Both the position numbers and the translations under genes were made by a program. This document shows, piece after piece, positions 1 to 64,000 of a DNA stretch of 64,000 nt (positions are counted from its first letter, which is position 1; each line of letters starts with the position of its first letter). The stretch is from Acinetobacter sp. GSS19. GTDB taxonomy: Bacteria; Pseudomonadota; Gammaproteobacteria; Pseudomonadales; Moraxellaceae. The stretch lies in the NCBI RefSeq assembly GCF_028621895.1, contig NZ_CP117520.1, positions 1,116,001 through 1,180,000 of the forward strand, read 5' to 3'. The notes under the pieces are model-generated. The model saw nothing but the letters and a program-made list of their open reading frames with translations. It was not told the origin of the DNA and did not search any database.

Positions 1-155
1 TCGACTTTTTCTTCTGCTTGCCAACCATAAGCGTGCGAGCGAGAAGCAGCATTACCGAATGTGCCATCAAAGGTTAAACATTCCATCATACGTTCAGCGA
101 CTTGAGGATCAACTGGGGTGGTTGCTGCGTAGTCAAGATAGATCGGACGTTTCAT
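1..155 (-). CDS. iscS: Cysteine desulfurase IscS (N-terminal part, runs off the window)
   Basis: The reverse strand reads from an ATG at 155 into an open frame that begins [20 protein letters not shown], the characteristic start of IscS, and leaves the window after about 51 codons. IscS is a cytosolic PLP enzyme that takes sulfur from L-cysteine for Fe-S cluster assembly, tRNA thiolation and other uses. It lies directly downstream of iscR on the same strand with a one-base gap, the usual iscRSUA order. The active-site lysine and cysteine loop lie beyond the window edge and cannot be checked. Confidence 0.95.
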
Positions 156-156
156 G

Positions 157-630
157 TCAAATACCTGTAACCGATAAAAGGGCGGAATCGTAAGCTGAAG
201 TGTTTTGGCGAATGGCGACGGTTTGTACGTGGTCACGTGCAACCAGATCAGCTAGGGTGATTTTGGCGAGATAATCGGCAATGTGGTGGGAGAGTTCGTG
301 CCATAAATCGTGAGTCAAGCACATTGCACCATTTTGGCAATTGCCTTTATGGTCACAACGGGTGGCATCGACTGTTTCATTTACAGCTTCAATAATCTCT
401 AAAACAGTGATGTCTTCAGGCTTACGTGCTAAATGGTAGCCTCCATTTGCACCACGAATGCTGGAAACTAAACCATGACGCTTAAGTTTGGCAAATAATT
501 GCTCAAGATAGGCAACTGAAATAGTTTGGCGAGCTGCGATTTCTGCGAGCGTGATCGTTTGTTCAGTTGGCTGCAAAGCTAAATCAAGTAGAGCAGTCAC
601 CGCGTAGCGACCGCGAGTAGTAAGACGCAT
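157..630 (-). CDS. iscR: Fe-S cluster regulator IscR (Rrf2 family)
   Basis: IscR is a winged-helix Rrf2-family repressor/activator that senses cellular Fe-S status through its own [2Fe-2S] cluster. The protein has the Rrf2 start [18 protein letters not shown] and, counting from that Met, Cys92, Cys98, Cys104 and His107, the same numbering as the E. coli cluster ligands. I chose the ATG at 630 because the frame upstream adds only four residues (MYRI) absent from the family. It is the first gene of the isc operon, with iscS following on the same strand. A type-1 IscR site over its promoter points to autoregulation. Confidence 0.95.
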
Positions 631-663
631 GATTCGATACACATGTTTAGACTAGATGATTTG

Positions 664-695
664 ATTTTATGAATCCTGACTAAAATAGTCAAGTT
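664..695 (-). promoter_or_regulatory. iscR promoter with overlapping type-1 IscR site
   Basis: On the minus strand a -35 element TTGACT (687-692) and a -10 element TAAAAT (664-669) are separated by exactly 17 bp. The -35 region lies inside TTGACTATTTTAGTCAGG, which fits the published type-1 IscR motif core (YYGACTRWWWYAGTCRR), the site bound by clustered IscR. This implies negative autoregulation of isc when Fe-S clusters are plentiful. The match is read directly; binding is inferred. Confidence 0.8.
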
Positions 696-741
696 TTTTT
701 AATATTAGTATGCTTGATTTATTCTAATGTAGTATGAGTGC

Positions 742-1386
742 TTAATTTGCGAGCCAAGTATACAGTAAGATTGCCAGTAATAGCAGTGTGATAGAGGCGA
801 AAATCAGGTTGATCCAGCGCTGTTTTTGCTGCATACGGCGTAAACGGTTTTTATATTGTTTAACCTCAACTTGCAGACTGTTGATTTGCGAACGTTGCTG
901 ATCAATTTTTTCTAATAAAGGCAGGATACGTTTTTTGGATGCCACAATATTTTGTTCGTCGGCCGGTTGTTTGAGCCACTCTCTCCAATCGGACAACAAT
1001 TTAGGCAAACTGAAATGTAAGACTAAATCATAAAACTCATCTTTTAATATGCTATCACCTTGAATCCGCATATGTTTTACACTGCGACGGTTGGCAAAAA
1101 CGAAAATTCGAATCAGGTCAAGCAGGGTGGTATTTACTTCTAGATCAATTTTTTCTGGTGGAGTTAAATCGAATAGAATACCTTTTGGCGTAAATTGCAC
1201 ATAAAAATCAAAATAGGGAATATAGCTGTTAATTTTGACTGAAACTTTTTGTTCTACCCATTTTTTTGTTTGTAGACGAACCACTCGATCGTATTTCAAT
1301 ACAAACGAGAATACAGTTTCTAAAGCAATGATCAGCATATTGAGCAAAATATGCTGTTGATCTTTGCTTTGGTTCGCTTCACTCAT
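742..1386 (-). CDS. Hypothetical protein, coiled coil plus C-terminal membrane anchor
   Basis: A 214-residue protein I do not recognise. The body is soluble and mixed. Residues about 145-190 are rich in Lys, Gln and Arg with heptad-like spacing (KKRILPLLEKIDQQRSQINS onward), suggesting a coiled coil. The last 22 residues are a single hydrophobic helix (LIFASITLLLLAILLYTW), so it is probably a tail-anchored inner-membrane protein with its bulk in the cytoplasm. It lies upstream of iscR on the same strand, but iscR has its own promoter in the gap, so co-function is not implied. No catalytic motif is visible. Confidence 0.75.
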   Translation of the reverse strand: MSEANQSKDQQHILLNMLIIALETVFSFVLKYDRVVRLQTKKWVEQKVSVKINSYIPYFDFYVQFTPKGILFDLTPPEKIDLEVNTTLLDLIRIFVFANRRSVKHMRIQGDSILKDEFYDLVLHFSLPKLLSDWREWLKQPADEQNIVASKKRILPLLEKIDQQRSQINSLQVEVKQYKNRLRRMQQKQRWINLIFASITLLLLAILLYTWLAN

Positions 1387-1971
1387 CTAGATTTATCCTG
1401 CATTTATACATAAAGATTTTATAGTCTTTATTCATCGTTTTACGGCACCAAAACGTGGCCTGTAAATAAATTAAACAGCTTTGTAGACCACTTTAGCAAA
1501 AGGTTCAAGCTTTAATCTTGATATTATAAAGATATTTTTGTTGTTTACTGTTGCCGCTAGCCGATAAAACCAACAGTAAACAATATAATGGTACGAGTGA
1601 AGTGCACGTTTTGAAGAAAAATCGCCCATTTAATGCTTTGCTATCTCTATAATTCAACGAAACGGCAACTTTTTCCAAAGAGAAACAGCTGTGTCTAAAT
1701 TGTCGGTTGGGCTAGTCTGTGATGAATTGGACGTTTACTTTGGGATAGCTAAAACCTCACTTGTGCCTTATGAATTCATGAAAAATCAATTAAATTTTCA
1801 ATAAAGTAATAGTGGGCTTTTGCAAGTGTTAAAATAGTGCAAATTTTATCCATAATTGCCTCATCATGGACATGCTGCACCAGATTGTGCAGCGATAAAA
1901 ATAATTTAATACTTTCACTATTTTTCAATGATTTTTTGAGATTTATTTTTCTGAAAAGCTTTAGGCAAGTA
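1387..1971. other. Gene-free stretch upstream of hupB
   Basis: About 680 bp between the start of the membrane-anchored hypothetical gene and hupB contains no convincing gene. It holds a 13-bp perfect inverted repeat (1541-1583, listed separately), a 7-bp perfect hairpin GCTGCAC-N6-GTGCAGC at 1874-1893 without a T tract on either strand, and the hupB promoter at its right end. A 68-codon frame at 1837-2043 lacks a ribosome site and protein-like composition and was not called. Confidence 0.6.
1541..1583. repeat. 13-bp perfect inverted repeat in intergenic DNA
   Basis: TTGTTTACTGTTG (1541-1553) and CAACAGTAAACAA (1571-1583) are exact reverse complements separated by 17 bp. Neither side has a T tract, so it does not look like a terminator. 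It could be an operator for a dimeric regulator or the relic of a mobile-element end. Nothing in the flanks decides between these. Confidence 0.7.
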
Positions 1972-2001
1972 TTGCGTTTCCCCCTAAAGCATTGCTATAA
2001 A
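1972..2001 (+). promoter_or_regulatory. Probable sigma-70 promoter of hupB
   Basis: TTGCGT (1972-1977) and TATAAA (1996-2001) are 18 bp apart, and the -10 box is preceded by TGC, an extended -10 arrangement. It lies about 70 bp upstream of the hupB start codon. A consensus-like ribosome site (AAGAGGA) follows before the ATG at 2069. Confidence 0.6.
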
Positions 2002-2068
2002 GGCATCATAGTAGTTTCAATGACAGTTTTGGATCTTAAATAAACGATATTAAGAGGATACGAGTTTC

Positions 2069-2341
2069 ATGAATAAATCAGAATTAATCGATGCAATTGC
2101 AGAGAAAGGGGGATTGTCTAAGACTGATGCAGGTAAAGCATTGGACGCGACAATTGCTTCAATTACTGACGCACTTAAATCTGGTGACACAGTAACTTTA
2201 GTTGGCTTTGGTACTTTCGGTGTGAAAGAGCGTGCTGCGCGCACAGGTCGTAACCCAAAAACTGGCGAAGAACTACAAATTAAAGCAAGCAAAGTCCCAA
2301 GCTTTAAAGCCGGTAAAGGTTTAAAAGATTCAGTTGCCTAA
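2069..2341 (+). CDS. hupB: DNA-binding protein HU-beta
   Basis: A 90-residue nucleoid protein of the HU/IHF family, which bends and compacts DNA as a dimer. The start [18 protein letters not shown] and the DNA-arm segment around [18 protein letters not shown] are textbook HU. The length equals that of E. coli HU-beta. The start is supported by a good ribosome site (AAGAGGA) a few bases upstream. It is followed by its own intrinsic terminator and then ppiD, the same hupB-ppiD order as in E. coli. Confidence 0.97.
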
Positions 2342-2357
2342 TTGGGCTGAACTTATA

Positions 2358-2384
2358 AACGCGCCAACAGGCGCGTTTTTTTAT
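2358..2384 (+). terminator. Intrinsic terminator after hupB
   Basis: AACGCGCC-AACA-GGCGCGTT forms an 8-bp GC-rich stem with a four-base loop, followed by an uninterrupted T tract. It lies 17 bp after the hupB stop codon. Confidence 0.92.
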
Positions 2385-2470
2385 TAAAAGCTCAAAATGC
2401 CGGGCTGAATGCGTTCATTCATGCGGGCTTTTCAGTTAAAATGCGCTCGAAGTAAAATATTGGAATACTT

Positions 2471-4339
2471 ATGGAATCGTTTCGTAAAGTCATTAGGGGT
2501 TGGTTGGGCAAAGTTCTACTTATTTTGTTTTTAACCCCTTTAGCGCTTGTAGGTATTGAAGGATATTTCAGCGGGAAAAATAAGGCTGATGTCGCTCAGA
2601 CGGTTAACGGACAAGACATCTCGAAAAAAGAATTAGAAGCGACGATTAAAAACTATAAACAGCAGTATTTACCTATGGTGAATGGTGACGAAACGCTATT
2701 GAACCAGCCGTTTATTGAAAAAGCGGCGTTGAACAGCCTGACAGCGCGTACTTTATTGATCCAGCAGGCAGAAAAATTGGGAATTTCCTTGAGTGATGCC
2801 CAAATTGAGCAAATGCTAGCTCAACAGCCAAGTTTCCAGGAAAATGGTAAATTCTCAAATGCTTTATATGAAAATTACCTGCGTTCTGTAGGCATGACCA
2901 GCCAAGCTTTAATCGCGAACTTGCGTGCTGACCATGCATTAAAAATGTTGACTAGCACGGTACTCGATTACGCTTTAGTGAGTCCAGTTGATGTTCAGCA
3001 GGTGGCAAATTTACAGACTGAACAGCGTACGCTGCATTTATCTAGCATCTCATTGAACGCTGATAAGCAAAATATTAAAGTTAGTGCGCAAGAAATCAGT
3101 GATTATTACAACAAACACAAAAACAGCTTGAAGCAGATCGCGAGTGTCGATGTTGACTATATCGTATTGTCACCTCCACAAATGTCCACGACTACAGCAC
3201 CTGTGACAGAAACTGAATTACAACAAGCATATGCCAAGTTTGTCGAAACACAGGGTAAAAACGCTAAACGTGAAGTGAAACATATTTTAATCACTGCAGA
3301 GAGCCGTGGGGATGCCGAAGCACAAAAATTAGCTCAACAGGTTTTCGCAAAAATCAAAGCAGGTTTGCCATTTGCACAGGCCGCAGCACAATATTCTGAA
3401 GATCCTGACTCTAAGAGCAAAGGTGGTCTGATTGAAAGCTACGCGGTAGGCGTATTTGGTACTGCATTCGATCAGGCGGTGGCATCAGCTCAGGCTAATA
3501 ACGTAACTGCACCAGTGAAAACTCAATATGGTTATCACTTGATCCAAAGCAAGACTTTGGGTACCACGGTTCCAAGTTTAGCGACAGAAAAAGCACGTTT
3601 GACTGCCGAAATTCAGAAAGCAAAAGCTGCGAATGCTTATGCAGATGCCGTAAATAGTCTGAATGAAATGGTGGTAGGCAGTGATTCCTTGGATCTAGTT
3701 GCACAAGAAGTGAAAGGTACCCGGGTTGAACGTGTGAAAGGTATGACCCTTTCGACTGTTCATCCTTATCTAAGTGATGCGAATGTTAAAGCCAAGCTGT
3801 TTAATGATGAAGTCAAGAACGGTGATCGCAATGCCTCAAGCAGTATCCAATTGGCCAATGGCGATACCATCTGGGTTAAAGTTAGTCACTATACACCAAG
3901 TGGTGTGATGTCTTTAGCTCAAGCAACTCCTATCATTAAAGCAAAATTGACAGATCAAAAAGCCTTTAATGCAGCAAAAGCAAAATTGGCAGCCATGCTT
4001 AAAGATTTTAATAGCAAGCCAGCTGCTGAAGTGGTGGCGAAATATGGCGTGGCTTTTGAAAATGCAGGTACTTTTGTACGTTCACAAGGCTTAAAACGAG
4101 AAATTGAGCGAGCTGCTTTTAGCTTAACAGCGCCTAAACCGGGTTACTGGTCTGTTACAACAGCCGCTTTGCCAAATGAGTTAGTTGTGGTTGCAGTATC
4201 GAATGTTAACAAGAGTGCCGCAGCTACTTTGGCACCTGAACAGGCTCAGGAATTAAGAAAACTCTATCAGCAATTACGCGGACAGCAAGAGTTGGATGAT
4301 TACACCCAATACCTGAAGTCTCATGCCAAAATTAAGTAA
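2471..4339 (+). CDS. ppiD: Periplasmic folding chaperone PpiD (SurA-type, parvulin domain)
   Basis: A 622-residue inner-membrane-anchored periplasmic chaperone that assists secreted and outer-membrane proteins near the Sec translocon. Residues about 12-31 (GKVLLILFLTPLALVGIEGY) form one membrane helix after a short basic cytoplasmic start. A SurA-like N-terminal chaperone region follows, then a parvulin domain at about 265-360 (begins REVKHILITAESRG, includes YSEDPDSKSKGGLIES and YGYHLIQ), then a C-terminal chaperone segment. The length matches the E. coli protein (623 aa). Parvulin domains in PpiD are often poor isomerases, so activity is not assured. It is monocistronic, with terminators on both sides. 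Confidence 0.95.
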   Translation: MESFRKVIRGWLGKVLLILFLTPLALVGIEGYFSGKNKADVAQTVNGQDISKKELEATIKNYKQQYLPMVNGDETLLNQPFIEKAALNSLTARTLLIQQAEKLGISLSDAQIEQMLAQQPSFQENGKFSNALYENYLRSVGMTSQALIANLRADHALKMLTSTVLDYALVSPVDVQQVANLQTEQRTLHLSSISLNADKQNIKVSAQEISDYYNKHKNSLKQIASVDVDYIVLSPPQMSTTTAPVTETELQQAYAKFVETQGKNAKREVKHILITAESRGDAEAQKLAQQVFAKIKAGLPFAQAAAQYSEDPDSKSKGGLIESYAVGVFGTAFDQAVASAQANNVTAPVKTQYGYHLIQSKTLGTTVPSLATEKARLTAEIQKAKAANAYADAVNSLNEMVVGSDSLDLVAQEVKGTRVERVKGMTLSTVHPYLSDANVKAKLFNDEVKNGDRNASSSIQLANGDTIWVKVSHYTPSGVMSLAQATPIIKAKLTDQKAFNAAKAKLAAMLKDFNSKPAAEVVAKYGVAFENAGTFVRSQGLKREIERAAFSLTAPKPGYWSVTTAALPNELVVVAVSNVNKSAAATLAPEQAQELRKLYQQLRGQQELDDYTQYLKSHAKIK

Positions 4340-4349
4340 CTGTATGAAA

Positions 4350-4377
4350 TAAAAAAAGCGCTTCGGCGCTTTTTTTA
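4350..4377 (+). terminator. Intrinsic terminator after ppiD
   Basis: A run of A, then AAGCGC-TTCG-GCGCTT and a T tract. The stable UUCG tetraloop and the A/T tracts on both sides would allow function in both directions. Confidence 0.92.
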
Positions 4378-4481
4378 TGGCTTTAGAATTTTCTTTTTAA
4401 TTGAACATTAAATTTTGGAACGAATTTGATTGGAACTAAGAGCTGATAACCCATAAATAGCCTAAGTATATTGTATCCATT

Positions 4482-4516
4482 AAAAACCCCAGGAAAGTAA
4501 CTTTTCTGGGGTTTAT
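4482..4516 (-). terminator. Intrinsic terminator of the ABC1-kinase gene
   Basis: Read on the minus strand, CCCCAGAAAAG-TTAC-CTTTCCTGGGG-type arms pair over about 11 bp with one wobble and are followed by TTTTT. It lies just beyond the stop codon of the minus-strand gene. Confidence 0.8.
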
Positions 4517-4526
4517 ATTCTAAATA

Positions 4527-5900
4527 TTAAGCGTATTGGCGAATCATGGCACGCACATTCGTTTTCGCGTCAATCACCGTCATAAAGGTATAAGCACCGA
4601 TAAATTTTCGGCTGATAAACATGAACTCCTTGGGTGGCACACTAAAGAAACGCGACGCCATAGATTTGCTGGCTTGTTGCATGACGCGTGTATGCAACTG
4701 GCTGTTTTTCCAGTCATAACGTTCATGTTCATCCATAAGACCCGCAGGCATTTCACGGTTATTTCGTGGGTCACTAAAGGCTTCGGTGGCGAGTAAAAAA
4801 ACCTTGGCCATATCAGGTTTGATGCTTTGTGGAATTGAGTCAAAGAAATCATAACCAGTCATGGCATTGACCATCGCTTGTGGATCATGATGATAACCGG
4901 CTTTAATCAACTGGCGCGCCAGCTGCAGGAGGTGATCATCAAATTGACGGATTGCACCGAAATCAAGCAGGACAATTTTATCTTGTACATCCGCACCATT
5001 GCCCAGTCGAACCAGATAGTTACCAAAGTTCGGATCGGTTTGCATTTCACCCCATTCAAAGATTTCACGTACTGTGACTTCTAAGGAGGCTTCACCTAAC
5101 AGGTTGCGGCGTTCCTGTGGAAGGGAGAGCATCGCAGGGCTATTGATTGGAACACCACGCTCGAAGGTCATGCACAAAATCCGATTGGTACAATACTCAT
5201 CAATGATTTTTGGCACAATGTAACGGTGATCGTCTTTGAGTCGTTCTGCAAAACGGCGTGTGGTTGTGGCTTCGAGATGGTAGTTCACTTCCCGATGCAT
5301 CATTTCACGCACTTCATCAAACCACTGATCAAACTCGCGTGTTTGTGGCACCATCCGTGTCAGCTTGAGCATATTTTTAAACAGATTCATATCCGAATCA
5401 ATCGCATCGGCCACACCTGGATATTGTACTTTTAATACCAGTTCAAGTCCGTCCGACTTGCGTGTTGCACGATGGACTTGACCTAAGGATGCGGTACCAA
5501 TCGGTTCGTGATCAATGATCAGATCATCAAGCTTGTGACCAAGTTGATCTTTAAGTTGTTCTTTAATCGCTGGCCAGGCGAGGGCAACCGTCTGGTTGTT
5601 TAAGGTATTCAGGGCTTGGGTAATTTCTTCTGGCAGGAAGTGTTCACCATACAGCGCCATCATTTGCCCGATTTTGACAATAGAACCTTTTAATTTGCCG
5701 ATTTCTGAAACCAGATAATCCGCCTGTTCTTTCATGGCCTGTTTACGCTTTTTTTCTTTATCTGCTTCACTCGAAAAAATGGACGTTGCATTAGAAGCGG
5801 CCCAGCGCGTGCCCGCGAGAAGGGAAGCTTTTGCGATCGATAAGCGTCGATCCATGGAGGAAGTTTTTAACTGTTTAAGCTTATCGTTCTGATCTGACAT
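4527..5900 (-). CDS. ABC1/UbiB-family atypical kinase (AarF-like)
   Basis: A 457-residue member of the ABC1/ADCK/UbiB protein-kinase-like superfamily. The family motifs are all present: KIGQ at 76-79, an alanine/glycine-loop variant GTASLGQVHRAT at about 135-146, the lysine in LVLKVQYPG near 157, EVNYHLEA, QTDPNFGNYLV for the Asp/Asn metal site, and LLDFG. UbiB proper is a longer, membrane-anchored protein of ubiquinone synthesis encoded beside ubiE and ubiJ. This one has no C-terminal membrane helices and no ubi neighbours, so it is a soluble paralogue of unknown substrate. The ribosome site AAAGGA supports the start. It is monocistronic with its own terminator. Confidence 0.85.
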   Translation of the reverse strand: MSDQNDKLKQLKTSSMDRRLSIAKASLLAGTRWAASNATSIFSSEADKEKKRKQAMKEQADYLVSEIGKLKGSIVKIGQMMALYGEHFLPEEITQALNTLNNQTVALAWPAIKEQLKDQLGHKLDDLIIDHEPIGTASLGQVHRATRKSDGLELVLKVQYPGVADAIDSDMNLFKNMLKLTRMVPQTREFDQWFDEVREMMHREVNYHLEATTTRRFAERLKDDHRYIVPKIIDEYCTNRILCMTFERGVPINSPAMLSLPQERRNLLGEASLEVTVREIFEWGEMQTDPNFGNYLVRLGNGADVQDKIVLLDFGAIRQFDDHLLQLARQLIKAGYHHDPQAMVNAMTGYDFFDSIPQSIKPDMAKVFLLATEAFSDPRNNREMPAGLMDEHERYDWKNSQLHTRVMQQASKSMASRFFSVPPKEFMFISRKFIGAYTFMTVIDAKTNVRAMIRQYA

Positions 5901-6076
5901 GAAGATAAAGTCCTTTAAGCGAATCGAGCAGAGGATGAAACATAAAGAATTTTACATGTTCCTGGCTTATTTAAATAGTTGAGTTGGCTGAATGTGCGGG
6001 TGATTTTGCAAATTAATACAACAGTTTTGTTTCTGCTTCCGTTGAGTTCTAGCAAAATCAGAGGATCGGCTCGAAT

Positions 6077-6382
6077 TTACATCCTAAATTGGATTTTGAC
6101 AGGTTCACGCTGAGCTAGGCGGTTTTTATTCTCTGCAATAAATTGTTCAATCATGGACTGCACTTGTACATGTTGAAAGCCTAGAGCATAGCCTTTGACA
6201 ATCACAATACTTGGGAGTGCGAAAAATACGTATTTGACATCCTCTAGGTCTGGATTTGGAAAGACTTCATAACGTATTAAAGTGTCTCGCAAAAACAGTT
6301 TTTCTTGCTGAACTTCCTCTGAGTGCTGATCATTCCAGTAACGCTCGCGCATGGCGAGAAGATTGTTATGTTTATAGCTCAT
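6077..6382 (-). CDS. Small hypothetical protein (101 aa)
   Basis: I do not recognise this protein. It is acidic-basic mixed and soluble, with no signal peptide or membrane segment. A central hydrophobic strand-like stretch (DVKYVFFALPSIVIVKGY) is followed by a charged helix (VQSMIEQFIAENKNRLAQRE). It is divergent from another small unknown gene (6536-6778), with 153 bp of shared AT-rich upstream DNA. The composition looks like a genuine protein and no better frame overlaps it. Confidence 0.65.
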   Translation of the reverse strand: MSYKHNNLLAMRERYWNDQHSEEVQQEKLFLRDTLIRYEVFPNPDLEDVKYVFFALPSIVIVKGYALGFQHVQVQSMIEQFIAENKNRLAQREPVKIQFRM

Positions 6383-6535
6383 AAATTTATATCTTGAGTG
6401 AACGTTTTCTATATGAGGTCAGGGCGAAAAATCTCAATCTTCTAGAGATTTGCTCTATTGATTAGATTGATTAAATAAGCATCACACGTTATAACTTTAA
6501 ACAGAGTGAAATAACAATAACATCAAGGTAAAGCC

Positions 6536-6778
6536 ATGAGTAAAAAAATCAAAGTCCAATTACATTTTGCCGCATGTGAAGCGTTTGGCGAGCTAAGTAA
6601 TTTTGTTTATGACATCAAATTACACACTGTTCCACGTGTAGGTGAAATTTTATACGTAGAAATAGAAAATGAAGTATTGAATTGTGCGGTGAGGCAAGTG
6701 ATGTATAACTTGTCCTTGAAAAAGAATAAGACCAAGCAAGACATCATGATTGACCTGATACCTTATGTAGAGCAATAA
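6536..6778 (+). CDS. Small hypothetical protein (80 aa)
   Basis: An unrecognised soluble 80-residue protein beginning MSKKIKVQLHFAACEAFGEL, with two cysteines and a beta-rich pattern (VGEILYVEIENEVLNCAVRQV). The start is backed by an AAGGTAAAGCC stretch just upstream. It is divergent from the 101-aa gene at 6077-6382. An intrinsic terminator about 160 bp downstream may end its transcript. No function can be assigned. Confidence 0.65.
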   Translation: MSKKIKVQLHFAACEAFGELSNFVYDIKLHTVPRVGEILYVEIENEVLNCAVRQVMYNLSLKKNKTKQDIMIDLIPYVEQ

Positions 6779-6937
6779 GGTTATCGACCATTTTAAACGC
6801 TAAAAATTAACCGGATATTCCAGATGTCGACTTTAGTCTAAAAAGGATAAAAATAAGATAATTTGTATTGCAAATAGATTAAAAAATAATCAATATTTAA
6901 ATGTGTTTTCAAGTGGTCTTGTTGTAGTTTTGTCTTT

Positions 6938-6963
6938 ACCCATGCCTAGCATGGGTTTTTTTA
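6938..6963 (+). terminator. Intrinsic terminator upstream of prmB
   Basis: ACCCATGC-CTA-GCATGGGT followed by a T tract. It lies within the 384-bp gene-free gap between the 80-aa gene and prmB. The remainder of that gap is AT-rich and shows no other gene. A promoter for prmB is expected after position 7000 but none stands out. Confidence 0.85.
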
Positions 6964-7162
6964 TGTTCATAATTAAAGCAGATTCAGCACAACCTAATTC
7001 TAGGTAAATGGCATGCTCAAATCTAATGAATTAAAGTTCGGTTGTTTCTCTAAAGGGTTTTTCTTGCTTACAATAAGCTCTTACTCGACAAAAGCTGCTA
7101 TGTGCGGGAAAAACAAGGTAGAATAGAGCGTTTTTTGCAATGATACCTTTGGAGAGCGCTGA

Positions 7163-8173
7163 GTGGAGCGACCGACTATTAGCCCTGAAAGCTTACAAGA
7201 AGCCGCGGAGCATCTAAGTACAATTCGTGATTTTATTCGTTTTGGTGTATCGGCATTACGCCAATATGATGCACATTTAGGGCAAGGGACTGAGGATTAT
7301 TTTGCAGAAAGCTCTGCTCTCGTGTTGCAAACACTGGCTTTGGAATGGAATGCCGATGCTGAAATTCTTGATGCAAAACTATTGCCGAGTGAAAAAGCAG
7401 AATTTTTAGATTTATTGCAGCGCCGGATCAATGAGCGTATTCCAACTTCATACTTATTAAATCTGGCTTATTTCTGTAACAAGCCATTCTACGTGGATGA
7501 GCGTGTTTTAATTCCACGTTCTCCAATTGCCGAATTGATCGATCAGCGTTTTGCGCCGTATTGTCTGGATGAAAATGGTGAAATGCGCGAGGCTTTAAAT
7601 GCCTTGCCAGAAAATCCAAATCCACAAATGCCACGCCGTATTCTTGATATGTGTACCGGTTCGGGCTGTATCGCAGTAGCATTGGCCTATGCTTTTCCAG
7701 ATGCTGAGGTCGATGCGACGGATATCTCGAAAGATGCACTGGAAGTGGCTGCACTGAATGTTGAACATCACAACATGCAATATCAGGTGGCTTTGTTGGA
7801 GTCAGATTTGTTTGCGAAGATCCCGGCTGAAAACCAGTATGACCTGATTGTCTCTAATCCACCTTATGTGGATGCAGAAGATATGGCTGATTTGCCAGAA
7901 GAGTTCTTGCATGAACCTGAGTTGGCCCTTGCTGCGGGTCAGGATGGTTTGGATTTAGTGCGTAAAATGTTGGCGCAGGCCGCAGATTACTTAACCGAAG
8001 ATGGTCTGATTGTGATTGAAGTCGGCAACAGTGAATGGGCGATGAAGCAAAACTTCAATACTGTTGATTTCCACTGGTTAAAATTCCAGAAAGGCGGTTC
8101 AGGCATCTTTGCTTTGACAGCCGAGCAATGCCGTCGTTATCAACAACTATTTCAAGAATCTGTTCAATCATAA
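7163..8173 (+). CDS. prmB: Ribosomal protein L3 glutamine methyltransferase PrmB
   Basis: A SAM-dependent methyltransferase that modifies a glutamine of ribosomal protein L3. The 336 residues contain the SAM-binding motif LDMCTGSGCIAVALA (161-175) and the N5-glutamine methyltransferase signature SNPPY (231-235), plus the HemK/PrmB-type N-terminal helical region. The start is a GTG at 7163, preceded at a proper distance by GGAG; no ATG is better placed. It is followed after 12 bp by aroC on the same strand, the gene order also seen in E. coli, and the two are probably cotranscribed. Confidence 0.93.
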   Translation: MERPTISPESLQEAAEHLSTIRDFIRFGVSALRQYDAHLGQGTEDYFAESSALVLQTLALEWNADAEILDAKLLPSEKAEFLDLLQRRINERIPTSYLLNLAYFCNKPFYVDERVLIPRSPIAELIDQRFAPYCLDENGEMREALNALPENPNPQMPRRILDMCTGSGCIAVALAYAFPDAEVDATDISKDALEVAALNVEHHNMQYQVALLESDLFAKIPAENQYDLIVSNPPYVDAEDMADLPEEFLHEPELALAAGQDGLDLVRKMLAQAADYLTEDGLIVIEVGNSEWAMKQNFNTVDFHWLKFQKGGSGIFALTAEQCRRYQQLFQESVQS

Positions 8174-8185
8174 GGAGTCGTGAAC

Positions 8186-9277
8186 ATGGCAGGTAATAGT
8201 ATTGGACAACTCTTCCGTGTGACGACTTGTGGTGAATCTCACGGCGCTGGTTTGATGGCGATTGTTGATGGTGTTCCACCGGGAATTGAACTGTGCGAAG
8301 AAGACTTGCAAAAAGATCTGGATCGCCGTAAACCTGGAACTTCAAAATTTGCCACACAACGCAAAGAACCCGATCAGGTCGAAATTATTTCAGGTGTTTT
8401 TGAAGGAAAAACAACGGGAACCCCGATTGGTCTGTTGATCCGTAATACCGACCAAAAATCGAAAGATTATGGCAATATTGCGCAGACTTTCCGACCAGGA
8501 CATGCCGACTACACCTATACACAAAAATACGGTTTCCGTGATTACCGTGGTGGTGGTCGTTCAAGCGCTCGTGAAACAGCGATGCGTGTCGCTGCGGGAG
8601 CGATTGCCAAGAAATATTTGGCTGAGAAATTTGGTATCGTCATTCGTGGCCATGTGACTCAGATCGGTACTGAAAAAGCAACACAATTGGATTGGGATCA
8701 GGTTACACAGAACCCATTTTTCTGTGGTGATGTCGATGCAGTTCCTCGTTTTGAAGCATTGGTGACTTCATTGCGTGAACAGGGGACCAGTTGTGGTGCC
8801 AAGCTGGAAATTCTCGCTGAAAATGTTCCGGTTGGTTGGGGTGAACCCGTTTTTGACCGTCTGGATGCGGATATTGCACATGCCATGATGGGTATTAATG
8901 CAGTCAAAGGCGTTGAAATTGGTGATGGTTTCGCAGTTGCAGAACAGTTTGGCCACGAAACACGTGACGAATTGACAACACATGGTTTCTTGGCAAACCA
9001 TGCGGGTGGCATTTTAGGCGGGATTTCTTCTGGGCAGACCATTCGTGTGGCGATTGCCTTAAAGCCGACTGCTAGTATTACAACACCTGGAAAAACCATC
9101 AATATTGATCGTGAAGATACCGATGTGTTGACCAAAGGTCGCCATGATCCTTGTGTAGGTGTCCGTGCCACACCAATTGCTGAAGCGATGCTCGCGATTG
9201 TCCTGATGGATCATTTCATGCGACATCGTGCACAAAATGCCGATGTGGTCGTGCCATTTGCACCGATTGCACCGTAA
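8186..9277 (+). CDS. aroC: Chorismate synthase
   Basis: The last enzyme of the common shikimate pathway, which converts 5-enolpyruvylshikimate-3-phosphate to chorismate using reduced FMN in the cytoplasm. The 363-residue protein starts [20 protein letters not shown] and carries the signature regions [18 protein letters not shown] and [18 protein letters not shown] chose the ATG at 8186 over the in-frame GTG at 8180 because TAAGGAG is correctly spaced for it and the family begins there. It lies directly downstream of prmB. Confidence 0.97.
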
Positions 9278-9330
9278 TTTTCAATGGACTAATTTTTTAT
9301 AAAAATTGATCAGTTTTCTACCGATCAAGA

Positions 9331-9363
9331 AAAACGGGTAGCCTTAAGGTTGCCCGTTTTTAT
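9331..9363 (+). terminator. Intrinsic terminator after aroC
   Basis: AAAACGGGTAGCC-TTAA-GGTTGCCCGTTTT forms a 13-bp stem with two wobble pairs, followed by T residues. It probably also serves the convergent CinA-domain gene, because the reverse strand also has a T run. Confidence 0.85.
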
Positions 9364-9429
9364 TTGATTTCATCACTCGAAAAAATAAGCAAAATTTCCT
9401 CATCTATTCGTTTAAATTGGATGAATGAC

Positions 9430-9921
9430 TTAATATGTGTCGGTTGACTCGTGACTAATGAGTTCGATTAGTTCGCTGGCAACACATTCGGTCAATTGAT
9501 TCAGTTTTTCAGTCGCTGTGCCAGAAAGTAGATAGTGAAAATGATATTGCATTTGCTGATGCTGAATACAGACAAAGAAGGTTCCGACGGGTTTGTTTTC
9601 GCAGGCACTTCCACCCGGTTTAAGCAGCCCGGTACAGGCAATCACATAATCTGCATGCTGAAACAGCATTTGACCTTGGCTTGCTAGGGCAGCCGTGACT
9701 TCAGGTGATTCCGCTGTGTATTGTGCAATTAAAGCAGGATCAATTTTGAGAATTTCCACTTTAATACTGGGGTCATAAGAGACCATGCTTCCCAAAAGGA
9801 TTTTCGCACCACTATTTTTATAAATTGAAAACTGACTACACAAATAGCCGGAACTAGCACTTTCTACGAAGGCGATTTTAAGCTTTTTTTGTTCGAGTAG
9901 ATCACAACATTGCTTCAGCAT
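9430..9921 (-). CDS. CinA C-terminal-domain protein (nicotinamide-nucleotide amidase-like)
   Basis: A stand-alone CinA C-terminal domain of the PncC type, which deamidates nicotinamide mononucleotide in pyridine-nucleotide recycling. Family features are AFVESASSGYLCSQF near the N-terminus, LLGSMVSYDPSIKVEIL and ACTGLLKPGGSACENKPVG. The usual catalytic-region sequence is ESCTGG; here it is ESASSG, so activity is uncertain. The frame is open upstream to 9975, but the ATG at 9921 gives the expected family length (163 aa) and has a weak GGGAA ribosome site. It is convergent with aroC. Confidence 0.7.
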   Translation of the reverse strand: MLKQCCDLLEQKKLKIAFVESASSGYLCSQFSIYKNSGAKILLGSMVSYDPSIKVEILKIDPALIAQYTAESPEVTAALASQGQMLFQHADYVIACTGLLKPGGSACENKPVGTFFVCIQHQQMQYHFHYLLSGTATEKLNQLTECVASELIELISHESTDTY

Positions 9922-10117
9922 AAATTTCCCAAACAAACAAACCTGACTCATCAAAATACGCGATCTAAGATGCACTGAATAGCTGAAACGTAAAAAATGT
10001 GCAGGTGTTTATGGATTCGACAATATGCCATGATTCTGTCATAAACGTCGCGCATACTGCTTAGCATAATAACAAACAATCATTCAGCGCAGTTTTCACT
10101 GGCTGTACTTACGGTCT

Positions 10118-10163
10118 GCCCGTTTCTCATCACATGCGTCCGAGAAGCGGGCTATATTTTTAT
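10118..10163 (+). terminator. Orphan plus-strand intrinsic terminator
   Basis: GCCCGTTTCTC (10118-10128) pairs with GAGAAGCGGGC (10142-10152) over 11 bp with one wobble, and TATATTTTTAT follows. No plus-strand gene ends here: aroC already has a terminator 780 bp upstream and the flanking genes are on the minus strand. It may mark the 3' end of a small RNA originating in 9976-10118. Confidence 0.55.
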
Positions 10164-10195
10164 GGCTGATTATAAAATTTAAGAAGAATTTGAAG

Positions 10196-10224
10196 ATGAA
10201 AACAGCCAGTTCTTTTAAACTGGC
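10196..10224 (-). terminator. Intrinsic terminator of the MarR-family gene
   Basis: On the minus strand GCCAGTT-N6-AACTGGC is a perfect 7-bp stem followed by TGTTTTC. It lies 15 bp after the stop codon. Confidence 0.7.
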
Positions 10225-10238
10225 CGCTTTATGTTCAT

Positions 10239-10724
10239 TTAAGACTGATAACGCATTTCAGGTGCTAGATTATGAAATAGCGTTTTCAGATTCATAATCA
10301 ACTTATCAATTTGTAATGGGGTCAGCCCAGAAAATGAATCCTCCAATAATGCAGAGGTTAGTTCTGTAGCTTTTTGAACCGTTTTCTGGCCTTTTTCAGT
10401 TAAGTACACCCGGGTAATTCGTGCATCATTTTTGCAAGGGTAGGTTTCAATCAAGCCATCTGATTTCAACCGTTGCAAAATTTTAACTGTTGTCGACATT
10501 TTTGAAATCATGCGTTCAGAAAGTTCAGAAATACTGGCATGTGGATGCGTATAGATCGCATGAAGAAATTTGCCTTCCGAATAATTTAAGCCTAACTTTT
10601 TGAGCACTTTTTCAAGTTGATGAACATATTGTGCATAGACTTGAGTAACCCAAAAATAAGGGAAAGTTTCTGTGTTTTTGGAGTCTTGATAGCTTGGCAA
10701 AAATTTTTCGTATTTTTTATTCAT
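10239..10724 (-). CDS. MarR-family transcriptional regulator
   Basis: A winged-helix MarR/SlyA-type regulator of about 160 residues. The recognition region is visible as HPHASISELSERMISKMSTTVKILQRL, followed by the wing (LIETYPCKNDARITRVYLTEKG). Such proteins usually repress a neighbouring gene and respond to small ligands or oxidation. The frame extends to a GTG at 10733, but the ATG at 10724 (MNKKYEKF) is better spaced from GGGTGA. The 640-bp AT-rich upstream region holds no obvious target gene, so the regulon is unknown. Confidence 0.85.
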   Translation of the reverse strand: MNKKYEKFLPSYQDSKNTETFPYFWVTQVYAQYVHQLEKVLKKLGLNYSEGKFLHAIYTHPHASISELSERMISKMSTTVKILQRLKSDGLIETYPCKNDARITRVYLTEKGQKTVQKATELTSALLEDSFSGLTPLQIDKLIMNLKTLFHNLAPEMRYQS

Positions 10725-10733
10725 AAGCATCAC

Positions 10734-11193
10734 CCAAATTTATATGAGTTATTGTTTGGTGTTTTTATTATAAGGTAAAATTGTGATCTATTTTGTTTTT
10801 TGCTTAATAAATAGAGGTAAATATGTAAAAAAAATCAACATATAATTGAAAAATTTATTTTTTAAAGTGAATTTTCACTCTTTTTTGATAGTATTTATAT
10901 GTTGGAAATCTATTTTTTAAAGAGATTTTTGATTTTTATTTTGGTGCTTGTTGAAAATTATTTTTATGATTTATAAGGTTTTTTTATTTTTATCTAAAAA
11001 TAAAATTTATTTCTTTAAATTTTAATTTAAATTAAAAGTTTAAAAAATAATATAATGTATTGGTGATTTTAAATGTCTTTAAATTAATGTTTAATTCATG
11101 AGTAATATAAAGAAAAAATATCAATATTAATTGATTGATATATATTTTGATACATTTTACAGGAGTAAAACCTTATTTTTTGTGTGGGATTTA
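10734..11193. other. Very AT-rich gene-free stretch
   Basis: Most of the 640 bp between the MarR gene and the sigma-54 activator is extremely AT-rich, with many A/T homopolymer tracts and no plausible coding frame on either strand. It resembles H-NS-type silenced or curved DNA. The only clear structure is the small-RNA-like unit at its right end. Confidence 0.5.
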
Positions 11194-11311
11194 TTGATTA
11201 AGCGAAGTTGATGTGTGTATATTAATTAAACAACAAGAAGAGCGAAAAGCTCCCTCCACACTGCAGTAAGGTGCAGCTAATACCCATCCCCCCGAATGGG
11301 TATTTTTTTAT
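11194..11311 (+). ncRNA. Candidate small RNA with promoter, three hairpins and terminator
   Basis: A promoter-like pair TTGATT (11194-11199) and TATATT (11218-11223), 18 bp apart, would start a transcript near 11230. Three successive hairpins follow: GAGC-GAAAA-GCTC, CTGCA-GTAAGG-TGCAG, and a terminator TACCCAT-CCCCCCGA-ATGGGTA with seven T residues at 11280-11311. No start codon with a ribosome site lies within. The predicted RNA is about 80 nt. I cannot assign it to a known family. Its terminator works only on the plus strand, so it does not serve the convergent sigma-54 activator gene. Confidence 0.5.
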
Positions 11312-11375
11312 CTATATTTTGCAGTGTTGAGTAATCTTTCGAATAGCTGTTTAGCCTGAGCTGTAGTTAAAACAT

Positions 11376-12668
11376 TTATAAATGATACTTTTTGCGATAA
11401 CGCCATAAAGTGGTTCGGCTGATGCCTAATTCATCGGCAGCCTGTTGTTGATCATTGTGATATTTTGCTAAGACTAAGCGCAGCTTTTCTGCGGTAATCA
11501 CGGGTGTATTTGTTACATTCGAATTCTGAAGAGGGACATTTTCCATAATTTCCTGAGGTAAATCCTCAAGATCAATCTGTTCTTTATCATGTGCCATAAT
11601 CAGGGCATACAGCAGGGTGTTTCTGAGTTCTCGTACATTTCCCGGCCAGTCATAAGCCATCAGGCTTTGCATGGCGGCTTTAGAAATCCTGATCGGATTT
11701 GTACGTTCCGCAGTGGTATTTTCTGAAAGGATAAATTGAGTGAGTAAAGGAAGATCTTCTTTGCGTTCCCTTAACGGTGGGATAAAAATAGGAATCACAC
11801 GTAAACGATATAATAGGTCTTGGCGGAAGCGTCCCTGACGCGCTTCTTCACGTAGGGCACGGTGGGTGGCAGCAATAATTCGCACATTGGCACGAATGGG
11901 TTTTTCCCCCCCTAAAGGCGTAAATTCTCCGGTTTCCAGCACCCTTAATAGCTTGGCTTGCAACTCAAGTGGAATTTCTGCAATTTCATCTAGAAAGAGT
12001 GTGCCTCCCGCAGCTTGCTCAAATACGCCTTTATGATCGCGAATAGCCCCTGTGAATGCACCTTTTACGTGGCCAAATAACTCACTTTCCAGAATATTTG
12101 CATTGAGCGCCGCACAGTTGATCGCGATAAAAACCTGATCCTTGCGCAGGCTAAAATCATGAATTGCTTTTGCCACCAGTTCTTTGCCACTACCGGATTC
12201 TCCACGTACGAGTACGGGAAACTCTGTAACCGCAACGCGTTGGATGATAGAAAACATCTGTTGCATTTTGGGTGAACTACTGTGGAAGCGTTGTGCAAAT
12301 TGTTCACTCACTTGGACTGATGGCGTCGTATAGACTGTCTGTTTTGCTGGTGGGGTGTGGGGCAAAATCAGATACAGCCAGCCTTCTTGTTTTTCTTGAA
12401 TAAGCTGCACTTGCTGCCGATAGTGTAATAACTGCATAACATGCTGTTGTTTATCCTGTAGTTGAATGACAGGAGATAAGGGCGATTCAGATTTGAGCTG
12501 ATCAAGCAGATTTTGCATGTCTATTGTTGGGGAATCAGTCCCTTGTGTTAGCCAAATGACCTGATGCGTGAGATCACAAAGCAACAGGATGCTTTGGGGA
12601 AATAATTGCAGACTTTGTGCAGAGCGTTCTTTGAGTTGTGCTAATGATGTTAGAAGGAGTTTTGTCAT
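11376..12668 (-). CDS. Sigma-54-dependent activator of the sulfide operon (FisR-like)
   Basis: An enhancer-binding activator with an N-terminal sensory region (about 1-130), a central AAA+ domain with Walker A GESGSGKE, the sigma-54-contact loop GAFTGA and Walker B TLFLDEI, and a C-terminal Fis-type helix-turn-helix ([20 protein letters not shown]). The frame is open to 12740, but that start would cover a symmetric operator (12684-12732). I therefore prefer the ATG at 12668 ([16 protein letters not shown], 430 aa). It is divergent from persulfide dioxygenase and SQR genes with a sigma-54 promoter, the context of FisR, which senses sulfane sulfur through N-terminal cysteines. Only one Cys is present in this N-terminal domain, so sensing may differ. 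Confidence 0.85.
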
Positions 12669-12683
12669 ATAAAATGTGATTAA

Positions 12684-12732
12684 TGTTTCAACTATTGTTT
12701 CATGGTATATCGGTGAAACATTAATTGAAACA
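12684..12732. promoter_or_regulatory. Four-copy symmetric upstream activating site
   Basis: TGTTTCA occurs at 12684-12690 and 12696-12702, and its reverse complement TGAAACA at 12714-12720 and 12726-12732. The spacings are 5, 11 and 5 bp, so the whole array is a dyad centred at 12708. It lies about 85-135 bp upstream of the sigma-54 promoter, a usual enhancer distance, and in the leader of the divergent activator gene. It is very likely that activator's binding site and allows autoregulation. Confidence 0.8.
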
Positions 12733-12816
12733 AAAATCATGGTGCTACTTTCAAATATATCTTTTCAAAATTTATAAGATATTGAAATATAAAAATAAAT
12801 TATATTATTGAAAATA

Positions 12817-12832
12817 TGGCACATCCTTTGCA
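12817..12832 (+). promoter_or_regulatory. Sigma-54 promoter of the persulfide/sulfide oxidation operon
   Basis: TGGCACATCCTTTGCA matches the sigma-54 -24/-12 consensus TGGCAC-N5-TTGCA at every fixed position, with GG and GC correctly spaced. Transcription would start near 12843, about 30 bp before the dioxygenase ATG. The partner activator is encoded divergently. Confidence 0.92.
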
Positions 12833-12871
12833 TTATAAGAGTAGGTTTTCAAATTAAATGGATTCAAGACA

Positions 12872-13561
12872 ATGTTATTTAAGCAATTTTTTGAAAAGGA
12901 AAGTTCAACATATACCTATTTACTGGCATGTGAACAGACGAAAGAAGCTGTACTGATTGATCCGGTTACTTCGGAAGTCGAGCATTATTTGGCTGAGCTG
13001 GAACAGCATGGATTAAAGCTGCTCTATACCTTGGATACCCATGTACATGCTGACCACGTGACGGCTGCGAATGCGTTAAGAGAGATTTGTGGTTCACGTT
13101 CAATCCTGCATCGTAACAGTGGCGTTGAGTGTGGGGATATCTATATTACGGATCGCAGTGCAGTACGGGTGGGCACGTTCCTGATTGAAGCACGTTATAC
13201 CCCAGGCCATACCAATGCCTGTACCAGTTATGTGGTCGATAACATGGTGTTTACTGGAGATGCATTGTTAATTGATGGTTGTGGCCGTACCGATTTCCAG
13301 GAAGGCAATGCGAACACCCTATATGACAGTATTCATCAACAGCTGTTTACTTTGCCTGACGAAACGATCGTTTATCCAGGACATGATTATAAAGGGCGTT
13401 TATCGTCTACGATTGGCCATGAGCGTCAATACAATTCACGTTTGGGACAGCATCGCAGCCGTGAAGAATTCATTGAAATTATGAATAACCTGAATCTACC
13501 GTATCCAGCCAAGATTGATATTGCCTTACCTGCAAATAAAGCGTGTGGCGCAAGCAAGTAA
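12872..13561 (+). CDS. Persulfide dioxygenase (ETHE1-like, MBL fold)
   Basis: A metallo-beta-lactamase-fold non-haem iron dioxygenase that oxidises glutathione persulfide to sulfite. The 229-residue protein has the metal motif THVHADH (56-62), then GHTNACTSY, the metal-ligand aspartate in FTGDALLIDGCGRTDFQ, and YPGHDYKGR. The GCGRTDFQ segment is typical of ETHE1/PDO rather than glyoxalase II. It is the first gene after the sigma-54 promoter and is followed after 18 bp by the SQR fusion and then a sulfite exporter, making a complete sulfide-to-sulfite route in the cytoplasm. Confidence 0.9.
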   Translation: MLFKQFFEKESSTYTYLLACEQTKEAVLIDPVTSEVEHYLAELEQHGLKLLYTLDTHVHADHVTAANALREICGSRSILHRNSGVECGDIYITDRSAVRVGTFLIEARYTPGHTNACTSYVVDNMVFTGDALLIDGCGRTDFQEGNANTLYDSIHQQLFTLPDETIVYPGHDYKGRLSSTIGHERQYNSRLGQHRSREEFIEIMNNLNLPYPAKIDIALPANKACGASK

Positions 13562-13579
13562 GCGATTAGGAGTAAATCG

Positions 13580-15247
13580 ATGAAATTGAAACAGATCAAC
13601 GCTGAGTTTTGGGTCGCAGACCAAATTAGCATTCAAGATGTTGCTGAGCTTGCAGAAAAAGGGATTAAAACCATTTTCTGTAACCGCCCAGATGGTGAAG
13701 GTAGTGATCAGCCAAACTTTATCGAAATTCAGAAAATGGCTGAGCAATATGGTATCGCGATTCAATATCAGCCTGTGCTGAGCGGAAAAATTACCGATAC
13801 ACAGGCACAAGAATTTGCTGCAAATTATCGTGCTGCAGAGAAACCTGTATTGGCCTATTGCCGTTCGGGAACACGCTCGATTTCATTGTGGGCTTTATCT
13901 GAGGTACAGCCACAATCTTATGAGGAGATGTTGGCTCGCAGTAGTGCAGCAGGTTATGACTTACGTGCCATTGTACCGCGTTTGATGAAAAAGAATTTTC
14001 CAAGTCAAGAAATTGCCTGTTATTCGGTGGTGATTGTTGGGGCGGGGGCCGCGGGGATTTCGGTTGCGGCTAGTCTGCTTAGCCGCCAACCGAATCTGGA
14101 TATTGCCATTATTGATCCGGCTGATGTGCACTATTATCAGCCAGGCTGGACCATGGTGGGTGGAGGGATCTTTTCTCCTCAGACAACCGCACGACCAATG
14201 CAGAGTGTGTTGCCGAAACAGGTGAAGTGGATTCAGGCTGCAGTCGCTGCGTTTGATCCTGAACAACGCCAAGTGATTCTGGAAGGTTGCATGCCGCTTA
14301 GTTACCGTACCTTGGTGGTGTGTCCAGGATTAAAACTGAACTGGCATGGTATTGATGGTCTGGTCGAAACGCTGGGTCAAAATGGAGTCACTTCAAATTA
14401 TCGTTATGATCTGGCACCTTATACTTGGCAGTTAGTACAAAACCTGAAAAAGGGTAAAGCGATCTTTACCCAACCGCCGATGCCGATCAAATGTGCCGGT
14501 GCACCACAAAAGGCAATGTATCTGTCTGCGGATTACTGGTTAAAACAAGGGGTTTTGAAAGACATTTCCATCGATTTCTATAATACGGGTGCCGTGCTGT
14601 TTGGAGTGAAAGAGTATGTCCCGGCATTAATGGAATATGTAAAACGTTATCAGGCCAATCTGCATTTTAATCATCAACTGGTGAAAGTGGATGGTCCGAA
14701 TAAAAAAGCCTGGTTTAAAGTGACGGATGGTGATCAGATTTCTACTGTTGAAACTGATTTTGATTTCTTGCATGTGGTTCCACCACAGCAGGCACCTGAT
14801 TTTATTCGTGCCAGTACCTTAACCGATGAAGCAGGCTGGGTCAGTGTGAATCCTGCAACTTTACAGCACACCCGTTATCCAGACATTTTTGCGTTGGGGG
14901 ATGTCAGCAATACCCCGAATGCGAAAACAGCTGCTGCTGCGCGTGCACAGGCTCCGATTGTGGCTGAGAATGTTTTGGCCCAGCTTCAGGGCGGTCAGAA
15001 ATTCTTTGAATATAACGGTTATGGTTCATGTCCACTTACGGTTGAGCGTGGCAAGATCGTATTAGCTGAATTCGGTTATGGCGGTAAGTTGTTACCAAGT
15101 TTTCCAAAATGGTTCATCGATGGGACTCAGCCATCACGCATGGCTTGGCTGCTGAAAGAGCAGATCCTGCCACCAATTTACTGGCAAGGGATGCTTAAAG
15201 GCCGCGAGTGGATGGTCAAGCCCAAAAAACAGGTTGAAACTGTTTAA
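13580..15247 (+). CDS. Fusion of DUF442 phosphatase-like domain and sulfide:quinone oxidoreductase
   Basis: A 555-residue two-domain protein. Residues about 1-110 are a DUF442/beta-lactamase-hydrolase-like domain with a phosphatase-type loop AYCRSGTRS (Cys94). Residues about 148-545 are an FAD-dependent sulfide:quinone oxidoreductase, with the Rossmann motif VGAGAAGIS, then YYQPGWTMVGGG, the cysteines in VCPGLKLNW and IKCAGAPQKAMYLS, and a second nucleotide motif ending in FALGDVSN. SQR oxidises sulfide at the membrane and passes electrons to quinone, making persulfide for the dioxygenase encoded upstream. The N-terminal domain may transfer or hydrolyse sulfur; its exact role is inferred only. 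Confidence 0.88.
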   Translation: MKLKQINAEFWVADQISIQDVAELAEKGIKTIFCNRPDGEGSDQPNFIEIQKMAEQYGIAIQYQPVLSGKITDTQAQEFAANYRAAEKPVLAYCRSGTRSISLWALSEVQPQSYEEMLARSSAAGYDLRAIVPRLMKKNFPSQEIACYSVVIVGAGAAGISVAASLLSRQPNLDIAIIDPADVHYYQPGWTMVGGGIFSPQTTARPMQSVLPKQVKWIQAAVAAFDPEQRQVILEGCMPLSYRTLVVCPGLKLNWHGIDGLVETLGQNGVTSNYRYDLAPYTWQLVQNLKKGKAIFTQPPMPIKCAGAPQKAMYLSADYWLKQGVLKDISIDFYNTGAVLFGVKEYVPALMEYVKRYQANLHFNHQLVKVDGPNKKAWFKVTDGDQISTVETDFDFLHVVPPQQAPDFIRASTLTDEAGWVSVNPATLQHTRYPDIFALGDVSNTPNAKTAAAARAQAPIVAENVLAQLQGGQKFFEYNGYGSCPLTVERGKIVLAEFGYGGKLLPSFPKWFIDGTQPSRMAWLLKEQILPPIYWQGMLKGREWMVKPKKQVETV

Positions 15248-15342
15248 TCTGCTGTTTTTGCAATACAATTTGGCGCTCTGTAGCCAATTCAATAAGACGG
15301 TGGCTTCTCTCAGGAGAGCCACCAGACTTAGGAATAATTTTC

Positions 15343-16134
15343 ATGATGCTATTGGTGATTGAAGGCATTCTCATTGGTTTACTGCTAGGTTTGACCGGAG
15401 CAGGCGGCGGCATTCTGGCTGTACCTGCCTTGATGGTAAGCCAGGGCTGGACTGTTTCTCAGGCGGCACCAGTAGGTTTGCTGGCTGTAACGTTTTCAGC
15501 ACTGATCGGAACCGTACAAGGCCTGATGAAGAGAATTGTACGTTATCGTGCAGCCATGTGGATTGCGCTGATTTCATCACCGATGGCTTATGTTGGGGTG
15601 CGTTTGGCCCAGCAGATTCCTGCAGTCTGGCTGGCTTTGGCATTCAGTGGTGTGATGTTTATTGTGGCTTACCGATTGTTCGCTCATGGCAGTTCGGAGT
15701 TTTCCAATCCACCGTGCAAGATCAACCCTGAAACCGGTAAGCTGATCTGGAATGTGAAAACAGCAGGTGTGCTGGGTATGATTGGTGTCATTGCCGGGCT
15801 ACTGACTGGAATGCTCGGAGTGGGTGGTGGATTTGTGATTGTACCCGCCTTACGTAAAGCCACCAATTTGAGTATGCACAGTATCGTGGCGACTTCCCTG
15901 ATGATCATTTTCCTGATCGGTGGCATGAGTATCGCGATTAACGTGCTCGAAGGGTTTGATTATCCTGTATCGGTTACACTGACCTTTGTCGCAGCTTGTG
16001 TGACCGGGATGTTAATCGGACGTGTGGCGATCAGTAAAATTCCTGCAGGTTTGGTACAAAAAATCTTTGCCTTTACGGTGATTGGTGTTGCGCTATATAT
16101 GCTGATCAAAGCTGTACTGCAATTAATCGCATAA
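15343..16134 (+). CDS. TauE/SafE-family sulfite exporter
   Basis: A 263-residue polytopic inner-membrane protein with about eight hydrophobic helices and the two glycine-rich TauE/SafE repeats (GLTGAGGGILAVPALM near the N-terminus and GMLGVGGGFVIVPALR midway). Family members export sulfite or organosulfonates. As the third gene behind persulfide dioxygenase and SQR it most likely removes the sulfite they make. It is separated from the SQR gene by 95 bp but is on the same strand with no terminator between. An intrinsic terminator follows. Confidence 0.88.
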   Translation: MMLLVIEGILIGLLLGLTGAGGGILAVPALMVSQGWTVSQAAPVGLLAVTFSALIGTVQGLMKRIVRYRAAMWIALISSPMAYVGVRLAQQIPAVWLALAFSGVMFIVAYRLFAHGSSEFSNPPCKINPETGKLIWNVKTAGVLGMIGVIAGLLTGMLGVGGGFVIVPALRKATNLSMHSIVATSLMIIFLIGGMSIAINVLEGFDYPVSVTLTFVAACVTGMLIGRVAISKIPAGLVQKIFAFTVIGVALYMLIKAVLQLIA

Positions 16135-16160
16135 CAGTTATGGATAAATATAGGTAAAAT

Positions 16161-16190
16161 AAAAAAGTCTGCTATCGGGCAGACTTTTTT
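16161..16190. terminator. Bidirectional intrinsic terminator
   Basis: AAAAAAGTCTGC and GCAGACTTTTTT are exact reverse complements around a six-base loop, so both strands end in a T tract. It separates the convergent sulfide operon and ppk. Confidence 0.92.
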
Positions 16191-16222
16191 ATTTTGAGCA
16201 GATGCTGTTTAACGCCCTAGAA

Positions 16223-18301
16223 TTATATTTTCAGCAACTTTTGATTGAGTAAATATTGCTGGGCGCTGTGAGGACTCTGTCCTGCGATAGGCTGGGCTTC
16301 ATGCCATTCTCCTGTTGCACTGAGTTCCCATGCACCTTGGTTATCATGCAGATAATTAATCAGGCCATCTTCAAAGATTTTTTTCTTGACTTTCTTGTTG
16401 AGGATTGGAAAACAGGTTTCTACCCGAGAAAACAGGTTACGTCCCATCCAGTCTGCACTGGCACAAAACAGTTTATCTTCACCGCCATGTTTAAAATAAT
16501 AAACCCGGGTATGTTCTAAAAAACGTCCGACAATTGAACGCACATGAATATTTTCTGATAGACCTTTGACTTGCGGGATCAGGCAGCAAATCGAGCGGAT
16601 GATCAGGTCAATTTTGACACCTGCATTGGACGCCTTATATAACGCTGTGATCAGTTGTGGTTCCGTTAAGGCATTGACCTTAATAATAATGTGAGCACTT
16701 TCACCAGCCTGTGCAAAAGTAATTTCCTGTTCAATTAGCTTAAGCAGTTCATTGTGCAGCGTAAATGGGGCATGGAACAGTTTATTGAGTTTTGCCATGC
16801 GCCCCATACCGGTCAGTTCCTGGAACATCTTATGCACATCTTCACAAATGTCGGCTTCTGTCGTCATCAGGCCATAATCCGTATACATTTTGGCATTACC
16901 GGCATGATAGTTTCCGGTGCCGAGATGGACATAACGCGCTAGGTGATGTTCTTCGCGACGCACGATCAGGATCATTTTGGCATGTGTCTTATAACCGACG
17001 ATGCCATACACGACAACGGCACCCGCTTCCTGCAAGATGTTCGCGACGGTAATATTGGATTCTTCATCAAAACGTGCGCGTAACTCAATCACGGCAGTGA
17101 CTTCTTTCCCGTTACGTGCCGCCTCTGCTAAGACCTGAACAATTTCCGAATCCGGTCCGCTACGATACAGCGTTTGTTTGATGGCCAAGACATTCGGATC
17201 TTTGGCTGCTTCTTTTAACAGGTTAATGACTGGGTTAAAAGAGTCAAAAGGATGATGCAGCAGGACATCTTCTTTTTTTAGCAATTCAAAAATCGATTTG
17301 GCCTTATAGATGGCTTTAGGAATCGTGGGAGTAAACTTTGTGTGCTTCAGCTCTGGATAGGGAAAATCAGTCGTCAAACGTGACAAATTAATCGGGCCAT
17401 CAATCAGATAAAGCTGTTGTTCATCCAGATCGAATTGATCCAGTAAGTAAGCAACAATTTCCTTTGGACATTCCTGATTGACTTCCAGACGTACCGCACG
17501 TCCAAAACGCCGTGAAGACAATTCATCTTTCAAGGCAACAGCCAAATCATCAATATCTTCTGCAAGAGTCAAGTCAGCATTACGTGTCACCCGGAAAGCA
17601 TAACATCCCGTTGCTTTCATGCCAGGGAACAGGTCATTGATATGCTCTTGAATGATCGCCGAAAGGAAAATATGTTCTTCGGCACCACCCGCAACGTCTG
17701 GGGGTAATTTGATCAATCGCGGTAATGAGCGTGGAGCAGGTACAATCGCCATACTGATTTCCCGACCGAAGGCATCTTTACCTTCCAGACTGACAATAAA
17801 GTTCAGGCTTTTGTTCACTAAGCGTGGAAAAGGATGAGAAGGGTCCAGGCTAATAGGCGTAACAACCGGTTGAACCTGTTTAGCGAAGTAAGCTGCGATC
17901 CAGTTTTTATGCTTAGCCAGAATATCTTTGTGTTGAATAAAATGAATGCCTAAACCCTGCAATTGCGGCAGAATGGCATAATTCAAAATATTGTACTGTT
18001 CCTGTACCGCTTGATGCACATTCTGTGAAAGTTCACTCAGTACGCATTCTGTCGGAAGACCATCTGGTGTTCGGGTAGCATTATTTAAATCAAATTGTTT
18101 CATTAAACCCGCAACGCGGATTTCAAAAAATTCATCCAGATTTCGTGAAAAAATCATCAAGAAATTGAGTCTTTCCAATAAAGGTAATTCTAGATTTTTG
18201 GCTTGCGCAAGGACACGACGGTTAAACTCGAATAATGAAAGTTCACGGTTAAAATAGGTCTTTGATGAGTGCTGAAAATCGTCCATATCGTGGAAATTCA
18301 C
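16223..18301 (-). CDS. ppk1: Polyphosphate kinase 1
   Basis: Reversibly transfers the gamma-phosphate of ATP to long-chain polyphosphate. The 692-residue length and domain order (N, head, C1, C2) are normal for Ppk1: the start [39 protein letters not shown], and the two histidine motifs GYKTHAKM (autophosphorylated His) and [15 protein letters not shown]. It is membrane-associated in the cytoplasm. It is monocistronic with a shared terminator. Pho-box-like repeats lie upstream in the 476-bp gap, consistent with phosphate-starvation control known for ppk genes. Confidence 0.96.
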
Positions 18302-18447
18302 TATACAAGAGGGGGAGAAAGATTTTTAATGTATAGCCATGCTAGGTTTTATATATGACAGTAATGTTACATTAAATTTTTAAATATATAAGAAAAATAA
18401 ATATAAAATATAAACTTAGTTTTACTTTTAATTTAAATTTCGCAATC

Positions 18448-18477
18448 GTGACAGAATTATAAAATTTATATGACAGA
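18448..18477 (-). promoter_or_regulatory. Possible Pho box upstream of ppk1
   Basis: On the minus strand, CTGTCAT (18470-18476) is followed by a second CTGTCA (18449-18454) exactly 22 bp on, twice the 11-bp PhoB repeat unit, with a degenerate middle unit. A further CTGTCAT lies at 18355-18361, nearer the ppk start. The rest of 18302-18777 is AT-rich. A 65-codon frame at 18524-18721 has no ribosome site and was not called. Confidence 0.4.
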
Positions 18478-18777
18478 AATGTGAAATATCCAGAGATTGT
18501 GTACTTTTACTACATGATAGAAAATGCTCTATTTTTGTGCGTTTAGAATGATTCCTCTTATATTTAACTTCACAACTGTTTTAATAGAAAAAATTAAGCA
18601 ATTAAAGATAATTGAAGGTGAAGCCAGAGCGCTGACTGGCACATGGAAATTTTTGTATAAAAGGTTTAAATGTGATTTAAATCACATTTTGTTAAGATAT
18701 TCACTAGTTAAGAATAGCTGAAATAAACGGCAAACTCGCTGTAAATTTTGACCTGAAAAATTGATAGAAGGATAGCA

Positions 18778-19632
18778 ATGAAAAAAATAATGTTGTGCGG
18801 TGTATTGGCTTCTAGCTTCATGTTCTCGCCGATGGTTTTAGCAAAAGCAGTTGTATTTAATGCGACTACAATCGCCAAAACCCAGCTCGACTCATTAAGT
18901 TTTAAAAACCTGATGCGCACTTTATATCCAGGACAAATGGTCAATGTTGATGTGCAGGATGAGAGCATTGCGCAGATGCCTCACATTGGATTAGGAAGAC
19001 CCGACCGTGACAATAATCAAACCGTTGCCGTGATGCATCCCGTGCTCAGCTATCCAAATACCTCACAACAGAAGCGCTATCTGGTGATGATTGAAAAGCT
19101 GCAAGTCAGTGATGGAGCAGTACAAAGTTGTCATGCTTGTAGTGCTGATGCGGATCTTTATCTGTTTAAACAGTTGCCGAATGGGCGATTCCAGCTGGTC
19201 AGCCGGAGTGCTCCGAAAGCACAATTTGGTGGCTCATGGGGACGAGTTGATATAGATCTTAAACAGATTCAACAGAATCTCCAGCCCTTCGGTAAACAGC
19301 TCACTGGAAGTTATTTCAAAAGTGGTTATACCAGTACCGGAACAACCATGAGTAGCTGGCAAGCGTTATTTTTATCCGAGAATGACTATATTCGCAGTTA
19401 TGAAATTGCGGATGGCGGTGCAGATAATGCCGGCAATTATGAGCCAGATTCGCCGTTATTTTACAATTATACGAGCACTTTAAAAATAATTCCGAATGGT
19501 GCAGCTTATTATCCTGTTTGTGTGACTTACACAGGTGAGAAACCGATGGCAGATGACACGATTCGGCATGTGAACTATAGCGAGAATTTACGCTTTGATC
19601 CGGTTCAAGGCAAATATAAATCTGTACCTTGA
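18778..19632 (+). CDS. Secreted protein of unknown function
   Basis: A 284-residue protein with a clear Sec signal peptide: a basic start MKKIM, a hydrophobic core and a likely cleavage after Ala-Lys-Ala near residue 24. The mature part has a CHAC motif near residue 120, giving two close cysteines for a disulfide or metal, and a single later Cys (VCVTY). No transmembrane helix or lipobox is present, so it is probably periplasmic or extracellular. An AGAAGGA ribosome site precedes the ATG. An IS3-family element starts 31 bp after its stop codon and interrupts what looks like the first arm of its terminator. I do not recognise the family. Confidence 0.75.
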   Translation: MKKIMLCGVLASSFMFSPMVLAKAVVFNATTIAKTQLDSLSFKNLMRTLYPGQMVNVDVQDESIAQMPHIGLGRPDRDNNQTVAVMHPVLSYPNTSQQKRYLVMIEKLQVSDGAVQSCHACSADADLYLFKQLPNGRFQLVSRSAPKAQFGGSWGRVDIDLKQIQQNLQPFGKQLTGSYFKSGYTSTGTTMSSWQALFLSENDYIRSYEIADGGADNAGNYEPDSPLFYNYTSTLKIIPNGAAYYPVCVTYTGEKPMADDTIRHVNYSENLRFDPVQGKYKSVP

Positions 19633-19712
19633 TCACTCAAGTCTAGACAACAAAAAAGCCCATGAACCGTACCGGGTTTGTCGGAGACCAACTTTCTTGA
19701 GAGAATGTCCCG

Positions 19713-20030
19713 ATGACAAAACCAAAATATACCCCTGAAATCCGAGATAGAGCGGTTCAATTATTGATTGAATCCGAAAAAGATTATCCATCGAATTGGG
19801 CTGCAATCACTGCTATTGCTCCCAAGATAGGTTGTACTCCTGAAACACTGCGTGTTTGGTATTTAAAACATCTCGATCAACAAAATCCTATCAAAGTACA
19901 ACAGGCATCAGATCAAGAAAAAATGAAGCAGATGGAACGTGAAATCAAAGAATTAAAGCGTGCCAATGAAATTCTACGTAAAGCAGCTGCTTTTTTCGCC
20001 CAGGCGGAGCTCGACCGCCCACACAAATAA
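19713..20030 (+). CDS. IS3-family transposase OrfA
   Basis: A 105-residue helix-turn-helix protein that recognises the element ends. It begins MTKPKYTPEIRDRAVQLL, has a helix-turn-helix in KIGCTPETLRVWYLK and a leucine-zipper-like helix (MEREIKELKRANEILRKAAA) for OrfA-OrfAB pairing. A slippery heptamer T_TTT_TTC in frame at 19991-19997 lets ribosomes shift by -1 into an open frame that runs straight into orfB, producing the fused OrfAB transposase. The stop codon overlaps the orfB ATG (TAATG). Confidence 0.92.
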   Translation: MTKPKYTPEIRDRAVQLLIESEKDYPSNWAAITAIAPKIGCTPETLRVWYLKHLDQQNPIKVQQASDQEKMKQMEREIKELKRANEILRKAAAFFAQAELDRPHK

Positions 20031-20932
20031 TGGTGGATTTCATCCATAACAATAAAGACTTATATGGTGTTGATGCGATTTGTAGGATTTTACCGATCGC
20101 AGCTTCAACCTATTACCGAACTTTAGATCTCGCGGACAATCCAGAACATCGAGCGAAGCGAGATTTACATGACTTGCATCATGCTGAACAAATTAAACGA
20201 ATTTGGAAGGAAAGTTCAGGTCGATATGGTGTACGTAAAGTTTGGCAAAAATTGAAACGTGAAGGCTATATTATTGCACGCTGTACAGTTGCTCGATTGA
20301 TGCAAAAGCTAGGTATACAAGGTGTTTGGCGAGGTAAGAATAAACAAACTACCCATAGCCGAGATGATCAAAAACGAGCAGATGACTTGGTGAAACGCAA
20401 TTTTAGTGCTGATCACCCTGACCAGCTGTGGGTCGCTGACTTTACGTATATTCAAACAAATTCAGGCTGGGTCTATACCGCCTTTATTATTGATGTGTTC
20501 TCGCGAGCAATTGTTGGATGGAAAGTATCAACACGGATGAATACAGACATGGTGCTCGATGCACTGGAGCAAGCATTGCATGATCGAGGCATGCCAAAGA
20601 ACGTGATTCATCATAGTGACAGAGGTGTGCAATATCTTTCCATTCGTTATACCAATCGTTTAGAAGCAGCAAATTTACGAGCATCAGTCGGTACGACCGG
20701 TGATTCATACGATAATGCTTTGGCTGAAACGGTGAATGGCTTATACAAAACAGAGGTGATTGAATATTTAAAAGCGGATTGGCAAGGTTTAGCGGATGTA
20801 CAACTTGCGACACTAAACTGGGTAGATTGGTTCAATAAAGAGCGTGTACATAGTGCACTAGGTTATGTGTCACCTTTTGATTTTGAAGCAATGTACTATG
20901 ATAAAATTAACCCATTAGGTCAGGTGGCCTAA
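20030..20932 (+). CDS. IS3-family transposase OrfB (DDE integrase core)
   Basis: A 300-residue catalytic half of the transposase. An HTH_21-type region (SGRYGVRKVWQKLKREGY) is followed by the rve DDE core: first Asp in LWVADFTYIQTNSGW, second in VIHHSDRGVQYLS, and Glu in YDNALAETVNGLYKTE. It is probably made mainly as an OrfAB fusion by -1 frameshifting at 19991-19997; the 13 codons between that point and this ATG are open. It is full length with no disruption. Confidence 0.93.
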   Translation: MVDFIHNNKDLYGVDAICRILPIAASTYYRTLDLADNPEHRAKRDLHDLHHAEQIKRIWKESSGRYGVRKVWQKLKREGYIIARCTVARLMQKLGIQGVWRGKNKQTTHSRDDQKRADDLVKRNFSADHPDQLWVADFTYIQTNSGWVYTAFIIDVFSRAIVGWKVSTRMNTDMVLDALEQALHDRGMPKNVIHHSDRGVQYLSIRYTNRLEAANLRASVGTTGDSYDNALAETVNGLYKTEVIEYLKADWQGLADVQLATLNWVDWFNKERVHSALGYVSPFDFEAMYYDKINPLGQVA

Positions 20933-20992
20933 CTTAAATAAAAAGTCTCCCACAAACCCGGTACGGTTCACTTATTTAAGATATTCTTTTCC

Positions 20993-21880
20993 ATGGATCA
21001 ATTAGAACAAACTAAAAATTCTCAAAATTCAGAACTGATCGAGATCGATGAGGGTATTCGACTACATATCACTTGGGCGCAAAAAGTATTTGAATACCTC
21101 GTTTTAAAAACACCTGCAGAACCTCAATTTTCGGCTGAAAATAGTCATTTATTGTGTCAATTTGGCAAATGGTTTCAATCAAATCACAGCAAGTTTGAAC
21201 AAATCAATCCTGATAAAACCCGGGAATTGGAACAAGCGCATTATCTTGTCCATCATCATTTGCATAATATCCTTTCCAGGCTCGGTGGAGATCAGCATGT
21301 AGATACAGATTTAGTCAGCCAATATCAAACAAGTCAAAGAGATTTGATTGAGCTCCTGATTTATTTTAGAACCCATTTTATTACCAAGAAATTACAGTAT
21401 GACCCTTTAACCGGTTTGGCTTTAAGATATGGGATAGAAAATAAATTCGCTATCCTGCGTCAGAGTACAGAAAAATACCAGAAAACATTGGCGGTCGGTT
21501 TACTGGATTTGGATTATTTTAAACGGGTGAATGATCAATATGGGCATCAGGCGGGTGATGAAGTTCTTGCCTATACTGCGAAGTTACTCCGTGATTCTCT
21601 TCGAGATACGGACAACATTTTTCGCTTTGGCGGAGAAGAGTTTTTAATCTTTCTAGAAGTGAGCAATGTTGATTCCCTGCATAGGATTATTGACAGAATT
21701 TTCCAGTCACTGCATAACAATCCGATCCAATTAGAAAGTGGTGAAGTCATCCATATTACCGCAACAATCGGCATTATCATTGTAGAGCCTGATGAAACCA
21801 TGGAAAACGCGATTGCCAGAGCAGACCGAGCCCTTTATTTAGGAAAACAGCAGGGACGTGACCAGGCAGTTTTTGCATGA
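20993..21880 (+). CDS. Diguanylate cyclase with zinc-sensing CZB domain (DgcZ-like)
   Basis: Makes cyclic-di-GMP from two GTP. The 295-residue protein has an N-terminal chemoreceptor zinc-binding domain: His25, Cys55, His83 and His87 have nearly the spacing of the E. coli DgcZ zinc ligands (22, 52, 79, 83). A C-terminal GGDEF domain follows, with active-site GGEEF at 213-217 and an RxxD inhibitory site (RDTD, 204-207) five residues before it. Zinc is expected to repress it. Length matches DgcZ (296 aa), so the IS end 22 bp upstream has not shortened it, although its native promoter may have been replaced. It is probably cytoplasmic. Confidence 0.88.
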   Translation: MDQLEQTKNSQNSELIEIDEGIRLHITWAQKVFEYLVLKTPAEPQFSAENSHLLCQFGKWFQSNHSKFEQINPDKTRELEQAHYLVHHHLHNILSRLGGDQHVDTDLVSQYQTSQRDLIELLIYFRTHFITKKLQYDPLTGLALRYGIENKFAILRQSTEKYQKTLAVGLLDLDYFKRVNDQYGHQAGDEVLAYTAKLLRDSLRDTDNIFRFGGEEFLIFLEVSNVDSLHRIIDRIFQSLHNNPIQLESGEVIHITATIGIIIVEPDETMENAIARADRALYLGKQQGRDQAVFA

Positions 21881-21917
21881 TCGGATGAATTTGCCGGGTT
21901 CATTTATATTCAGCAGA

Positions 21918-21955
21918 GGCGCTGTTGCAAATAACTACGAATGATAAGCTGAAGA
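21918..21955 (+). mobile_element. Possible IS6-family end remnant
   Basis: GGCGCTGTTGCAAATAACTA, followed shortly by TGATAAGCTGA, resembles the left terminus of IS6/IS26-type elements (GGCACTGTTGCAAATAG...TGATAAACT). No IS6 transposase frame follows, so at most a decayed end remains. It opens a 720-bp region without an intact gene (21881-22603). Confidence 0.35.
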
Positions 21956-22060
21956 GTTTCATGATAAACATCGTTTTAGTGTGTATGCCTTGGCTATGGC
22001 TGAATAGACATTCCACCTGCATTAAGAGGAGAAAGGTGGAGTGATATATGAAAACTATTT

Positions 22061-22147
22061 GGTGCGCTTGTCGATGCAGAGAAACACATCGGTGCTGCTC
22101 AATATGAGTTAGAACGCGACCATGGAATTAAAATCCAATTATTATGA
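22061..22147 (+). pseudogene. C-terminal fragment of an unknown gene
   Basis: The frame reads GALVDAEKHIGAAQYELERD and eight more residues to a TGA at 22145-22147. It looks like a genuine protein tail but is cut off upstream by an out-of-frame break shortly after an ATG at 22048. The parent family is not recognised. It is probably debris from past insertions between dgcZ and mtlD. Confidence 0.35.
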
Positions 22148-22224
22148 TTTAACTTTATGATTTTTTGAATTTCTTACTTTAGATAATTCTGGATATTGAA
22201 TATTTTTTTGCAGTAGTTTGATAG

Positions 22225-22467
22225 GGGAAAGATGCATCCCCTTGTTTTAAGTTTAAAGCAGGACTAGTCGTGGGCTGGGTAGGATTTTTCTTTACCGAAA
22301 TTATTTTTTTCTCGATAAAGAACCCTCAACCGTTTTATGAAAGTCAGTTTTGACAAATTATTCATAATTTGAGCTTTCAGTTTGGTATTTGGCTTATTAT
22401 GGGCGTGCCATTCTCAATGGCATGTGGATTTTTTGCGGATATTTTCATTAGTCACTTCAAAGGTTGA
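22225..22467 (+). pseudogene. Remnant of a small membrane protein with an in-frame TGA
   Basis: One frame encodes two hydrophobic segments, AGLVVGWVGFFFTEIIFFSI and FGIWLIMGVPFSMACGFFAD, ending at a TGA at 22465-22467. They are interrupted by a single in-frame TGA at 22351-22353. No good start codon is present (only a GTG at 22270). It is most simply a decayed two-helix membrane protein gene. Confidence 0.35.
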
Positions 22468-22520
22468 GTATTGTAAAAAATAATACGATTTGTTCGTACG
22501 TATTCTCTGTGAATTCATAG

Positions 22521-22550
22521 AAATAAAATGAGGCCAGTGTGATCGACCTC
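22521..22550 (-). terminator. Intrinsic terminator of mtlD
   Basis: On the minus strand GAGGTC-N9-GGCCTC (six pairs, one wobble) is followed by ATTTTATTT, about 55 bp after the mtlD stop codon. Confidence 0.55.
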
Positions 22551-22603
22551 ATCAATATAGGTTCTTTATTCAGATAAAACCTGAAGATCTTTGTATGAGG
22601 TAA

Positions 22604-24745
22604 TCAGGTCAGAATATATCCTGCTTGTTTTGGGAGATGGATGGAGCAAGAATTCTGAGTCTTATGCTTAACCGTGAGCAATTGAGCTAACTGTGTTTCA
22701 ATATTTCGCTGCAGGGTTTGCTGATGTTGCTCGCTTAATCCGGATTGCGCTAACTGAATTTCTAGATGTTCAATTGCTTCACCATAACTAATCTCTTTTT
22801 GTTCAATAGCATAGTAGTAACCATATAAGGCACCCTGATTTAAGTTCTGGTAGGGTAAGCCCTGCTGAATATTAAAAGCTATTGACCCCAAAACGCGTTC
22901 AGAGGCGGCTAACTTCCGCAAAGGATCACGTGCGACACGTTCACATGGATCTTTGTAAGCATTGACACAGGAGTTAATGAAGCTTTGTGCTAGGTCATTA
23001 AGGTTTTTTTGGCGATGCGGCAGGGTAAGGGCAAGTCCCGCTTTCACTTCTTCTAAAAGATCCTGCATAAACTCTCGAACTTTTAGGTCGGTCATGGATA
23101 AACCAATCGTTTCGTAACCTAATCGTGCCGCATACCAGGCAGTCATGGCATGAACACCATTCCATAATCGGTTTTTGATCAGCTGAATTTCTTGGATATC
23201 TTCCACTAAAATCATTTGACGCATTTTGCTGAGTAAAGGGCTGTTATTTTCTACGTAAATCGGCATATCCACTTCTGCATGGAAGAGAATCAAATCCATG
23301 GTTTGTAAAATATGACTCGGTTTAAAGTTGTTACACATCTCCTCCACATACATTGAAGCCAACCGTTCCTGCTCAGGATTTAAACGAGTGGCATCTTCAA
23401 TATCGGTCTGATCAAGTTCATGATCCAGCTGATATTGCTTAAAGATGTTGTACTTAATACGAAGTTGCCGATAAAGATTTTGGTCGGTCAATTTGGAAAC
23501 CATGCGGTTAACGACCGTATCACAAAAATAGTGTTGATCTAGAATCTTCTCAGCCACGTTTAAAGTCGTGATTTCACTCAAAGCAGTCCGTAGATGTTCA
23601 AGTAAGACATTCTTGGCACCAACTTTATTTAAGATAATGAGGATGGTTAAAGGGTGGGTGCATTGCTCGTCATATGCAATGTAACGGGCATACAAGCCTT
23701 GGGCAATAGTTTTAGCCTCGCTGGCTAGCGCATGCTCCGGCAAGCAAAGTGCAATCATGCTTGATGTAGTATACATCTCCTGCATTTGTTCAATATTGCT
23801 TGCATCAATGATATGCATATTTTCAATACGTTCATCATAGGACAACTGCCCATAACGAATACAATAACTGCCAAAGGCATTGACTGCTGATCGATACAAA
23901 GGATTATGTGTTGAAGCATAGATCCGTTTTGGGCGTGTATAACCATCCCAATGCGACATAATCTGTGCCATAAAACCACCACCAATCGCACCAAATCCAT
24001 GAATGCCGACGGTTAACTGATTCAGACTTTGTGGGAAAGGCTCCTGAAGCATGGGCATTTCAAGGCTTGGTGTATATTGATCCAGTTCATGCAGACAGTC
24101 ATACATACTTGCAAAGAAGTAATCTGCCTTATCCAGCATATTGGTATTCGGTTCTTTGATGTCTTGAAGCAAGATGGTTACTCCACCAGCCTCATAGGCT
24201 GAAGTAATACCATTTTCAGAGTCTTCGAACATCAGGCATTCAGATGAGGGTAAACTAAGTTTCTCAGCGGCTGACAGAAAAATTTCCGGGTGTGGTTTAC
24301 CTTGCTGTACTTCATCACCACACACCAGTACATCAAAGAATTTATAAACATTTGCATTTATCAAATATTCTTCAGCAATTAAGCGACGGCTTGATGTAGC
24401 TACAGCCATGCGTAAACCAGATTTACGTAAGCGTTCTAGCACCTGTACCAACCCTTTTTTGATTGGTACACCAAAACTTCTCACACTTTCAAGTTCGAGT
24501 TCATCCGCTCGTTTTCGAATCTCTGCGTAAGGGATATCTTCTCCATACTGCTGTTTGGCCAGTTGATGTGCACTGGTTGCACTGAGTCCCAGGCAAGCCA
24601 TTAAATAGGCATCACTAAATGAAACCCCAATTAATTCCTGAGAAGCCTGTTTCAATGTTTTGAAACGTAGACGCTCAGTATCGAACATGGTTCCATCCAT
24701 GTCGAAAATTGCCCCATGAATAATATCATTATTAAATTTAAGCAC
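22604..24745 (-). CDS. mtlD: Bifunctional mannitol-1-phosphate dehydrogenase/phosphatase
   Basis: A 713-residue fusion. Residues about 8-215 are a HAD-like phosphatase with motif I FDMDGTMFD (14-22), VATSSRR, GKPHPEIF and FEDSENGI. Residues about 240-690 are a mannitol-1-phosphate dehydrogenase starting with the nucleotide motif VGIHGFGAIGGGFM. The same architecture was characterised in Acinetobacter baylyi, where it reduces fructose-6-phosphate and dephosphorylates the product to make mannitol as a compatible solute under salt stress. The start is GTG with a good AGAGGGA ribosome site. It is monocistronic. Salt induction is inferred from the homologue. Confidence 0.93.
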   Translation of the reverse strand: MLKFNNDIIHGAIFDMDGTMFDTERLRFKTLKQASQELIGVSFSDAYLMACLGLSATSAHQLAKQQYGEDIPYAEIRKRADELELESVRSFGVPIKKGLVQVLERLRKSGLRMAVATSSRRLIAEEYLINANVYKFFDVLVCGDEVQQGKPHPEIFLSAAEKLSLPSSECLMFEDSENGITSAYEAGGVTILLQDIKEPNTNMLDKADYFFASMYDCLHELDQYTPSLEMPMLQEPFPQSLNQLTVGIHGFGAIGGGFMAQIMSHWDGYTRPKRIYASTHNPLYRSAVNAFGSYCIRYGQLSYDERIENMHIIDASNIEQMQEMYTTSSMIALCLPEHALASEAKTIAQGLYARYIAYDEQCTHPLTILIILNKVGAKNVLLEHLRTALSEITTLNVAEKILDQHYFCDTVVNRMVSKLTDQNLYRQLRIKYNIFKQYQLDHELDQTDIEDATRLNPEQERLASMYVEEMCNNFKPSHILQTMDLILFHAEVDMPIYVENNSPLLSKMRQMILVEDIQEIQLIKNRLWNGVHAMTAWYAARLGYETIGLSMTDLKVREFMQDLLEEVKAGLALTLPHRQKNLNDLAQSFINSCVNAYKDPCERVARDPLRKLAASERVLGSIAFNIQQGLPYQNLNQGALYGYYYAIEQKEISYGEAIEHLEIQLAQSGLSEQHQQTLQRNIETQLAQLLTVKHKTQNSCSIHLPKQAGYILT

Positions 24746-25005
24746 TTATAATCCCTCTTACTGTAACACTACAATCAAATACAGCATAAGGAAAACTGTT
24801 AACATGATGGAACGATTATAAAAAATGAAACAGTTTTGTTTATTTTTTAGTCGCTTGATAGCTGGATTTACAAAATTATGTAATTTTAAGTAAAGTTACT
24901 TTTCTGAAGTGTATATATGTCCCAGGGTAGAGCGTAATCCAAAGACTCATGAATCAGTAGAAATTCAAGATTTTCACTGATATGGATAAAACGTAGGATG
25001 TTAAA

Positions 25006-26388
25006 TTGACAAACCACTCGAATGAACATAATTCACCCCCTAACTCAATCAGTAGATTAAGACGAGTCCGTCATCGTTTTAGTCTACTGGCAGATAAGGC
25101 TGAAGATGATGAAATAGAACGTCGGATTCGTGACGGGATTGAGCTATCAGGAGCAATTCCCTGGATTCTCATCTTCGCCATTTTTATTGCATCCGTCGGA
25201 TTAAATATTAATTCAACCGCTGTGGTGATTGGAGCCATGCTGATTTCCCCACTCATGGGACCGATTATGGGGATCGGGTTAGGGGTAGCAGTTTATGATT
25301 TTAAACTGGTGAAACGTGCACTTTTCAATCTGGGTATTGCAACACTGATCAGTCTGGTCGTATCAACCCTATATTTCTCGATATCACCACTCGATAATGC
25401 ACAATCCGAACTTTTATCACGGACTAGCCCAACAGTTTGGGATGTGCTTATCGCATTATTCGGTGGATTGGCAGGGATCATTGGGGTCACCCGGGAAGAA
25501 AAGTCGAATGTTATCCCTGGGGTGGCGATTGCGACTGCATTGATGCCACCAGTTTGTACTGCCGGATTTGGTATTGCGACCGAACAGTTGATCTTTGTCG
25601 GTGGCGCACTGTATTTATATACCATCAATTGTGTATTCATCAGCTTGGCAACGATCATCGGTATCCGAATTCTAAGGTTAAAACCACATAGTTTTGCTGA
25701 TGAAAAAGTCGAAAGACGTGTGAAGATGTCATTGCTGATGATTGCGATTGTAACAGCAATTCCGAGCGCCTATCTGGCAACCAAATTAGTGAATGAAGAA
25801 GTCTTTAAATCCAATGCCAATAAATTCATTACACAAGAATTTACCTTCAAAGATACACAGGTCGCCAGTTCAAAAATTGATAGCAAAACACGTACGATTG
25901 AGCTGGCTCTGGTCGGTTTGCCATTAAGTCAGGCTACGTTGCAGAATATTGAGGGAAGACTTGCTGTTGCACAGCTCGAAGGAACTAAAATTATTGTTCA
26001 TCAAACCAGCGATAATAAGGTGGATGTGACTGCCTTGAAGTCTGGATTACTGAGTGATTTGTATTTGAATGGACAAGAGGCCCTACGTCAAAAGGATGAA
26101 CAGGTAAAACAGTTACAGCAAGAACTGAAGGTAAAAAATGCCTTATTTACCAATGCAGATGATATTTTTGCTGAACTTCGCGCACAGTATCCAAGCATAA
26201 CCTCCGTCTTTCTTGGACAGGGCATTGATTTACCAACTGTTGCCAATCAAAAGCAAATACTTCAACTCAGCGTGAGAACATCTGAACCGCTATCTAGTGA
26301 AGATAAAGTGCGAATAGAAAATTGGTTCAAGGTCAGGACAAAAACAGATACTGTGCTGTTAAATTTCGTGGTAAATCAAGATAATTAG
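25006..26388 (+). CDS. DUF389/TIGR00341-family membrane protein
   Basis: A 460-residue protein with an N-terminal soluble stretch, then five or six membrane helices (for example PWILIFAIFIASVGLNINST and MLISPLMGPIMGIGLGVAVY) carrying the DUF389 signature NSTAVVIGAMLISPLMGPIMG. A long periplasmic or cytosolic tail begins near residue 265 and contains a short coiled coil (QEALRQKDEQVKQLQQEL). Function is unknown for the family. The start appears to be TTG at 25006 with AGGA nine bases upstream; no ATG fits the conserved N-terminus. It is monocistronic, divergent from mtlD. Confidence 0.8.
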   Translation: MTNHSNEHNSPPNSISRLRRVRHRFSLLADKAEDDEIERRIRDGIELSGAIPWILIFAIFIASVGLNINSTAVVIGAMLISPLMGPIMGIGLGVAVYDFKLVKRALFNLGIATLISLVVSTLYFSISPLDNAQSELLSRTSPTVWDVLIALFGGLAGIIGVTREEKSNVIPGVAIATALMPPVCTAGFGIATEQLIFVGGALYLYTINCVFISLATIIGIRILRLKPHSFADEKVERRVKMSLLMIAIVTAIPSAYLATKLVNEEVFKSNANKFITQEFTFKDTQVASSKIDSKTRTIELALVGLPLSQATLQNIEGRLAVAQLEGTKIIVHQTSDNKVDVTALKSGLLSDLYLNGQEALRQKDEQVKQLQQELKVKNALFTNADDIFAELRAQYPSITSVFLGQGIDLPTVANQKQILQLSVRTSEPLSSEDKVRIENWFKVRTKTDTVLLNFVVNQDN

Positions 26389-26433
26389 TTTGTGACGAAT
26401 GCTTTTCATAAAAAATGGCTCTCTCACAGCAGA

Positions 26434-26466
26434 AAATTGGAGAACAATAAGCTCTCCAATTTATAG
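26434..26466 (+). terminator. Possible terminator after the DUF389 gene
   Basis: AAATTGGAGA and TCTCCAATTT are perfect 10-bp arms around a nine-base loop. The T run is short (the stem ends in TTT, then ATAG), so termination would be weak. Confidence 0.4.
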
Positions 26467-26627
26467 CTTAAAACAGTTCACAAGTGAATTAATCTAATTG
26501 TTCATCAACAAGCTATCAGTTAAAAGTAATATGGATTACTTTTTCTTGGTATGCCTCTTTAGTTACTGGACTGCCACCACTCTCCTAGACAAATTTCGTC
26601 TATTCTTTTTGCATAGGAGAGAACATT

Positions 26628-26912
26628 ATGAGTGGACAACGATACACCCCAGAATTTAAAGATGAAGCTGTTAAATTGATTACCGAACGTGGATATTCTG
26701 TCACTGATGTGGCTGAACGTTTAGGTGTATCACAGCACAGCATTTATAAATGGCTAAAGGCCGTACAGCCTTTACGCAACAACCCTGATGAACATGAACT
26801 ACTCGAAGCAAAGAAAGAGATCCTTCGTCTTAAAAGTCAGCTTAAGCAAACTGAAGAAGAGCGAGATATCTTAAAAAAGGCCGCAAGGTACTTTGCAAGC
26901 CTGCCCGAGTAA
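26628..26912 (+). CDS. IS3-family transposase OrfA
   Basis: A 94-residue helix-turn-helix protein (MSGQRYTPEFKDEAVKLI, then VTDVAERLGVSQHSIYKWLK) with a C-terminal zipper helix. The classic IS3 slippery heptamer A_AAA_AAG lies in frame at 26873-26879. After a -1 shift the frame stays open for 27 codons and enters orfB, so a fused OrfAB is expected. Confidence 0.93.
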   Translation: MSGQRYTPEFKDEAVKLITERGYSVTDVAERLGVSQHSIYKWLKAVQPLRNNPDEHELLEAKKEILRLKSQLKQTEEERDILKKAARYFASLPE

Positions 26913-26959
26913 AGTATCAGTTTATCCTTGAGTACAGCCATCAATTTAAGATTAAAACG

Positions 26960-27766
26960 ATGTGTCGGGTTCTTAAGATTGCTCGTGCTGGCTATTACGC
27001 CTGGCTACATGAACCCGAATCAGGCAGAACAATTGAAGACAAACGGTTATTACAACTGATCCGCTCTTCTTATGATGCCAGTTATGGCATCTATGGTTAT
27101 CGTCGCATCACGCTGGATCTTAAAGAGCTAGGTGAAAGCTGTGGCCCCAATCGTGTGCTGAAGATCATGAAGAACAATGGCATTGCCGCTGTTCGAGGAT
27201 ATAAAAAGCATAAAAGTTATGGTTGTGGCCGTCCTCCGATTGTGCCACCAAATCACTTAAATCGAGAGTTCGCTGTGAGCACCCCTGATACTTCCTGGGT
27301 GACTGATATTACCTACATCCGTACTTGGCAAGGCTGGTTATATCTGGCTGTGGTTCTCGATTTATATTCAAGGAAAGTCATCGGTTGGTCAATGAAACCT
27401 ACGCTTGCCAAGGATATCGTTTTGGATGCACTTTTAATGGCGGTATGGCGACGCAGACCCAATGAACCTGTGATCATACACTCAGACCAAGGCTCACAAT
27501 ACAGTAGCGGAGACTGGCAGAAATTCTGTCAAAAGCATAATTTAGTTCCGAGTATGAGTCGTCGTGGAAACTGTTGGGACAATGCTGTTGCTGAATCCTT
27601 TTTTAGTAGTTTAAAGAAGGAAAGAATTAAAAAGAGGATCTATAAAACACGAGAAATGGCCCGTGCGGATGTGTTTGATTATATCGAGATGTTTTACAAT
27701 CGAATCAGGCGTCATTCGCATCTCGATGGGATGAGCCCAGAAGCATTTGAGACAGCTTCAAAATGA
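26960..27766 (+). CDS. IS3-family transposase OrfB (DDE integrase core)
   Basis: The catalytic transposase half, 268 residues from the internal ATG (more when read through the frameshift). It starts MCRVLKIARAGYYAWL, typical of the IS3 group, with a YGIYGYRRITLDLKE HTH_21 region. The DDE residues lie in SWVTDITYIRTWQGW, VIIHSDQGSQYSS and CWDNAVAESFFSSLKKE. No internal stop is present, so the copy may be active. Confidence 0.94.
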   Translation: MCRVLKIARAGYYAWLHEPESGRTIEDKRLLQLIRSSYDASYGIYGYRRITLDLKELGESCGPNRVLKIMKNNGIAAVRGYKKHKSYGCGRPPIVPPNHLNREFAVSTPDTSWVTDITYIRTWQGWLYLAVVLDLYSRKVIGWSMKPTLAKDIVLDALLMAVWRRRPNEPVIIHSDQGSQYSSGDWQKFCQKHNLVPSMSRRGNCWDNAVAESFFSSLKKERIKKRIYKTREMARADVFDYIEMFYNRIRRHSHLDGMSPEAFETASK

Positions 27767-27803
27767 GGCGGTCTCATGTCTAGGATACTGGGAGCAGTCC
27801 ACT

Positions 27804-28155
27804 GTTTCTGATTTTTAGAGAGGCTAGTGATGTGATATATAAACACACAAGCGACTACACCACATCACTAGACACTGATGAGTTATTTACGGATTTAGAA
27901 GGTAAATAAACTTATGATGGAGTAAGTGTCATGGATTATTAGGAACTTTGCTTAGTTTGAGAAAGAAATCAGGGCAAGGATAACAGCTAGTCATCATTCT
28001 ATCCACTCTAGCAATCGGATTTAACATAATATACATTATGCGAAATCAGTCTGTTAGAACCCATTCAAAATGTCTATATTCTCACCAATAAAAATGTCTA
28101 GTTTATGATGGCTTAAACATCATGGACTGGATATGAAATATAGATGCTGATCACT
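27804..28155. other. Gene-free stretch left of the transposase remnant
   Basis: About 350 bp between the IS3 copy and the remnant contains no intact frame. Near its right end, AAAATGTCTA occurs twice (from about 28066 and 28090). The same string appears in reverse at the end of modC near 28370-28380, suggesting terminal repeats of a decayed element. Confidence 0.45.
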
Positions 28156-28317
28156 ATGTCTGACAAAGAAATTCAACGTCTTGCTGTTCTGCAAGACGTT
28201 CGAGATCAACGCATAACCCAGTCCCAAGCTGCTCAGCTACTTCATATTTCAGAGCGTCAGATCAGACGTTTATTGCAAAAATACAAAGCTCAAGGCCCAG
28301 CTGCATCTGTGCTTTAG
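28156..28317 (+). pseudogene. Truncated transposase N-terminus (ISNCY/IS1202-like)
   Basis: A 53-residue frame starting MSDKEIQRLAVLQDVRDQRI and containing a helix-turn-helix (TQSQAAQLLHISERQIRRLL) ends abruptly in a TAG where the catalytic part should begin. This matches the start of ISNCY-type helix-turn-helix transposases, so the element has lost nearly all of its coding region. Matching AAAATGTCTAT-like ends lie on both sides (about 28066 and, inverted, about 28370), the right one touching the modC stop codon. Confidence 0.6.
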
Positions 28318-28378
28318 TGGGACTGAAACAACCTTTGACTATATACTTTTCAAGCAGCACCTACATCGCATAGACATT

Positions 28379-29035
28379 TTAATTTATATGGGTGCCTACA
28401 TTAATTAATTTCCCATTTCTCAATTCCATAACTTCCGCTTGTAAAAACTCAACTTCATCTAAGTGATGCGTGACGTAAATCATAGGTAATCTCATCTGAT
28501 CTTTAACCCGCTTTAAAAACACTAAAAGCTGCTTTTTTAGTGCATCATCCAGCCCGGTCAAAGGCTCATCCAGTAACAGTAAATGTGGAGAAGACAACAA
28601 GGCGCGCCCAATAGAAACTCGTTGTGCTTCACCACCTGAGAGCTGAGATGTACGGCGTTGTAGTAATGGCGTGAGTTCCAGTAGTTCCACTACTTGCTCA
28701 AACTGAAATTTTCGCTCAAACGGCTTCAGCATTTTTTCTGCATAACACAGATTCTTCCGCACGTTCAAATGTGGGAACAGCAATGCCTGCTGGAAAATTA
28801 ATGCAATCCTGCGTTGATGCATGGGAATATTGATATTGTGTACTGTGCTGAAAAGTACCTGTTGCTGAAATTGGATATTGCCTTGGGTCGGCCTGCACAG
28901 ACCAACGATATTTTTTAATAAGGTGGTTTTACCACTTCCCGAAGCACCGACCAGCCCCATCATGGGCTGCTGCATGTTCAACTCAACCTGCAACCTAAAA
29001 TCGGCATGTTGATATTCAAAAGCACATTGCAACAT
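28379..29035 (-). CDS. modC: Molybdate ABC transporter ATPase ModC, short form
   Basis: The ATP-hydrolysing subunit of the molybdate importer. Walker A GASGSGKTT (near residue 31), signature LSGGEAQRVSIGRAL and Walker B LLLLDEPL are intact, and the His-loop follows (YVTHHLDEV). At 218 residues it lacks the C-terminal Mop/TOBE molybdate-binding domain of the usual ModC (about 350 aa). The frame stops exactly where an inverted IS-end-like sequence begins, so it was probably shortened by insertion. The ATPase core may still work but without molybdate feedback. It is last in the moa-moe-mod run and is followed two bases upstream by modB. Confidence 0.85.
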   Translation of the reverse strand: MLQCAFEYQHADFRLQVELNMQQPMMGLVGASGSGKTTLLKNIVGLCRPTQGNIQFQQQVLFSTVHNINIPMHQRRIALIFQQALLFPHLNVRKNLCYAEKMLKPFERKFQFEQVVELLELTPLLQRRTSQLSGGEAQRVSIGRALLSSPHLLLLDEPLTGLDDALKKQLLVFLKRVKDQMRLPMIYVTHHLDEVEFLQAEVMELRNGKLINVGTHIN

Positions 29036-29036
29036 A

Positions 29037-29729
29037 TCAGCTCCCTAACCTTTTCTGATAGTTTTTCAGAATCCATGAATTGGCCAACAAAGCTAAAAAT
29101 GACAACAGTACAGACAACAGCACCAAGCGTATTGCCATGTTTTCGCCATTCGGCTGCTGCAGAAAAGAATAGATGGCTATCGAGAGCGTTTGGGTTTCAT
29201 CTGGAATATTACCCACAAAGGTAATCGTTGCCCCAAACTCTCCAAGACTGCGACTAAAGCATAAGATACTGCCGATCAAAATCCCAGGAAATACCAAGGG
29301 TAAATTGATACTCCAAAAGACTTTCCACGGTGCTGCGCCCAGTGACCCCGCAATCTGTTCAAGTTGCGGATTCATCAATTGAAAGGATAATCGGATGGGT
29401 TGCACCATCAACGGAAAGGCCACCAGCATGGCGGCTAAAACGGCACCTTTCCAGTTGAATGCCAGCTCAATACCTAGCAGTTGCAGATATTGCCCCAGAA
29501 AACCCTGTTGACCGAAAGTCAGGAGCAGTAAATAACCCAACACCACGGGAGGTAAAACCATCGGCAATTGCAAAATAGCTTCCAGGATAAACTTCAGATG
29601 AAATTCATACCGGGCCAATAGCCAGGCCAGCGCTATAGCAAAAGGCAAACAGAACAATGTGGTACATATTGCGACCTTAGCTGACAAGATCAACGCGCTT
29701 AACTCTTCTGGGCTAAACATGCTTAACAC
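29037..29729 (-). CDS. modB: Molybdate ABC transporter permease ModB
   Basis: A 230-residue inner-membrane permease with five or so helices and the ABC-permease EAA loop (EQIAGSLGAAPWKVFWSINLP). GEFGATITFVGNIPDETQTLS is characteristic of ModB. It is translated just before modC (gap of one base) and after modA, in the usual modABC order. Confidence 0.93.
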   Translation of the reverse strand: MLSMFSPEELSALILSAKVAICTTLFCLPFAIALAWLLARYEFHLKFILEAILQLPMVLPPVVLGYLLLLTFGQQGFLGQYLQLLGIELAFNWKGAVLAAMLVAFPLMVQPIRLSFQLMNPQLEQIAGSLGAAPWKVFWSINLPLVFPGILIGSILCFSRSLGEFGATITFVGNIPDETQTLSIAIYSFLQQPNGENMAIRLVLLSVLLSFLALLANSWILKNYQKRLGS

Positions 29730-29743
29730 TCCTGAATCTATAG

Positions 29744-30505
29744 TCAGGATTTCAACTGAAAACCGTATTGATGAAAGATAGCTTTGGCTTGCGAACTGTG
29801 CTGTAAAAACTGGATGAAACGCACGGCTTCCGGATTTTTTTCACCGCCTTGTGTCAGAGCTATGGGATAGACGATAGGACGATGTGACTGTGTAGGGAAT
29901 GTCCCGAGGATTTTGACTTTTTGGCTCAACAAAGCATCCGTCTTATAGACAATACCCACCTCACATTCACCGCGTTCGACAAATGCTAGAGCTGAGCGTA
30001 CATCTTGCGTTCCGACAATCCGCCCCTTCAGAGAGGTTAGCCAGTTGAACTGGCTCAAACTTTGTTTGGCATATTTACCGACTGGAACAGACTCCATATG
30101 ACCTGTACACAGATAGCCCTGGAACGACTGGGCAAATTTAAAATTTGGGCTGGCAGTAAAGGTAATCTTGCGATTTTTTCGGCTAATCACTACCAGTTCA
30201 TTACTTAGTAAAGGCTTGATAGTCTTGGAATCAACCACCTTTCGCTGCAACAGATAATTCATCCAGTCCGGATCAGATGAAAAAAATAGATCCGCTTTCG
30301 CACCCGCTTCGATTTGCTTGGCTAATGTAGAGGATGCTGCAAAAACCGGAATGATGTGCGTTGACTGATGCTGTATCTGATAGGCCTGTGCAATATCCGT
30401 CAGGGCATTGCTCAGGCTGGCCGCTGCATAAACTTTGACGCTACCGGCCTGTACTGTAACAATACTACTAGTCAAAGCGATGCCTACCCCCAGGGATGTT
30501 TTCAT
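29744..30505 (-). CDS. modA: Molybdate-binding periplasmic protein ModA
   Basis: The 253-residue substrate-binding protein of the molybdate importer. A Sec signal peptide (MKTSLGVGIALTSSIVTVQA) precedes the ModA start VKVYAAASLSNALTDIAQAY. SSTLAKQIEAGAKADLFFSSD and the DVRSALAFVERGECEVGIVY segment line the oxyanion pocket in this family. It is 10 bp downstream of moeA on the same strand. It supplies molybdate for the cofactor needed by NasA. Confidence 0.94.
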   Translation of the reverse strand: MKTSLGVGIALTSSIVTVQAGSVKVYAAASLSNALTDIAQAYQIQHQSTHIIPVFAASSTLAKQIEAGAKADLFFSSDPDWMNYLLQRKVVDSKTIKPLLSNELVVISRKNRKITFTASPNFKFAQSFQGYLCTGHMESVPVGKYAKQSLSQFNWLTSLKGRIVGTQDVRSALAFVERGECEVGIVYKTDALLSQKVKILGTFPTQSHRPIVYPIALTQGGEKNPEAVRFIQFLQHSSQAKAIFHQYGFQLKS

Positions 30506-30515
30506 ACACTTCTCC

Positions 30516-31748
30516 TTAGCCTTGGATGAGCAAAACCTTCACGATCTGCCCTGCATGTATTGCAGTCGCTGCAGGGACACGAACCAGCGCATTCGCTTGC
30601 ATTAAATTACTCAGCATATGTGACTGTTGTTTAGATAAACTTGTAACCTTTAAGGTTGCCTGATCCACAGTCAAGGACATACGTAAAAAGCGCTCTCTCT
30701 CATCCGGTTTCAGGTCATGTGTCAAAATGGCAGTTATCCAGTGGGGTTGTTGCTGCTGCCCTTGTAAGGCGAACAGCAAAGTCGAGACATATACTTGCAT
30801 GCCGACATAAACGGCGGCCGGATTACCAGGCAAACCCAATAAATAACAATGTGAGCCATCTTCACGGCGCTGTCGGGCAAAGAACATTGGCTTTCCCGGT
30901 TTCTGCTTCACTTTCCAGAAAATCTGTTGAAAACCCGAATCCAGAGCAGCCGGACGGATAAAATCATAATCTCCCACCGAAATGCCGCCCGTGCTTAGGA
31001 TGAGATCATAATGTTCGCTTAAGCTTTGCAGTAAGGTTTTGACCGCAGCAGCACTATCCTCGACGTGGATAATATCGACAGAATGTCCGGCTTGCTGGAA
31101 CCAGACATGGATTAATGGGGTATTGGCATCAAAAATTTTACCGGATGCCAGGTCCTCTATGTTTTCTGCTACCTCATCACCCGTAATTACCACAGCCACT
31201 TTCGGGTAACAAAAGACCTCGACTGTTTGAATACCTGCCATACCTAAAGAAGCAATCGCACCGACTGATAAATACTGTCCTTGTTCGGCCAGTAATTGTC
31301 CGCAAGTGATTTCTTCTCCAGCATGACGAATATCCACATCCAGACTTAGATTTTTCTCGACCTTAATGCAGGTCGAATTACCCCGATGGACAATTTCCTG
31401 ACGTGCAACTGTAGTTGTCCCGGTTGGAATCGGAGCACCGGTAAAAATCCTGACGGCTTGTTCAGCCTTGAGTGACACAGCTGCCTGTTGTCCGGCACGA
31501 ATTTCACCGATCAACTCAAATTCCGTATCTTCTTCAATCACCGATTGTGCACAAATCGCATAACCATCCACCGCACTTTGTGCAAATATAGGCAGATTAA
31601 TCTTGGAATAAACATCTTCTGCCAAATACCGGTACAATGCCTGATTTAACATGAGCTGTTCTGTCTTCAAAGCTTTGGTCTCATGCAGAATGAGATCCAA
31701 CGCCTGATCAACACTGATCAACCCCTGCTCTGTATCACATCCTGACAT
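30516..31748 (-). CDS. moeA: Molybdopterin molybdenumtransferase MoeA
   Basis: Inserts molybdate into adenylylated molybdopterin. The 410 residues show the MoeA order: SAVDGYAI near the start, GEEI, VVITGDEVAE, the MPT-binding STGGISVGDYDF, and GLPGNPAAVYVGMQVYV. It overlaps the moaCB stop codon by one base (TAATG), pointing to translational coupling. Cytoplasmic. Confidence 0.95.
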   Translation of the reverse strand: MSGCDTEQGLISVDQALDLILHETKALKTEQLMLNQALYRYLAEDVYSKINLPIFAQSAVDGYAICAQSVIEEDTEFELIGEIRAGQQAAVSLKAEQAVRIFTGAPIPTGTTTVARQEIVHRGNSTCIKVEKNLSLDVDIRHAGEEITCGQLLAEQGQYLSVGAIASLGMAGIQTVEVFCYPKVAVVITGDEVAENIEDLASGKIFDANTPLIHVWFQQAGHSVDIIHVEDSAAAVKTLLQSLSEHYDLILSTGGISVGDYDFIRPAALDSGFQQIFWKVKQKPGKPMFFARQRREDGSHCYLLGLPGNPAAVYVGMQVYVSTLLFALQGQQQQPHWITAILTHDLKPDERERFLRMSLTVDQATLKVTSLSKQQSHMLSNLMQANALVRVPAATAIHAGQIVKVLLIQG

Positions 31749-32671
31749 TATTGATACCCACCTTGATGTGGAATATTTTTTTGCACGTCAAATAAATGCA
31801 CCAAGGCGGGCAACACCGCGATTAAAGATTCTTTTGCCCCTTGTCGACTGCCAGGCAAGGTCATCACCAGACTATTTTCAATATAGCCTGCCACCCCACG
31901 GCTCAAGGCCGCATATGGTGTACGTTTCTGGCCAAAACTACGCGATGCTTCCATTAACCCGGGAATTTCGCGTTGCAATAAGGGTTGCAGGGTTTCTACC
32001 GTTAAATCTTTAGCTCCAAGTCCGGTTCCACCCACCGTTAGAATCAAAGGATAATCATTTTTTTGCTGTTCGATCAGAGCCAATAATTGTTCAGGACTAT
32101 CTGCAATCACCTGATATGAAATTTCGTCAAAATTGGCTTCCTTTAAAATCTGCAAAACATTTTTCCCGGCAGTATCGGGTTTTCTACCCGCAGCAACCGT
32201 ATCTGAAAGCACAATCACCGATGCTGGCATGGCCTGTTTGAGCACGCGAGTAAAATGAGACTTACCGCCTTTTTTTTGCTGCAATTTACATTGATCGAGA
32301 GATAAATCTTCCGGCTCACAATGTGGTTTAAGCATGTCATACAAGGTCAGACCAGCCAGGCTCACCGCCGTCAAGGCTTCCATTTCTACACCGGTCGGAC
32401 CAATGGTTTCCACGGTAGCAATAATCTCAACATGGGCATCAAAGAGTTCATATTCCACATCCGCACGATAAATCGGCAATGGATGACACAGCGGGATCAA
32501 CTCATCCGTCCGTTTTGCAGCCAAAATGCCTGCAATCCGGGCTGTCTTCAATGCATCGCCTTTCTCCGTATTGCCATTGCGTAACAGTTCAATGCAATGT
32601 GACGGGGCATGCAGGATCCCTGTCGCTACGGCAGTACGATAACTTTCAGCTTTCATTCCGACATTTTTCAT
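31748..32671 (-). CDS. moaCB: Fused MoaC-MoaB molybdenum cofactor protein
   Basis: A 307-residue fusion. Residues about 1-145 are MoaC (cyclic pyranopterin monophosphate synthase with MoaA): KRTDELIPLCHPLPI and ETIGPTGVEMEALTAVS are its signatures. Residues about 150-300 are MoaB/Mog (molybdopterin adenylyltransferase): VIVLSDTVAAG, TVGGTGLGAKDLTVETL and LPGSRQGAKESL. MoaCB fusions are known in several bacteria. It sits between moaE and moeA in the cofactor operon. The ATG at 32671 (MKNVGMKAES) is used; the internal Met6 is possible. Confidence 0.93.
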   Translation of the reverse strand: MKNVGMKAESYRTAVATGILHAPSHCIELLRNGNTEKGDALKTARIAGILAAKRTDELIPLCHPLPIYRADVEYELFDAHVEIIATVETIGPTGVEMEALTAVSLAGLTLYDMLKPHCEPEDLSLDQCKLQQKKGGKSHFTRVLKQAMPASVIVLSDTVAAGRKPDTAGKNVLQILKEANFDEISYQVIADSPEQLLALIEQQKNDYPLILTVGGTGLGAKDLTVETLQPLLQREIPGLMEASRSFGQKRTPYAALSRGVAGYIENSLVMTLPGSRQGAKESLIAVLPALVHLFDVQKNIPHQGGYQ

Positions 32672-32731
32672 TGCGGCTTCCCTAGATTCATTCTGATTCC
32701 GATGTTAAAGATGGTTGTGGCGTGTGAAGTG

Positions 32732-33262
32732 CTAGACAGAATGCGCATGATGGCAATGCAAATGTTCAGCGTGTTGAGATGTTTTTAGGGATAAATCTGC
32801 TACATATCTGGCATTCGCATAATCTTGACGGATACAGCAACCTTCTACATATTGACTGCTCCCATCCAGATAGAACTCTTCTTTCCAGACCGGGACTTCA
32901 TGTTTCACCCGTTCGACCACCGCTTCGCATGCAGCAAAAGCCTCACGCCGATGTGCTGCGTAAGCGACTGCAATAATTGCTTCTTCACTAATCTGCAAGG
33001 TTCCGATGCGATGCATAACACGGACATAAGACACGCCATATTGCTGCTGGATGTCCTGTTCAATCTGGCGAATCATTTTCTCTGCCACAGGTGCGTAGGC
33101 CGTATATCTCAAGGCCTTGACCGCTTTACCTTCATGATGGTTACGCACCGTCCCGATAAACACGCCAACCCCACCACATTTAGGAAAATGCTGAACAGTA
33201 TCAAAACGGTCCAGGCTCAAACGCGTCTCTGAAATGCGTGCAAAGGATTTAAGTTCGTCCAT
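32732..33262 (-). CDS. moaE: Molybdopterin synthase catalytic subunit MoaE
   Basis: The large subunit of molybdopterin synthase, which adds dithiolene sulfurs delivered by MoaD. The protein contains CGGVGVFIGTVRNHHEG, ALRYTAYAPVAEKMI, RIGTLQISEEAIIAVAYAAH and the active-site KHEVPVWKEEF lysines. The open frame runs 74 codons further upstream, but that part overlaps moaD. The ATG at 33262 has an excellent AGGAGGA ribosome site, leaving 176 residues. The His-rich tail (HAEHLHCHHAHSV) is unusual. Confidence 0.94.
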   Translation of the reverse strand: MDELKSFARISETRLSLDRFDTVQHFPKCGGVGVFIGTVRNHHEGKAVKALRYTAYAPVAEKMIRQIEQDIQQQYGVSYVRVMHRIGTLQISEEAIIAVAYAAHRREAFAACEAVVERVKHEVPVWKEEFYLDGSSQYVEGCCIRQDYANARYVADLSLKTSQHAEHLHCHHAHSV

Positions 33263-33263
33263 A

Positions 33264-33515
33264 TCATCCTCCTGCCACAGGTGAAAGCAAAACCAGCGTG
33301 CTGTCTTGTCGTAAGATAGCTTGCCGTGGAATGATGTCTTCTCCAATGGCACAGGCACAGCGCTGCAATAGCAGATTTGACTCTGGATAATCCTGTGCCA
33401 CCTGATCAAGTACATCAGCAACACTTTGGCCTGAATTACAACGTATCTCCAGAACTTGAGGAAGGTTGCGTTCAATTGCACCAAATGCTTCGATTTTAAT
33501 TTTGAGGGTCTGCAT
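33264..33515 (-). CDS. moaD: Molybdopterin synthase sulfur carrier MoaD
   Basis: An 83-residue ubiquitin-like sulfur carrier ending in the required Gly-Gly (LLSPVAGG), which is thiocarboxylated before sulfur transfer. It begins MQTLKIKIEAFGAIER and has the beta-grasp pattern of the family. It is packed one base from moaE and one base from moaA. Confidence 0.93.
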   Translation of the reverse strand: MQTLKIKIEAFGAIERNLPQVLEIRCNSGQSVADVLDQVAQDYPESNLLLQRCACAIGEDIIPRQAILRQDSTLVLLSPVAGG

Positions 33516-33516
33516 C

Positions 33517-34545
33517 CTAACCTCCTAGCATGTGCATGCTGATTTTTCGTGAGAACTGAGTACCCGTCTGCTGGGTAATAGCCTGAAAGCCAGATTCTTT
33601 GTGCCAGATATAATCGGAAAGTGCCGTCTGTAAGTGCAATGCAGCGAAAGGTTCAGCAGCCATCAAGGCTCTGATTTGATTTTTCAGACTCAGTCCTTTC
33701 GGGGCAAATAAACAGTTATAAAAATCACCTTGTGCCGTTAAGCGTAGCCGATCACAGCTGCCACAAAAGGAATGGGTAATGGTCGAAATAATTCCAATAG
33801 GATGGCCATCAATTAAATATTGCCGTGCCGGATCAGCTGAATGCCGGTTCAGGACAGTAAGATCAAATTCAGTGGCAAGCGTTTCCAGAATTTGCTGCTC
33901 GCTGACCACATGTGCACTGGACCATCGATGTTCACCATCAAGTGGCATAAATTCAATAAAGCGTAAAATAAACTTGTTCTGGATTGACCAGCGTGCTAAA
34001 CGCAGAATCTGATCTTCATTCACGCCACGCATTAATACGCTATTGATCTTGATCGGAAAACCTGCAGCTTGTGCGGCCTCAATTCCTTCAAGAACCGGTA
34101 TCAAATCTTTTTGTGTCAACTGTTGAAACTGGGCCGCATCCAGGCTGTCTAAACTGATATTCAGATCATCCAGCCCGGCCTGTTTTAATGCACTCGCATA
34201 GTATCTGAGATAATACGCATTACTGGTCATAGCGATACGCTTCAAGCCAATCGCTTTCAGTTGCTGCAATTGCGCAATAAAGTGCACCACTCCCTGACGC
34301 ATTAAGGGTTCACCGCCGGTGATGCGAATCTCCTGAATGCCACGGCGCACCATAAAATCGCAAAACAGGTAAAGTTCTTCAAAACTGAGCAGGTCTTTTT
34401 TATTAATCCATTCTGGATGCTCAGGCATACAATAGACACACTTAAAATTGCAGCGATCTGTCACTGAAATCCGCAGTTTCCGTTTATGACGACCAAACTG
34501 ATCCACAAAGCGCATGTTAGTTTTAGGCTGTGTCCTCATATTCAT
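33517..34545 (-). CDS. moaA: GTP 3',8-cyclase MoaA
   Basis: A radical-SAM enzyme that starts molybdenum cofactor synthesis from GTP. The SAM [4Fe-4S] motif CNFKCVYC (Cys32, 36, 39) follows RISVTDR. The second cluster ligands lie in FCGSCDRLRL and FYNCLF. The C-terminus ends in Gly-Gly as MoaA requires. It is first in the moaA-moaD-moaE-moaCB-moeA-modABC run. A sigma-54-type promoter lies 90-105 bp upstream, after mobA. Confidence 0.95.
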   Translation of the reverse strand: MNMRTQPKTNMRFVDQFGRHKRKLRISVTDRCNFKCVYCMPEHPEWINKKDLLSFEELYLFCDFMVRRGIQEIRITGGEPLMRQGVVHFIAQLQQLKAIGLKRIAMTSNAYYLRYYASALKQAGLDDLNISLDSLDAAQFQQLTQKDLIPVLEGIEAAQAAGFPIKINSVLMRGVNEDQILRLARWSIQNKFILRFIEFMPLDGEHRWSSAHVVSEQQILETLATEFDLTVLNRHSADPARQYLIDGHPIGIISTITHSFCGSCDRLRLTAQGDFYNCLFAPKGLSLKNQIRALMAAEPFAALHLQTALSDYIWHKESGFQAITQQTGTQFSRKISMHMLGG

Positions 34546-34633
34546 GTGGAATATCCCTCTTCAGGCTTGTGCCGCCACACGACCATAATCAGTGCGCGAT
34601 ATCGGCATTGCCCCATCTTGTTATTATTTAATT

Positions 34634-34649
34634 TGCAATAAGCGTTCCA
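34634..34649 (-). promoter_or_regulatory. Probable sigma-54 promoter of the moaA-modC operon
   Basis: On the minus strand TGGAACGCTTATTGCA fits TGGCAC-N5-TTGCA with one mismatch and keeps GG and GC 10 bp apart. It lies in the 125-bp gap between mobA and moaA and would start a transcript near 34622, leaving a leader of roughly 75 nt with a small GGC-AAT-GCC hairpin. It would put cofactor synthesis and molybdate uptake under nitrogen control. Confidence 0.65.
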
Positions 34650-34670
34650 ACTTTGTGGTGGCGTAAAAAA

Positions 34671-35303
34671 TTAGTGGCTGTGCAGAAATTTAAGCTGCTG
34701 GTACTGCTGCAATTCATCGAAGGAATTAATACTGTGAAAAAACAGTGCGTGATTTCTAAAACGTGCAACTTGAGCGTGCAGATCAGCAAAACAACCTTTT
34801 AAACTGTGCTGTTTTTGCGCCAAATGCTCTAGGAATTGGGCAAGACTGTCGCGTTTCACCAGACAAAACGGATATAAGGCTGTGCCATTGATTTCAACAT
34901 AGGCCACCTGGGCCAGAGGATGTCTAGCCAAAGCCTGATGCAGCCGGCTCAGGACATTTGGTGGAATAAAAGTCACATCACATGGGACAAAGAGCACGTG
35001 GTCCGCTTGTACGTGCGACCAGGCACTTTTCATGCCCATCAATGGTCCTAAAAAGCCGCTTTGGTCATCACTATAACAGTGAACGCTGCCAATGAGGTGT
35101 TGATAAATGGACGCATCGCGATGACTATTGATCCAGACCTGTGCAACACTCGCTTTCAGTTGCTGGTGTATTTTGATCAATTGCATCTGATCATCAAATG
35201 TCTGGAGCAACTTGTTGACGCCATTCATTCTTCGTGCCTGACCACCGGCCAGGATCACTAGGTCGGTAACAGGGTAATCTTTTTTCTTGAGAACACGACT
35301 CAT
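34671..35303 (-). CDS. mobA: Molybdenum cofactor guanylyltransferase MobA
   Basis: Attaches GMP to Mo-molybdopterin to make the bis-MGD cofactor used by NasA-type reductases. The nucleotide-binding start LVILAGGQARRMNGVNKLLQ and the downstream FVPCDVTFIPP metal-site region identify the family. The ATG at 35303 overlaps the nasA stop (ATGA) and has a GGAGGTGG ribosome site, so translation is coupled to nasA. An upstream start in the same frame would overlap nasA further and is unlikely. Confidence 0.92.
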   Translation of the reverse strand: MSRVLKKKDYPVTDLVILAGGQARRMNGVNKLLQTFDDQMQLIKIHQQLKASVAQVWINSHRDASIYQHLIGSVHCYSDDQSGFLGPLMGMKSAWSHVQADHVLFVPCDVTFIPPNVLSRLHQALARHPLAQVAYVEINGTALYPFCLVKRDSLAQFLEHLAQKQHSLKGCFADLHAQVARFRNHALFFHSINSFDELQQYQQLKFLHSH

Positions 35304-38080
35304 TGTGCCACCTCCGTCTGACAAGCTTTAATCAGCCCGCGAATCTCAGGCAAACATGAGCCACAGTTGCCCCCGGCTTTCAAGCAGGCAGTCACCTGTT
35401 TTTCATCGGTCATGTTTTGGCTTAGGATGGTTTCAATAATTCGGTTTTTACCCACTTTAAAACAGCTACAGACCAGTGGACCATCATTATTGAGCATCGA
35501 CATCGCTTGTCCAGCCAGTAAGGCTTTACGGTGCATGAGACTTAAACGTTCCCGCTTGAACAAACTGGCTATCCAGTCCCGATCGGGTAATAAGTGTTGA
35601 GGTGCGATATACAGACTGGTAATCAACTGTCCTTCTTTTAACACTACACTGTGACTGATCTGTGCAGTCTGGTCTTCAAGATTCAGCCATTCAAAGCTTT
35701 CTTCCTGAAAAGGCAACCATTCTTTTAAATGTTCGGTGGTTTCTGCCAGTTTCTTACGGTCTGCTATCTCATAACGTACGGCACTAAACAGGGTAATTTT
35801 TGTCCACCATGCCATCTTTTCCAATGCTGGCCTTATACGCTGTTCATAGCCTTGACGTATGTATAACACCCCCTGCCATTGGCTATAAAAAGGCTCAATC
35901 ATGACCGGGGTATGCTTAAATTCCGGCTCGCCTGAAATGACATCCACTACTGGATTGACCACTTTTCCGATACGGGCATCAGAAGCAACTTGATCATTCC
36001 AGTGAATAGGTGCAAAAACCTGCCCACGGCGGATATTCTGGCTCAGCTGGGCACGCAGCACGCAGCTACCCCATTGAGATTTCACCTTAACTAACCCAGC
36101 GTCCTGGATGCCATATTTCAATGCATCTTGCGGATGAATTTCACAGTAGGGTTCTGCACGATGGCTGCTGAGATTGGCTGACAGCCCAGTGCGGCTCATG
36201 GTATGCCACTGGTCCCGAATCCTTCCGGTATTTAAAATCAAAGGAAACGCATGACAAGTTTGATGTACCGGATTGATTGCTATGGTAGCGATAAATTTTG
36301 CTTTGCCATTTACATGGCTGAACTGCGCTTGATCATAGAGACGTATCGCTGCAGGATTCGGTTGATCTCTGGACCAGACCGGCCATTGAACCGGTTGCAG
36401 TGCCGCATATTCATCAGGGGTTAAATCGGTTAAACCCTGCAGGTTAAAATAACGAAAATGTGGCTTTGTAGTGCGCTGAGCCAGATCCGAATTTTCCAGC
36501 GCTGATAACCGCGCATGTTCGAGAAAGATCTCATGGCTGCTACGATAGTCAAAATGCTGAAAACCTATACGTTGTGCCACCTGGCTGATGGCCCACCAAT
36601 CGGGTTTTGCAGCATAAGGTGCTGGTAAAAAAGCCCGTTGTCTGGAAATACGGCGTTCTGAGTTGGTCACGGTCCCGTCTTTTTCACCCCATCCCAGCGC
36701 AGGCAAAAGTACATCAGCATATTGCGTGGTGTCAGTATTCAGGCAGATATCCGATACCACCACAAATTCACATTTTTCCAGTGCACGTTTGACCTGATCA
36801 GCATCAGGCAAACTCACCACAGGATTGGTGGCCATGATCCAGATGGCCTTTATTTTTCCGCTTTCTACCGCACGAAATAAATCGACGGCCTTCAAGCCGG
36901 GCTGCTGGGCAATATGCGGACTTTGCCAAAAATTCTGTACCAGTTGTTGGTGCGCTGGATTGTCCAGTTCCAGATGTGCTGCCAGCATATTCGCCAATCC
37001 ACCGACTTCACGCCCCCCCATGGCATTTGGTTGCCCTGTCATGGAGAATGGTGCTGCACCAGGTTTGCCTATTTTGCCGGTCAGCAAATGACAGTTGATA
37101 ATGCTATTGGCTTTGTCCACGCCTTGCGACGACTGATTAACCCCCATCGAAAATAGGGTCATCACTTTATCTACCTGGGCGAATTTCTCATAAAAACTTT
37201 GCAGTTTTTCTAGGGCAATACCCGTCCGTTCAGCCACCTCTATCAATACGGCTTCATCTTCACTGGCAAGCAAAGCCTGCTCTAAGCCTTGAGTATGGGT
37301 GTCAATAAAATCTTGATCGGCATATCCGTGTTTAAACAGATACTGCAATAGGCCATTAAACAGCCGGACATCTTGACCCGGCAAAATTGGCAGATGCAAA
37401 TCGGCGGCTTCACAGGTATTGGTAAAGCGTGGGTCAATCACCACCACGAACAAATCACGTTCTGCTTTGGCCTGCATAATGCGCTGATAGAGTACCGGAT
37501 GACACCACGCAGTATTCGATCCGACCAACACCACCATATCGGTCTGTTCAAAATCCTCATAACTGGCCGGAACAATATCCTCCCCAAAGGCACGTTTATG
37601 TGCTGCTACTGCCGAGGACATGCATAAACGTGAATTGGTATCAATATTGGCTGTGCCTAGATAACCTTTTATAAACTTGTTCACAACATAATAGTCTTCG
37701 GTCAGTAATTGCCCCGATACGTAAAAGGCAATACTGTCTCTTCCATACTGATCAATGCAGTGCCGAAATTGATCCGAAATCGTGGCAATTGCAGTTTCCC
37801 AATCGACAGGTTGGCGATGGGCTTGCCGTCCAAGCATGGGCTGCAATACACGCGTTTCCAGTCCTAGAGTATCTGCTAGATTGCTGCCTTTAATACATAA
37901 TTTTCCGTAATTAGAAGGATGCTGCGCATCTCCCCGAACATTAATTTTTTCGCCCAAAGCTGTTTGAGTCACCTCTACGGTCACACCACAGCCCACGCCA
38001 CAATAAGGACAGGTGGTATGTGTAGTTTTACTGGAATTTTCTGTGGAGCTATTGAGATCCACCATGGAAATACTGTTCAT
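35300..38080 (-). CDS. nasA: Assimilatory nitrate reductase, molybdenum catalytic subunit NasA
   Basis: Reduces nitrate to nitrite in the cytoplasm for assimilation. The 926-residue chain has an N-terminal [4Fe-4S] motif (CPYCGVGCGV at 24-33 plus GKLCIKG), a MopB bis-MGD catalytic body (VGSNTAWCHPVLYQRIM, MGVNQSSQGVDKANS) and a dinucleotide-binding domain (LNTGRIRDQWHTMSRTG). A C-terminal BFD-like [2Fe-2S] module (CSCFKVGK and CGSC) takes the place of a separate electron-transfer subunit. AGGAG precedes the ATG. mobA, which makes its cofactor, is translationally coupled downstream. Confidence 0.95.
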   Translation of the reverse strand: MNSISMVDLNSSTENSSKTTHTTCPYCGVGCGVTVEVTQTALGEKINVRGDAQHPSNYGKLCIKGSNLADTLGLETRVLQPMLGRQAHRQPVDWETAIATISDQFRHCIDQYGRDSIAFYVSGQLLTEDYYVVNKFIKGYLGTANIDTNSRLCMSSAVAAHKRAFGEDIVPASYEDFEQTDMVVLVGSNTAWCHPVLYQRIMQAKAERDLFVVVIDPRFTNTCEAADLHLPILPGQDVRLFNGLLQYLFKHGYADQDFIDTHTQGLEQALLASEDEAVLIEVAERTGIALEKLQSFYEKFAQVDKVMTLFSMGVNQSSQGVDKANSIINCHLLTGKIGKPGAAPFSMTGQPNAMGGREVGGLANMLAAHLELDNPAHQQLVQNFWQSPHIAQQPGLKAVDLFRAVESGKIKAIWIMATNPVVSLPDADQVKRALEKCEFVVVSDICLNTDTTQYADVLLPALGWGEKDGTVTNSERRISRQRAFLPAPYAAKPDWWAISQVAQRIGFQHFDYRSSHEIFLEHARLSALENSDLAQRTTKPHFRYFNLQGLTDLTPDEYAALQPVQWPVWSRDQPNPAAIRLYDQAQFSHVNGKAKFIATIAINPVHQTCHAFPLILNTGRIRDQWHTMSRTGLSANLSSHRAEPYCEIHPQDALKYGIQDAGLVKVKSQWGSCVLRAQLSQNIRRGQVFAPIHWNDQVASDARIGKVVNPVVDVISGEPEFKHTPVMIEPFYSQWQGVLYIRQGYEQRIRPALEKMAWWTKITLFSAVRYEIADRKKLAETTEHLKEWLPFQEESFEWLNLEDQTAQISHSVVLKEGQLITSLYIAPQHLLPDRDWIASLFKRERLSLMHRKALLAGQAMSMLNNDGPLVCSCFKVGKNRIIETILSQNMTDEKQVTACLKAGGNCGSCLPEIRGLIKACQTEVAQ

Positions 38081-38135
38081 TTAAGCTCCTGATTTGGGAT
38101 AAGGTTCTGCACATGGCAAAAGGTGACTAAAGCAC

Positions 38136-39746
38136 CTATCCTGCATTTTTTAATGCGAAATCCCGGCCAAACAGCAACTTACTGCGGATATTGGCAATCG
38201 GCGTTTGATTGGCAATCAGCTCCGCATACCATGTACCATCTTCGGTATCGCCAAACAGTACGGCACCGATGACTTTGTCTTTCTGGATGATAATGCGTTT
38301 ATAAATTTTCCGTTTTTCATCATTCAGGATAATGTCTTCATAATCTTCCTGCGGTTCAAAGTTCCCTGCGGAAAAGACATCACAGCCACTCACTTTTAAT
38401 TGGGTCGGTACGGTCGGTGTTTTAAATGTCAGGCTGCCACGTTCGGCCAGATGTGATGCACAAATAAAGGCTTGCCCCCACAAGGGTTCAACCAGACCAA
38501 AAGTTTGGCTGCGGTGTTCAATACACTCTCCAACCGCATAAATGCTTGGATCAAAGCTTTGCATGATGTCATTGACCAGTACACCACGCTGACAGCGCAA
38601 GCCGGCACGTTGTGCCAGTTCAATATTCGGACGAATCCCCACAGCAAATACCACCAGATCAGCGTCCAGTAAGGTGCCGTCTTTCAGGCGCAGCTGGATG
38701 ACATGACCATCTTGCCCAATCAGTTCTTCAGTATTGGCCTCAGTTAAGATTTGGATGCCTTTGGCTTCAATACTCTGTTTCAGCAAGTCACTTGCTCGTG
38801 CATCCAGTTGGCGATTCATAATGCGATCCAGCAAATGTACAACGGTCACATTCATTCCGCGCTGTTTCAAGCCATAAGCTGCTTCCAGTCCCAACAATCC
38901 CGCACCAATCACCACGGCATTTTTCTTGTGCTTGCAGTACTCCAGCATGATGTTGACATCATGAATATCACGGAAACTGATCACACCCTGCAGATCGCTA
39001 CCCTTAATTGGTGGAATAAAGGGTTTGGAACCTGTCGCCAGAATTAAACGGTCATAAGCCACGACTTCACCATGTTTTGTGTAGACCTGCTTACGTGCAC
39101 GGTCAATATTTACAGCAGGATCACCAGCGATAAAACGAATGCCTTTATCTGCATACCAGGCATGTGAATGCAGCATGATGTCATCCATGTGCTTTTCTCC
39201 GGAGAGTACTGGAGATAGCATGATACGGTTATAGTTCCCCCAAGGTTCCTCTCCAATGACAGTAATGTCATAACGATCGGGTACCATGTCCAGCAAGTCT
39301 TCCAGACAGCGCATGCCGGCCAGGCCATTGCCGATCAGCACCAGTTTCATTTTTTCGCTGGAAGTTCCAGGGTTGGTAATATACGTCTTCTGTGGAATTG
39401 GACTGATCAGCACCTTGCCATTTTCAATCTTGCTTGGAAACACCAGAAGTCTCTGGTCTTTATCTTCCAGACAGCGCCCTGTAGCCAAACTGAAATGCTG
39501 CTTATAAATCGGAGAAGCCACTACCCGTTCGCCCTGCAAATCTCCCAAAATACCGCGCGACATCACAAAGGCTTTGCTGAACGGATCTTGATTACTGAGT
39601 GCATAGACCCGTTTTTCATGACCTACCCGGAAAATCGCAATTTGCTGTCCTTGCAGCAGAGCGCCCACGCCAGTATTCGGTGTGATGTCCTCTAGGCTGC
39701 ACACTTCAATCCAATCCAACTCGTTCATTTTTTTTAAAATTGTCAT
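38136..39746 (-). CDS. NirD-like domain fused to FAD/NAD(P)H reductase
   Basis: A 536-residue fusion. Residues about 1-115 resemble the NirD small subunit of nitrite reductase: a Rieske fold without visible iron ligands, as in NirD (SNQDPFSKAFVMSRGILGDL, then GRCLEDKDQRLLVF). Residues about 127-530 are a NirB-N/NasB-type FAD reductase with two dinucleotide motifs (LVLIGNGLAGMRCLEDLL and AVVIGAGLLGLEAAYGL) and a C-terminal reductase domain. It probably passes NAD(P)H electrons to NasA and/or completes the nitrite reductase. The second in-frame ATG (39746) is best spaced from AAGGAG. It lies between nirB and nasA. Confidence 0.85.
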   Translation of the reverse strand: MTILKKMNELDWIEVCSLEDITPNTGVGALLQGQQIAIFRVGHEKRVYALSNQDPFSKAFVMSRGILGDLQGERVVASPIYKQHFSLATGRCLEDKDQRLLVFPSKIENGKVLISPIPQKTYITNPGTSSEKMKLVLIGNGLAGMRCLEDLLDMVPDRYDITVIGEEPWGNYNRIMLSPVLSGEKHMDDIMLHSHAWYADKGIRFIAGDPAVNIDRARKQVYTKHGEVVAYDRLILATGSKPFIPPIKGSDLQGVISFRDIHDVNIMLEYCKHKKNAVVIGAGLLGLEAAYGLKQRGMNVTVVHLLDRIMNRQLDARASDLLKQSIEAKGIQILTEANTEELIGQDGHVIQLRLKDGTLLDADLVVFAVGIRPNIELAQRAGLRCQRGVLVNDIMQSFDPSIYAVGECIEHRSQTFGLVEPLWGQAFICASHLAERGSLTFKTPTVPTQLKVSGCDVFSAGNFEPQEDYEDIILNDEKRKIYKRIIIQKDKVIGAVLFGDTEDGTWYAELIANQTPIANIRSKLLFGRDFALKNAG

Positions 39747-39774
39747 TTTCATTCTCCTTTATTTTTCAATCTGC

Positions 39775-42321
39775 TTAGGCTTCGGCCATAGCGATGCGCG
39801 TTGCATCACGTTCTACTTCAGTCTTTGGCCGGATTTGTCCGCGAACTTCAGCAAATTGAATATGCGGGTCTTGCTGCTGTTCAGCTTTAGCATTGATAAA
39901 GGTTTTAAAGCGCTTACGCACTTCTGGATCTTCCACCGCCGTACGCCATTCATCCTGATAGGTTCCCACTACATGGCTCATACGGCGTTCCAATTCAGCA
40001 GCTAGCCCCAGAGAATCATTCACCACGACATCTTTCAGATAATCCAGCCCACCTTCCATGTTGTCACGCCATACCGAGGTACGTTGCAAGCGGTCTGCCG
40101 TCTGGATATAGAACATAAAGAAGCGGTCGATATAACGGATCAAGGTGTGGGTATCGAGATCAGAAGCCAGTAATTCGGCATGGCGTGGTTTCATGCCGCC
40201 ATTGCCACAAACATAAAGATTCCAGCCTTTTTCAGTGGCAATGACGCCGACGTCCTTACTTTGTGCTTCGGCACATTCACGGGTGCAACCTGATACGGCC
40301 ATTTTCAGCTTATGGGGTGAACGCAGACCTTTGTAACGGTTTTCCAGGAAGATGGCCAAACCGACGGAATCATCTACTCCATAACGGCACCACGTGCTGC
40401 CGACACAGGATTTCACCGTACGCAGCGATTTACCATAAGCATGGCCGGATTCGAAACCGGCTTTGATGAGTTTTTCCCAGATTTCAGGCAACTGATGCAC
40501 TTGCGCACCAAACATATCGACACGCTGACCACCAGTTAATTTGGTATACAAACCATATTCTTTTGCAATCTGACCAACCGCAATTAAGCCATCGGGTGTC
40601 ACTTCACCACCGGCCATACGTGGTACGACTGAATACGAACCATCTTTTTGAATATTACCGAGATAATAGTCATTACTGTCTTGCAGTCCGGCATGACTTG
40701 GCTTCAATACGAAGTCATTCCAGCAGGAAGCCAAGATATTTGCCACCGTCGGTTTACAGATATCACAGCCCAAACCGTGGCCATGCTGCTGAATCAGATC
40801 ATCAAAGGTTTTGATTTCATTCACACGTACCAGGTGATACAGCTCTTGGCGTGAATAGGCAAAGTGTTCGCATAGATGGTTATTCACCATAACACCTTGA
40901 CGTTGTAGTTCAGCCTTCAACACCTGAGTCACTAACGGTGTACAGCCGCCACAAGCAGTTGCAGCTTTTGTGCATTTTTTTAGTGCGCCCAGCGAGGTTG
41001 AACCCTCCGCAATTGCACTGCAGAGATCTGCTTTAGAAACATTGTTACATGAACAGATAGTTGCACTGTCTGGCAGCAAATCAACCCCGCTTCCCCCAGT
41101 TTTTGCCGTGGATTGCGCATAACCCGGCATGATGAGACTTTCCGGATTTTCCGGCAGCGACAACCCATTCAGCATCATTTGCAGTAAGTCATTATATTCT
41201 TTGGCACATCCGACCAGCACTGCACCCAGCAATTTCGTTTTCTCAGCATTGACCACAATCTTTTTATAGATTTGCGCAGCTTCATCGGCATAGAAATAGC
41301 TCAGTGCATTCGGTGTCACGGCATGTGCATCTCCGACAGAAGCCACATCCACGCCCATCAGTTTCAGCTTGGTGCTCATATCTGCACCAGCAAACGGGCT
41401 GCATGCCTGTTCCATTACATGCTTGGCGGCAATCCGGGCCATGTCATAACCGGGGGCTACCAACCCGTAAATTTTGTTATTCCAAAGTGCACATTCACCA
41501 ATGGCATAAATATCGGGGTTGGATGTTTGGCAATAATCATTAATCATGATTCCGCCGCGCTCCCCAATAGCAAGCCCGCTCTGACGCGCCAATTCATCCC
41601 GTGGACGGATACCCGCAGAGAATAGAATAATGTCCGTTTCCAGTTCCGAACCATCCGCAAACTTCATTACGTGAGTACTAGAAATTCCGGCTTCAATTGA
41701 TGATGTTGCCTTTTGGGTATGAACACTCACTCCCAAATTCTCGATTTTTGCCCGTAAAACTTTACCGCCCAGATCATCAATTTGTACTGTCATAAGGCGC
41801 GGAGCAAATTCCACCACATGGGTGTCCAGATTCAAATCACACAGTGCCTTCGCCGCCTCCAAGCCGAGTAAGCCACCGCCAATGACCGCACCGGTTTTTG
41901 CAGTTAAGCTGGCAGCACGAATCGCATCCAGATCTTCAATGGTGCGGTAAACAAAGCAGTTCTCACGGTCATTGCCCGGAATAGGAGGAACAAAAGCGTA
42001 TGAACCGGTTGCCAACACCAATTTATCAAAACTCAGAACATCTCCATGATGAGTGGTGACCGTTTTATGCAAGGGGTCAATCGCCACAGCTTTGGTGTCC
42101 AAGCGTAAATCGATGCCATACGCATCGGCAAAATCCGCACGGCACAAGGTCAAATCTTTGGCAGATTTTCCGCTGAAATATTCAGTCAAATGCACCCGGT
42201 CATACGCCAAACGTGATTCTTCGGCCAAAATGGTGATTTCCACTTCGTCACCGGCATGTTCCAAAACAGATTCGATAAATTTGTGGCCAACCATGCCATG
42301 ACCGATCATAATAATTTTCAT
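39775..42321 (-). CDS. nirB: NADH-dependent nitrite reductase large subunit NirB
   Basis: Six-electron reduction of nitrite to ammonium in the cytoplasm. The 848 residues have an N-terminal FAD/NADH reductase (MKIIMIGHGMVGHKFIE, GAVIGGGLLGLEAAKAL), BFD-type [2Fe-2S] modules (CSCNNVSKADLC and CGGC, then CDICKP) and a sirohaem/[4Fe-4S] domain with KSCVGSTWCRYG and SGCTRECAEAQSKDVGV. A GGAG ribosome site supports the start. Its NirD partner appears to be the fused N-terminal domain of the next gene. Confidence 0.95.
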   Translation of the reverse strand: MKIIMIGHGMVGHKFIESVLEHAGDEVEITILAEESRLAYDRVHLTEYFSGKSAKDLTLCRADFADAYGIDLRLDTKAVAIDPLHKTVTTHHGDVLSFDKLVLATGSYAFVPPIPGNDRENCFVYRTIEDLDAIRAASLTAKTGAVIGGGLLGLEAAKALCDLNLDTHVVEFAPRLMTVQIDDLGGKVLRAKIENLGVSVHTQKATSSIEAGISSTHVMKFADGSELETDIILFSAGIRPRDELARQSGLAIGERGGIMINDYCQTSNPDIYAIGECALWNNKIYGLVAPGYDMARIAAKHVMEQACSPFAGADMSTKLKLMGVDVASVGDAHAVTPNALSYFYADEAAQIYKKIVVNAEKTKLLGAVLVGCAKEYNDLLQMMLNGLSLPENPESLIMPGYAQSTAKTGGSGVDLLPDSATICSCNNVSKADLCSAIAEGSTSLGALKKCTKAATACGGCTPLVTQVLKAELQRQGVMVNNHLCEHFAYSRQELYHLVRVNEIKTFDDLIQQHGHGLGCDICKPTVANILASCWNDFVLKPSHAGLQDSNDYYLGNIQKDGSYSVVPRMAGGEVTPDGLIAVGQIAKEYGLYTKLTGGQRVDMFGAQVHQLPEIWEKLIKAGFESGHAYGKSLRTVKSCVGSTWCRYGVDDSVGLAIFLENRYKGLRSPHKLKMAVSGCTRECAEAQSKDVGVIATEKGWNLYVCGNGGMKPRHAELLASDLDTHTLIRYIDRFFMFYIQTADRLQRTSVWRDNMEGGLDYLKDVVVNDSLGLAAELERRMSHVVGTYQDEWRTAVEDPEVRKRFKTFINAKAEQQQDPHIQFAEVRGQIRPKTEVERDATRIAMAEA

Positions 42322-42354
42322 ATGTTTTCTCCGGATTCTTACAATTTCTTAGAT

Positions 42355-43704
42355 TTAATTTTGAGCTTCAGCCATGTTGCGTTCATGCACAGCTTGTTCA
42401 AATAAACGCTGTTCTTTTTCTTTATGCTCAACCGAGAAACGGATCATCAGGACACAGCTGGCAGCAATCACCACCAAACCGCCAAGCACCATTAAGGTCG
42501 TTTGAATGTCTAACATGCCCTTGAGTAAGAAACCTGCTGCTACAGCTCCGACATTACCACCTGCACCAATAATGCCTGCTACGCCGCCCAAAGCATCACG
42601 GTCAATAAAGGGCACCAAAGCATAGGTTGCACCACACGCCATATGGGTGAATAGAGCGAACACCGTCATAGTTAAAATCGCCAGCATCGCACTGTTCATT
42701 TGCGAGAACACGATCAGAAACAGACCTTCCATGAGAATCATGCTGAACAGTACCTTGGTACGGCCATCCAGACCTTTTTTCAGCGCGACTTTGTCTGAAA
42801 CAATTCCGCCTAGCGCACGGGCAAACAGCGCCAGCAAACCAAAAATACCTGCAGCTAAACCCGCTTCTTTCAAACCGAAGCTAAAGTGTTCGACGTAGTA
42901 CATCGCGACGATGTTATGAATAAAGATTTCGATGCCAAAACACGCTGCATAGGCACCAAAAAGAATCCAGACGCGATAGTTACGTGCCGCATGCATCAGA
43001 ATAGCCATGCCGCCTTTTTTATCACTGCCGACCTGGATGCCTTGTGCACGTAATTCTTTAAAATTCCCTTGTGGGCAGTCTTGGGTCAGTTTCCAGTACA
43101 TGACGCCTACGATCAGCATCAACACACCTGGAACAATCAAAGCAACTCTCCAGCCCATAGCCTGTTCAACACCAAACATAACCAAGGCGGAAAGTAGTAA
43201 AGGCATTATTGCTTGTGTTGCGCCACCACCTGCATTGCCCCATCCTGCTGAAGCTGCATTGGCAGTTCCGACCACATTAGAGGCAAACATGATGCTAGTG
43301 TGATATTGGGTGATCACAAAACTTGCACCGATTGCACCAATTAATAACCGGAAAAACAGGAAGGATTCATAACTGTTGGCAGCAGCTACGCCAAACACAG
43401 GAATACTGCCGATAATGAGCAAAGCCGTATAGGTTTTACGTGGGCCGTATTTATCACATAATGGACCAACAATCAGTCGAACCAAAATCGTGATGGCGAC
43501 TGCAGCAATGTTGATATTGGCAATTTGATCTTTGGTTAAATCGAATTCACCGGCAATCACCGGCATTAACGGCGCACAGGCAAACCAGGCAAAGAAACAG
43601 ACAAAAAAAGCCAGCCAACTCATATGGAAGGCTCTCATCGCTGCGCTGCTGAAGTTCAATAAACTTATTTTTGTCGCTTTTTTAGCATTGATATTGAAAG
43701 ACAT
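42355..43704 (-). CDS. narK: Nitrate/nitrite MFS transporter (NarK/NasA family)
   Basis: A 12-helix major-facilitator transporter of about 449 residues importing nitrate. NNP-family features are FACAPLMPVIAGEF, the loop GPLCDKYGPRKTY and the nitrate-signature-like glycine-rich helix SAGWGNAGGGATQAIMP, plus a second one in GVAGIIGAGGNVGAVAAGF. I chose the ATG at 43704 because GGAGAG is six bases from it and abuts the earlier ATG. It is the first gene of the nitrate operon, behind a sigma-54 promoter and a structured leader. Confidence 0.93.
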   Translation of the reverse strand: MSFNINAKKATKISLLNFSSAAMRAFHMSWLAFFVCFFAWFACAPLMPVIAGEFDLTKDQIANINIAAVAITILVRLIVGPLCDKYGPRKTYTALLIIGSIPVFGVAAANSYESFLFFRLLIGAIGASFVITQYHTSIMFASNVVGTANAASAGWGNAGGGATQAIMPLLLSALVMFGVEQAMGWRVALIVPGVLMLIVGVMYWKLTQDCPQGNFKELRAQGIQVGSDKKGGMAILMHAARNYRVWILFGAYAACFGIEIFIHNIVAMYYVEHFSFGLKEAGLAAGIFGLLALFARALGGIVSDKVALKKGLDGRTKVLFSMILMEGLFLIVFSQMNSAMLAILTMTVFALFTHMACGATYALVPFIDRDALGGVAGIIGAGGNVGAVAAGFLLKGMLDIQTTLMVLGGLVVIAASCVLMIRFSVEHKEKEQRLFEQAVHERNMAEAQN

Positions 43705-43763
43705 AGCCATCTCTCCAGAACTGAACCTATTGAGTGATCTGTCATACAGATTGCTGTAGAACA

Positions 43764-43827
43764 GACTCCATCAGAGCGGACGTCATTGGCCGTCTTACAA
43801 AATTATATGAGTCATCTTTGACTCAAC
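43764..43827 (-). promoter_or_regulatory. ANTAR-target leader (NasT antitermination hairpins)
   Basis: The leader RNA of the narK operon (minus strand) holds two adjacent hairpins with six-base loops. P1 is TGAGTC-AAAGAT-GACTCA (43808-43825) and P2 is CGGCC-AATGAC-GTCCG with one C-U mismatch (43777-43792), joined by a 15-nt linker. Both loops have A at position 1 and G at position 4, the defining feature of RNA bound by ANTAR proteins. A competing stem GACGTCC/GGAGTC (43764-43784) overlaps P2 and could be the terminator arm, though no strong U tract follows. The divergent nasT gene encodes an ANTAR protein. Confidence 0.75.
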
Positions 43828-43835
43828 TGAGATAA

Positions 43836-43851
43836 TGCAAAGCCTGTGCCA
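43836..43851 (-). promoter_or_regulatory. Sigma-54 promoter of the narK-nirB-nasA-mobA operon
   Basis: On the minus strand TGGCACAGGCTTTGCA is a full match to the sigma-54 consensus. The predicted start falls just at the foot of hairpin P1, so the ANTAR-type structure would be at the very 5' end of the RNA. The dyad-like GTGCC-N7-GGTGC at 43989-44005, about 140 bp upstream, is a weak candidate for an NtrC site. Confidence 0.92.
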
Positions 43852-44069
43852 AAGTAATATAAGTCGATCTAAGCTACTATTTTTATTTGTTTTAACGATG
43901 GGATTTTGAAGGATATCTAGCTTTTTTCCAGTTTGAGAAACTGAGAGATCAGGACAAATCTGAGTTGCGTGCGCTGTTGTAATACGCCGTGCCTTAACAA
44001 GGTGCAACCCTGAACATTCGGTATGCTTTTTCAGGATTCAAGAGCCGATGAAAATGTGCTGCTCGAATT

Positions 44070-44085
44070 TGGCATTTTAATTGCT
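44070..44085 (+). promoter_or_regulatory. Possible sigma-54 promoter of nasT-nasS
   Basis: TGGCATTTTAATTGCT keeps GG and GC at the correct 10-bp spacing and matches TGGCAC-N5-TTGCW with one change. A start near 44097 would leave about a 40-nt leader before the nasT ATG at 44137. If real, the open frame upstream of 44137 is not translated. Confidence 0.5.
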
Positions 44086-44136
44086 TCTGATTGGAAACGA
44101 CGTTTCTTTCAGGTTATTCCTGATGATAGTAGCCTT

Positions 44137-44724
44137 ATGCCAAAACTCAAAATCGCACTGATTGATGATGATCAAGCACGTGCCAACCACATCAAAGCTT
44201 CGTTAATCCAGCATGATTTCGAGGTGGTGGCCTGTCTCATCTTTGATCATTTAAACCTGCTGCGTCTGGAGCAGTTACAGGCGGACATCATTTTACTGGA
44301 CATGGATCACCCACAGCGTGACCTGATTGAAAGTTGTGTCAGCCAGTTTAATCTTCCCACCGTTTTGTTCACCAAAAACAGCCAGAAAGACATGATCAAA
44401 AATGCCATAGAGGCAGGTGTCACTGCCTATATTGTGGATGGCATTGATCCCAGCAGGCTTGAAAGTATTCTGCACATTTCCATTGAGCAATTTAAAAAAC
44501 ATAAAAAATTGCTCTCGGACCTTGAAAGCGCCAAAAATAAATTGGCGGATCGAAAAGATATCGAAAAAGCCAAAGCCTTAATGATGCAATTACATGGCCT
44601 GACTGAAGATCAGGCCTTCCAGCTGCTACGTAAAAATGCCATGAGCCACCGCATGACCATTGGAGAAATGGCTCGCCGTTTACTGGATGCACAACAACTT
44701 TTACAGAACCATTTGAAGGATTAA
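44137..44724 (+). CDS. nasT: ANTAR-domain antiterminator NasT
   Basis: A two-domain RNA-binding response-regulator-like protein of 195 residues. A receiver domain (MPKLKIALIDDDQARANHIK, with LLDMDHP near the phospho-acceptor position) is followed by a C-terminal ANTAR helix bundle (KDIEKAKALMMQLHGLTEDQ, then FQLLRKNAMSHRMTIGEMAR). NasT binds paired hairpins in nitrate-operon leaders and prevents termination when released by NasS. The frame opens at 44023, but the ATG at 44137 begins the conserved receiver domain. It is divergent from the narK operon, whose leader carries matching hairpins, and adjacent to nasS. Confidence 0.9.
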   Translation: MPKLKIALIDDDQARANHIKASLIQHDFEVVACLIFDHLNLLRLEQLQADIILLDMDHPQRDLIESCVSQFNLPTVLFTKNSQKDMIKNAIEAGVTAYIVDGIDPSRLESILHISIEQFKKHKKLLSDLESAKNKLADRKDIEKAKALMMQLHGLTEDQAFQLLRKNAMSHRMTIGEMARRLLDAQQLLQNHLKD

Positions 44725-44727
44725 ACG

Positions 44728-45714
44728 ATGTATGATTTAGAAAAAACACAAATCCAGATCGGTTATCTTCCTTTACTGGATACTGTAGCAATTCTTTGGG
44801 CGAAACAGCGTGGGTTTTTTGCAGAACTAGGTTTGGATGTCAGCCTGGTACAAGAAGCATCCTGGGCCAGCCTGCGAGACCGGCTGGCTTTTGGTTTTAT
44901 CGATGCCGCACACTGCCTATCTGCAATGCTCCCTGCCGCTGCATTAGGTGAAGATCCGCTGGGTATTCCCTTACAAACCGCACTGATTTTAAGTTATAAC
45001 AGGGCATTCATCAGTCTGCATCAGGAGTTATGCTATGAACTCGGGATTACTGCAGATGATAGCGCACAAGCATCGGCAGAAAAAATCGTGGCAGCCCTAC
45101 GGCAACAACGCTCCATTCACTTGGCACATGTCTTTAAGCAATCCATTCATCATTACTGCTTAAGAGAATGGTTAGCCCTTGCTAACCCAAAGGTAGCACG
45201 AGAAATTCAACTGTTAACCCTTCCTCCAGCTTATATGGTAGAAGCCTTAACAAAACATCATATTAATGGTTGTTGTGTTGGAGAACCCTGGAATACTCAA
45301 GGGGAAATGTTAAGTATTAGTCAAATCGTCGCTTCGAGTCAGGAGATTATGCCTAAAGTGGCAGATAAAGTTCTGGCAGTGACTGCCGATTGGGCAATGC
45401 AACATCCAAACACTCATCAGGCAATGATTATCGCCATTCAGAAAGCACAGCAAGAGTTAAAAAATCTGGAAAATTACACGGCAGTTTGGCAAATGCTGAC
45501 TGATTTCAATATCATTCAGTTTCAATCTCTGGTCACACTGCATAGCCAGAGGTTTCATGCCATTGAACAAATGATTCGCAATTTGGTGGAGGGCTCTTCA
45601 CAACCGAAGGTAAAAGATTTTGAGTGGTTGATTTCACAAATGGCCAAATGGGATCAAATAAAAATTGATGAAAACTTAAAAGCAAAAATCATACGCTCAT
45701 GTATTTTAAATTAG
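44728..45714 (+). CDS. nasS: Nitrate sensor NasS (NrtA-like, cytoplasmic)
   Basis: A 328-residue NrtA/CmpA-type nitrate-binding protein without a signal peptide. It starts IQIGYLPLLDTVAILWAKQR and has DAAHCLSAMLPAAALG and LPPAYMVEALTKHHINGCCV-type pocket segments. In Azotobacter, Paracoccus and related systems, cytosolic NasS holds NasT until nitrate binds. It follows nasT after three bases on the same strand, the expected pair. An ABC nitrate importer role is unlikely because no permease genes are near and NarK is present. Confidence 0.9.
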   Translation: MYDLEKTQIQIGYLPLLDTVAILWAKQRGFFAELGLDVSLVQEASWASLRDRLAFGFIDAAHCLSAMLPAAALGEDPLGIPLQTALILSYNRAFISLHQELCYELGITADDSAQASAEKIVAALRQQRSIHLAHVFKQSIHHYCLREWLALANPKVAREIQLLTLPPAYMVEALTKHHINGCCVGEPWNTQGEMLSISQIVASSQEIMPKVADKVLAVTADWAMQHPNTHQAMIIAIQKAQQELKNLENYTAVWQMLTDFNIIQFQSLVTLHSQRFHAIEQMIRNLVEGSSQPKVKDFEWLISQMAKWDQIKIDENLKAKIIRSCILN

Positions 45715-45950
45715 CCAATAACTTAGAACGTATAGGGTCAGAAATCTTTATCTTTTCACCAGACTGAATTAAAAATAAGGATGTATTATGGTAAAAAATC
45801 TGATTGATATTTAAATGAATCAATCAAAGGGATATATTGGCTCTGATTTAAATTATCATTTAATCAATAACATAGCTTTATTTAATTATGTGACATCAAC
45901 ACCTAGCTTTAAAGCAACGTGAAATGGAAACTAGTATTTTAGAGGTGCTT

Positions 45951-46025
45951 ATGCTTATTTCTGACATGGAAATACCCCATCTTGCCGTACTAAAAAACGT
46001 TCTAGATCAAGATATTCCAGAATAA
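45951..46025 (+). pseudogene. Degraded remnant similar to the 28.2-kb transposase start
   Basis: A 24-codon frame reading MLISDMEIPHLAVLKNVLDQ and four more residues closely parallels the frame at 28144 onward (MLIT, then MSDKEIQRLAVLQDVRDQ). It looks like a more decayed copy of the same N-terminus. It lies in the 370-bp gap between nasS and prpF, otherwise AT-rich and without a gene, just before a terminator. Confidence 0.4.
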
Positions 46026-46053
46026 AAAGCGAGTCATACTGACTCGCTTTTTT
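46024..46053. terminator. Intrinsic terminator between nasS and prpF
   Basis: AAAAAGCGAGTCA-TAC-TGACTCGCTTTTTT is a nearly perfect stem with T runs in both directions. It would end prpF on the minus strand and any read-through from nasS on the plus strand. Confidence 0.88.
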
Positions 46054-46084
46054 AACCTAAATGCTGAATAAAGCTTCATTCTAT

Positions 46085-47266
46085 TCAGATTGCAGGAATG
46101 TAAACGTTTCCTTCCATTAACACCCGTGCACTACGGCTCATAATGGCTTTTTTGACTATCCATTGGCCATTACTCAATTCAGCCTGAGCACCGACACGTA
46201 ATGTTCCCGAAGGATGTCCAAAACGCACAGCTTCACGCTCTCCACCACCGGCAGCCAAGTTCACCAAAGTCCCTGGAATCGCTGCAGCTGTACCAATGGC
46301 GACTGCGGCTGTCCCCATCATGGCATGGTGCAGTTTACCCATCGATAATGCACGTACCAGCAAGTCAACATCACTGTCTTTAACTGTCTTGCCACTCGAT
46401 GCCGAATAGGTTTTTGGCTTAGACACAAAGGCAATTTTTGGCGTATGCTGGCGTGCCGCTGCTTCCGAAATATCCTGAATCAAACCCATCTGTACGGCGC
46501 CATAGGCACGGATTTTTTCAAAACGTGCCAAAGCCGCTGCATCATTATTGATATGGTCTTGCAGTTCAGTGCCTTCATAGCCTAGATCTTCCGCATTCAG
46601 GAAAATGGTTGGGATACCGGCATTAATAAAAGTTGCCTGAAAACTCCCAATCTCCGGTACCTTAAGCTGATCGACCACATTTCCGGTTGGGAACATGGCA
46701 CCACCGTCTTCCCCATCATCAGCCGGATCTAAAAACTCGATCTGAACTTCAGCTGCAGGAAAAGTTACCCCATCCAGCTCAAAATCACCAATTTCTTGAA
46801 CTTGACCATTGCTCATCGGAACATGCGCAATAATGGTTTTTTGAATGTTTTTTTGCCAGATCCTCACAGTACAAATACCATTTTCTGGAATCCGATCTGC
46901 ATCAACCAAACCATTTGAAATGGCAAAGGATCCAACAGCTGCGGTTAAATTGCCGCAGTTGCCACTCCAGTCCACAAAAGGCTGATCAATTGCAACCTGA
47001 CCAAACAAATAGTCAACATCATGTTCCGGCTGATTGCTTTTAGCCAGAATGACGGTTTTGCTGGTACTGGATGTGGCACCGCCCATACCATCAATTTGTT
47101 TTCCATAAGGATCTGGACTGCCCATCACACGCAGCAAGATTTGATCTCTTGCTGAACCTGCGACTTGGGCTTGCTCCGGCAAATCATCCAGTTTAAAGAA
47201 CACGCCTTTACTGGTTCCACCACGCATGTAGGTTGCAGGAATTTTTACTTGTGGTTCATAAGACAT
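46085..47266 (-). CDS. prpF: 2-methylaconitate cis-trans isomerase PrpF
   Basis: A 393-residue PrpF-family isomerase that works with AcnD in the 2-methylcitrate cycle. PATYMRGGTSKGVFFKLDDL at the start, DPYGKQIDGMGGATSSTSKT and DWSGNCGNLTAAVGSFA (active-site Cys region) are characteristic. It is last in the prp operon, 48 bp from acnD, with GAGGA before the ATG, and is followed by an intrinsic terminator. Confidence 0.95.
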   Translation of the reverse strand: MSYEPQVKIPATYMRGGTSKGVFFKLDDLPEQAQVAGSARDQILLRVMGSPDPYGKQIDGMGGATSSTSKTVILAKSNQPEHDVDYLFGQVAIDQPFVDWSGNCGNLTAAVGSFAISNGLVDADRIPENGICTVRIWQKNIQKTIIAHVPMSNGQVQEIGDFELDGVTFPAAEVQIEFLDPADDGEDGGAMFPTGNVVDQLKVPEIGSFQATFINAGIPTIFLNAEDLGYEGTELQDHINNDAAALARFEKIRAYGAVQMGLIQDISEAAARQHTPKIAFVSKPKTYSASSGKTVKDSDVDLLVRALSMGKLHHAMMGTAAVAIGTAAAIPGTLVNLAAGGGEREAVRFGHPSGTLRVGAQAELSNGQWIVKKAIMSRSARVLMEGNVYIPAI

Positions 47267-47314
47267 TCAGTATTGTCCTCAAAATGATTTTGCTCATTCA
47301 TTACTACAGATTTC

Positions 47315-49921
47315 TTAGCTCGCTTTCGCGGCCAAAAAGTCCTGAGCAAAACGTTGTAATACCCCACCAGCTTCATAGACAGACACTTCTTCTTCAGTGT
47401 CCAGACGGCAAGTCACAGGCACTTCAAGGATTTCTTCTTTGCCTTCAGCCGTTGCACGTTCAATCACCAGAACCAGGTCAGAACGTGGTGCAATATTGCC
47501 GATCACGCTATACAGCTCGGTACCATCCAGTTTTAAGGTATTACGGTTGACACCCGGTTTAAACTCCAGCGGCAACACGCCCATACCAACCAGATTGGTG
47601 CGGTGAATACGCTCAAAGCCTTCCGCTACAATCGCTTCTACACCTGCTAAACGTACACCTTTCGCCGCCCAGTCACGGCTTGAGCCTTGGCCATAATCCG
47701 CACCGGCAATAATAATCAGCGGCTGTTTGCGGTTCATGTAGGTTTCAATCGCTTCCCACATACGCATCACTTCACCTTCTGGCTCCACACGCGCTTTTGA
47801 ACCTTGCTTAACCGTACCGTCAGAACGGCGAACCATTTCGTTAAACAGTTTCGGGTTGGCAAAAGTGGCACGTTGCGCAGTCAAGTGGTCACCACGGTGC
47901 GTTGCGTAGGAGTTGAAGTCTTCTTCAGGCACGCCCATTTTGTGCAAGTATTCACCCGCTGCAGAGTCCATCAAAATCGCATTGGACGGCGACAAGTGGT
48001 CGGTGGTGATATTGTCACCCAAAATCGCCAGAGGACGCATATTGCTTAAGGTGCGAGGTGCTGCCAAAGCCCCTTCCCAATATGGCGGACGGCGAATATA
48101 GGTACTTTGCGGACGCCAGTGATACAGTGGACTTTCAGCTTGTTCCACTTCGCCCAAATCAAACATTGGAATGTAAACTTTACGGAACTGTTCAGGCTTC
48201 ACGGCTTCTTTAACTAAAGCATCAATTTCTGCATCAGATGGCCAGATATCTTTGAGATAAATCGGGTTGCCGTCTTTATCGTGGCCTAAGGCATCTTTCT
48301 CAATGTCGAAACGGATAGTTCCGGCAATCGCATAGGCTACAACCAACGGTGGAGATGCCAAGAATGCCTGTTTTGCGTATGGATGGATACGGCCATCGAA
48401 GTTACGGTTACCGGAAAGTACCGCCGTCGCGTATAAATCACGGTCGATGATTTCTTGCTGAATCTTCGGATCCAAAGCACCCGACATCCCGTTACAGGTG
48501 GTGCAGGCATAAGCCACGATACCAAAGCCCAGTTTTTCTAAATCATGCAATACGCCGGCTTCTTCCAAATACAACGCAGCAGCTTTTGAACCGGGTGCAA
48601 ATGATGATTTCACCCAAGGTTTACGGGTTAAACCCAGTTCATTCGCCTTACGTGCCAATAAACCTGCTGCTACGGTGTTACGTGGGTTCGAAGTGTTGGT
48701 ACAAGAAGTAATCGCCGCGATGATGATGGCACCATCTGGCATTAAACCATCGGTACGCTGCTCAACAACACCTGCAATGCCTTTCGCTTTCAGGTCACTT
48801 GTTGATACACGTGCATGCGGGTTTGATGGACCAGCAATGTTGCGGGTCACAGTGGACAAGTCAAAACGAAGTACACGTGGATACTCCGCTTTGCTCATAT
48901 CGGATGCCCAAAGACCAATTTCTTTGGCATATTGTTCCACCAGTGCCACTTGGGCATCTTCACGGCCTGTTAGGCGCAGGTAATCAAGGGTGTTATGGTC
49001 GATGTAGAACATCGCAGCCGTTGCACCATACTCCGGTGTCATGTTCGAGATGGTTGCACGGTCACCGACCGACATAGAGTCTGCACCTTCACCGAAGAAC
49101 TCAAGATATGCGCCCACCACACGTTCTTTACGCAAGAATTCAGTTAACGCCAGTACAATATCCGTTGCAGTAATGCCGGCTTGACGCTGCCCGACCAGCT
49201 CTACGCCAATAATGTCGGGTAAACGCATCCAGGAGGCACGGCCCAACATCACATTTTCGGCTTCCAGACCACCTACACCGACAGAAATGACGCCTAAAGC
49301 ATCGGTATGTGGAGTGTGTGAGTCTGTCCCCACACACGTGTCTGGGAAGGCGACCCCATCACGCACCTGAATCACCGGAGACATTTTTTCCAGGTTAATC
49401 TGATGCATGATGCCGTTTCCGGCTGGAATCACATCGACATTTTTAAAGGCAGTTTTGGTCCATTCAATAAAGTGGAAGCGGTCTTCATTACGACGGTCTT
49501 CAACTGCACGGTTTTTTTCAAAAGCATCCGGATCAAAGCCACCGTATTCCACGGCCAAAGAGTGATCGACAATCAGCTGGGTTGGCACCACAGGATTGAC
49601 TTGAGAAGGGTCACCACCCTTTTCAGCAATCGCATCACGCAAACCAGCCAGATCAACCAAAGCGGTTTGACCTAAAATATCGTGACATACGACACGGGCT
49701 GGATACCACGGAAAGTCCATGTCCTGACGGCGTTCAATGAGCTGTTTTAAATATTCAGTCAGATTTCCTGCATCGGCACGGCGTACCAATTGCTCGGCCA
49801 AGACTTTAGATGTGTATGGCAGCTTTTCGTATGCACCAGGCTGAATATCTTCCACGGCTTGACGCACGTCATAATATTCCAGCTGAGTGCCTGCTAATGG
49901 TTTACGGTATTGGGTATTCAT
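47315..49921 (-). CDS. acnD: Fe-S 2-methylcitrate dehydratase AcnD
   Basis: An 868-residue aconitase-superfamily enzyme dehydrating 2-methylcitrate to 2-methylaconitate. The [4Fe-4S] ligands lie in SCTNTSNP and ACTTCNGMSG, with TDSHTPHTDALG and the swivel-domain GADYGQGSSRDWAAKG. The prpC-acnD-prpF context distinguishes it from housekeeping AcnA. The start overlaps the prpC stop by one base (TAATG). Confidence 0.95.
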   Translation of the reverse strand: MNTQYRKPLAGTQLEYYDVRQAVEDIQPGAYEKLPYTSKVLAEQLVRRADAGNLTEYLKQLIERRQDMDFPWYPARVVCHDILGQTALVDLAGLRDAIAEKGGDPSQVNPVVPTQLIVDHSLAVEYGGFDPDAFEKNRAVEDRRNEDRFHFIEWTKTAFKNVDVIPAGNGIMHQINLEKMSPVIQVRDGVAFPDTCVGTDSHTPHTDALGVISVGVGGLEAENVMLGRASWMRLPDIIGVELVGQRQAGITATDIVLALTEFLRKERVVGAYLEFFGEGADSMSVGDRATISNMTPEYGATAAMFYIDHNTLDYLRLTGREDAQVALVEQYAKEIGLWASDMSKAEYPRVLRFDLSTVTRNIAGPSNPHARVSTSDLKAKGIAGVVEQRTDGLMPDGAIIIAAITSCTNTSNPRNTVAAGLLARKANELGLTRKPWVKSSFAPGSKAAALYLEEAGVLHDLEKLGFGIVAYACTTCNGMSGALDPKIQQEIIDRDLYATAVLSGNRNFDGRIHPYAKQAFLASPPLVVAYAIAGTIRFDIEKDALGHDKDGNPIYLKDIWPSDAEIDALVKEAVKPEQFRKVYIPMFDLGEVEQAESPLYHWRPQSTYIRRPPYWEGALAAPRTLSNMRPLAILGDNITTDHLSPSNAILMDSAAGEYLHKMGVPEEDFNSYATHRGDHLTAQRATFANPKLFNEMVRRSDGTVKQGSKARVEPEGEVMRMWEAIETYMNRKQPLIIIAGADYGQGSSRDWAAKGVRLAGVEAIVAEGFERIHRTNLVGMGVLPLEFKPGVNRNTLKLDGTELYSVIGNIAPRSDLVLVIERATAEGKEEILEVPVTCRLDTEEEVSVYEAGGVLQRFAQDFLAAKAS

Positions 49922-51078
49922 TAACCACGCTCCGCCAATGGTTTAAATTCAAGGTTTTCAGGACCGGTGTAGTTCGCGCTTGGACGAATGATTTTGCCAT
50001 CTTGACGCTGTTCAATGACGTGCGCTGACCATCCTGCGGTACGTGCAATCACGAACAATGGCGTAAACATGGCTGTTGGAACGCCCATCAAGTGGTAGCT
50101 CACTGCACTGAACCAATCAAGGTTCGGGAACATGTTCTTCACTTCTTTCATCACTGCTTCTAAACGCTCAGCGATTAAGTACATTTTTGTGTTCTCTTGT
50201 GCATTCGCCAAGTCACGTGCCACTTTCTTGATCACTTCATTACGTGGATCTGCAATGGTATAGACCGGGTGACCAAAGCCAATCACCACTTCTTTATTTT
50301 CGACACGTTTGCGAATGTCAGCTTCAGCCTCATCGGCATTGTCATAACGTTGTTGAATCACAAAGGCAACTTCGTTAGCACCACCGTGTTTAGGTCCACG
50401 AAGTGCACCAATACCACCGGTAATGGCTGAGTACATGTCCGAACCTGTACCTGCCACCACACGTGAGGTAAAGGTAGAAGCGTTAAATTCATGCTCAGCA
50501 TACAAAATTAATGAAGTATGCATGGCTTGAACCCATTCTTCAGATGGCGCTTCACCATGCAGTAAATGCAAGAAATGCGCTGCGATGGATTCATCGTCGG
50601 TTTCAACTTCAATACGGCGGCCGTTGTTGCTGAAGTGATACCAGTACAGCAGCATTGAGCCTAAGCTCGCCATCAATTTATCCGCAATGTCTTTTGCACC
50701 AGCTTCGTTGTGATCTTCATGTTCTGGCGTTAAGCAGCCTAAAACAGAAACCCCGGTACGCATCACATCCATCGGGTGTGCAGAAGGCGGTAACTGCTCT
50801 AGTGCAGTTTTCAGTGCTGCTGGTAAACCGCGGAGTGCTTTTAATTTGGCTTTATAAGCTTTGAGTTCTGCTTTATTCGGTAATTTACCATGGACCAGCA
50901 AGTGAGCCACTTCTTCAAACTCGCTGCCGATGGCAAGATCAAGAATGTCATAACCACGGTAGTGCAAGTCGTTACCGCTACGGCCTACGGTACACAATGC
51001 GGTATTGCCTGCTACTTGTCCACTCAATGCAACTGATTTTTTTGGCTTGAAGCCTGTTGTTGTTTCATTTGTGCTCAT
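49921..51078 (-). CDS. prpC: 2-methylcitrate synthase PrpC
   Basis: Condenses propionyl-CoA with oxaloacetate. The 385-residue citrate-synthase fold protein starts near [20 protein letters not shown] and contains [33 protein letters not shown] and [14 protein letters not shown] with the catalytic His and Asp regions. The short form without the N-terminal extension of GltA and the prp neighbours support PrpC. Confidence 0.95.
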
Positions 51079-51144
51079 AAGATTGTCCTTTCCTATTGAT
51101 TTAAATTATTTAGGGAACACGGCGGCCTTCGCCGTGTTGACGTA

Positions 51145-52029
51145 TTATTTCTTTTTGGCAAATGCATTGTCTAAATAGTCTTCAAACGCATAGTAGTTGA
51201 TGCGTTCATATAACTCTTTACGCGTTTGCATCATATCGATCACATTTTTTTGTGTGCCTTCTTTGCGCAAGGTTTCATACACTGTTTCTGCAGCTTTGTT
51301 CATCGCACGGAAAGCAGACAGTGGGTAAAGCGCGAGGCTGACATCAGCAGAGGCCAATTCTTCAGTGGTAAAGAGTGGCGTAGAACCGAACTCGGTGATA
51401 TTCGCCAGAATTGGAACGCCAGTGGTCTGAGCAAACTGCTTATACATTGCAAGCTCGGTGATGGCTTCCGGGAAGAGCATGTCTGCACCGGCTTCAATAT
51501 AGGCGCCAGCACGGTCAATCGCGGCCTGCAAGCCTTCAACCGCCAAGGCATCGGTACGTGCCATAATCACAAAGCTGTCGTCAGTACGGGCATCTACTGC
51601 GGCTTTAATACGATCGACCATTTCTTCTTGAGTCACAATGGCTTTGTTTGGACGGTGGCCGCAACGTTTGGCACCGACCTGATCTTCAATATGCATGGCG
51701 CCTGCACCAAACTTGATTAAAGATTTCACGGTACGTGCGATGTTAAATGCTGAAGCACCAAAACCCGTGTCAGCATCAACCAATAATGGAAGATCACATA
51801 CATCAGTAATACGGCGTACATCGGTCAACACATCATCCAGGTTACTGATCCCTAAATCCGGTAAACCTAAAGAACCCGCTGCTACACCACCACCGGATAA
51901 GTAAATCGCTTTGTAACCAGCACGTTTGGCTAAAAGTGCATGATTGGCATTGATGGTTCCAACCACTTGTAATGGTTTTTCCTGGGCCACGGCATCGCGA
52001 AATAGCTGACCTGCGGATTGATTAGACAT
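51145..52029 (-). CDS. prpB: Methylisocitrate lyase PrpB
   Basis: Cleaves 2-methylisocitrate to pyruvate and succinate. The 294-residue isocitrate-lyase-superfamily protein has the signature KRCGHRPNK with the catalytic Cys, and [26 protein letters not shown] lies before the ATG. It follows the GntR gene after three bases, so both share a transcript. Confidence 0.96.
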
Positions 52030-52032
52030 TGT

Positions 52033-52731
52033 TTATTCTCCTTGTGCTTGTAGCAGAGCCTGCTCAATAATTTTGTAAGACGCATTGATATGTCGAAGCA
52101 TTAGCAGTTCGGCGAGTTCACCATCACCTTCTGCAATTGCATCCAAGATACGAATATGTTCATCGAACGCTTTATGCGGACGATCTGGTGTGTTGGAAAA
52201 CTGAATTCGGTACATACGGATGAGGTGATACAACTCATCACACAGCATTTTTTCTAAGGTTTTATTGCCACTGCTTTTGATAATGCAGTAATGAAAGTCG
52301 TCTTGGCCTTCTTGCAGGTAATAGCCCTTGCCTGCTTTAAAATTTTCATCTTCCGCATGCACACGCAAGACATCACGCAGCGCCAGAATCTGCTTTTTAT
52401 CAATATGCTGTGCAGCAAGCTTGCAGGCTAGACCCTCCAAGGAAGCACGAATCTGATATAGCTCTTTAAACTGTTGCAATGACAGTGAAACCACACGTGC
52501 ACCCACATGAGCCGTCCGATCAACCAGCTTTTGTCCTTCCAGACGGTGGATCGCTTCACGTAACGGGCCTCGGCTAATGCCATAGGTTCGCGCTAGCTCA
52601 GGTTCAGATATTTTGCTTCCTGCCGGAATTTGACCTAAAACGATGGCTGTCTGTATTTGTTTGAATACATGGTCGGTTAGCGTTCTACCCTGACTTTCAG
52701 ACAGCTCTGTTTTAAAGCTCACATCTTGCAT
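52033..52731 (-). CDS. GntR/FCD-family regulator of the prp operon
   Basis: A winged-helix GntR protein of the FadR/FCD group: the HTH region SEPELARTYGISRGPLREAI, then an FCD ligand domain with metal-type histidines (FHYCIIKSSGNKTLE, DEHIRILDAIAEGD). It heads the prp operon and probably represses it until a methylcitrate-cycle intermediate binds. The frame is open to 52782; I prefer the ATG at 52731 because an operator-like palindrome lies directly before it. Neither start has a clear ribosome site, so this remains uncertain. Confidence 0.85.
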   Translation of the reverse strand: MQDVSFKTELSESQGRTLTDHVFKQIQTAIVLGQIPAGSKISEPELARTYGISRGPLREAIHRLEGQKLVDRTAHVGARVVSLSLQQFKELYQIRASLEGLACKLAAQHIDKKQILALRDVLRVHAEDENFKAGKGYYLQEGQDDFHYCIIKSSGNKTLEKMLCDELYHLIRMYRIQFSNTPDRPHKAFDEHIRILDAIAEGDGELAELLMLRHINASYKIIEQALLQAQGE

Positions 52732-52808
52732 ATTGTTGACAATCTTTGATGGTTTATCGATTTTATAGCCATATTCCGGCATTAAATCAATTTTATTGTT
52801 AACAATAA
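52732..52808. promoter_or_regulatory. Paired palindromic operators of the prp operon
   Basis: TTATTGTTAACAATAA (52793-52808) is a perfect 16-bp palindrome. ATTGTTGACAAT (52732-52743) repeats its core with one change, and the centres are 63 bp (six helical turns) apart. This spacing on one face of the helix suggests cooperative binding, probably by the GntR protein encoded just downstream. Confidence 0.65.
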
Positions 52809-53051
52809 TAAATAGTCTTTAGTCTAATATTTGTAATTATTTTTTATATTCAATAACTTAGTTATTAAAAACTGAAGACTGAAATAAGCAGTTAGAGTTC
52901 ATACGCTTTTTCATTAAAAAATGCTGTAAAAAGAAAATCCGCCAAGTGCAAACTTTTTTCCCATACAGATCAACAGGTAAGGATTTAGATAGAGAGATGA
53001 AGTTTAGGAAAGCATTCCCTCTTTTAATTGAGTTAAAATCATTCATCTGAT

Positions 53052-53483
53052 TTGCAATTCTTTTTATTACCACTCGTGAATCTTCAGCAAAAATTAAATC
53101 GACCTTTGCAGTTTATCCAGACAGCTTTAGCCTTAATGTGGATTTATCAGGGGCTTGTTCCCAAACTGTTACTACGTTCGCCTTCTGAACTTCAAATCTG
53201 GCAATTCGTTGGTTTTGATTTAGCGAGCGCGCAAATTGGAGTCATGGTGTCTGGCGTATTGGAAATTTTATTTGGCTGTGTATTCTTGATGTGGAGGAAA
53301 GCGATTCTTCCACATCAGCTTAATATTCTCGGGTTGGGCACCCTCTTGTTGTTGGTGATGGTTGTGGATCCCTTACAGTTAACCAATGCTTTCAACCCGG
53401 TCATCATGAATGTTGCCATGATGGTGTTGTCAATCGTGGCGATCCAGCTTTTACAAAGAATTAAAAATCGCCATTCAGCTTAA
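53052..53483 (+). CDS. DoxX-like small membrane protein
   Basis: A protein of up to 143 residues with four hydrophobic helices (for example FIQTALALMWIYQGLVPKLL and LNILGLGTLLLLVMVVD), matching the DoxX-like family. Function unknown. The first possible start is TTG at 53052; a GTG at 53076 is an alternative and neither has a good ribosome site. It is convergent with the LysR gene. Confidence 0.65.
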   Translation: MQFFLLPLVNLQQKLNRPLQFIQTALALMWIYQGLVPKLLLRSPSELQIWQFVGFDLASAQIGVMVSGVLEILFGCVFLMWRKAILPHQLNILGLGTLLLLVMVVDPLQLTNAFNPVIMNVAMMVLSIVAIQLLQRIKNRHSA

Positions 53484-53580
53484 GATTTTCAAAAAGTTCA
53501 CAATAAAATTATGAAATTACTTATTCAATCTTTGTTTATAGAACCGCACATGCAAAGAGAATTTGGGAAATGCTGAGTTT

Positions 53581-54480
53581 TTATGGCAATTCACTAAATA
53601 AATCAAAAATGACTTTTCTCAGCCACTGGTTACTGCTTTGGTGATGGCAAGAGGTATGCCAATACTGACGAACCGGATAGGTTGGGAAATCTAACGGTGC
53701 CTGTAATATTTTCAGATTACCCCGTGAAAGTAAAACCTCACTGAGATAATAAGGAATTGTTGCAATCGCATCGGTTTCTTGTACCACCAGACCGACGCCG
53801 AGATAACTCGGTAAAGTCATCAGGATATTACGTTTCAGTCCCCTTTTGATCAGTTCATTTTCAATATGGTAATGACCGATACTGGTATCCACATCGACAT
53901 GAGACTCTTGAATGTAGGTTTCAATATCCAGATATTCGGACTGAATCCGCGGATGATCCTTACGGCTAATCACGACATAATATTGAGAAAAGAGTTGCTG
54001 CTGGTAAAAACCCTGCTCGAATTCAGGTAAAAATCCCACCGCCAGATCAATCTCACCATTTGACATCTGATAGCTGGTTTCCCGGCTGATCGGACGCACT
54101 TTCAAACGAATAGACGGCGCATGCTGTTTGAGGTATTTGGTAAGCTTCGGTAGTAAAACCAGATGCGAAACATCGGTCATCGCGATGGTAAACAGCTGCT
54201 CTGAATGACTCGGATCAAAATCCACCTTGAAATTATTGACGATTTCCAGTTTACCAATGATCTCACTGATGGGTGAAAACAACTGTTTGGCCAACTCAGT
54301 AGGCACCATTTCATTGCCGACCCGCAAAAACAGCGGGTCATTAAAATGCGTTCTGATTTTATTTAGACAGTTACTCACCGCCGGCTGACTCATCCCCAAA
54401 GTTTCAGCCGCTGCCGAGACATTCTTATATTTGTAAATATAATAAAAAATCTCAAGGAGTTTACTGTCTAGTTTAAACAT
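53581..54480 (-). CDS. LysR-family transcriptional regulator
   Basis: About 299 residues with an N-terminal helix-turn-helix (KNVSAAAETLGMSQPAVSNCLNKIR) and a C-terminal substrate-binding domain of the PBP2 type (FTIAMTDVSHLVLLPKLTKY). The ATG at 54480 (MFKLDSKLLEIF) fits the family start better than that at 54489. It follows the lactate operon on the same strand after 177 bp; its target is unknown and could include dld. Confidence 0.85.
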   Translation of the reverse strand: MFKLDSKLLEIFYYIYKYKNVSAAAETLGMSQPAVSNCLNKIRTHFNDPLFLRVGNEMVPTELAKQLFSPISEIIGKLEIVNNFKVDFDPSHSEQLFTIAMTDVSHLVLLPKLTKYLKQHAPSIRLKVRPISRETSYQMSNGEIDLAVGFLPEFEQGFYQQQLFSQYYVVISRKDHPRIQSEYLDIETYIQESHVDVDTSIGHYHIENELIKRGLKRNILMTLPSYLGVGLVVQETDAIATIPYYLSEVLLSRGNLKILQAPLDFPTYPVRQYWHTSCHHQSSNQWLRKVIFDLFSELP

Positions 54481-54666
54481 CGCAATCATTCCCTAATTAC
54501 AATATGTTTGATGCAAAGTTCACGATACAAGCCAAGATAATGGGCTTGTATCCATAAGAATGTTGGGTCAAGGCCAAGGAATGAACTGGTCTTTCTAACT
54601 CCTCTTATTTAAACATAATTCCATTGTTTATGGAGCAAGTTTCAAGCGTTGATTGCGGTAATCTGG

Positions 54667-56382
54667 CTATTTCCAGTATTTCAGTTTCGAGGTTTGGCCA
54701 ATCCCGACATTGAAACTGTTGGTGGGATCAAGTTTCTGGTAATGCTGCTTGAGCGCGGGTTTAGCCACATATAAATGTCCTACATTATGCTCAGCCGGAT
54801 ATTCTGCACCCCGATCATCCAGCAAATGCCACATCTGATGTTCCATTTCCAAAGGGTCTACCCCTTTTTTCACGATATAGTCTTGATGGAACACATGACA
54901 GAGGAAATGACCATAATACAGTTTGTGAATGATCTGCTGGTTCATCTCAGGCGGTAGACACTCCACCCACTGGCGGTCATTACGGCGTAGCGCAATGTCC
55001 AAAGCCACGATATCTTCCACTTCACCGCGGTGGGTATCACGATAACGAATCGCTGCGCCAGCCACCGCAAAGCGGTGCAAAAAGGCCTTGCGTCCTTCAT
55101 CTTCACTGCACAGGAAGTGTTGACCCGTCGGATGCTGCTTAAAATAACTCGCCAAGAACTGATTCACCTGCTCAACATCCTGATGTTCGATTCGCAGAAT
55201 AAGGTGATGCTCATATAAATCCCGAAATTCATTCATGCGTTTCGGTAAATGGTTCGGTAGCAGTTTGGTGACAATTTGCAGAAGCTTGTCAGACAGGCCT
55301 TTCATGCCAAATTTTTCCAGGTAACCATCGACCTTGTCTTTCATGGCAAAGGCCGCGGGAACCCGTGCCGTACCGAATTTTTCAATAAACATGAAGGTGT
55401 CTTTGCCATATTCGGCACCAATGTCATAGGCTACACGATGGATATACTCTCCAGCGATCGGCAATCGTGGTAAATCGGCGAGCAAAAAACGGCGGATTTC
55501 AGTGAGATCATCCTGCGCGTTGGTACCAATGTAAAAGACCTGGCTCGGGATTTTTTCAAAAGTATCCAGACGCACGGCAAAGACACAGATTTTTCCAGCG
55601 GAACCGGATGCTTCATACAGACGTGATGGATCAGCATTAAAGCGGGCGGGTGTGTTGGCATCGACCTGTTTTACATCCTGGGCATAACGCTGATCGGATG
55701 CACAACAGTTGTGGTCAAAGCGGATATCCGTCGCCTGATACTGCTGCTGCTCCAATCTGGATAGAATCTCTTCTGGCGAATTGCCCAAATCAATACCGAG
55801 ATGGTTGACCAGTTCAAGCTGTCCTTGATCATTCACCCGTGCATACAGTGCCAGTTCGGTATAGGCGGGACCACGACGGACCAGAGCGCCACCCGAGTTG
55901 TTGCACACGCCACCCAATACTGAAGCGCCGATACAGGATGAACCAATCACCGAATGCGGTTCACGCTGATACGGCGCCAGCTGTTTTTCCAGAGTATCGA
56001 GTGTTGCACCGGGCAAGCAGATCACCTGTCTGGCCTCATCAATCAGTTGAATGCCTGCCAACCGGCGTGTACTGATTAAAATCACCGGACGGTCGTAATC
56101 CTCCCCATACGGTGTTGAGCCACCGGTGAGGCCGGTATTGGCAGCCTGCATAATCACGATACAGTCCGCATCAACCGCCACCTGCAAGACCTGCCATTGT
56201 TCAAGTAAAGAACCCGGTGCAACCACGGCCAGTACCTTGCCTTCACCAAAACGACGTCCCTGACGGTACAGGCGTGTATCGGCATCCTCCGTCAGGACAT
56301 GGGTTTTACCCACAATCTCTGTTAGCTGTTTTAAAACTTTTTGCTCATCAAATGCAGCGGGCGTTTGAGAATAGTCCTGCAT
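54667..56382 (-). CDS. dld: Quinone-dependent D-lactate dehydrogenase Dld
   Basis: A 571-residue FAD (PCMH-type) membrane-associated enzyme that oxidises D-lactate to pyruvate and feeds quinone. FAD-binding segments MQAANTGLTGGSTPYG and VIGSSCIGASVLGGVCNNSG and the Dld-specific C-terminal membrane-binding region (HNVGHLYVAKPALKQHYQKL) match E. coli Dld in order and length. It is the last gene of the lldP-lldR-lldD-dld operon. Confidence 0.95.
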   Translation of the reverse strand: MQDYSQTPAAFDEQKVLKQLTEIVGKTHVLTEDADTRLYRQGRRFGEGKVLAVVAPGSLLEQWQVLQVAVDADCIVIMQAANTGLTGGSTPYGEDYDRPVILISTRRLAGIQLIDEARQVICLPGATLDTLEKQLAPYQREPHSVIGSSCIGASVLGGVCNNSGGALVRRGPAYTELALYARVNDQGQLELVNHLGIDLGNSPEEILSRLEQQQYQATDIRFDHNCCASDQRYAQDVKQVDANTPARFNADPSRLYEASGSAGKICVFAVRLDTFEKIPSQVFYIGTNAQDDLTEIRRFLLADLPRLPIAGEYIHRVAYDIGAEYGKDTFMFIEKFGTARVPAAFAMKDKVDGYLEKFGMKGLSDKLLQIVTKLLPNHLPKRMNEFRDLYEHHLILRIEHQDVEQVNQFLASYFKQHPTGQHFLCSEDEGRKAFLHRFAVAGAAIRYRDTHRGEVEDIVALDIALRRNDRQWVECLPPEMNQQIIHKLYYGHFLCHVFHQDYIVKKGVDPLEMEHQMWHLLDDRGAEYPAEHNVGHLYVAKPALKQHYQKLDPTNSFNVGIGQTSKLKYWK

Positions 56383-56394
56383 GGCACTTCACTC

Positions 56395-57549
56395 CTAGTC
56401 TCGCAATTCACGATCAAGCTTGACCAGACAGTCGGAAGTAATGTCTGCAATGGTTTTCGCGCCGGTCAGGGTCATGGCCACACGCATTTCCTTATCGATC
56501 AGGTTCAGCAAGTTACTCACACCCTCACCACCCGCAGCACCCAAGGCATAGACAAAAGCGCGTCCCAGCATACAGGTGTCTGCACCCATCGCCAGCATAC
56601 GCACCACGTCCAGACCATTACGGATACCGGAATCCACCAGAATTTTCAGATCACCTTTCACCGCATCGGCAATCGGGGGCAAGGCACGTGTCGTCGAAAG
56701 CACCCCATCCAGCTGACGACCGCCGTGATTGGAGACCACAATGCCATCGGCACCAAAACGTACTGCATCTTTGGCATCTTCAGGATCCAAAATACCTTTG
56801 ATGACCATCGGGCCATCCCAGAATTCACGGATCCATTCCAGATCTTTCCATGAAATGGAGGGGTCAAAGTTGCTTCCCAACCAGCCAATATAATCTTCCA
56901 GCCCGGTCGGTTTACCCAGATATTTCGAGATATTGCCCAAGTCATGTGGACGCCCCATCAGCCCGACATTCCAGGCCCAGTGCGGGTGCATGCAGGACTG
57001 TAAATAACGGCGCATGGCGGCATTTGGACCACTCATGCCGGAATGGGCATCGCGGTAACGTGCACCCGGCACCGGCATATCCACGGTAAACACCAGGGTT
57101 GAACAACCCGCAGCTTTAGCACGCTCAAGGGCATTTTTCATAAAGCCGCGATCACGCAATACGTAGAGCTGAAACCACATCGGACGTTGAATAGCCGGCG
57201 CGACTTCTTCAATCGGGCAGACTGAAACCGTCGATAAAGTAAATGGAATACCTTTCTTGTCGGCAGCCACGGCAGCCTGTACCTCGCCACGGCGGGCATA
57301 CATGCCGGTCAAACCGACCGGCGAAAGTGCGACCGGCATCGACAGAGTTTCATCAAATAACTTGGTTTCCAGACTTAATTCAGACATGTCATTGAGCACA
57401 CGCTGTCTTAACGCGATTTTGGATAGATCTTCTACATTACGCTTCAGGGTATATTCGGCATAAGCACCGCCATCGATATAGTGAAACAAGAATGGGGGTA
57501 AACGGCGTTTTGCCGCTTCGCGATAGTCATTCGCAGAAGAAATAATCAT
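56395..57549 (-). CDS. lldD: L-lactate dehydrogenase LldD (FMN, quinone-linked)
   Basis: Oxidises L-lactate to pyruvate at the membrane. The 384-residue FMN alpha-hydroxyacid dehydrogenase carries [12 protein letters not shown], the catalytic histidine motif [12 protein letters not shown] and the FMN phosphate site [19 protein letters not shown]. It lies 12 bp before dld and two bases after lldR. Confidence 0.96.
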
Positions 57550-57551
57550 GC

Positions 57552-58295
57552 TTATATCCTGTTTAATCGACTCGCACGCTGACGACGGGCATCTTCCTCA
57601 TCAATCATACGTACTTGTTGAACGACAAATTCAATATGACCACAAACGGCTGCACGTGCCGCCTCCGGGTCCTGCTGTTCAATCGCCTCCATCACCTGCT
57701 GGTGCTGGTCACGCAATTGATCATAACGGTGTGCTTCCGAGTAGACTTTGCGTCGACCGAGAACCACGTTGTATTGCAACAGATCAAACAGCCCGCGCAT
57801 CATCTGGATCAGCACCAGATTGTGCGAAGCCTCGGCAATCGCCAGATGAAATTTGGCATCGGCAATCGCGGCCTGATCATCATCACCCATCGACTGAAAA
57901 TGCGAGATCTGTTGATAATAATGACGAATCTTGCTCACATCCTCCGGTGTCGCGCGTTGCGCGGCATACCAGGCAGTTCCACCTTCCAGAATGATACGGG
58001 CTTCCTGTACATCAAAACGGTAGGCTGGATCTTCATCAATCAGGTTGCTCAGCGGCTGTACAATCTGATGCTGCGACCAGTTGGTCGGCAATTGCTGTAA
58101 ATAAGTTCCCGCTCCAACTTTACTGACCAGCATGCCCTGACTGGTCAATTGTTGAATGGCCTCACGTAAAGAAGAGCGGGAAACACCGAGTTGTTCAGCG
58201 AGTTTGCGTTCGGCAGGCAAACGGTCTCCGACCTGCATATTGCTTTGTTCAATTAACATGCGAAGGTTTTGTACTACTTTGTCGGAAACTTTCAT
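57552..58295 (-). CDS. lldR: Lactate-responsive regulator LldR (GntR/FadR family)
   Basis: A 247-residue GntR regulator: the HTH region [20 protein letters not shown] and an FCD C-terminal domain with the metal histidines ([20 protein letters not shown]). LldR represses lld genes without lactate and is positioned between lldP and lldD as in E. coli. Its probable palindromic operators lie upstream of lldP. Confidence 0.93.
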
Positions 58296-58316
58296 CCTGC
58301 CGTCCTCAATTGCGTG

Positions 58317-59987
58317 TTATGGAATCATCCACGGGAACACATAAGCCTGTAAGGTAATCATAATACCCATCATAATCGTGAACGTTATACTGTGTTTAAC
58401 AGTGAAACGGAACAGATCAGATTCTTTACCCACCAGACCCACCGCCGCACAGGCAATCGCAATTGACTGTGGAGAAATCATCTTGCCGGTGACACCACCA
58501 CTGGTATTGGCTGCCACCAGAAGTACCTCCGGCACCCCAATCTGCTGAGCCGTGGTGGCTTGTAACGCGGCAAACAAGGCATTCGCGGATGTATCCGATC
58601 CGGTCAGGAATACCCCGATCCAGCCCAGAAATGGCGAGAAGAAGGTAAAAGCATCGCCAGTATGTGCCAAGGCTAGCGCCAAGGTCGCCGACATGCCTGA
58701 ATAGTTTGCGATAAAGGCAAAAGCCAATACCATGCCGATGGAATAAATCGGGGTTTTTAACTCATTCAGGGTTTCACCGAAGGTTTTCACCGCCTCAAGC
58801 GGCTTCATTTTCAGGAAAATAATGGTGATGATCGCCGCAATAATGATCGCCGTACCGGTGGCAGAGAACCAGTCAAACTTATAGATCGCGTCATAATCTT
58901 TCACTTGTGGCACGACCGGTGGCATTTTCTGAACCAGTTGATGCAGATAAGGCACCTTGATCGCAATCACCATGTCATGCAGTGCTCCATCTTTGGCGAA
59001 TAGATCTTTAAACGGCTTGATACTCCAGATGGTGACCATCACGGTTAAGATCATGAATGGAGACCAGGCTTTGGCAATTTGAGCCAAGCTATATTTGGTC
59101 TGCTTTTGCGCTGCAAGGTTGGCATCGACATTGGCATCTTGATCACTGAAGCGGAAGATGTGTTTTGGCTGCCAGAATTTAAACAGGATGGTTAAGCTCA
59201 CTAGTGAAGCAATCGCGGCAGTAATATCTGGTAGTTCAGGCCCTACAAAGTTAGAGGTGAGATATTGTGCAATCGCGAAAGCACCACCACCGACCAGCAC
59301 CGCAGGCCAGGTTTCTTTCACCCCACGCCAGCCATCCATGATCGCCATAATCCAGAACAAGACAATTGGCACCATAAACGGTAACTGACGGCCGACCATC
59401 TGGCTGATTTCCATGGTCTCCACACCGGACACCTGCCCCGCCACAATAATCGGAATCCCCATGGCACCAAAGGCCACCGGTGCGGTATTCACAATCAGGC
59501 ATAGACCTGCTGCATACAGCGGTTTAAAGCCTAAACCAACCAACAATGCGGCGGTAATCGCCACCGGTGCACCAAAACCCGCCGCGCCTTCCAAAAATGT
59601 TCCGAAAGCAAAACCCACCAACAGCATTTGCAAACGTTGGTCTTCGGTAATCGATAAAATCGAGGAACGGATAATGTCAAACTGTCCGGTTTTTACCGAA
59701 ATCTTGTAGAGAAATACCGCACCGATAATGATCCAGGCGATTGGCCATAGCCCATAAAAGAAGCCATAGATCAGGGAAGCAAAGGCCATCATGGATGGCA
59801 TCTGGTAAGCAAAGAGTGAAACCAGTAAGGCCAGTACCACGGTAATCGTCCCTGCCACGCTGCCTTTTAAGCGAAAAACGGCCAGCGCCAGAAAGAAAAA
59901 GATAATCGGAATCAGGGCGACCAAACTGGAAATCCAGATATTGCCCATCGGATCATAAATCTGCTGCCAATGTTGAAGCATTGTCAT
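58317..59987 (-). CDS. lldP: L-lactate permease LldP
   Basis: A 556-residue LctP-family proton symporter with about 12-14 membrane helices. [20 protein letters not shown] and [20 protein letters not shown] are family signatures, and the length is normal. It is the first gene of the operon and brings in D- and L-lactate for the two dehydrogenases. Confidence 0.96.
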
Positions 59988-60047
59988 CTCCTTGAAATGC
60001 TCACTAAGACGTTGATAGTGGTCTGCGCCTTCATAGAAATCGCAATT

Positions 60048-60166
60048 TTGGTCAGACCAATATAAGTTTTAATTTGAATTAAACTTGTTAAAAACGTTTT
60101 TATAGTAGGATTAGCCAAATAAAAGATCAATATTGGTCTGATTAATTTATTATTGGTCGTACCAAT
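60048..60166. promoter_or_regulatory. LldR-type operators upstream of lldP
   Basis: TTGGTCAGACCAA (60048-60060) is a dyad with a single central base. ATTGGT-CGT-ACCAAT (60152-60166) is a second, and a degenerate copy TTGGTCTGATTAA starts at 60133. The TTGGT/ACCAA arms resemble operators of LldR and other FadR-type GntR proteins. The roughly 104-bp spacing allows a repression loop. The rest of the 540-bp gap to ggt is AT-rich, with a 7-bp inverted repeat TCGAATA-N8-TATTCGA at 60286-60307. Confidence 0.7.
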
Positions 60167-60529
60167 TATCAAGAAATTACTCATATAAAATCTTGCAGCA
60201 GTCGAAAAACCTTGAAAATTAATTCTTGTTTTTATTTGTTTTTTTCGCTGATCAATCTTCATAGATCGATAAACTACAACTTTAGTCGAATAAACCTCAG
60301 TATTCGATCTTTTCAGATCAACCTTTGTGAAATTAAGTCCTAAACATTCCTTCTAGCAATTGTGCTTATGTGAGTGAATTCTCATTTCGAGTGACTGGTT
60401 TTCTTCTTTTTATTTGAGTTTCATAAGCCGATCTGGATTTCAGCGTATACTTGGCACCCCCACAAATCGTGCCTTTGAATGGCACACTATCCTTTGTGGC
60501 TTCGACTGTTCGTTTGCTTGAGAATTACT

Positions 60530-62272
60530 ATGCTCATCCGTTTTGCACTTAAACTCAGCCTGGCTACGCTGATTTGTCTCTCCGCTGAACTATTTGCAAA
60601 TACGACGGTCAATCAGGCAACACTCAGCAGTTATGACTATGACAATGAGATTTTCCATCCGGTTCGGGCGCAAAATGGCATGGTGGCCTCCGAACATGCT
60701 ATTGCCAGCCAGGTCGGTCTGGACATTCTGAAACGCGGTGGCAATGCAGTCGATGCCGCCGTTGCCGTTGGATTTGCCCTGGCAGTGGTCTTACCGCATG
60801 CCGGTAATCTGGGCGGTGGCGGTTTTCTGGTGCTGCATGATAGCCAGTCGGGTCAAAATATTGCGCTGGATTTTCGTGAAATGGCTCCGCGTCATGCGTC
60901 ACGGAATATGTTTCTCGATGAAAATGGCAACATTATTGCCGGAAAATCGCTGTATTCACATGATGCCATTGGTGTACCTGGTACAGTCGCGGGTCTGGAA
61001 TATGCCCTGAAAAAATGGGGCAGCCTGCCCCTCTCGGAAGTGATCGCCCCCGCAATTCAACTGGCAGAACATGGCATTCCGGTCAGCCATTCTTTGGCCA
61101 AAATGCTGAATGCAGCTCAAGAGAAATTAGGCAAATGGCCTAGTTCACGCGCTATTTTCTTTCAAGAGGATCGGCCTTTACGCTATGGCGAGCGTTTGGT
61201 TCAGCAGGATTTGGCGCATTCACTGCGTTTAATCAGTCAACAGGGTAGCCGCATGTTTTATCGCGGAGAAATTGGCGGAAAAATCATTGGACAAATCCAA
61301 GACCATCAGGGCATCATGCAAAAAAGTGATCTGCGCGCCTATAAAGTTGTCGAACGTCAGCCCATCATGGGCAATTATAAAGGCTATCAGATTGTCACCA
61401 TGCCGCCGCCAAGTTCCGGCGGTGTACATCTGGTGCAGATGCTGAACATTCTGGAACAGTTTCCGCTACAGCAATGGGGAGCAAATAGTGCCCAGACCCT
61501 GCATTATCTGACCGAAAGCATGAAACTGGCCTATGCCGACCGGTCTCAATATCTGGGAGACCCTGATTTTGTGCATGTGCCTGTGAAGGGCCTCAGTTCA
61601 AAGCGCTATGCCCAGACTTTAGCGAAACGCATTTCAGCTGAACATGCCACACCATCGAGTCACATTCACCCGGCCAATCCTCTGCCTTATGAAAGTGACC
61701 AAACCACACATTATTCTGTGGTCGATCAACACGGCAATGCGGTTTCAGTGACTTATACCCTGAATTTTAATTTTGGCAGTGGCATTGTTGCGGCCGGTAC
61801 CGGCATTTTACTCAACAATGAAATGGATGATTTTTCAGCCAAAAATGGTGAGCCAAATGCCTTTGGCCTGATTGGTGGAGATGCCAATGCGATTGTCCCC
61901 AGAAAACGTCCACTATCCTCAATGACCCCCACCATCGTGTTAAAAGACCAGAAAGCCTGGCTGGTCACCGGCAGTCCGGGAGGCTCCCGAATTATCAGTA
62001 CCGTGCTACTAACCCTGATCAATACCATCGATTTTCAGATGAATCCGGCTGAAGCGGCGGCGGCACCACGGATTCATCACCAGTGGTTACCGGATGAAAC
62101 TCGTGTAGAAAAAGGCATCAGTGCCGACACCCTCGAATTATTAAAACAAAAAGGTCATAAGATTGTGCAGAAGTCCACCATGGGCAGAACCCAGACCATC
62201 CAAATTCTGCCAGATGGCATCTATGGCTATTCTGATCCGCGTAATCCGGATGGAGCAACGGTCGGATATTAA
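60530..62272 (+). CDS. ggt: Periplasmic gamma-glutamyltransferase
   Basis: Hydrolyses glutathione and other gamma-glutamyl peptides in the periplasm; the precursor self-cleaves into two subunits. From the ATG at 60530 (580 aa) there is a Sec signal peptide (MLIRFALKLSLATLICLSAE). I chose this start over 60479 because it gives a proper signal. The catalytic Thr that begins the small subunit is in DQTTHYSVVD. GILLNNEMDDFS, PLSSMTPTIVL and GSPGGSRII complete the active site. It is followed by a hairpin and then a photolyase gene. Confidence 0.94.
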   Translation: MLIRFALKLSLATLICLSAELFANTTVNQATLSSYDYDNEIFHPVRAQNGMVASEHAIASQVGLDILKRGGNAVDAAVAVGFALAVVLPHAGNLGGGGFLVLHDSQSGQNIALDFREMAPRHASRNMFLDENGNIIAGKSLYSHDAIGVPGTVAGLEYALKKWGSLPLSEVIAPAIQLAEHGIPVSHSLAKMLNAAQEKLGKWPSSRAIFFQEDRPLRYGERLVQQDLAHSLRLISQQGSRMFYRGEIGGKIIGQIQDHQGIMQKSDLRAYKVVERQPIMGNYKGYQIVTMPPPSSGGVHLVQMLNILEQFPLQQWGANSAQTLHYLTESMKLAYADRSQYLGDPDFVHVPVKGLSSKRYAQTLAKRISAEHATPSSHIHPANPLPYESDQTTHYSVVDQHGNAVSVTYTLNFNFGSGIVAAGTGILLNNEMDDFSAKNGEPNAFGLIGGDANAIVPRKRPLSSMTPTIVLKDQKAWLVTGSPGGSRIISTVLLTLINTIDFQMNPAEAAAAPRIHHQWLPDETRVEKGISADTLELLKQKGHKIVQKSTMGRTQTIQILPDGIYGYSDPRNPDGATVGY

Positions 62273-62311
62273 GGCTGAACAGTAACAAACCTCATTGGTT
62301 TGTTCTGAGCC
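62273..62311 (+). other. Hairpin after ggt
   Basis: AACAAACC-TCATT-GGTTTGTT is a perfect 8-bp stem, extended after a mismatch by GGCT/AGCC. No T tract follows, so it may stabilise the 3' end rather than terminate. Confidence 0.4.
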
Positions 62312-62389
62312 AAAAATATATTCACAGAAATTTGACTGCTCCCTTTCTAAGATGCAAACCTGCATAAAAAATGGAAGGGTTAGATCATC

Positions 62390-63919
62390 ATGCGCTTTGG
62401 TTTAATTCTCGGTGATCAACTCAGTCATCAACTGGCGACTTTAAAACATCTGGACCGCAGTCAGGATGTGATTTTAATGGCCGAGGTGCTGGAAGAAGCG
62501 AGTTACGTGCCACACCATCCGCAAAAAATCGCGCTGATTTTTAGTGCCATGCGCCATTTTGCCAAGGAACTCAGAGCACAAGGCTGGAAAATCCGTTATC
62601 AGGTCTTTAACCGAGAAAGTCCTATCCAAAGCCTGCTGGATTTTGTCCAGCATCAACAGCAACGCTATGCCGCTGATGCCTTGCTGATCACCCAGAGCGG
62701 AGAATACCGTTTACAACAACAGATCGAACAGCACTGGAGCAAGACTTTAGGCATTCCGGTGCACTGCCTAGAAGATGATCGTTTCTTTTGCAGCTTGCAA
62801 CAATTCCGAATTTGGGCCAGCAAATATAAAAGCCTGCGCATGGAATACTTTTACCGTGAGATGCGCAAGCAGAGCGGCTATCTGATGCAGGATGGCCAGC
62901 CGATCGGAGGAAAATGGAACTATGATAGTGAAAATCGCAAACGCTGGTCGGGTCAACCCGCTCTCCCACCATCACTGACCTTTATACAAGACCAGATTGA
63001 TCGTGACGTGATGAAGCTGGTCAAGACAGAATTTGCCCATCATCCGGGGCAGATCGAAACCTTTCGTTGGGCCACCACGCGTGAACAGGCGTTGCAGGCA
63101 CTGGCGCATTTTATTCAACATGCTTTACCTTCTTTTGGTGATCATCAGGATGCCATGGTTTACGGTGAGGATGATCTGTTCCATAGTCGCCTTTCGCCTT
63201 ATCTGAATTGTGGTCTGCTCACCCCACGTGAAGTCTGTGATGCTGCTGAGACAGCGTATTTGCAGGGGCATGCACCGTTAAATGCGGTTGAAGGTTTTAT
63301 CCGGCAAATTTTAGGTTGGCGTGAATATGTGCGTGGCATTTACTGGCTGAAAATGCCGGAATACGCCCAGCTCAACGCTTTACAGTCTTTGCGGCCTTTG
63401 CCTGGCTATTATTGGACTGGAAAAACCAAAATGGCCTGCATGGCAGAGGCTATACGCAATACCTTGCAGCATGCCTATGCTCACCATATCCAGCGGCTGA
63501 TGGTGACAGGTAATTTTGCCTTGCTCAGTGGATTGGATCCCGAAGAAGTCTGTCAATGGTATCTGTCTGTGTATGCCGATGCTTATGAATGGGTCGAGCT
63601 ACCGAATACTTTAGGCATGGTGCTCTATGCTGATGCAGGCTTGATGGCCAGTAAACCTTATGCTGCTTCTGGCAATTACATTCATAAAATGTCGGATTAT
63701 TGCCGACATTGTCATTACAATGTGAAGACAAAGACAGCACAAGACAGTTGTCCTTTTAACAGCTTGTACTGGCATTTTCTGAACCCCCATGCCGCACAAC
63801 TGAATTCAAATCCGCGCATGCGCATGATTTACCAAGGTTTCGAGCGAATGCCACCCGAGGAAAAACAGGCCATTTTGCAGCATGCCGAACAGCTTTTAGC
63901 AAATATTGAAGATTTATAG
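62390..63919 (+). CDS. Cryptochrome/photolyase-family protein, Fe-S (PhrB/FeS-BCP) type
   Basis: A 509-residue member of the iron-sulfur bacterial cryptochrome and photolyase group, DNA repair or light-signalling flavoproteins. The N-terminal domain starts MRFGLILGDQLSHQLATL and the FAD domain includes GWREYVRGIYWL and WVELPNTLGMVLYADAGLMA. The four cluster cysteines of the group are recognisable in KMACMAEAI, YCRHC and DSCPFN. Members often repair (6-4) photoproducts. It is preceded by AAGGGTTAG-type weak ribosome spacing and is not obviously in an operon. Confidence 0.92.
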   Translation: MRFGLILGDQLSHQLATLKHLDRSQDVILMAEVLEEASYVPHHPQKIALIFSAMRHFAKELRAQGWKIRYQVFNRESPIQSLLDFVQHQQQRYAADALLITQSGEYRLQQQIEQHWSKTLGIPVHCLEDDRFFCSLQQFRIWASKYKSLRMEYFYREMRKQSGYLMQDGQPIGGKWNYDSENRKRWSGQPALPPSLTFIQDQIDRDVMKLVKTEFAHHPGQIETFRWATTREQALQALAHFIQHALPSFGDHQDAMVYGEDDLFHSRLSPYLNCGLLTPREVCDAAETAYLQGHAPLNAVEGFIRQILGWREYVRGIYWLKMPEYAQLNALQSLRPLPGYYWTGKTKMACMAEAIRNTLQHAYAHHIQRLMVTGNFALLSGLDPEEVCQWYLSVYADAYEWVELPNTLGMVLYADAGLMASKPYAASGNYIHKMSDYCRHCHYNVKTKTAQDSCPFNSLYWHFLNPHAAQLNSNPRMRMIYQGFERMPPEEKQAILQHAEQLLANIEDL

Positions 63920-63940
63920 GCGACCACATTGCTTCCGGCA

Positions 63941-63968
63941 TAAAAATGCCACCCAAAAAGGTGGCATA
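63941..63968 (-). terminator. Terminator for a minus-strand gene entering from the right
   Basis: On the minus strand ATGCCACC-N6-GGTGGCAT is followed by TTTTT. On the plus strand no T run follows, so it does not serve the photolyase gene. Confidence 0.8.
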
Positions 63969-63972
63969 TGAT

Positions 63973-64000
63973 CTATTCTTTACCCATACGGTGCGCTAGG
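63973..64000 (-). CDS. C-terminal tail of a minus-strand gene
   Basis: The minus strand ends in the frame LAHRMGKE followed by TAG at 63973-63975, just before an intrinsic terminator. Only eight codons are visible, so the product cannot be identified. Confidence 0.45.

Follow-up and report, generated by a model that had tools for sequence, protein, structure and literature searches.

The nitrate assimilation operon of Acinetobacter is preceded by a two-hairpin RNA leader that is very likely a target of the ANTAR protein NasT. The recognition half of the leader is ordinary, the output half unusual. As far as sequence comparison can tell, the data point to an output made of start-codon control together with a terminator within the first open reading frame (ORF), and a scan for the classic alternative, a U-tracted terminator overlapping the second hairpin (P2), found it in 0 of 104 Acinetobacter leaders. 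Coordinates below refer to the window, the whole 64,000-nucleotide stretch of Acinetobacter sp. GSS19 DNA that was analysed (Table 1).

Table 1 Features of the nitrate assimilation locus and its leader in the window
Feature	Position	Strand	Remark
NtrC-like enhancer box TGCACCTTGTTAAGGCA	43990..44006		156 bp upstream of the -24 element; 3 mismatches to consensus
Sigma-54 promoter TGGCACAGGCTTTGCA	43836..43851	-	GG-N10-GC, perfect element
ANTAR hairpin P1, 6 bp, hexaloop AAAGAT	43808..43825	-	At predicted transcript 5' end
ANTAR hairpin P2, hexaloop AATGAC	43775..43794	-	Mismatch second from loop, kept in all relatives
CUGA, left strand of stem linking P2 to ribosome site	43771..43774	-	Pairs with 43721-43724
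P3, variable hairpin between P2 and ribosome site	43735..43766	-	Predicted in the window
UCAG, right strand of that stem	43721..43724	-	Adjoins Shine-Dalgarno
narK Shine-Dalgarno GGAG	43713..43716	-	
Start-codon context UGGCU-AUG-UC	43700..43709	-	Complementary to P2 5' arm (GACGGCCA)
Terminator-like hairpin and U7 tract within narK (codons MRAFHMSWLAFF)	43603..43636	-	Codon outliers over 87 species
narK, nitrate/nitrite transporter (MFS), first gene of operon	42355..43704	-	Named from its family and the sequence-only reading, not from a database name
nirB-type nitrite reductase	39775..42321	-	
Rieske-FAD/NAD oxidoreductase, 538 aa	38136..39752	-	
nasA-type molybdopterin nitrate reductase	35300..38080	-	
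nasT, receiver and ANTAR domains	44137..44724	+	Pfam ANTAR 1.7e-16 plus receiver domain
nasS, NMT1_2 periplasmic-binding-like sensor	44728..45714	+	Pfam

The leader, its promoter and its occurrence

The operon runs in the order narK, nirB, Rieske-FAD protein and nasA, with nasT-nasS divergent from it. Pfam domains place a receiver-ANTAR protein beside an NMT1-type sensor, which is the NasS-NasT arrangement and bears out the assignment of these genes made in an earlier, sequence-only reading of this DNA. The narK start is probably the ATG at 43704 rather than the ORF-list start at 43710, because the spacing to the GGAG fits and the start is aligned with those of relatives. For nasT, the start is probably 44137, because stop codons break the longer listed ORF in many relatives; its upstream extension (44023-44136), interrupted by these stops, is probably non-coding. 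Elsewhere in the window, positions 19988-20104 on the forward strand match the ALIL pseudoknot (Rfam RF01497, 80.6 bits), which we take to be the frameshift element of some IS3-type insertion sequences, one of which is probably present there.

The sequence-only reading had placed a perfect sigma-54 promoter directly before the leader, and the minus strand indeed reads TGGCAC-AGGCT-TTGCA at 43851-43836. The predicted transcription start lies at about 43825, twelve nucleotides past the C of the -12 element, and is the first base of P1. Promoter elements were judged against the general sigma-54 consensus and the NtrC consensus TGCACC-N5-GGTGCA. All 104 recognised leaders (see below) carry GG-N10-GC within 90 nucleotides upstream of P2, at a fixed distance from P1 in 86, and in 86 of 104 the predicted transcript enters the 5-bp P1 core at +2. 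Upstream NtrC-like boxes with at most three mismatches accompany 71 of the 104 leaders, against about 1.3 expected from base shuffles. Both parts of a sigma-54/NtrC promoter, the GG-N10-GC element and an upstream NtrC site, were thus found, and the boxes back the proposal that nitrogen limitation gates this promoter.

P1 reads TGAGTC[AAAGAT]GACTCA (43825-43808) and P2 reads GACGGCC[AATGAC]GTCCGCT (43794-43775), with A1 and G4 in both hexaloops, as the sequence-only reading had described, including P1 at the predicted 5' end. Counted from its loop, the P2 stem closes with a C-G pair, continues with a C.U mismatch and three G/C pairs, and has A.C and G.U at its base. Both stems reach the 3 bp or more of ANTAR targets (Ramesh 2012), P1 with 6 bp and P2 with its one internal C.U mismatch. 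The P1-P2 linker is likewise short, spanning 10-20 nucleotides over the 104 leaders with 13 the commonest length. The P2 loops and the G4 of P1 were built into the search patterns, so their presence in 104 of 104 leaders is by selection; at position 1 of the P1 loop, 94 leaders have A and 10 have G.

Aligning the leaders for covariation, as the sequence-only reading had suggested, gave a divided answer: both loops are kept and P1 carries compensatory changes, but P2 is too invariant to covary. Among 72 distinct leaders, four of the six P1 pairs have changes on both sides; the cells changed on both sides number 27 against 12.4 in shuffles, and no shuffle reached the covariation score. The P2 core is invariant in the same set, with the mismatch being C.U in 95, U.C in 8 and C.C in 1 of the 104 leaders, and therefore offers no covariation evidence. 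Taking P1 and P2 jointly over the 72 leaders, the counts of both-side-changed pairs and of pair types were not above shuffles. A P2 type with GTCCGAT was found at named loci of A. junii, A. haemolyticus, A. venetianus and others. An Rfam search, which the sequence-only reading had also proposed, returned no relevant match to the leader.

Matches to nasT at E 0.001 were present in 136 of 149 Acinetobacter genomes, of which 124 were judged strong from the match list. We read 110 nasT loci drawn from these 124, and the leader layout was recognised by pattern in 104 of them, followed by narK in 88 and by nirB in 16. In the six others, one locus (L065) has a variant at the same position, another (L006) has foreign-looking sequence up to the contig end, and four (L082, L092, L093 and L105) have no narK match adjoining nasT. 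Among the named genomes, which overlap the 110 loci, 65 of 68 loci carry the leader. A covariance model, R1, built from 38 leaders identified a single site in the genome of the window (E 3.3e-14; next E 4.3). R1 also found the leader in all seven nasT genomes in which it was unrecognised beside nasT (the six pattern misses and G006, which had not been read earlier), at E 7e-6 or better and with narK behind it in all seven loci returned; its distance from nasT is hundreds of kilobases in G061 and G115 and about 14 kb in G132 and G143. Of 13 genomes lacking nasT, one has an R1 match below 1e-3, a decayed relic. From these results we conclude that the leader accompanies the operon and not nasT itself; as in NasS-NasT systems, it keeps its place at the nas operon and is found in genomes that have nasT.

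Across 293 genomes of the order, searched with stricter filters, R1 matches at 0.001 occurred only in the two Acinetobacter drawn. A plasmid search with the leader gave no match, and a search of 20 genomes with no nasT or a weak match, run without its own positive control, did not find narK. Two genomes, G006 and G086, have two strong R1 matches each, so NasT may have two targets there. The layout in 104 of 110 loci, the compensatory changes in P1 and the upstream NtrC-like boxes make it very likely that this leader, read from the DNA as ANTAR-type at the outset, is a NasT target RNA.

Search for a terminator at P2

The sequence-only reading had pointed to the known NasT/NasS antitermination, with the caution that attenuation here may not be classic Rho-independent termination; classic antitermination was not supported. 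Our scan sought dual hexaloops with a P2-overlapping stem and a T-rich tract. In contrast to its empty result for the 104 Acinetobacter leaders, it found a terminator with dual hexaloops at 17 of 40 nasT loci of other Pseudomonadales, and at 1 of 40 reversed controls; P2 positions were given for Acinetobacter and searched for in the others, and the 40 are all loci, not all leaders. One further locus (L121) has a leader of the classic type with a P2 terminator, placed before a different gene; its source is the sole genome with a nasT match among ten other genomes sampled from the same family. In two loci of another family with divergent nasT and narK (L132 5740-5900 and L146 5150-5330), we observed a different structured leader behind a sigma-54 promoter (GUGCGUCGAAC..GUUCGA), in which no clear P1-P2 or U tract was apparent by eye.

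Candidate terminators within the Acinetobacter leaders were weighed individually. The stem at 43784-43764 that the sequence-only reading had offered as the terminator does exist, but we set it aside as a terminator. It has no U tract, a weakness that reading had itself flagged, and the window is the one leader of 104 with the full set of six pairs. Taking the best of seven registers, five pairs form in 22 and four in 51 of the 104 leaders; 59.6% of cells are paired and covariation is not beyond shuffles. A P3 hairpin with TTTTATAT in one leader (L042), considered as a classic terminator, proved unrelated. In twelve leaders the 3' arm of P2 is covered by a small hairpin, CCGATCTGATCGG-TTTGTTT, of only -3.3 kcal.

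The start codon and the first ORF

From P2 to the ATG, 72 leaders share one order of elements: a conserved CUGAUCG, the variable P3, a conserved CGUUCAG, the Shine-Dalgarno (SD) and GGN-AUGUC. P3 differs in sequence among species, and the distance from the P2 core to the start codon is steady at 75-97 nucleotides. Of the CUGA/UCAG pairs, the first two are kept in 72 of 72 leaders, the next in 68 of the 70 with letters there and the next in 69 of 72. For the window and for many of the leaders whose folds were inspected (every third of the 104), the minimum-energy structure is a long fold without P2; some leaders fold otherwise. In the long fold, the 5' arm of P2 pairs with GGN-AUGUC, its 3' arm with the SD, and CUGA with UCAG. 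On the alignment, this OFF structure pairs 80.7% of cells, compared with 22-37% when slid; five of its pairs are changed on both sides versus 2.0 in shuffles (2/500), and slid versions reach three.

We then modelled the effect of holding P2 in its folded state. The cost of opening the ribosome footprint, from -16 to +13, drops by 2.56 kcal/mol on average and by more than 0.5 in 98 of 104 leaders. For 34 chosen leaders, the easing is 2.45 versus 0.56 with foreign start contexts and lies above the null mean in 32; for the median leader, 12% of nulls reach the same level. The easing in the window itself amounts to 0.99 kcal, a value that 32% of nulls match or exceed, and the P2-start duplex there has a p of 0.31. 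The expected number of P2-start pairs is matched by a median of 11% of nulls, with 19 of 93 leaders below 0.05, and the P2-start duplex tested against shuffled contexts has a median p of 0.095, with 24 of 72 at 0.05 or less. Opening cost was adopted after the unpaired probability of the SD had given no support, and we report both: the mean of the latter was not raised with P2 held (11 up and 35 down of 104). Short helices at -10 to -1 did not outdo their shuffled counterparts (median p 0.51, 54 leaders), and swapping start contexts between clades revealed no general specificity. Register-shifted matches occur, as AATGGCG/CGCCATT in L159 and L160 and as GGCCAA/TTGGCC in L087. Judged by opening cost, a folded P2 makes the ribosome site easier to open than in controls for the genus as a whole, and does so only weakly in the window.

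Within narK, at about codons 24-36, the listed codons can form GCGAGCC..GGCTCGC followed by T6-T7, and the core stem plus T6 is present in 40 of 87 narK genes. We compared codon use column by column with same-amino-acid columns of the same gene and species (87 species). At the hairpin, CTC accounts for 0.54 of the Leu codons against a mean of 0.07 (highest of 26 other columns, 0.26), the Arg codon is one that pairs (CGA, CGG, AGA or AGG) in 0.76 against 0.20 (highest of eight, 0.68), and the Ala codon is GCC in 0.66 against 0.21 (2 of 35 other columns as high). TTT is used in 0.59 and 0.77 at the two Phe codons, against means of 0.65 and 0.64, which gives no clear sign that the U tract as such is favoured; only 50 of 88 narK genes have a U run of 6. 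A single-gene codon shuffle was passed in 26 of 88 genes, the hairpin in the window is not beyond it (P 0.29), and two outgroup narK genes showed no such stem by eye. On the column-wise comparison, the in-gene hairpin has selected synonymous codons.

Loci that have lost narK carry related features, and in several such lineages the hairpin persists in strengthened form. Ten of them keep a start codon and an ORF together with a U6-U7 terminator of -18.5 to -20.2 kcal. Nine of these form a clade (L031, L037, L041, L043, L044, L052, L101, L102 and L103) in which narK is cut to a 90-codon ORF (stop included) ahead of nirB that joins N-terminal and C-terminal narK codons; these loci retain the leader with the start codon, some 35 codons of narK and a terminator of -19.3 to -20.2 kcal. 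The ORF is open in 9 of 9, and in pairwise comparison of eight of the nine loci, codons with an amino-acid change are more numerous than silently changed ones in 27 of 28 pairs, the remaining pair being a tie. L032 keeps the -18.5 kcal version. A different stem, of -8.9 to -10.1 kcal, occurs in L080, L104, L107, L108 and L110, within the short ORF in four and just past the stop in L104; no in-ORF terminator was found in L076. The losses of narK appear to have been independent, judging from the differing leader types rather than from a tree. In the relic (L158, about 1490-1750 on the reverse strand, from a genome without a nasT or narK match), P2 has decayed and a perfect GAGAGCC/GGCTCTC-T6 stem is retained.

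Proposed mechanism and known systems

We propose that NasT turns on translation of the first ORF by holding P2, and that the ribosome then suppresses an attenuator that has moved into this ORF; where narK is gone, the ORF would be only the carrier of start codon and terminator. We put the chances of this proposal at about even. Judging from its sites, the sigma-54/NtrC promoter would open under nitrogen limitation, giving an RNA that begins at P1. Without NasT, the arms of P2 would be free to pair with the SD and start codon of the first ORF, ribosome loading would be poor, and polymerase would halt at the hairpin and U tract in codons ~24-36. With nitrate, NasS would free NasT, as in Paracoccus, and NasT would hold P1-P2; the ribosome site would open, a translating ribosome would block the in-ORF terminator and the operon would be read. 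The sequences themselves show a conserved leader, in which the scan found no terminator over P2, and an in-gene hairpin whose synonymous codons are selected; NasT binding, the exchange of P2 between its hairpin and the start codon, and ribosome suppression of the in-ORF terminator are all steps that we infer.

The same fold and conservation data would also suit a translational gate acting alone, with distal RNA lost by Rho or decay when nitrate is absent and some other role for the in-gene hairpin; 38 of 88 narK genes without a U run of 6 fit this simpler scheme. However, the codon outliers sit on the stem of a terminator-like hairpin, and that hairpin with U6-U7 is kept in several narK-less loci, so we consider a gate on its own unlikely, if worth keeping in mind. 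Classic ANTAR antitermination, in which NasT-held P2 would block an unrecognised terminator in the ~80 nucleotides between P2 and the start codon, is how EutV and NasR leaders are described (passages of PMC3369931 and PMC8934654) and has been postulated for NasT (PMC3795266, in part), and the small hairpin of the 12 leaders could be read in this way. Set against it are the weakness of that hairpin, the empty scan of all 104 leaders for a P2-overlapping stem with a T-rich tract and the 43784-43764 stem that is complete in one leader and does not covary; we hold it to be improbable.

NasT might instead act on the in-ORF terminator without a ribosome, for instance by remaining on the polymerase or by a contact between distant parts of the RNA; by sequence, the GGCC of P2 could also pair with the GGCU of the in-ORF stem. 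The in-ORF hairpin nevertheless lies ~140-190 nucleotides from P2, and such a mode was not met in the sections of the ANTAR literature consulted, which leaves this a long shot. Repression of translation by ANTAR binding, as reported for mycobacteria, has a counterpart in the ANTAR RNAs overlapping ribosome-binding sites (RBSs) that are predicted in actinobacteria (PMC8164766, in part). We give this reading scarcely any credence: P1-P2 end ~60 nucleotides before the SD, which lies outside them, and NasT is a positive regulator in Azotobacter and Paracoccus (PMC3795266, in part).

ANTAR proteins are known chiefly for antitermination of transcription. If the proposed NasT-dependent start-codon control is right, ANTAR recognition has been rewired genus-wide from a P2 terminator to a start codon plus an in-ORF terminator, and Acinetobacter offers a case, open to direct test, in which such a protein activates translation. 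Among the open-access papers listed by searches on NasT and ANTAR leaders, no title or abstract opening described this arrangement; an A. baumannii ANTAR protein, AvnR, has been studied before (cited in parts of PMC8164766 and PMC10269061).

With the NasS-NasT systems of Azotobacter and Paracoccus, Acinetobacter shares a receiver-ANTAR NasT, a NasS sensor, a nitrate assimilation operon and a hairpin leader RNA. In Paracoccus, NasT binds the nasA leader RNA and nitrate dissociates NasS from NasT (PMC3795266, in part); NasT is also found in Bradyrhizobium (PMC6759348, in part). Acinetobacter differs in that no P2 terminator was found and the start codon and in-ORF hairpin appear as the output. 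EutV-eut, NasR-nasF and AmiR-amiE likewise share with Acinetobacter a pair of hairpins whose hexaloops carry A1 and G4, joined by a short linker, as defined in portions of PMC3369931. The screen for ANTAR targets in that paper included an intrinsic terminator that overlaps P2; our scan found none in the Acinetobacter leaders, and their linkers are longer than the 5-12 nucleotides of eut, where lengthening to 14 impaired induction. Actinobacterial ANTAR RNAs, which cover the RBS or start codon (PMC8164766, in part), have in common with our proposal an output at translation initiation. In those RNAs, repression through occlusion is reported upon ANTAR binding (in mycobacteria, Mehta 2020, cited in PMC8164766), whereas in Acinetobacter the binding would activate by freeing the site. 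As in ribosome-suppressed intrinsic terminators in coding regions (PMC5021804, in part), a translating ribosome would stop the hairpin from forming, with the difference that ribosome loading would be set by an ANTAR protein. The leader would then show an RNA-binding module swapping its expression platform, as riboswitches do.
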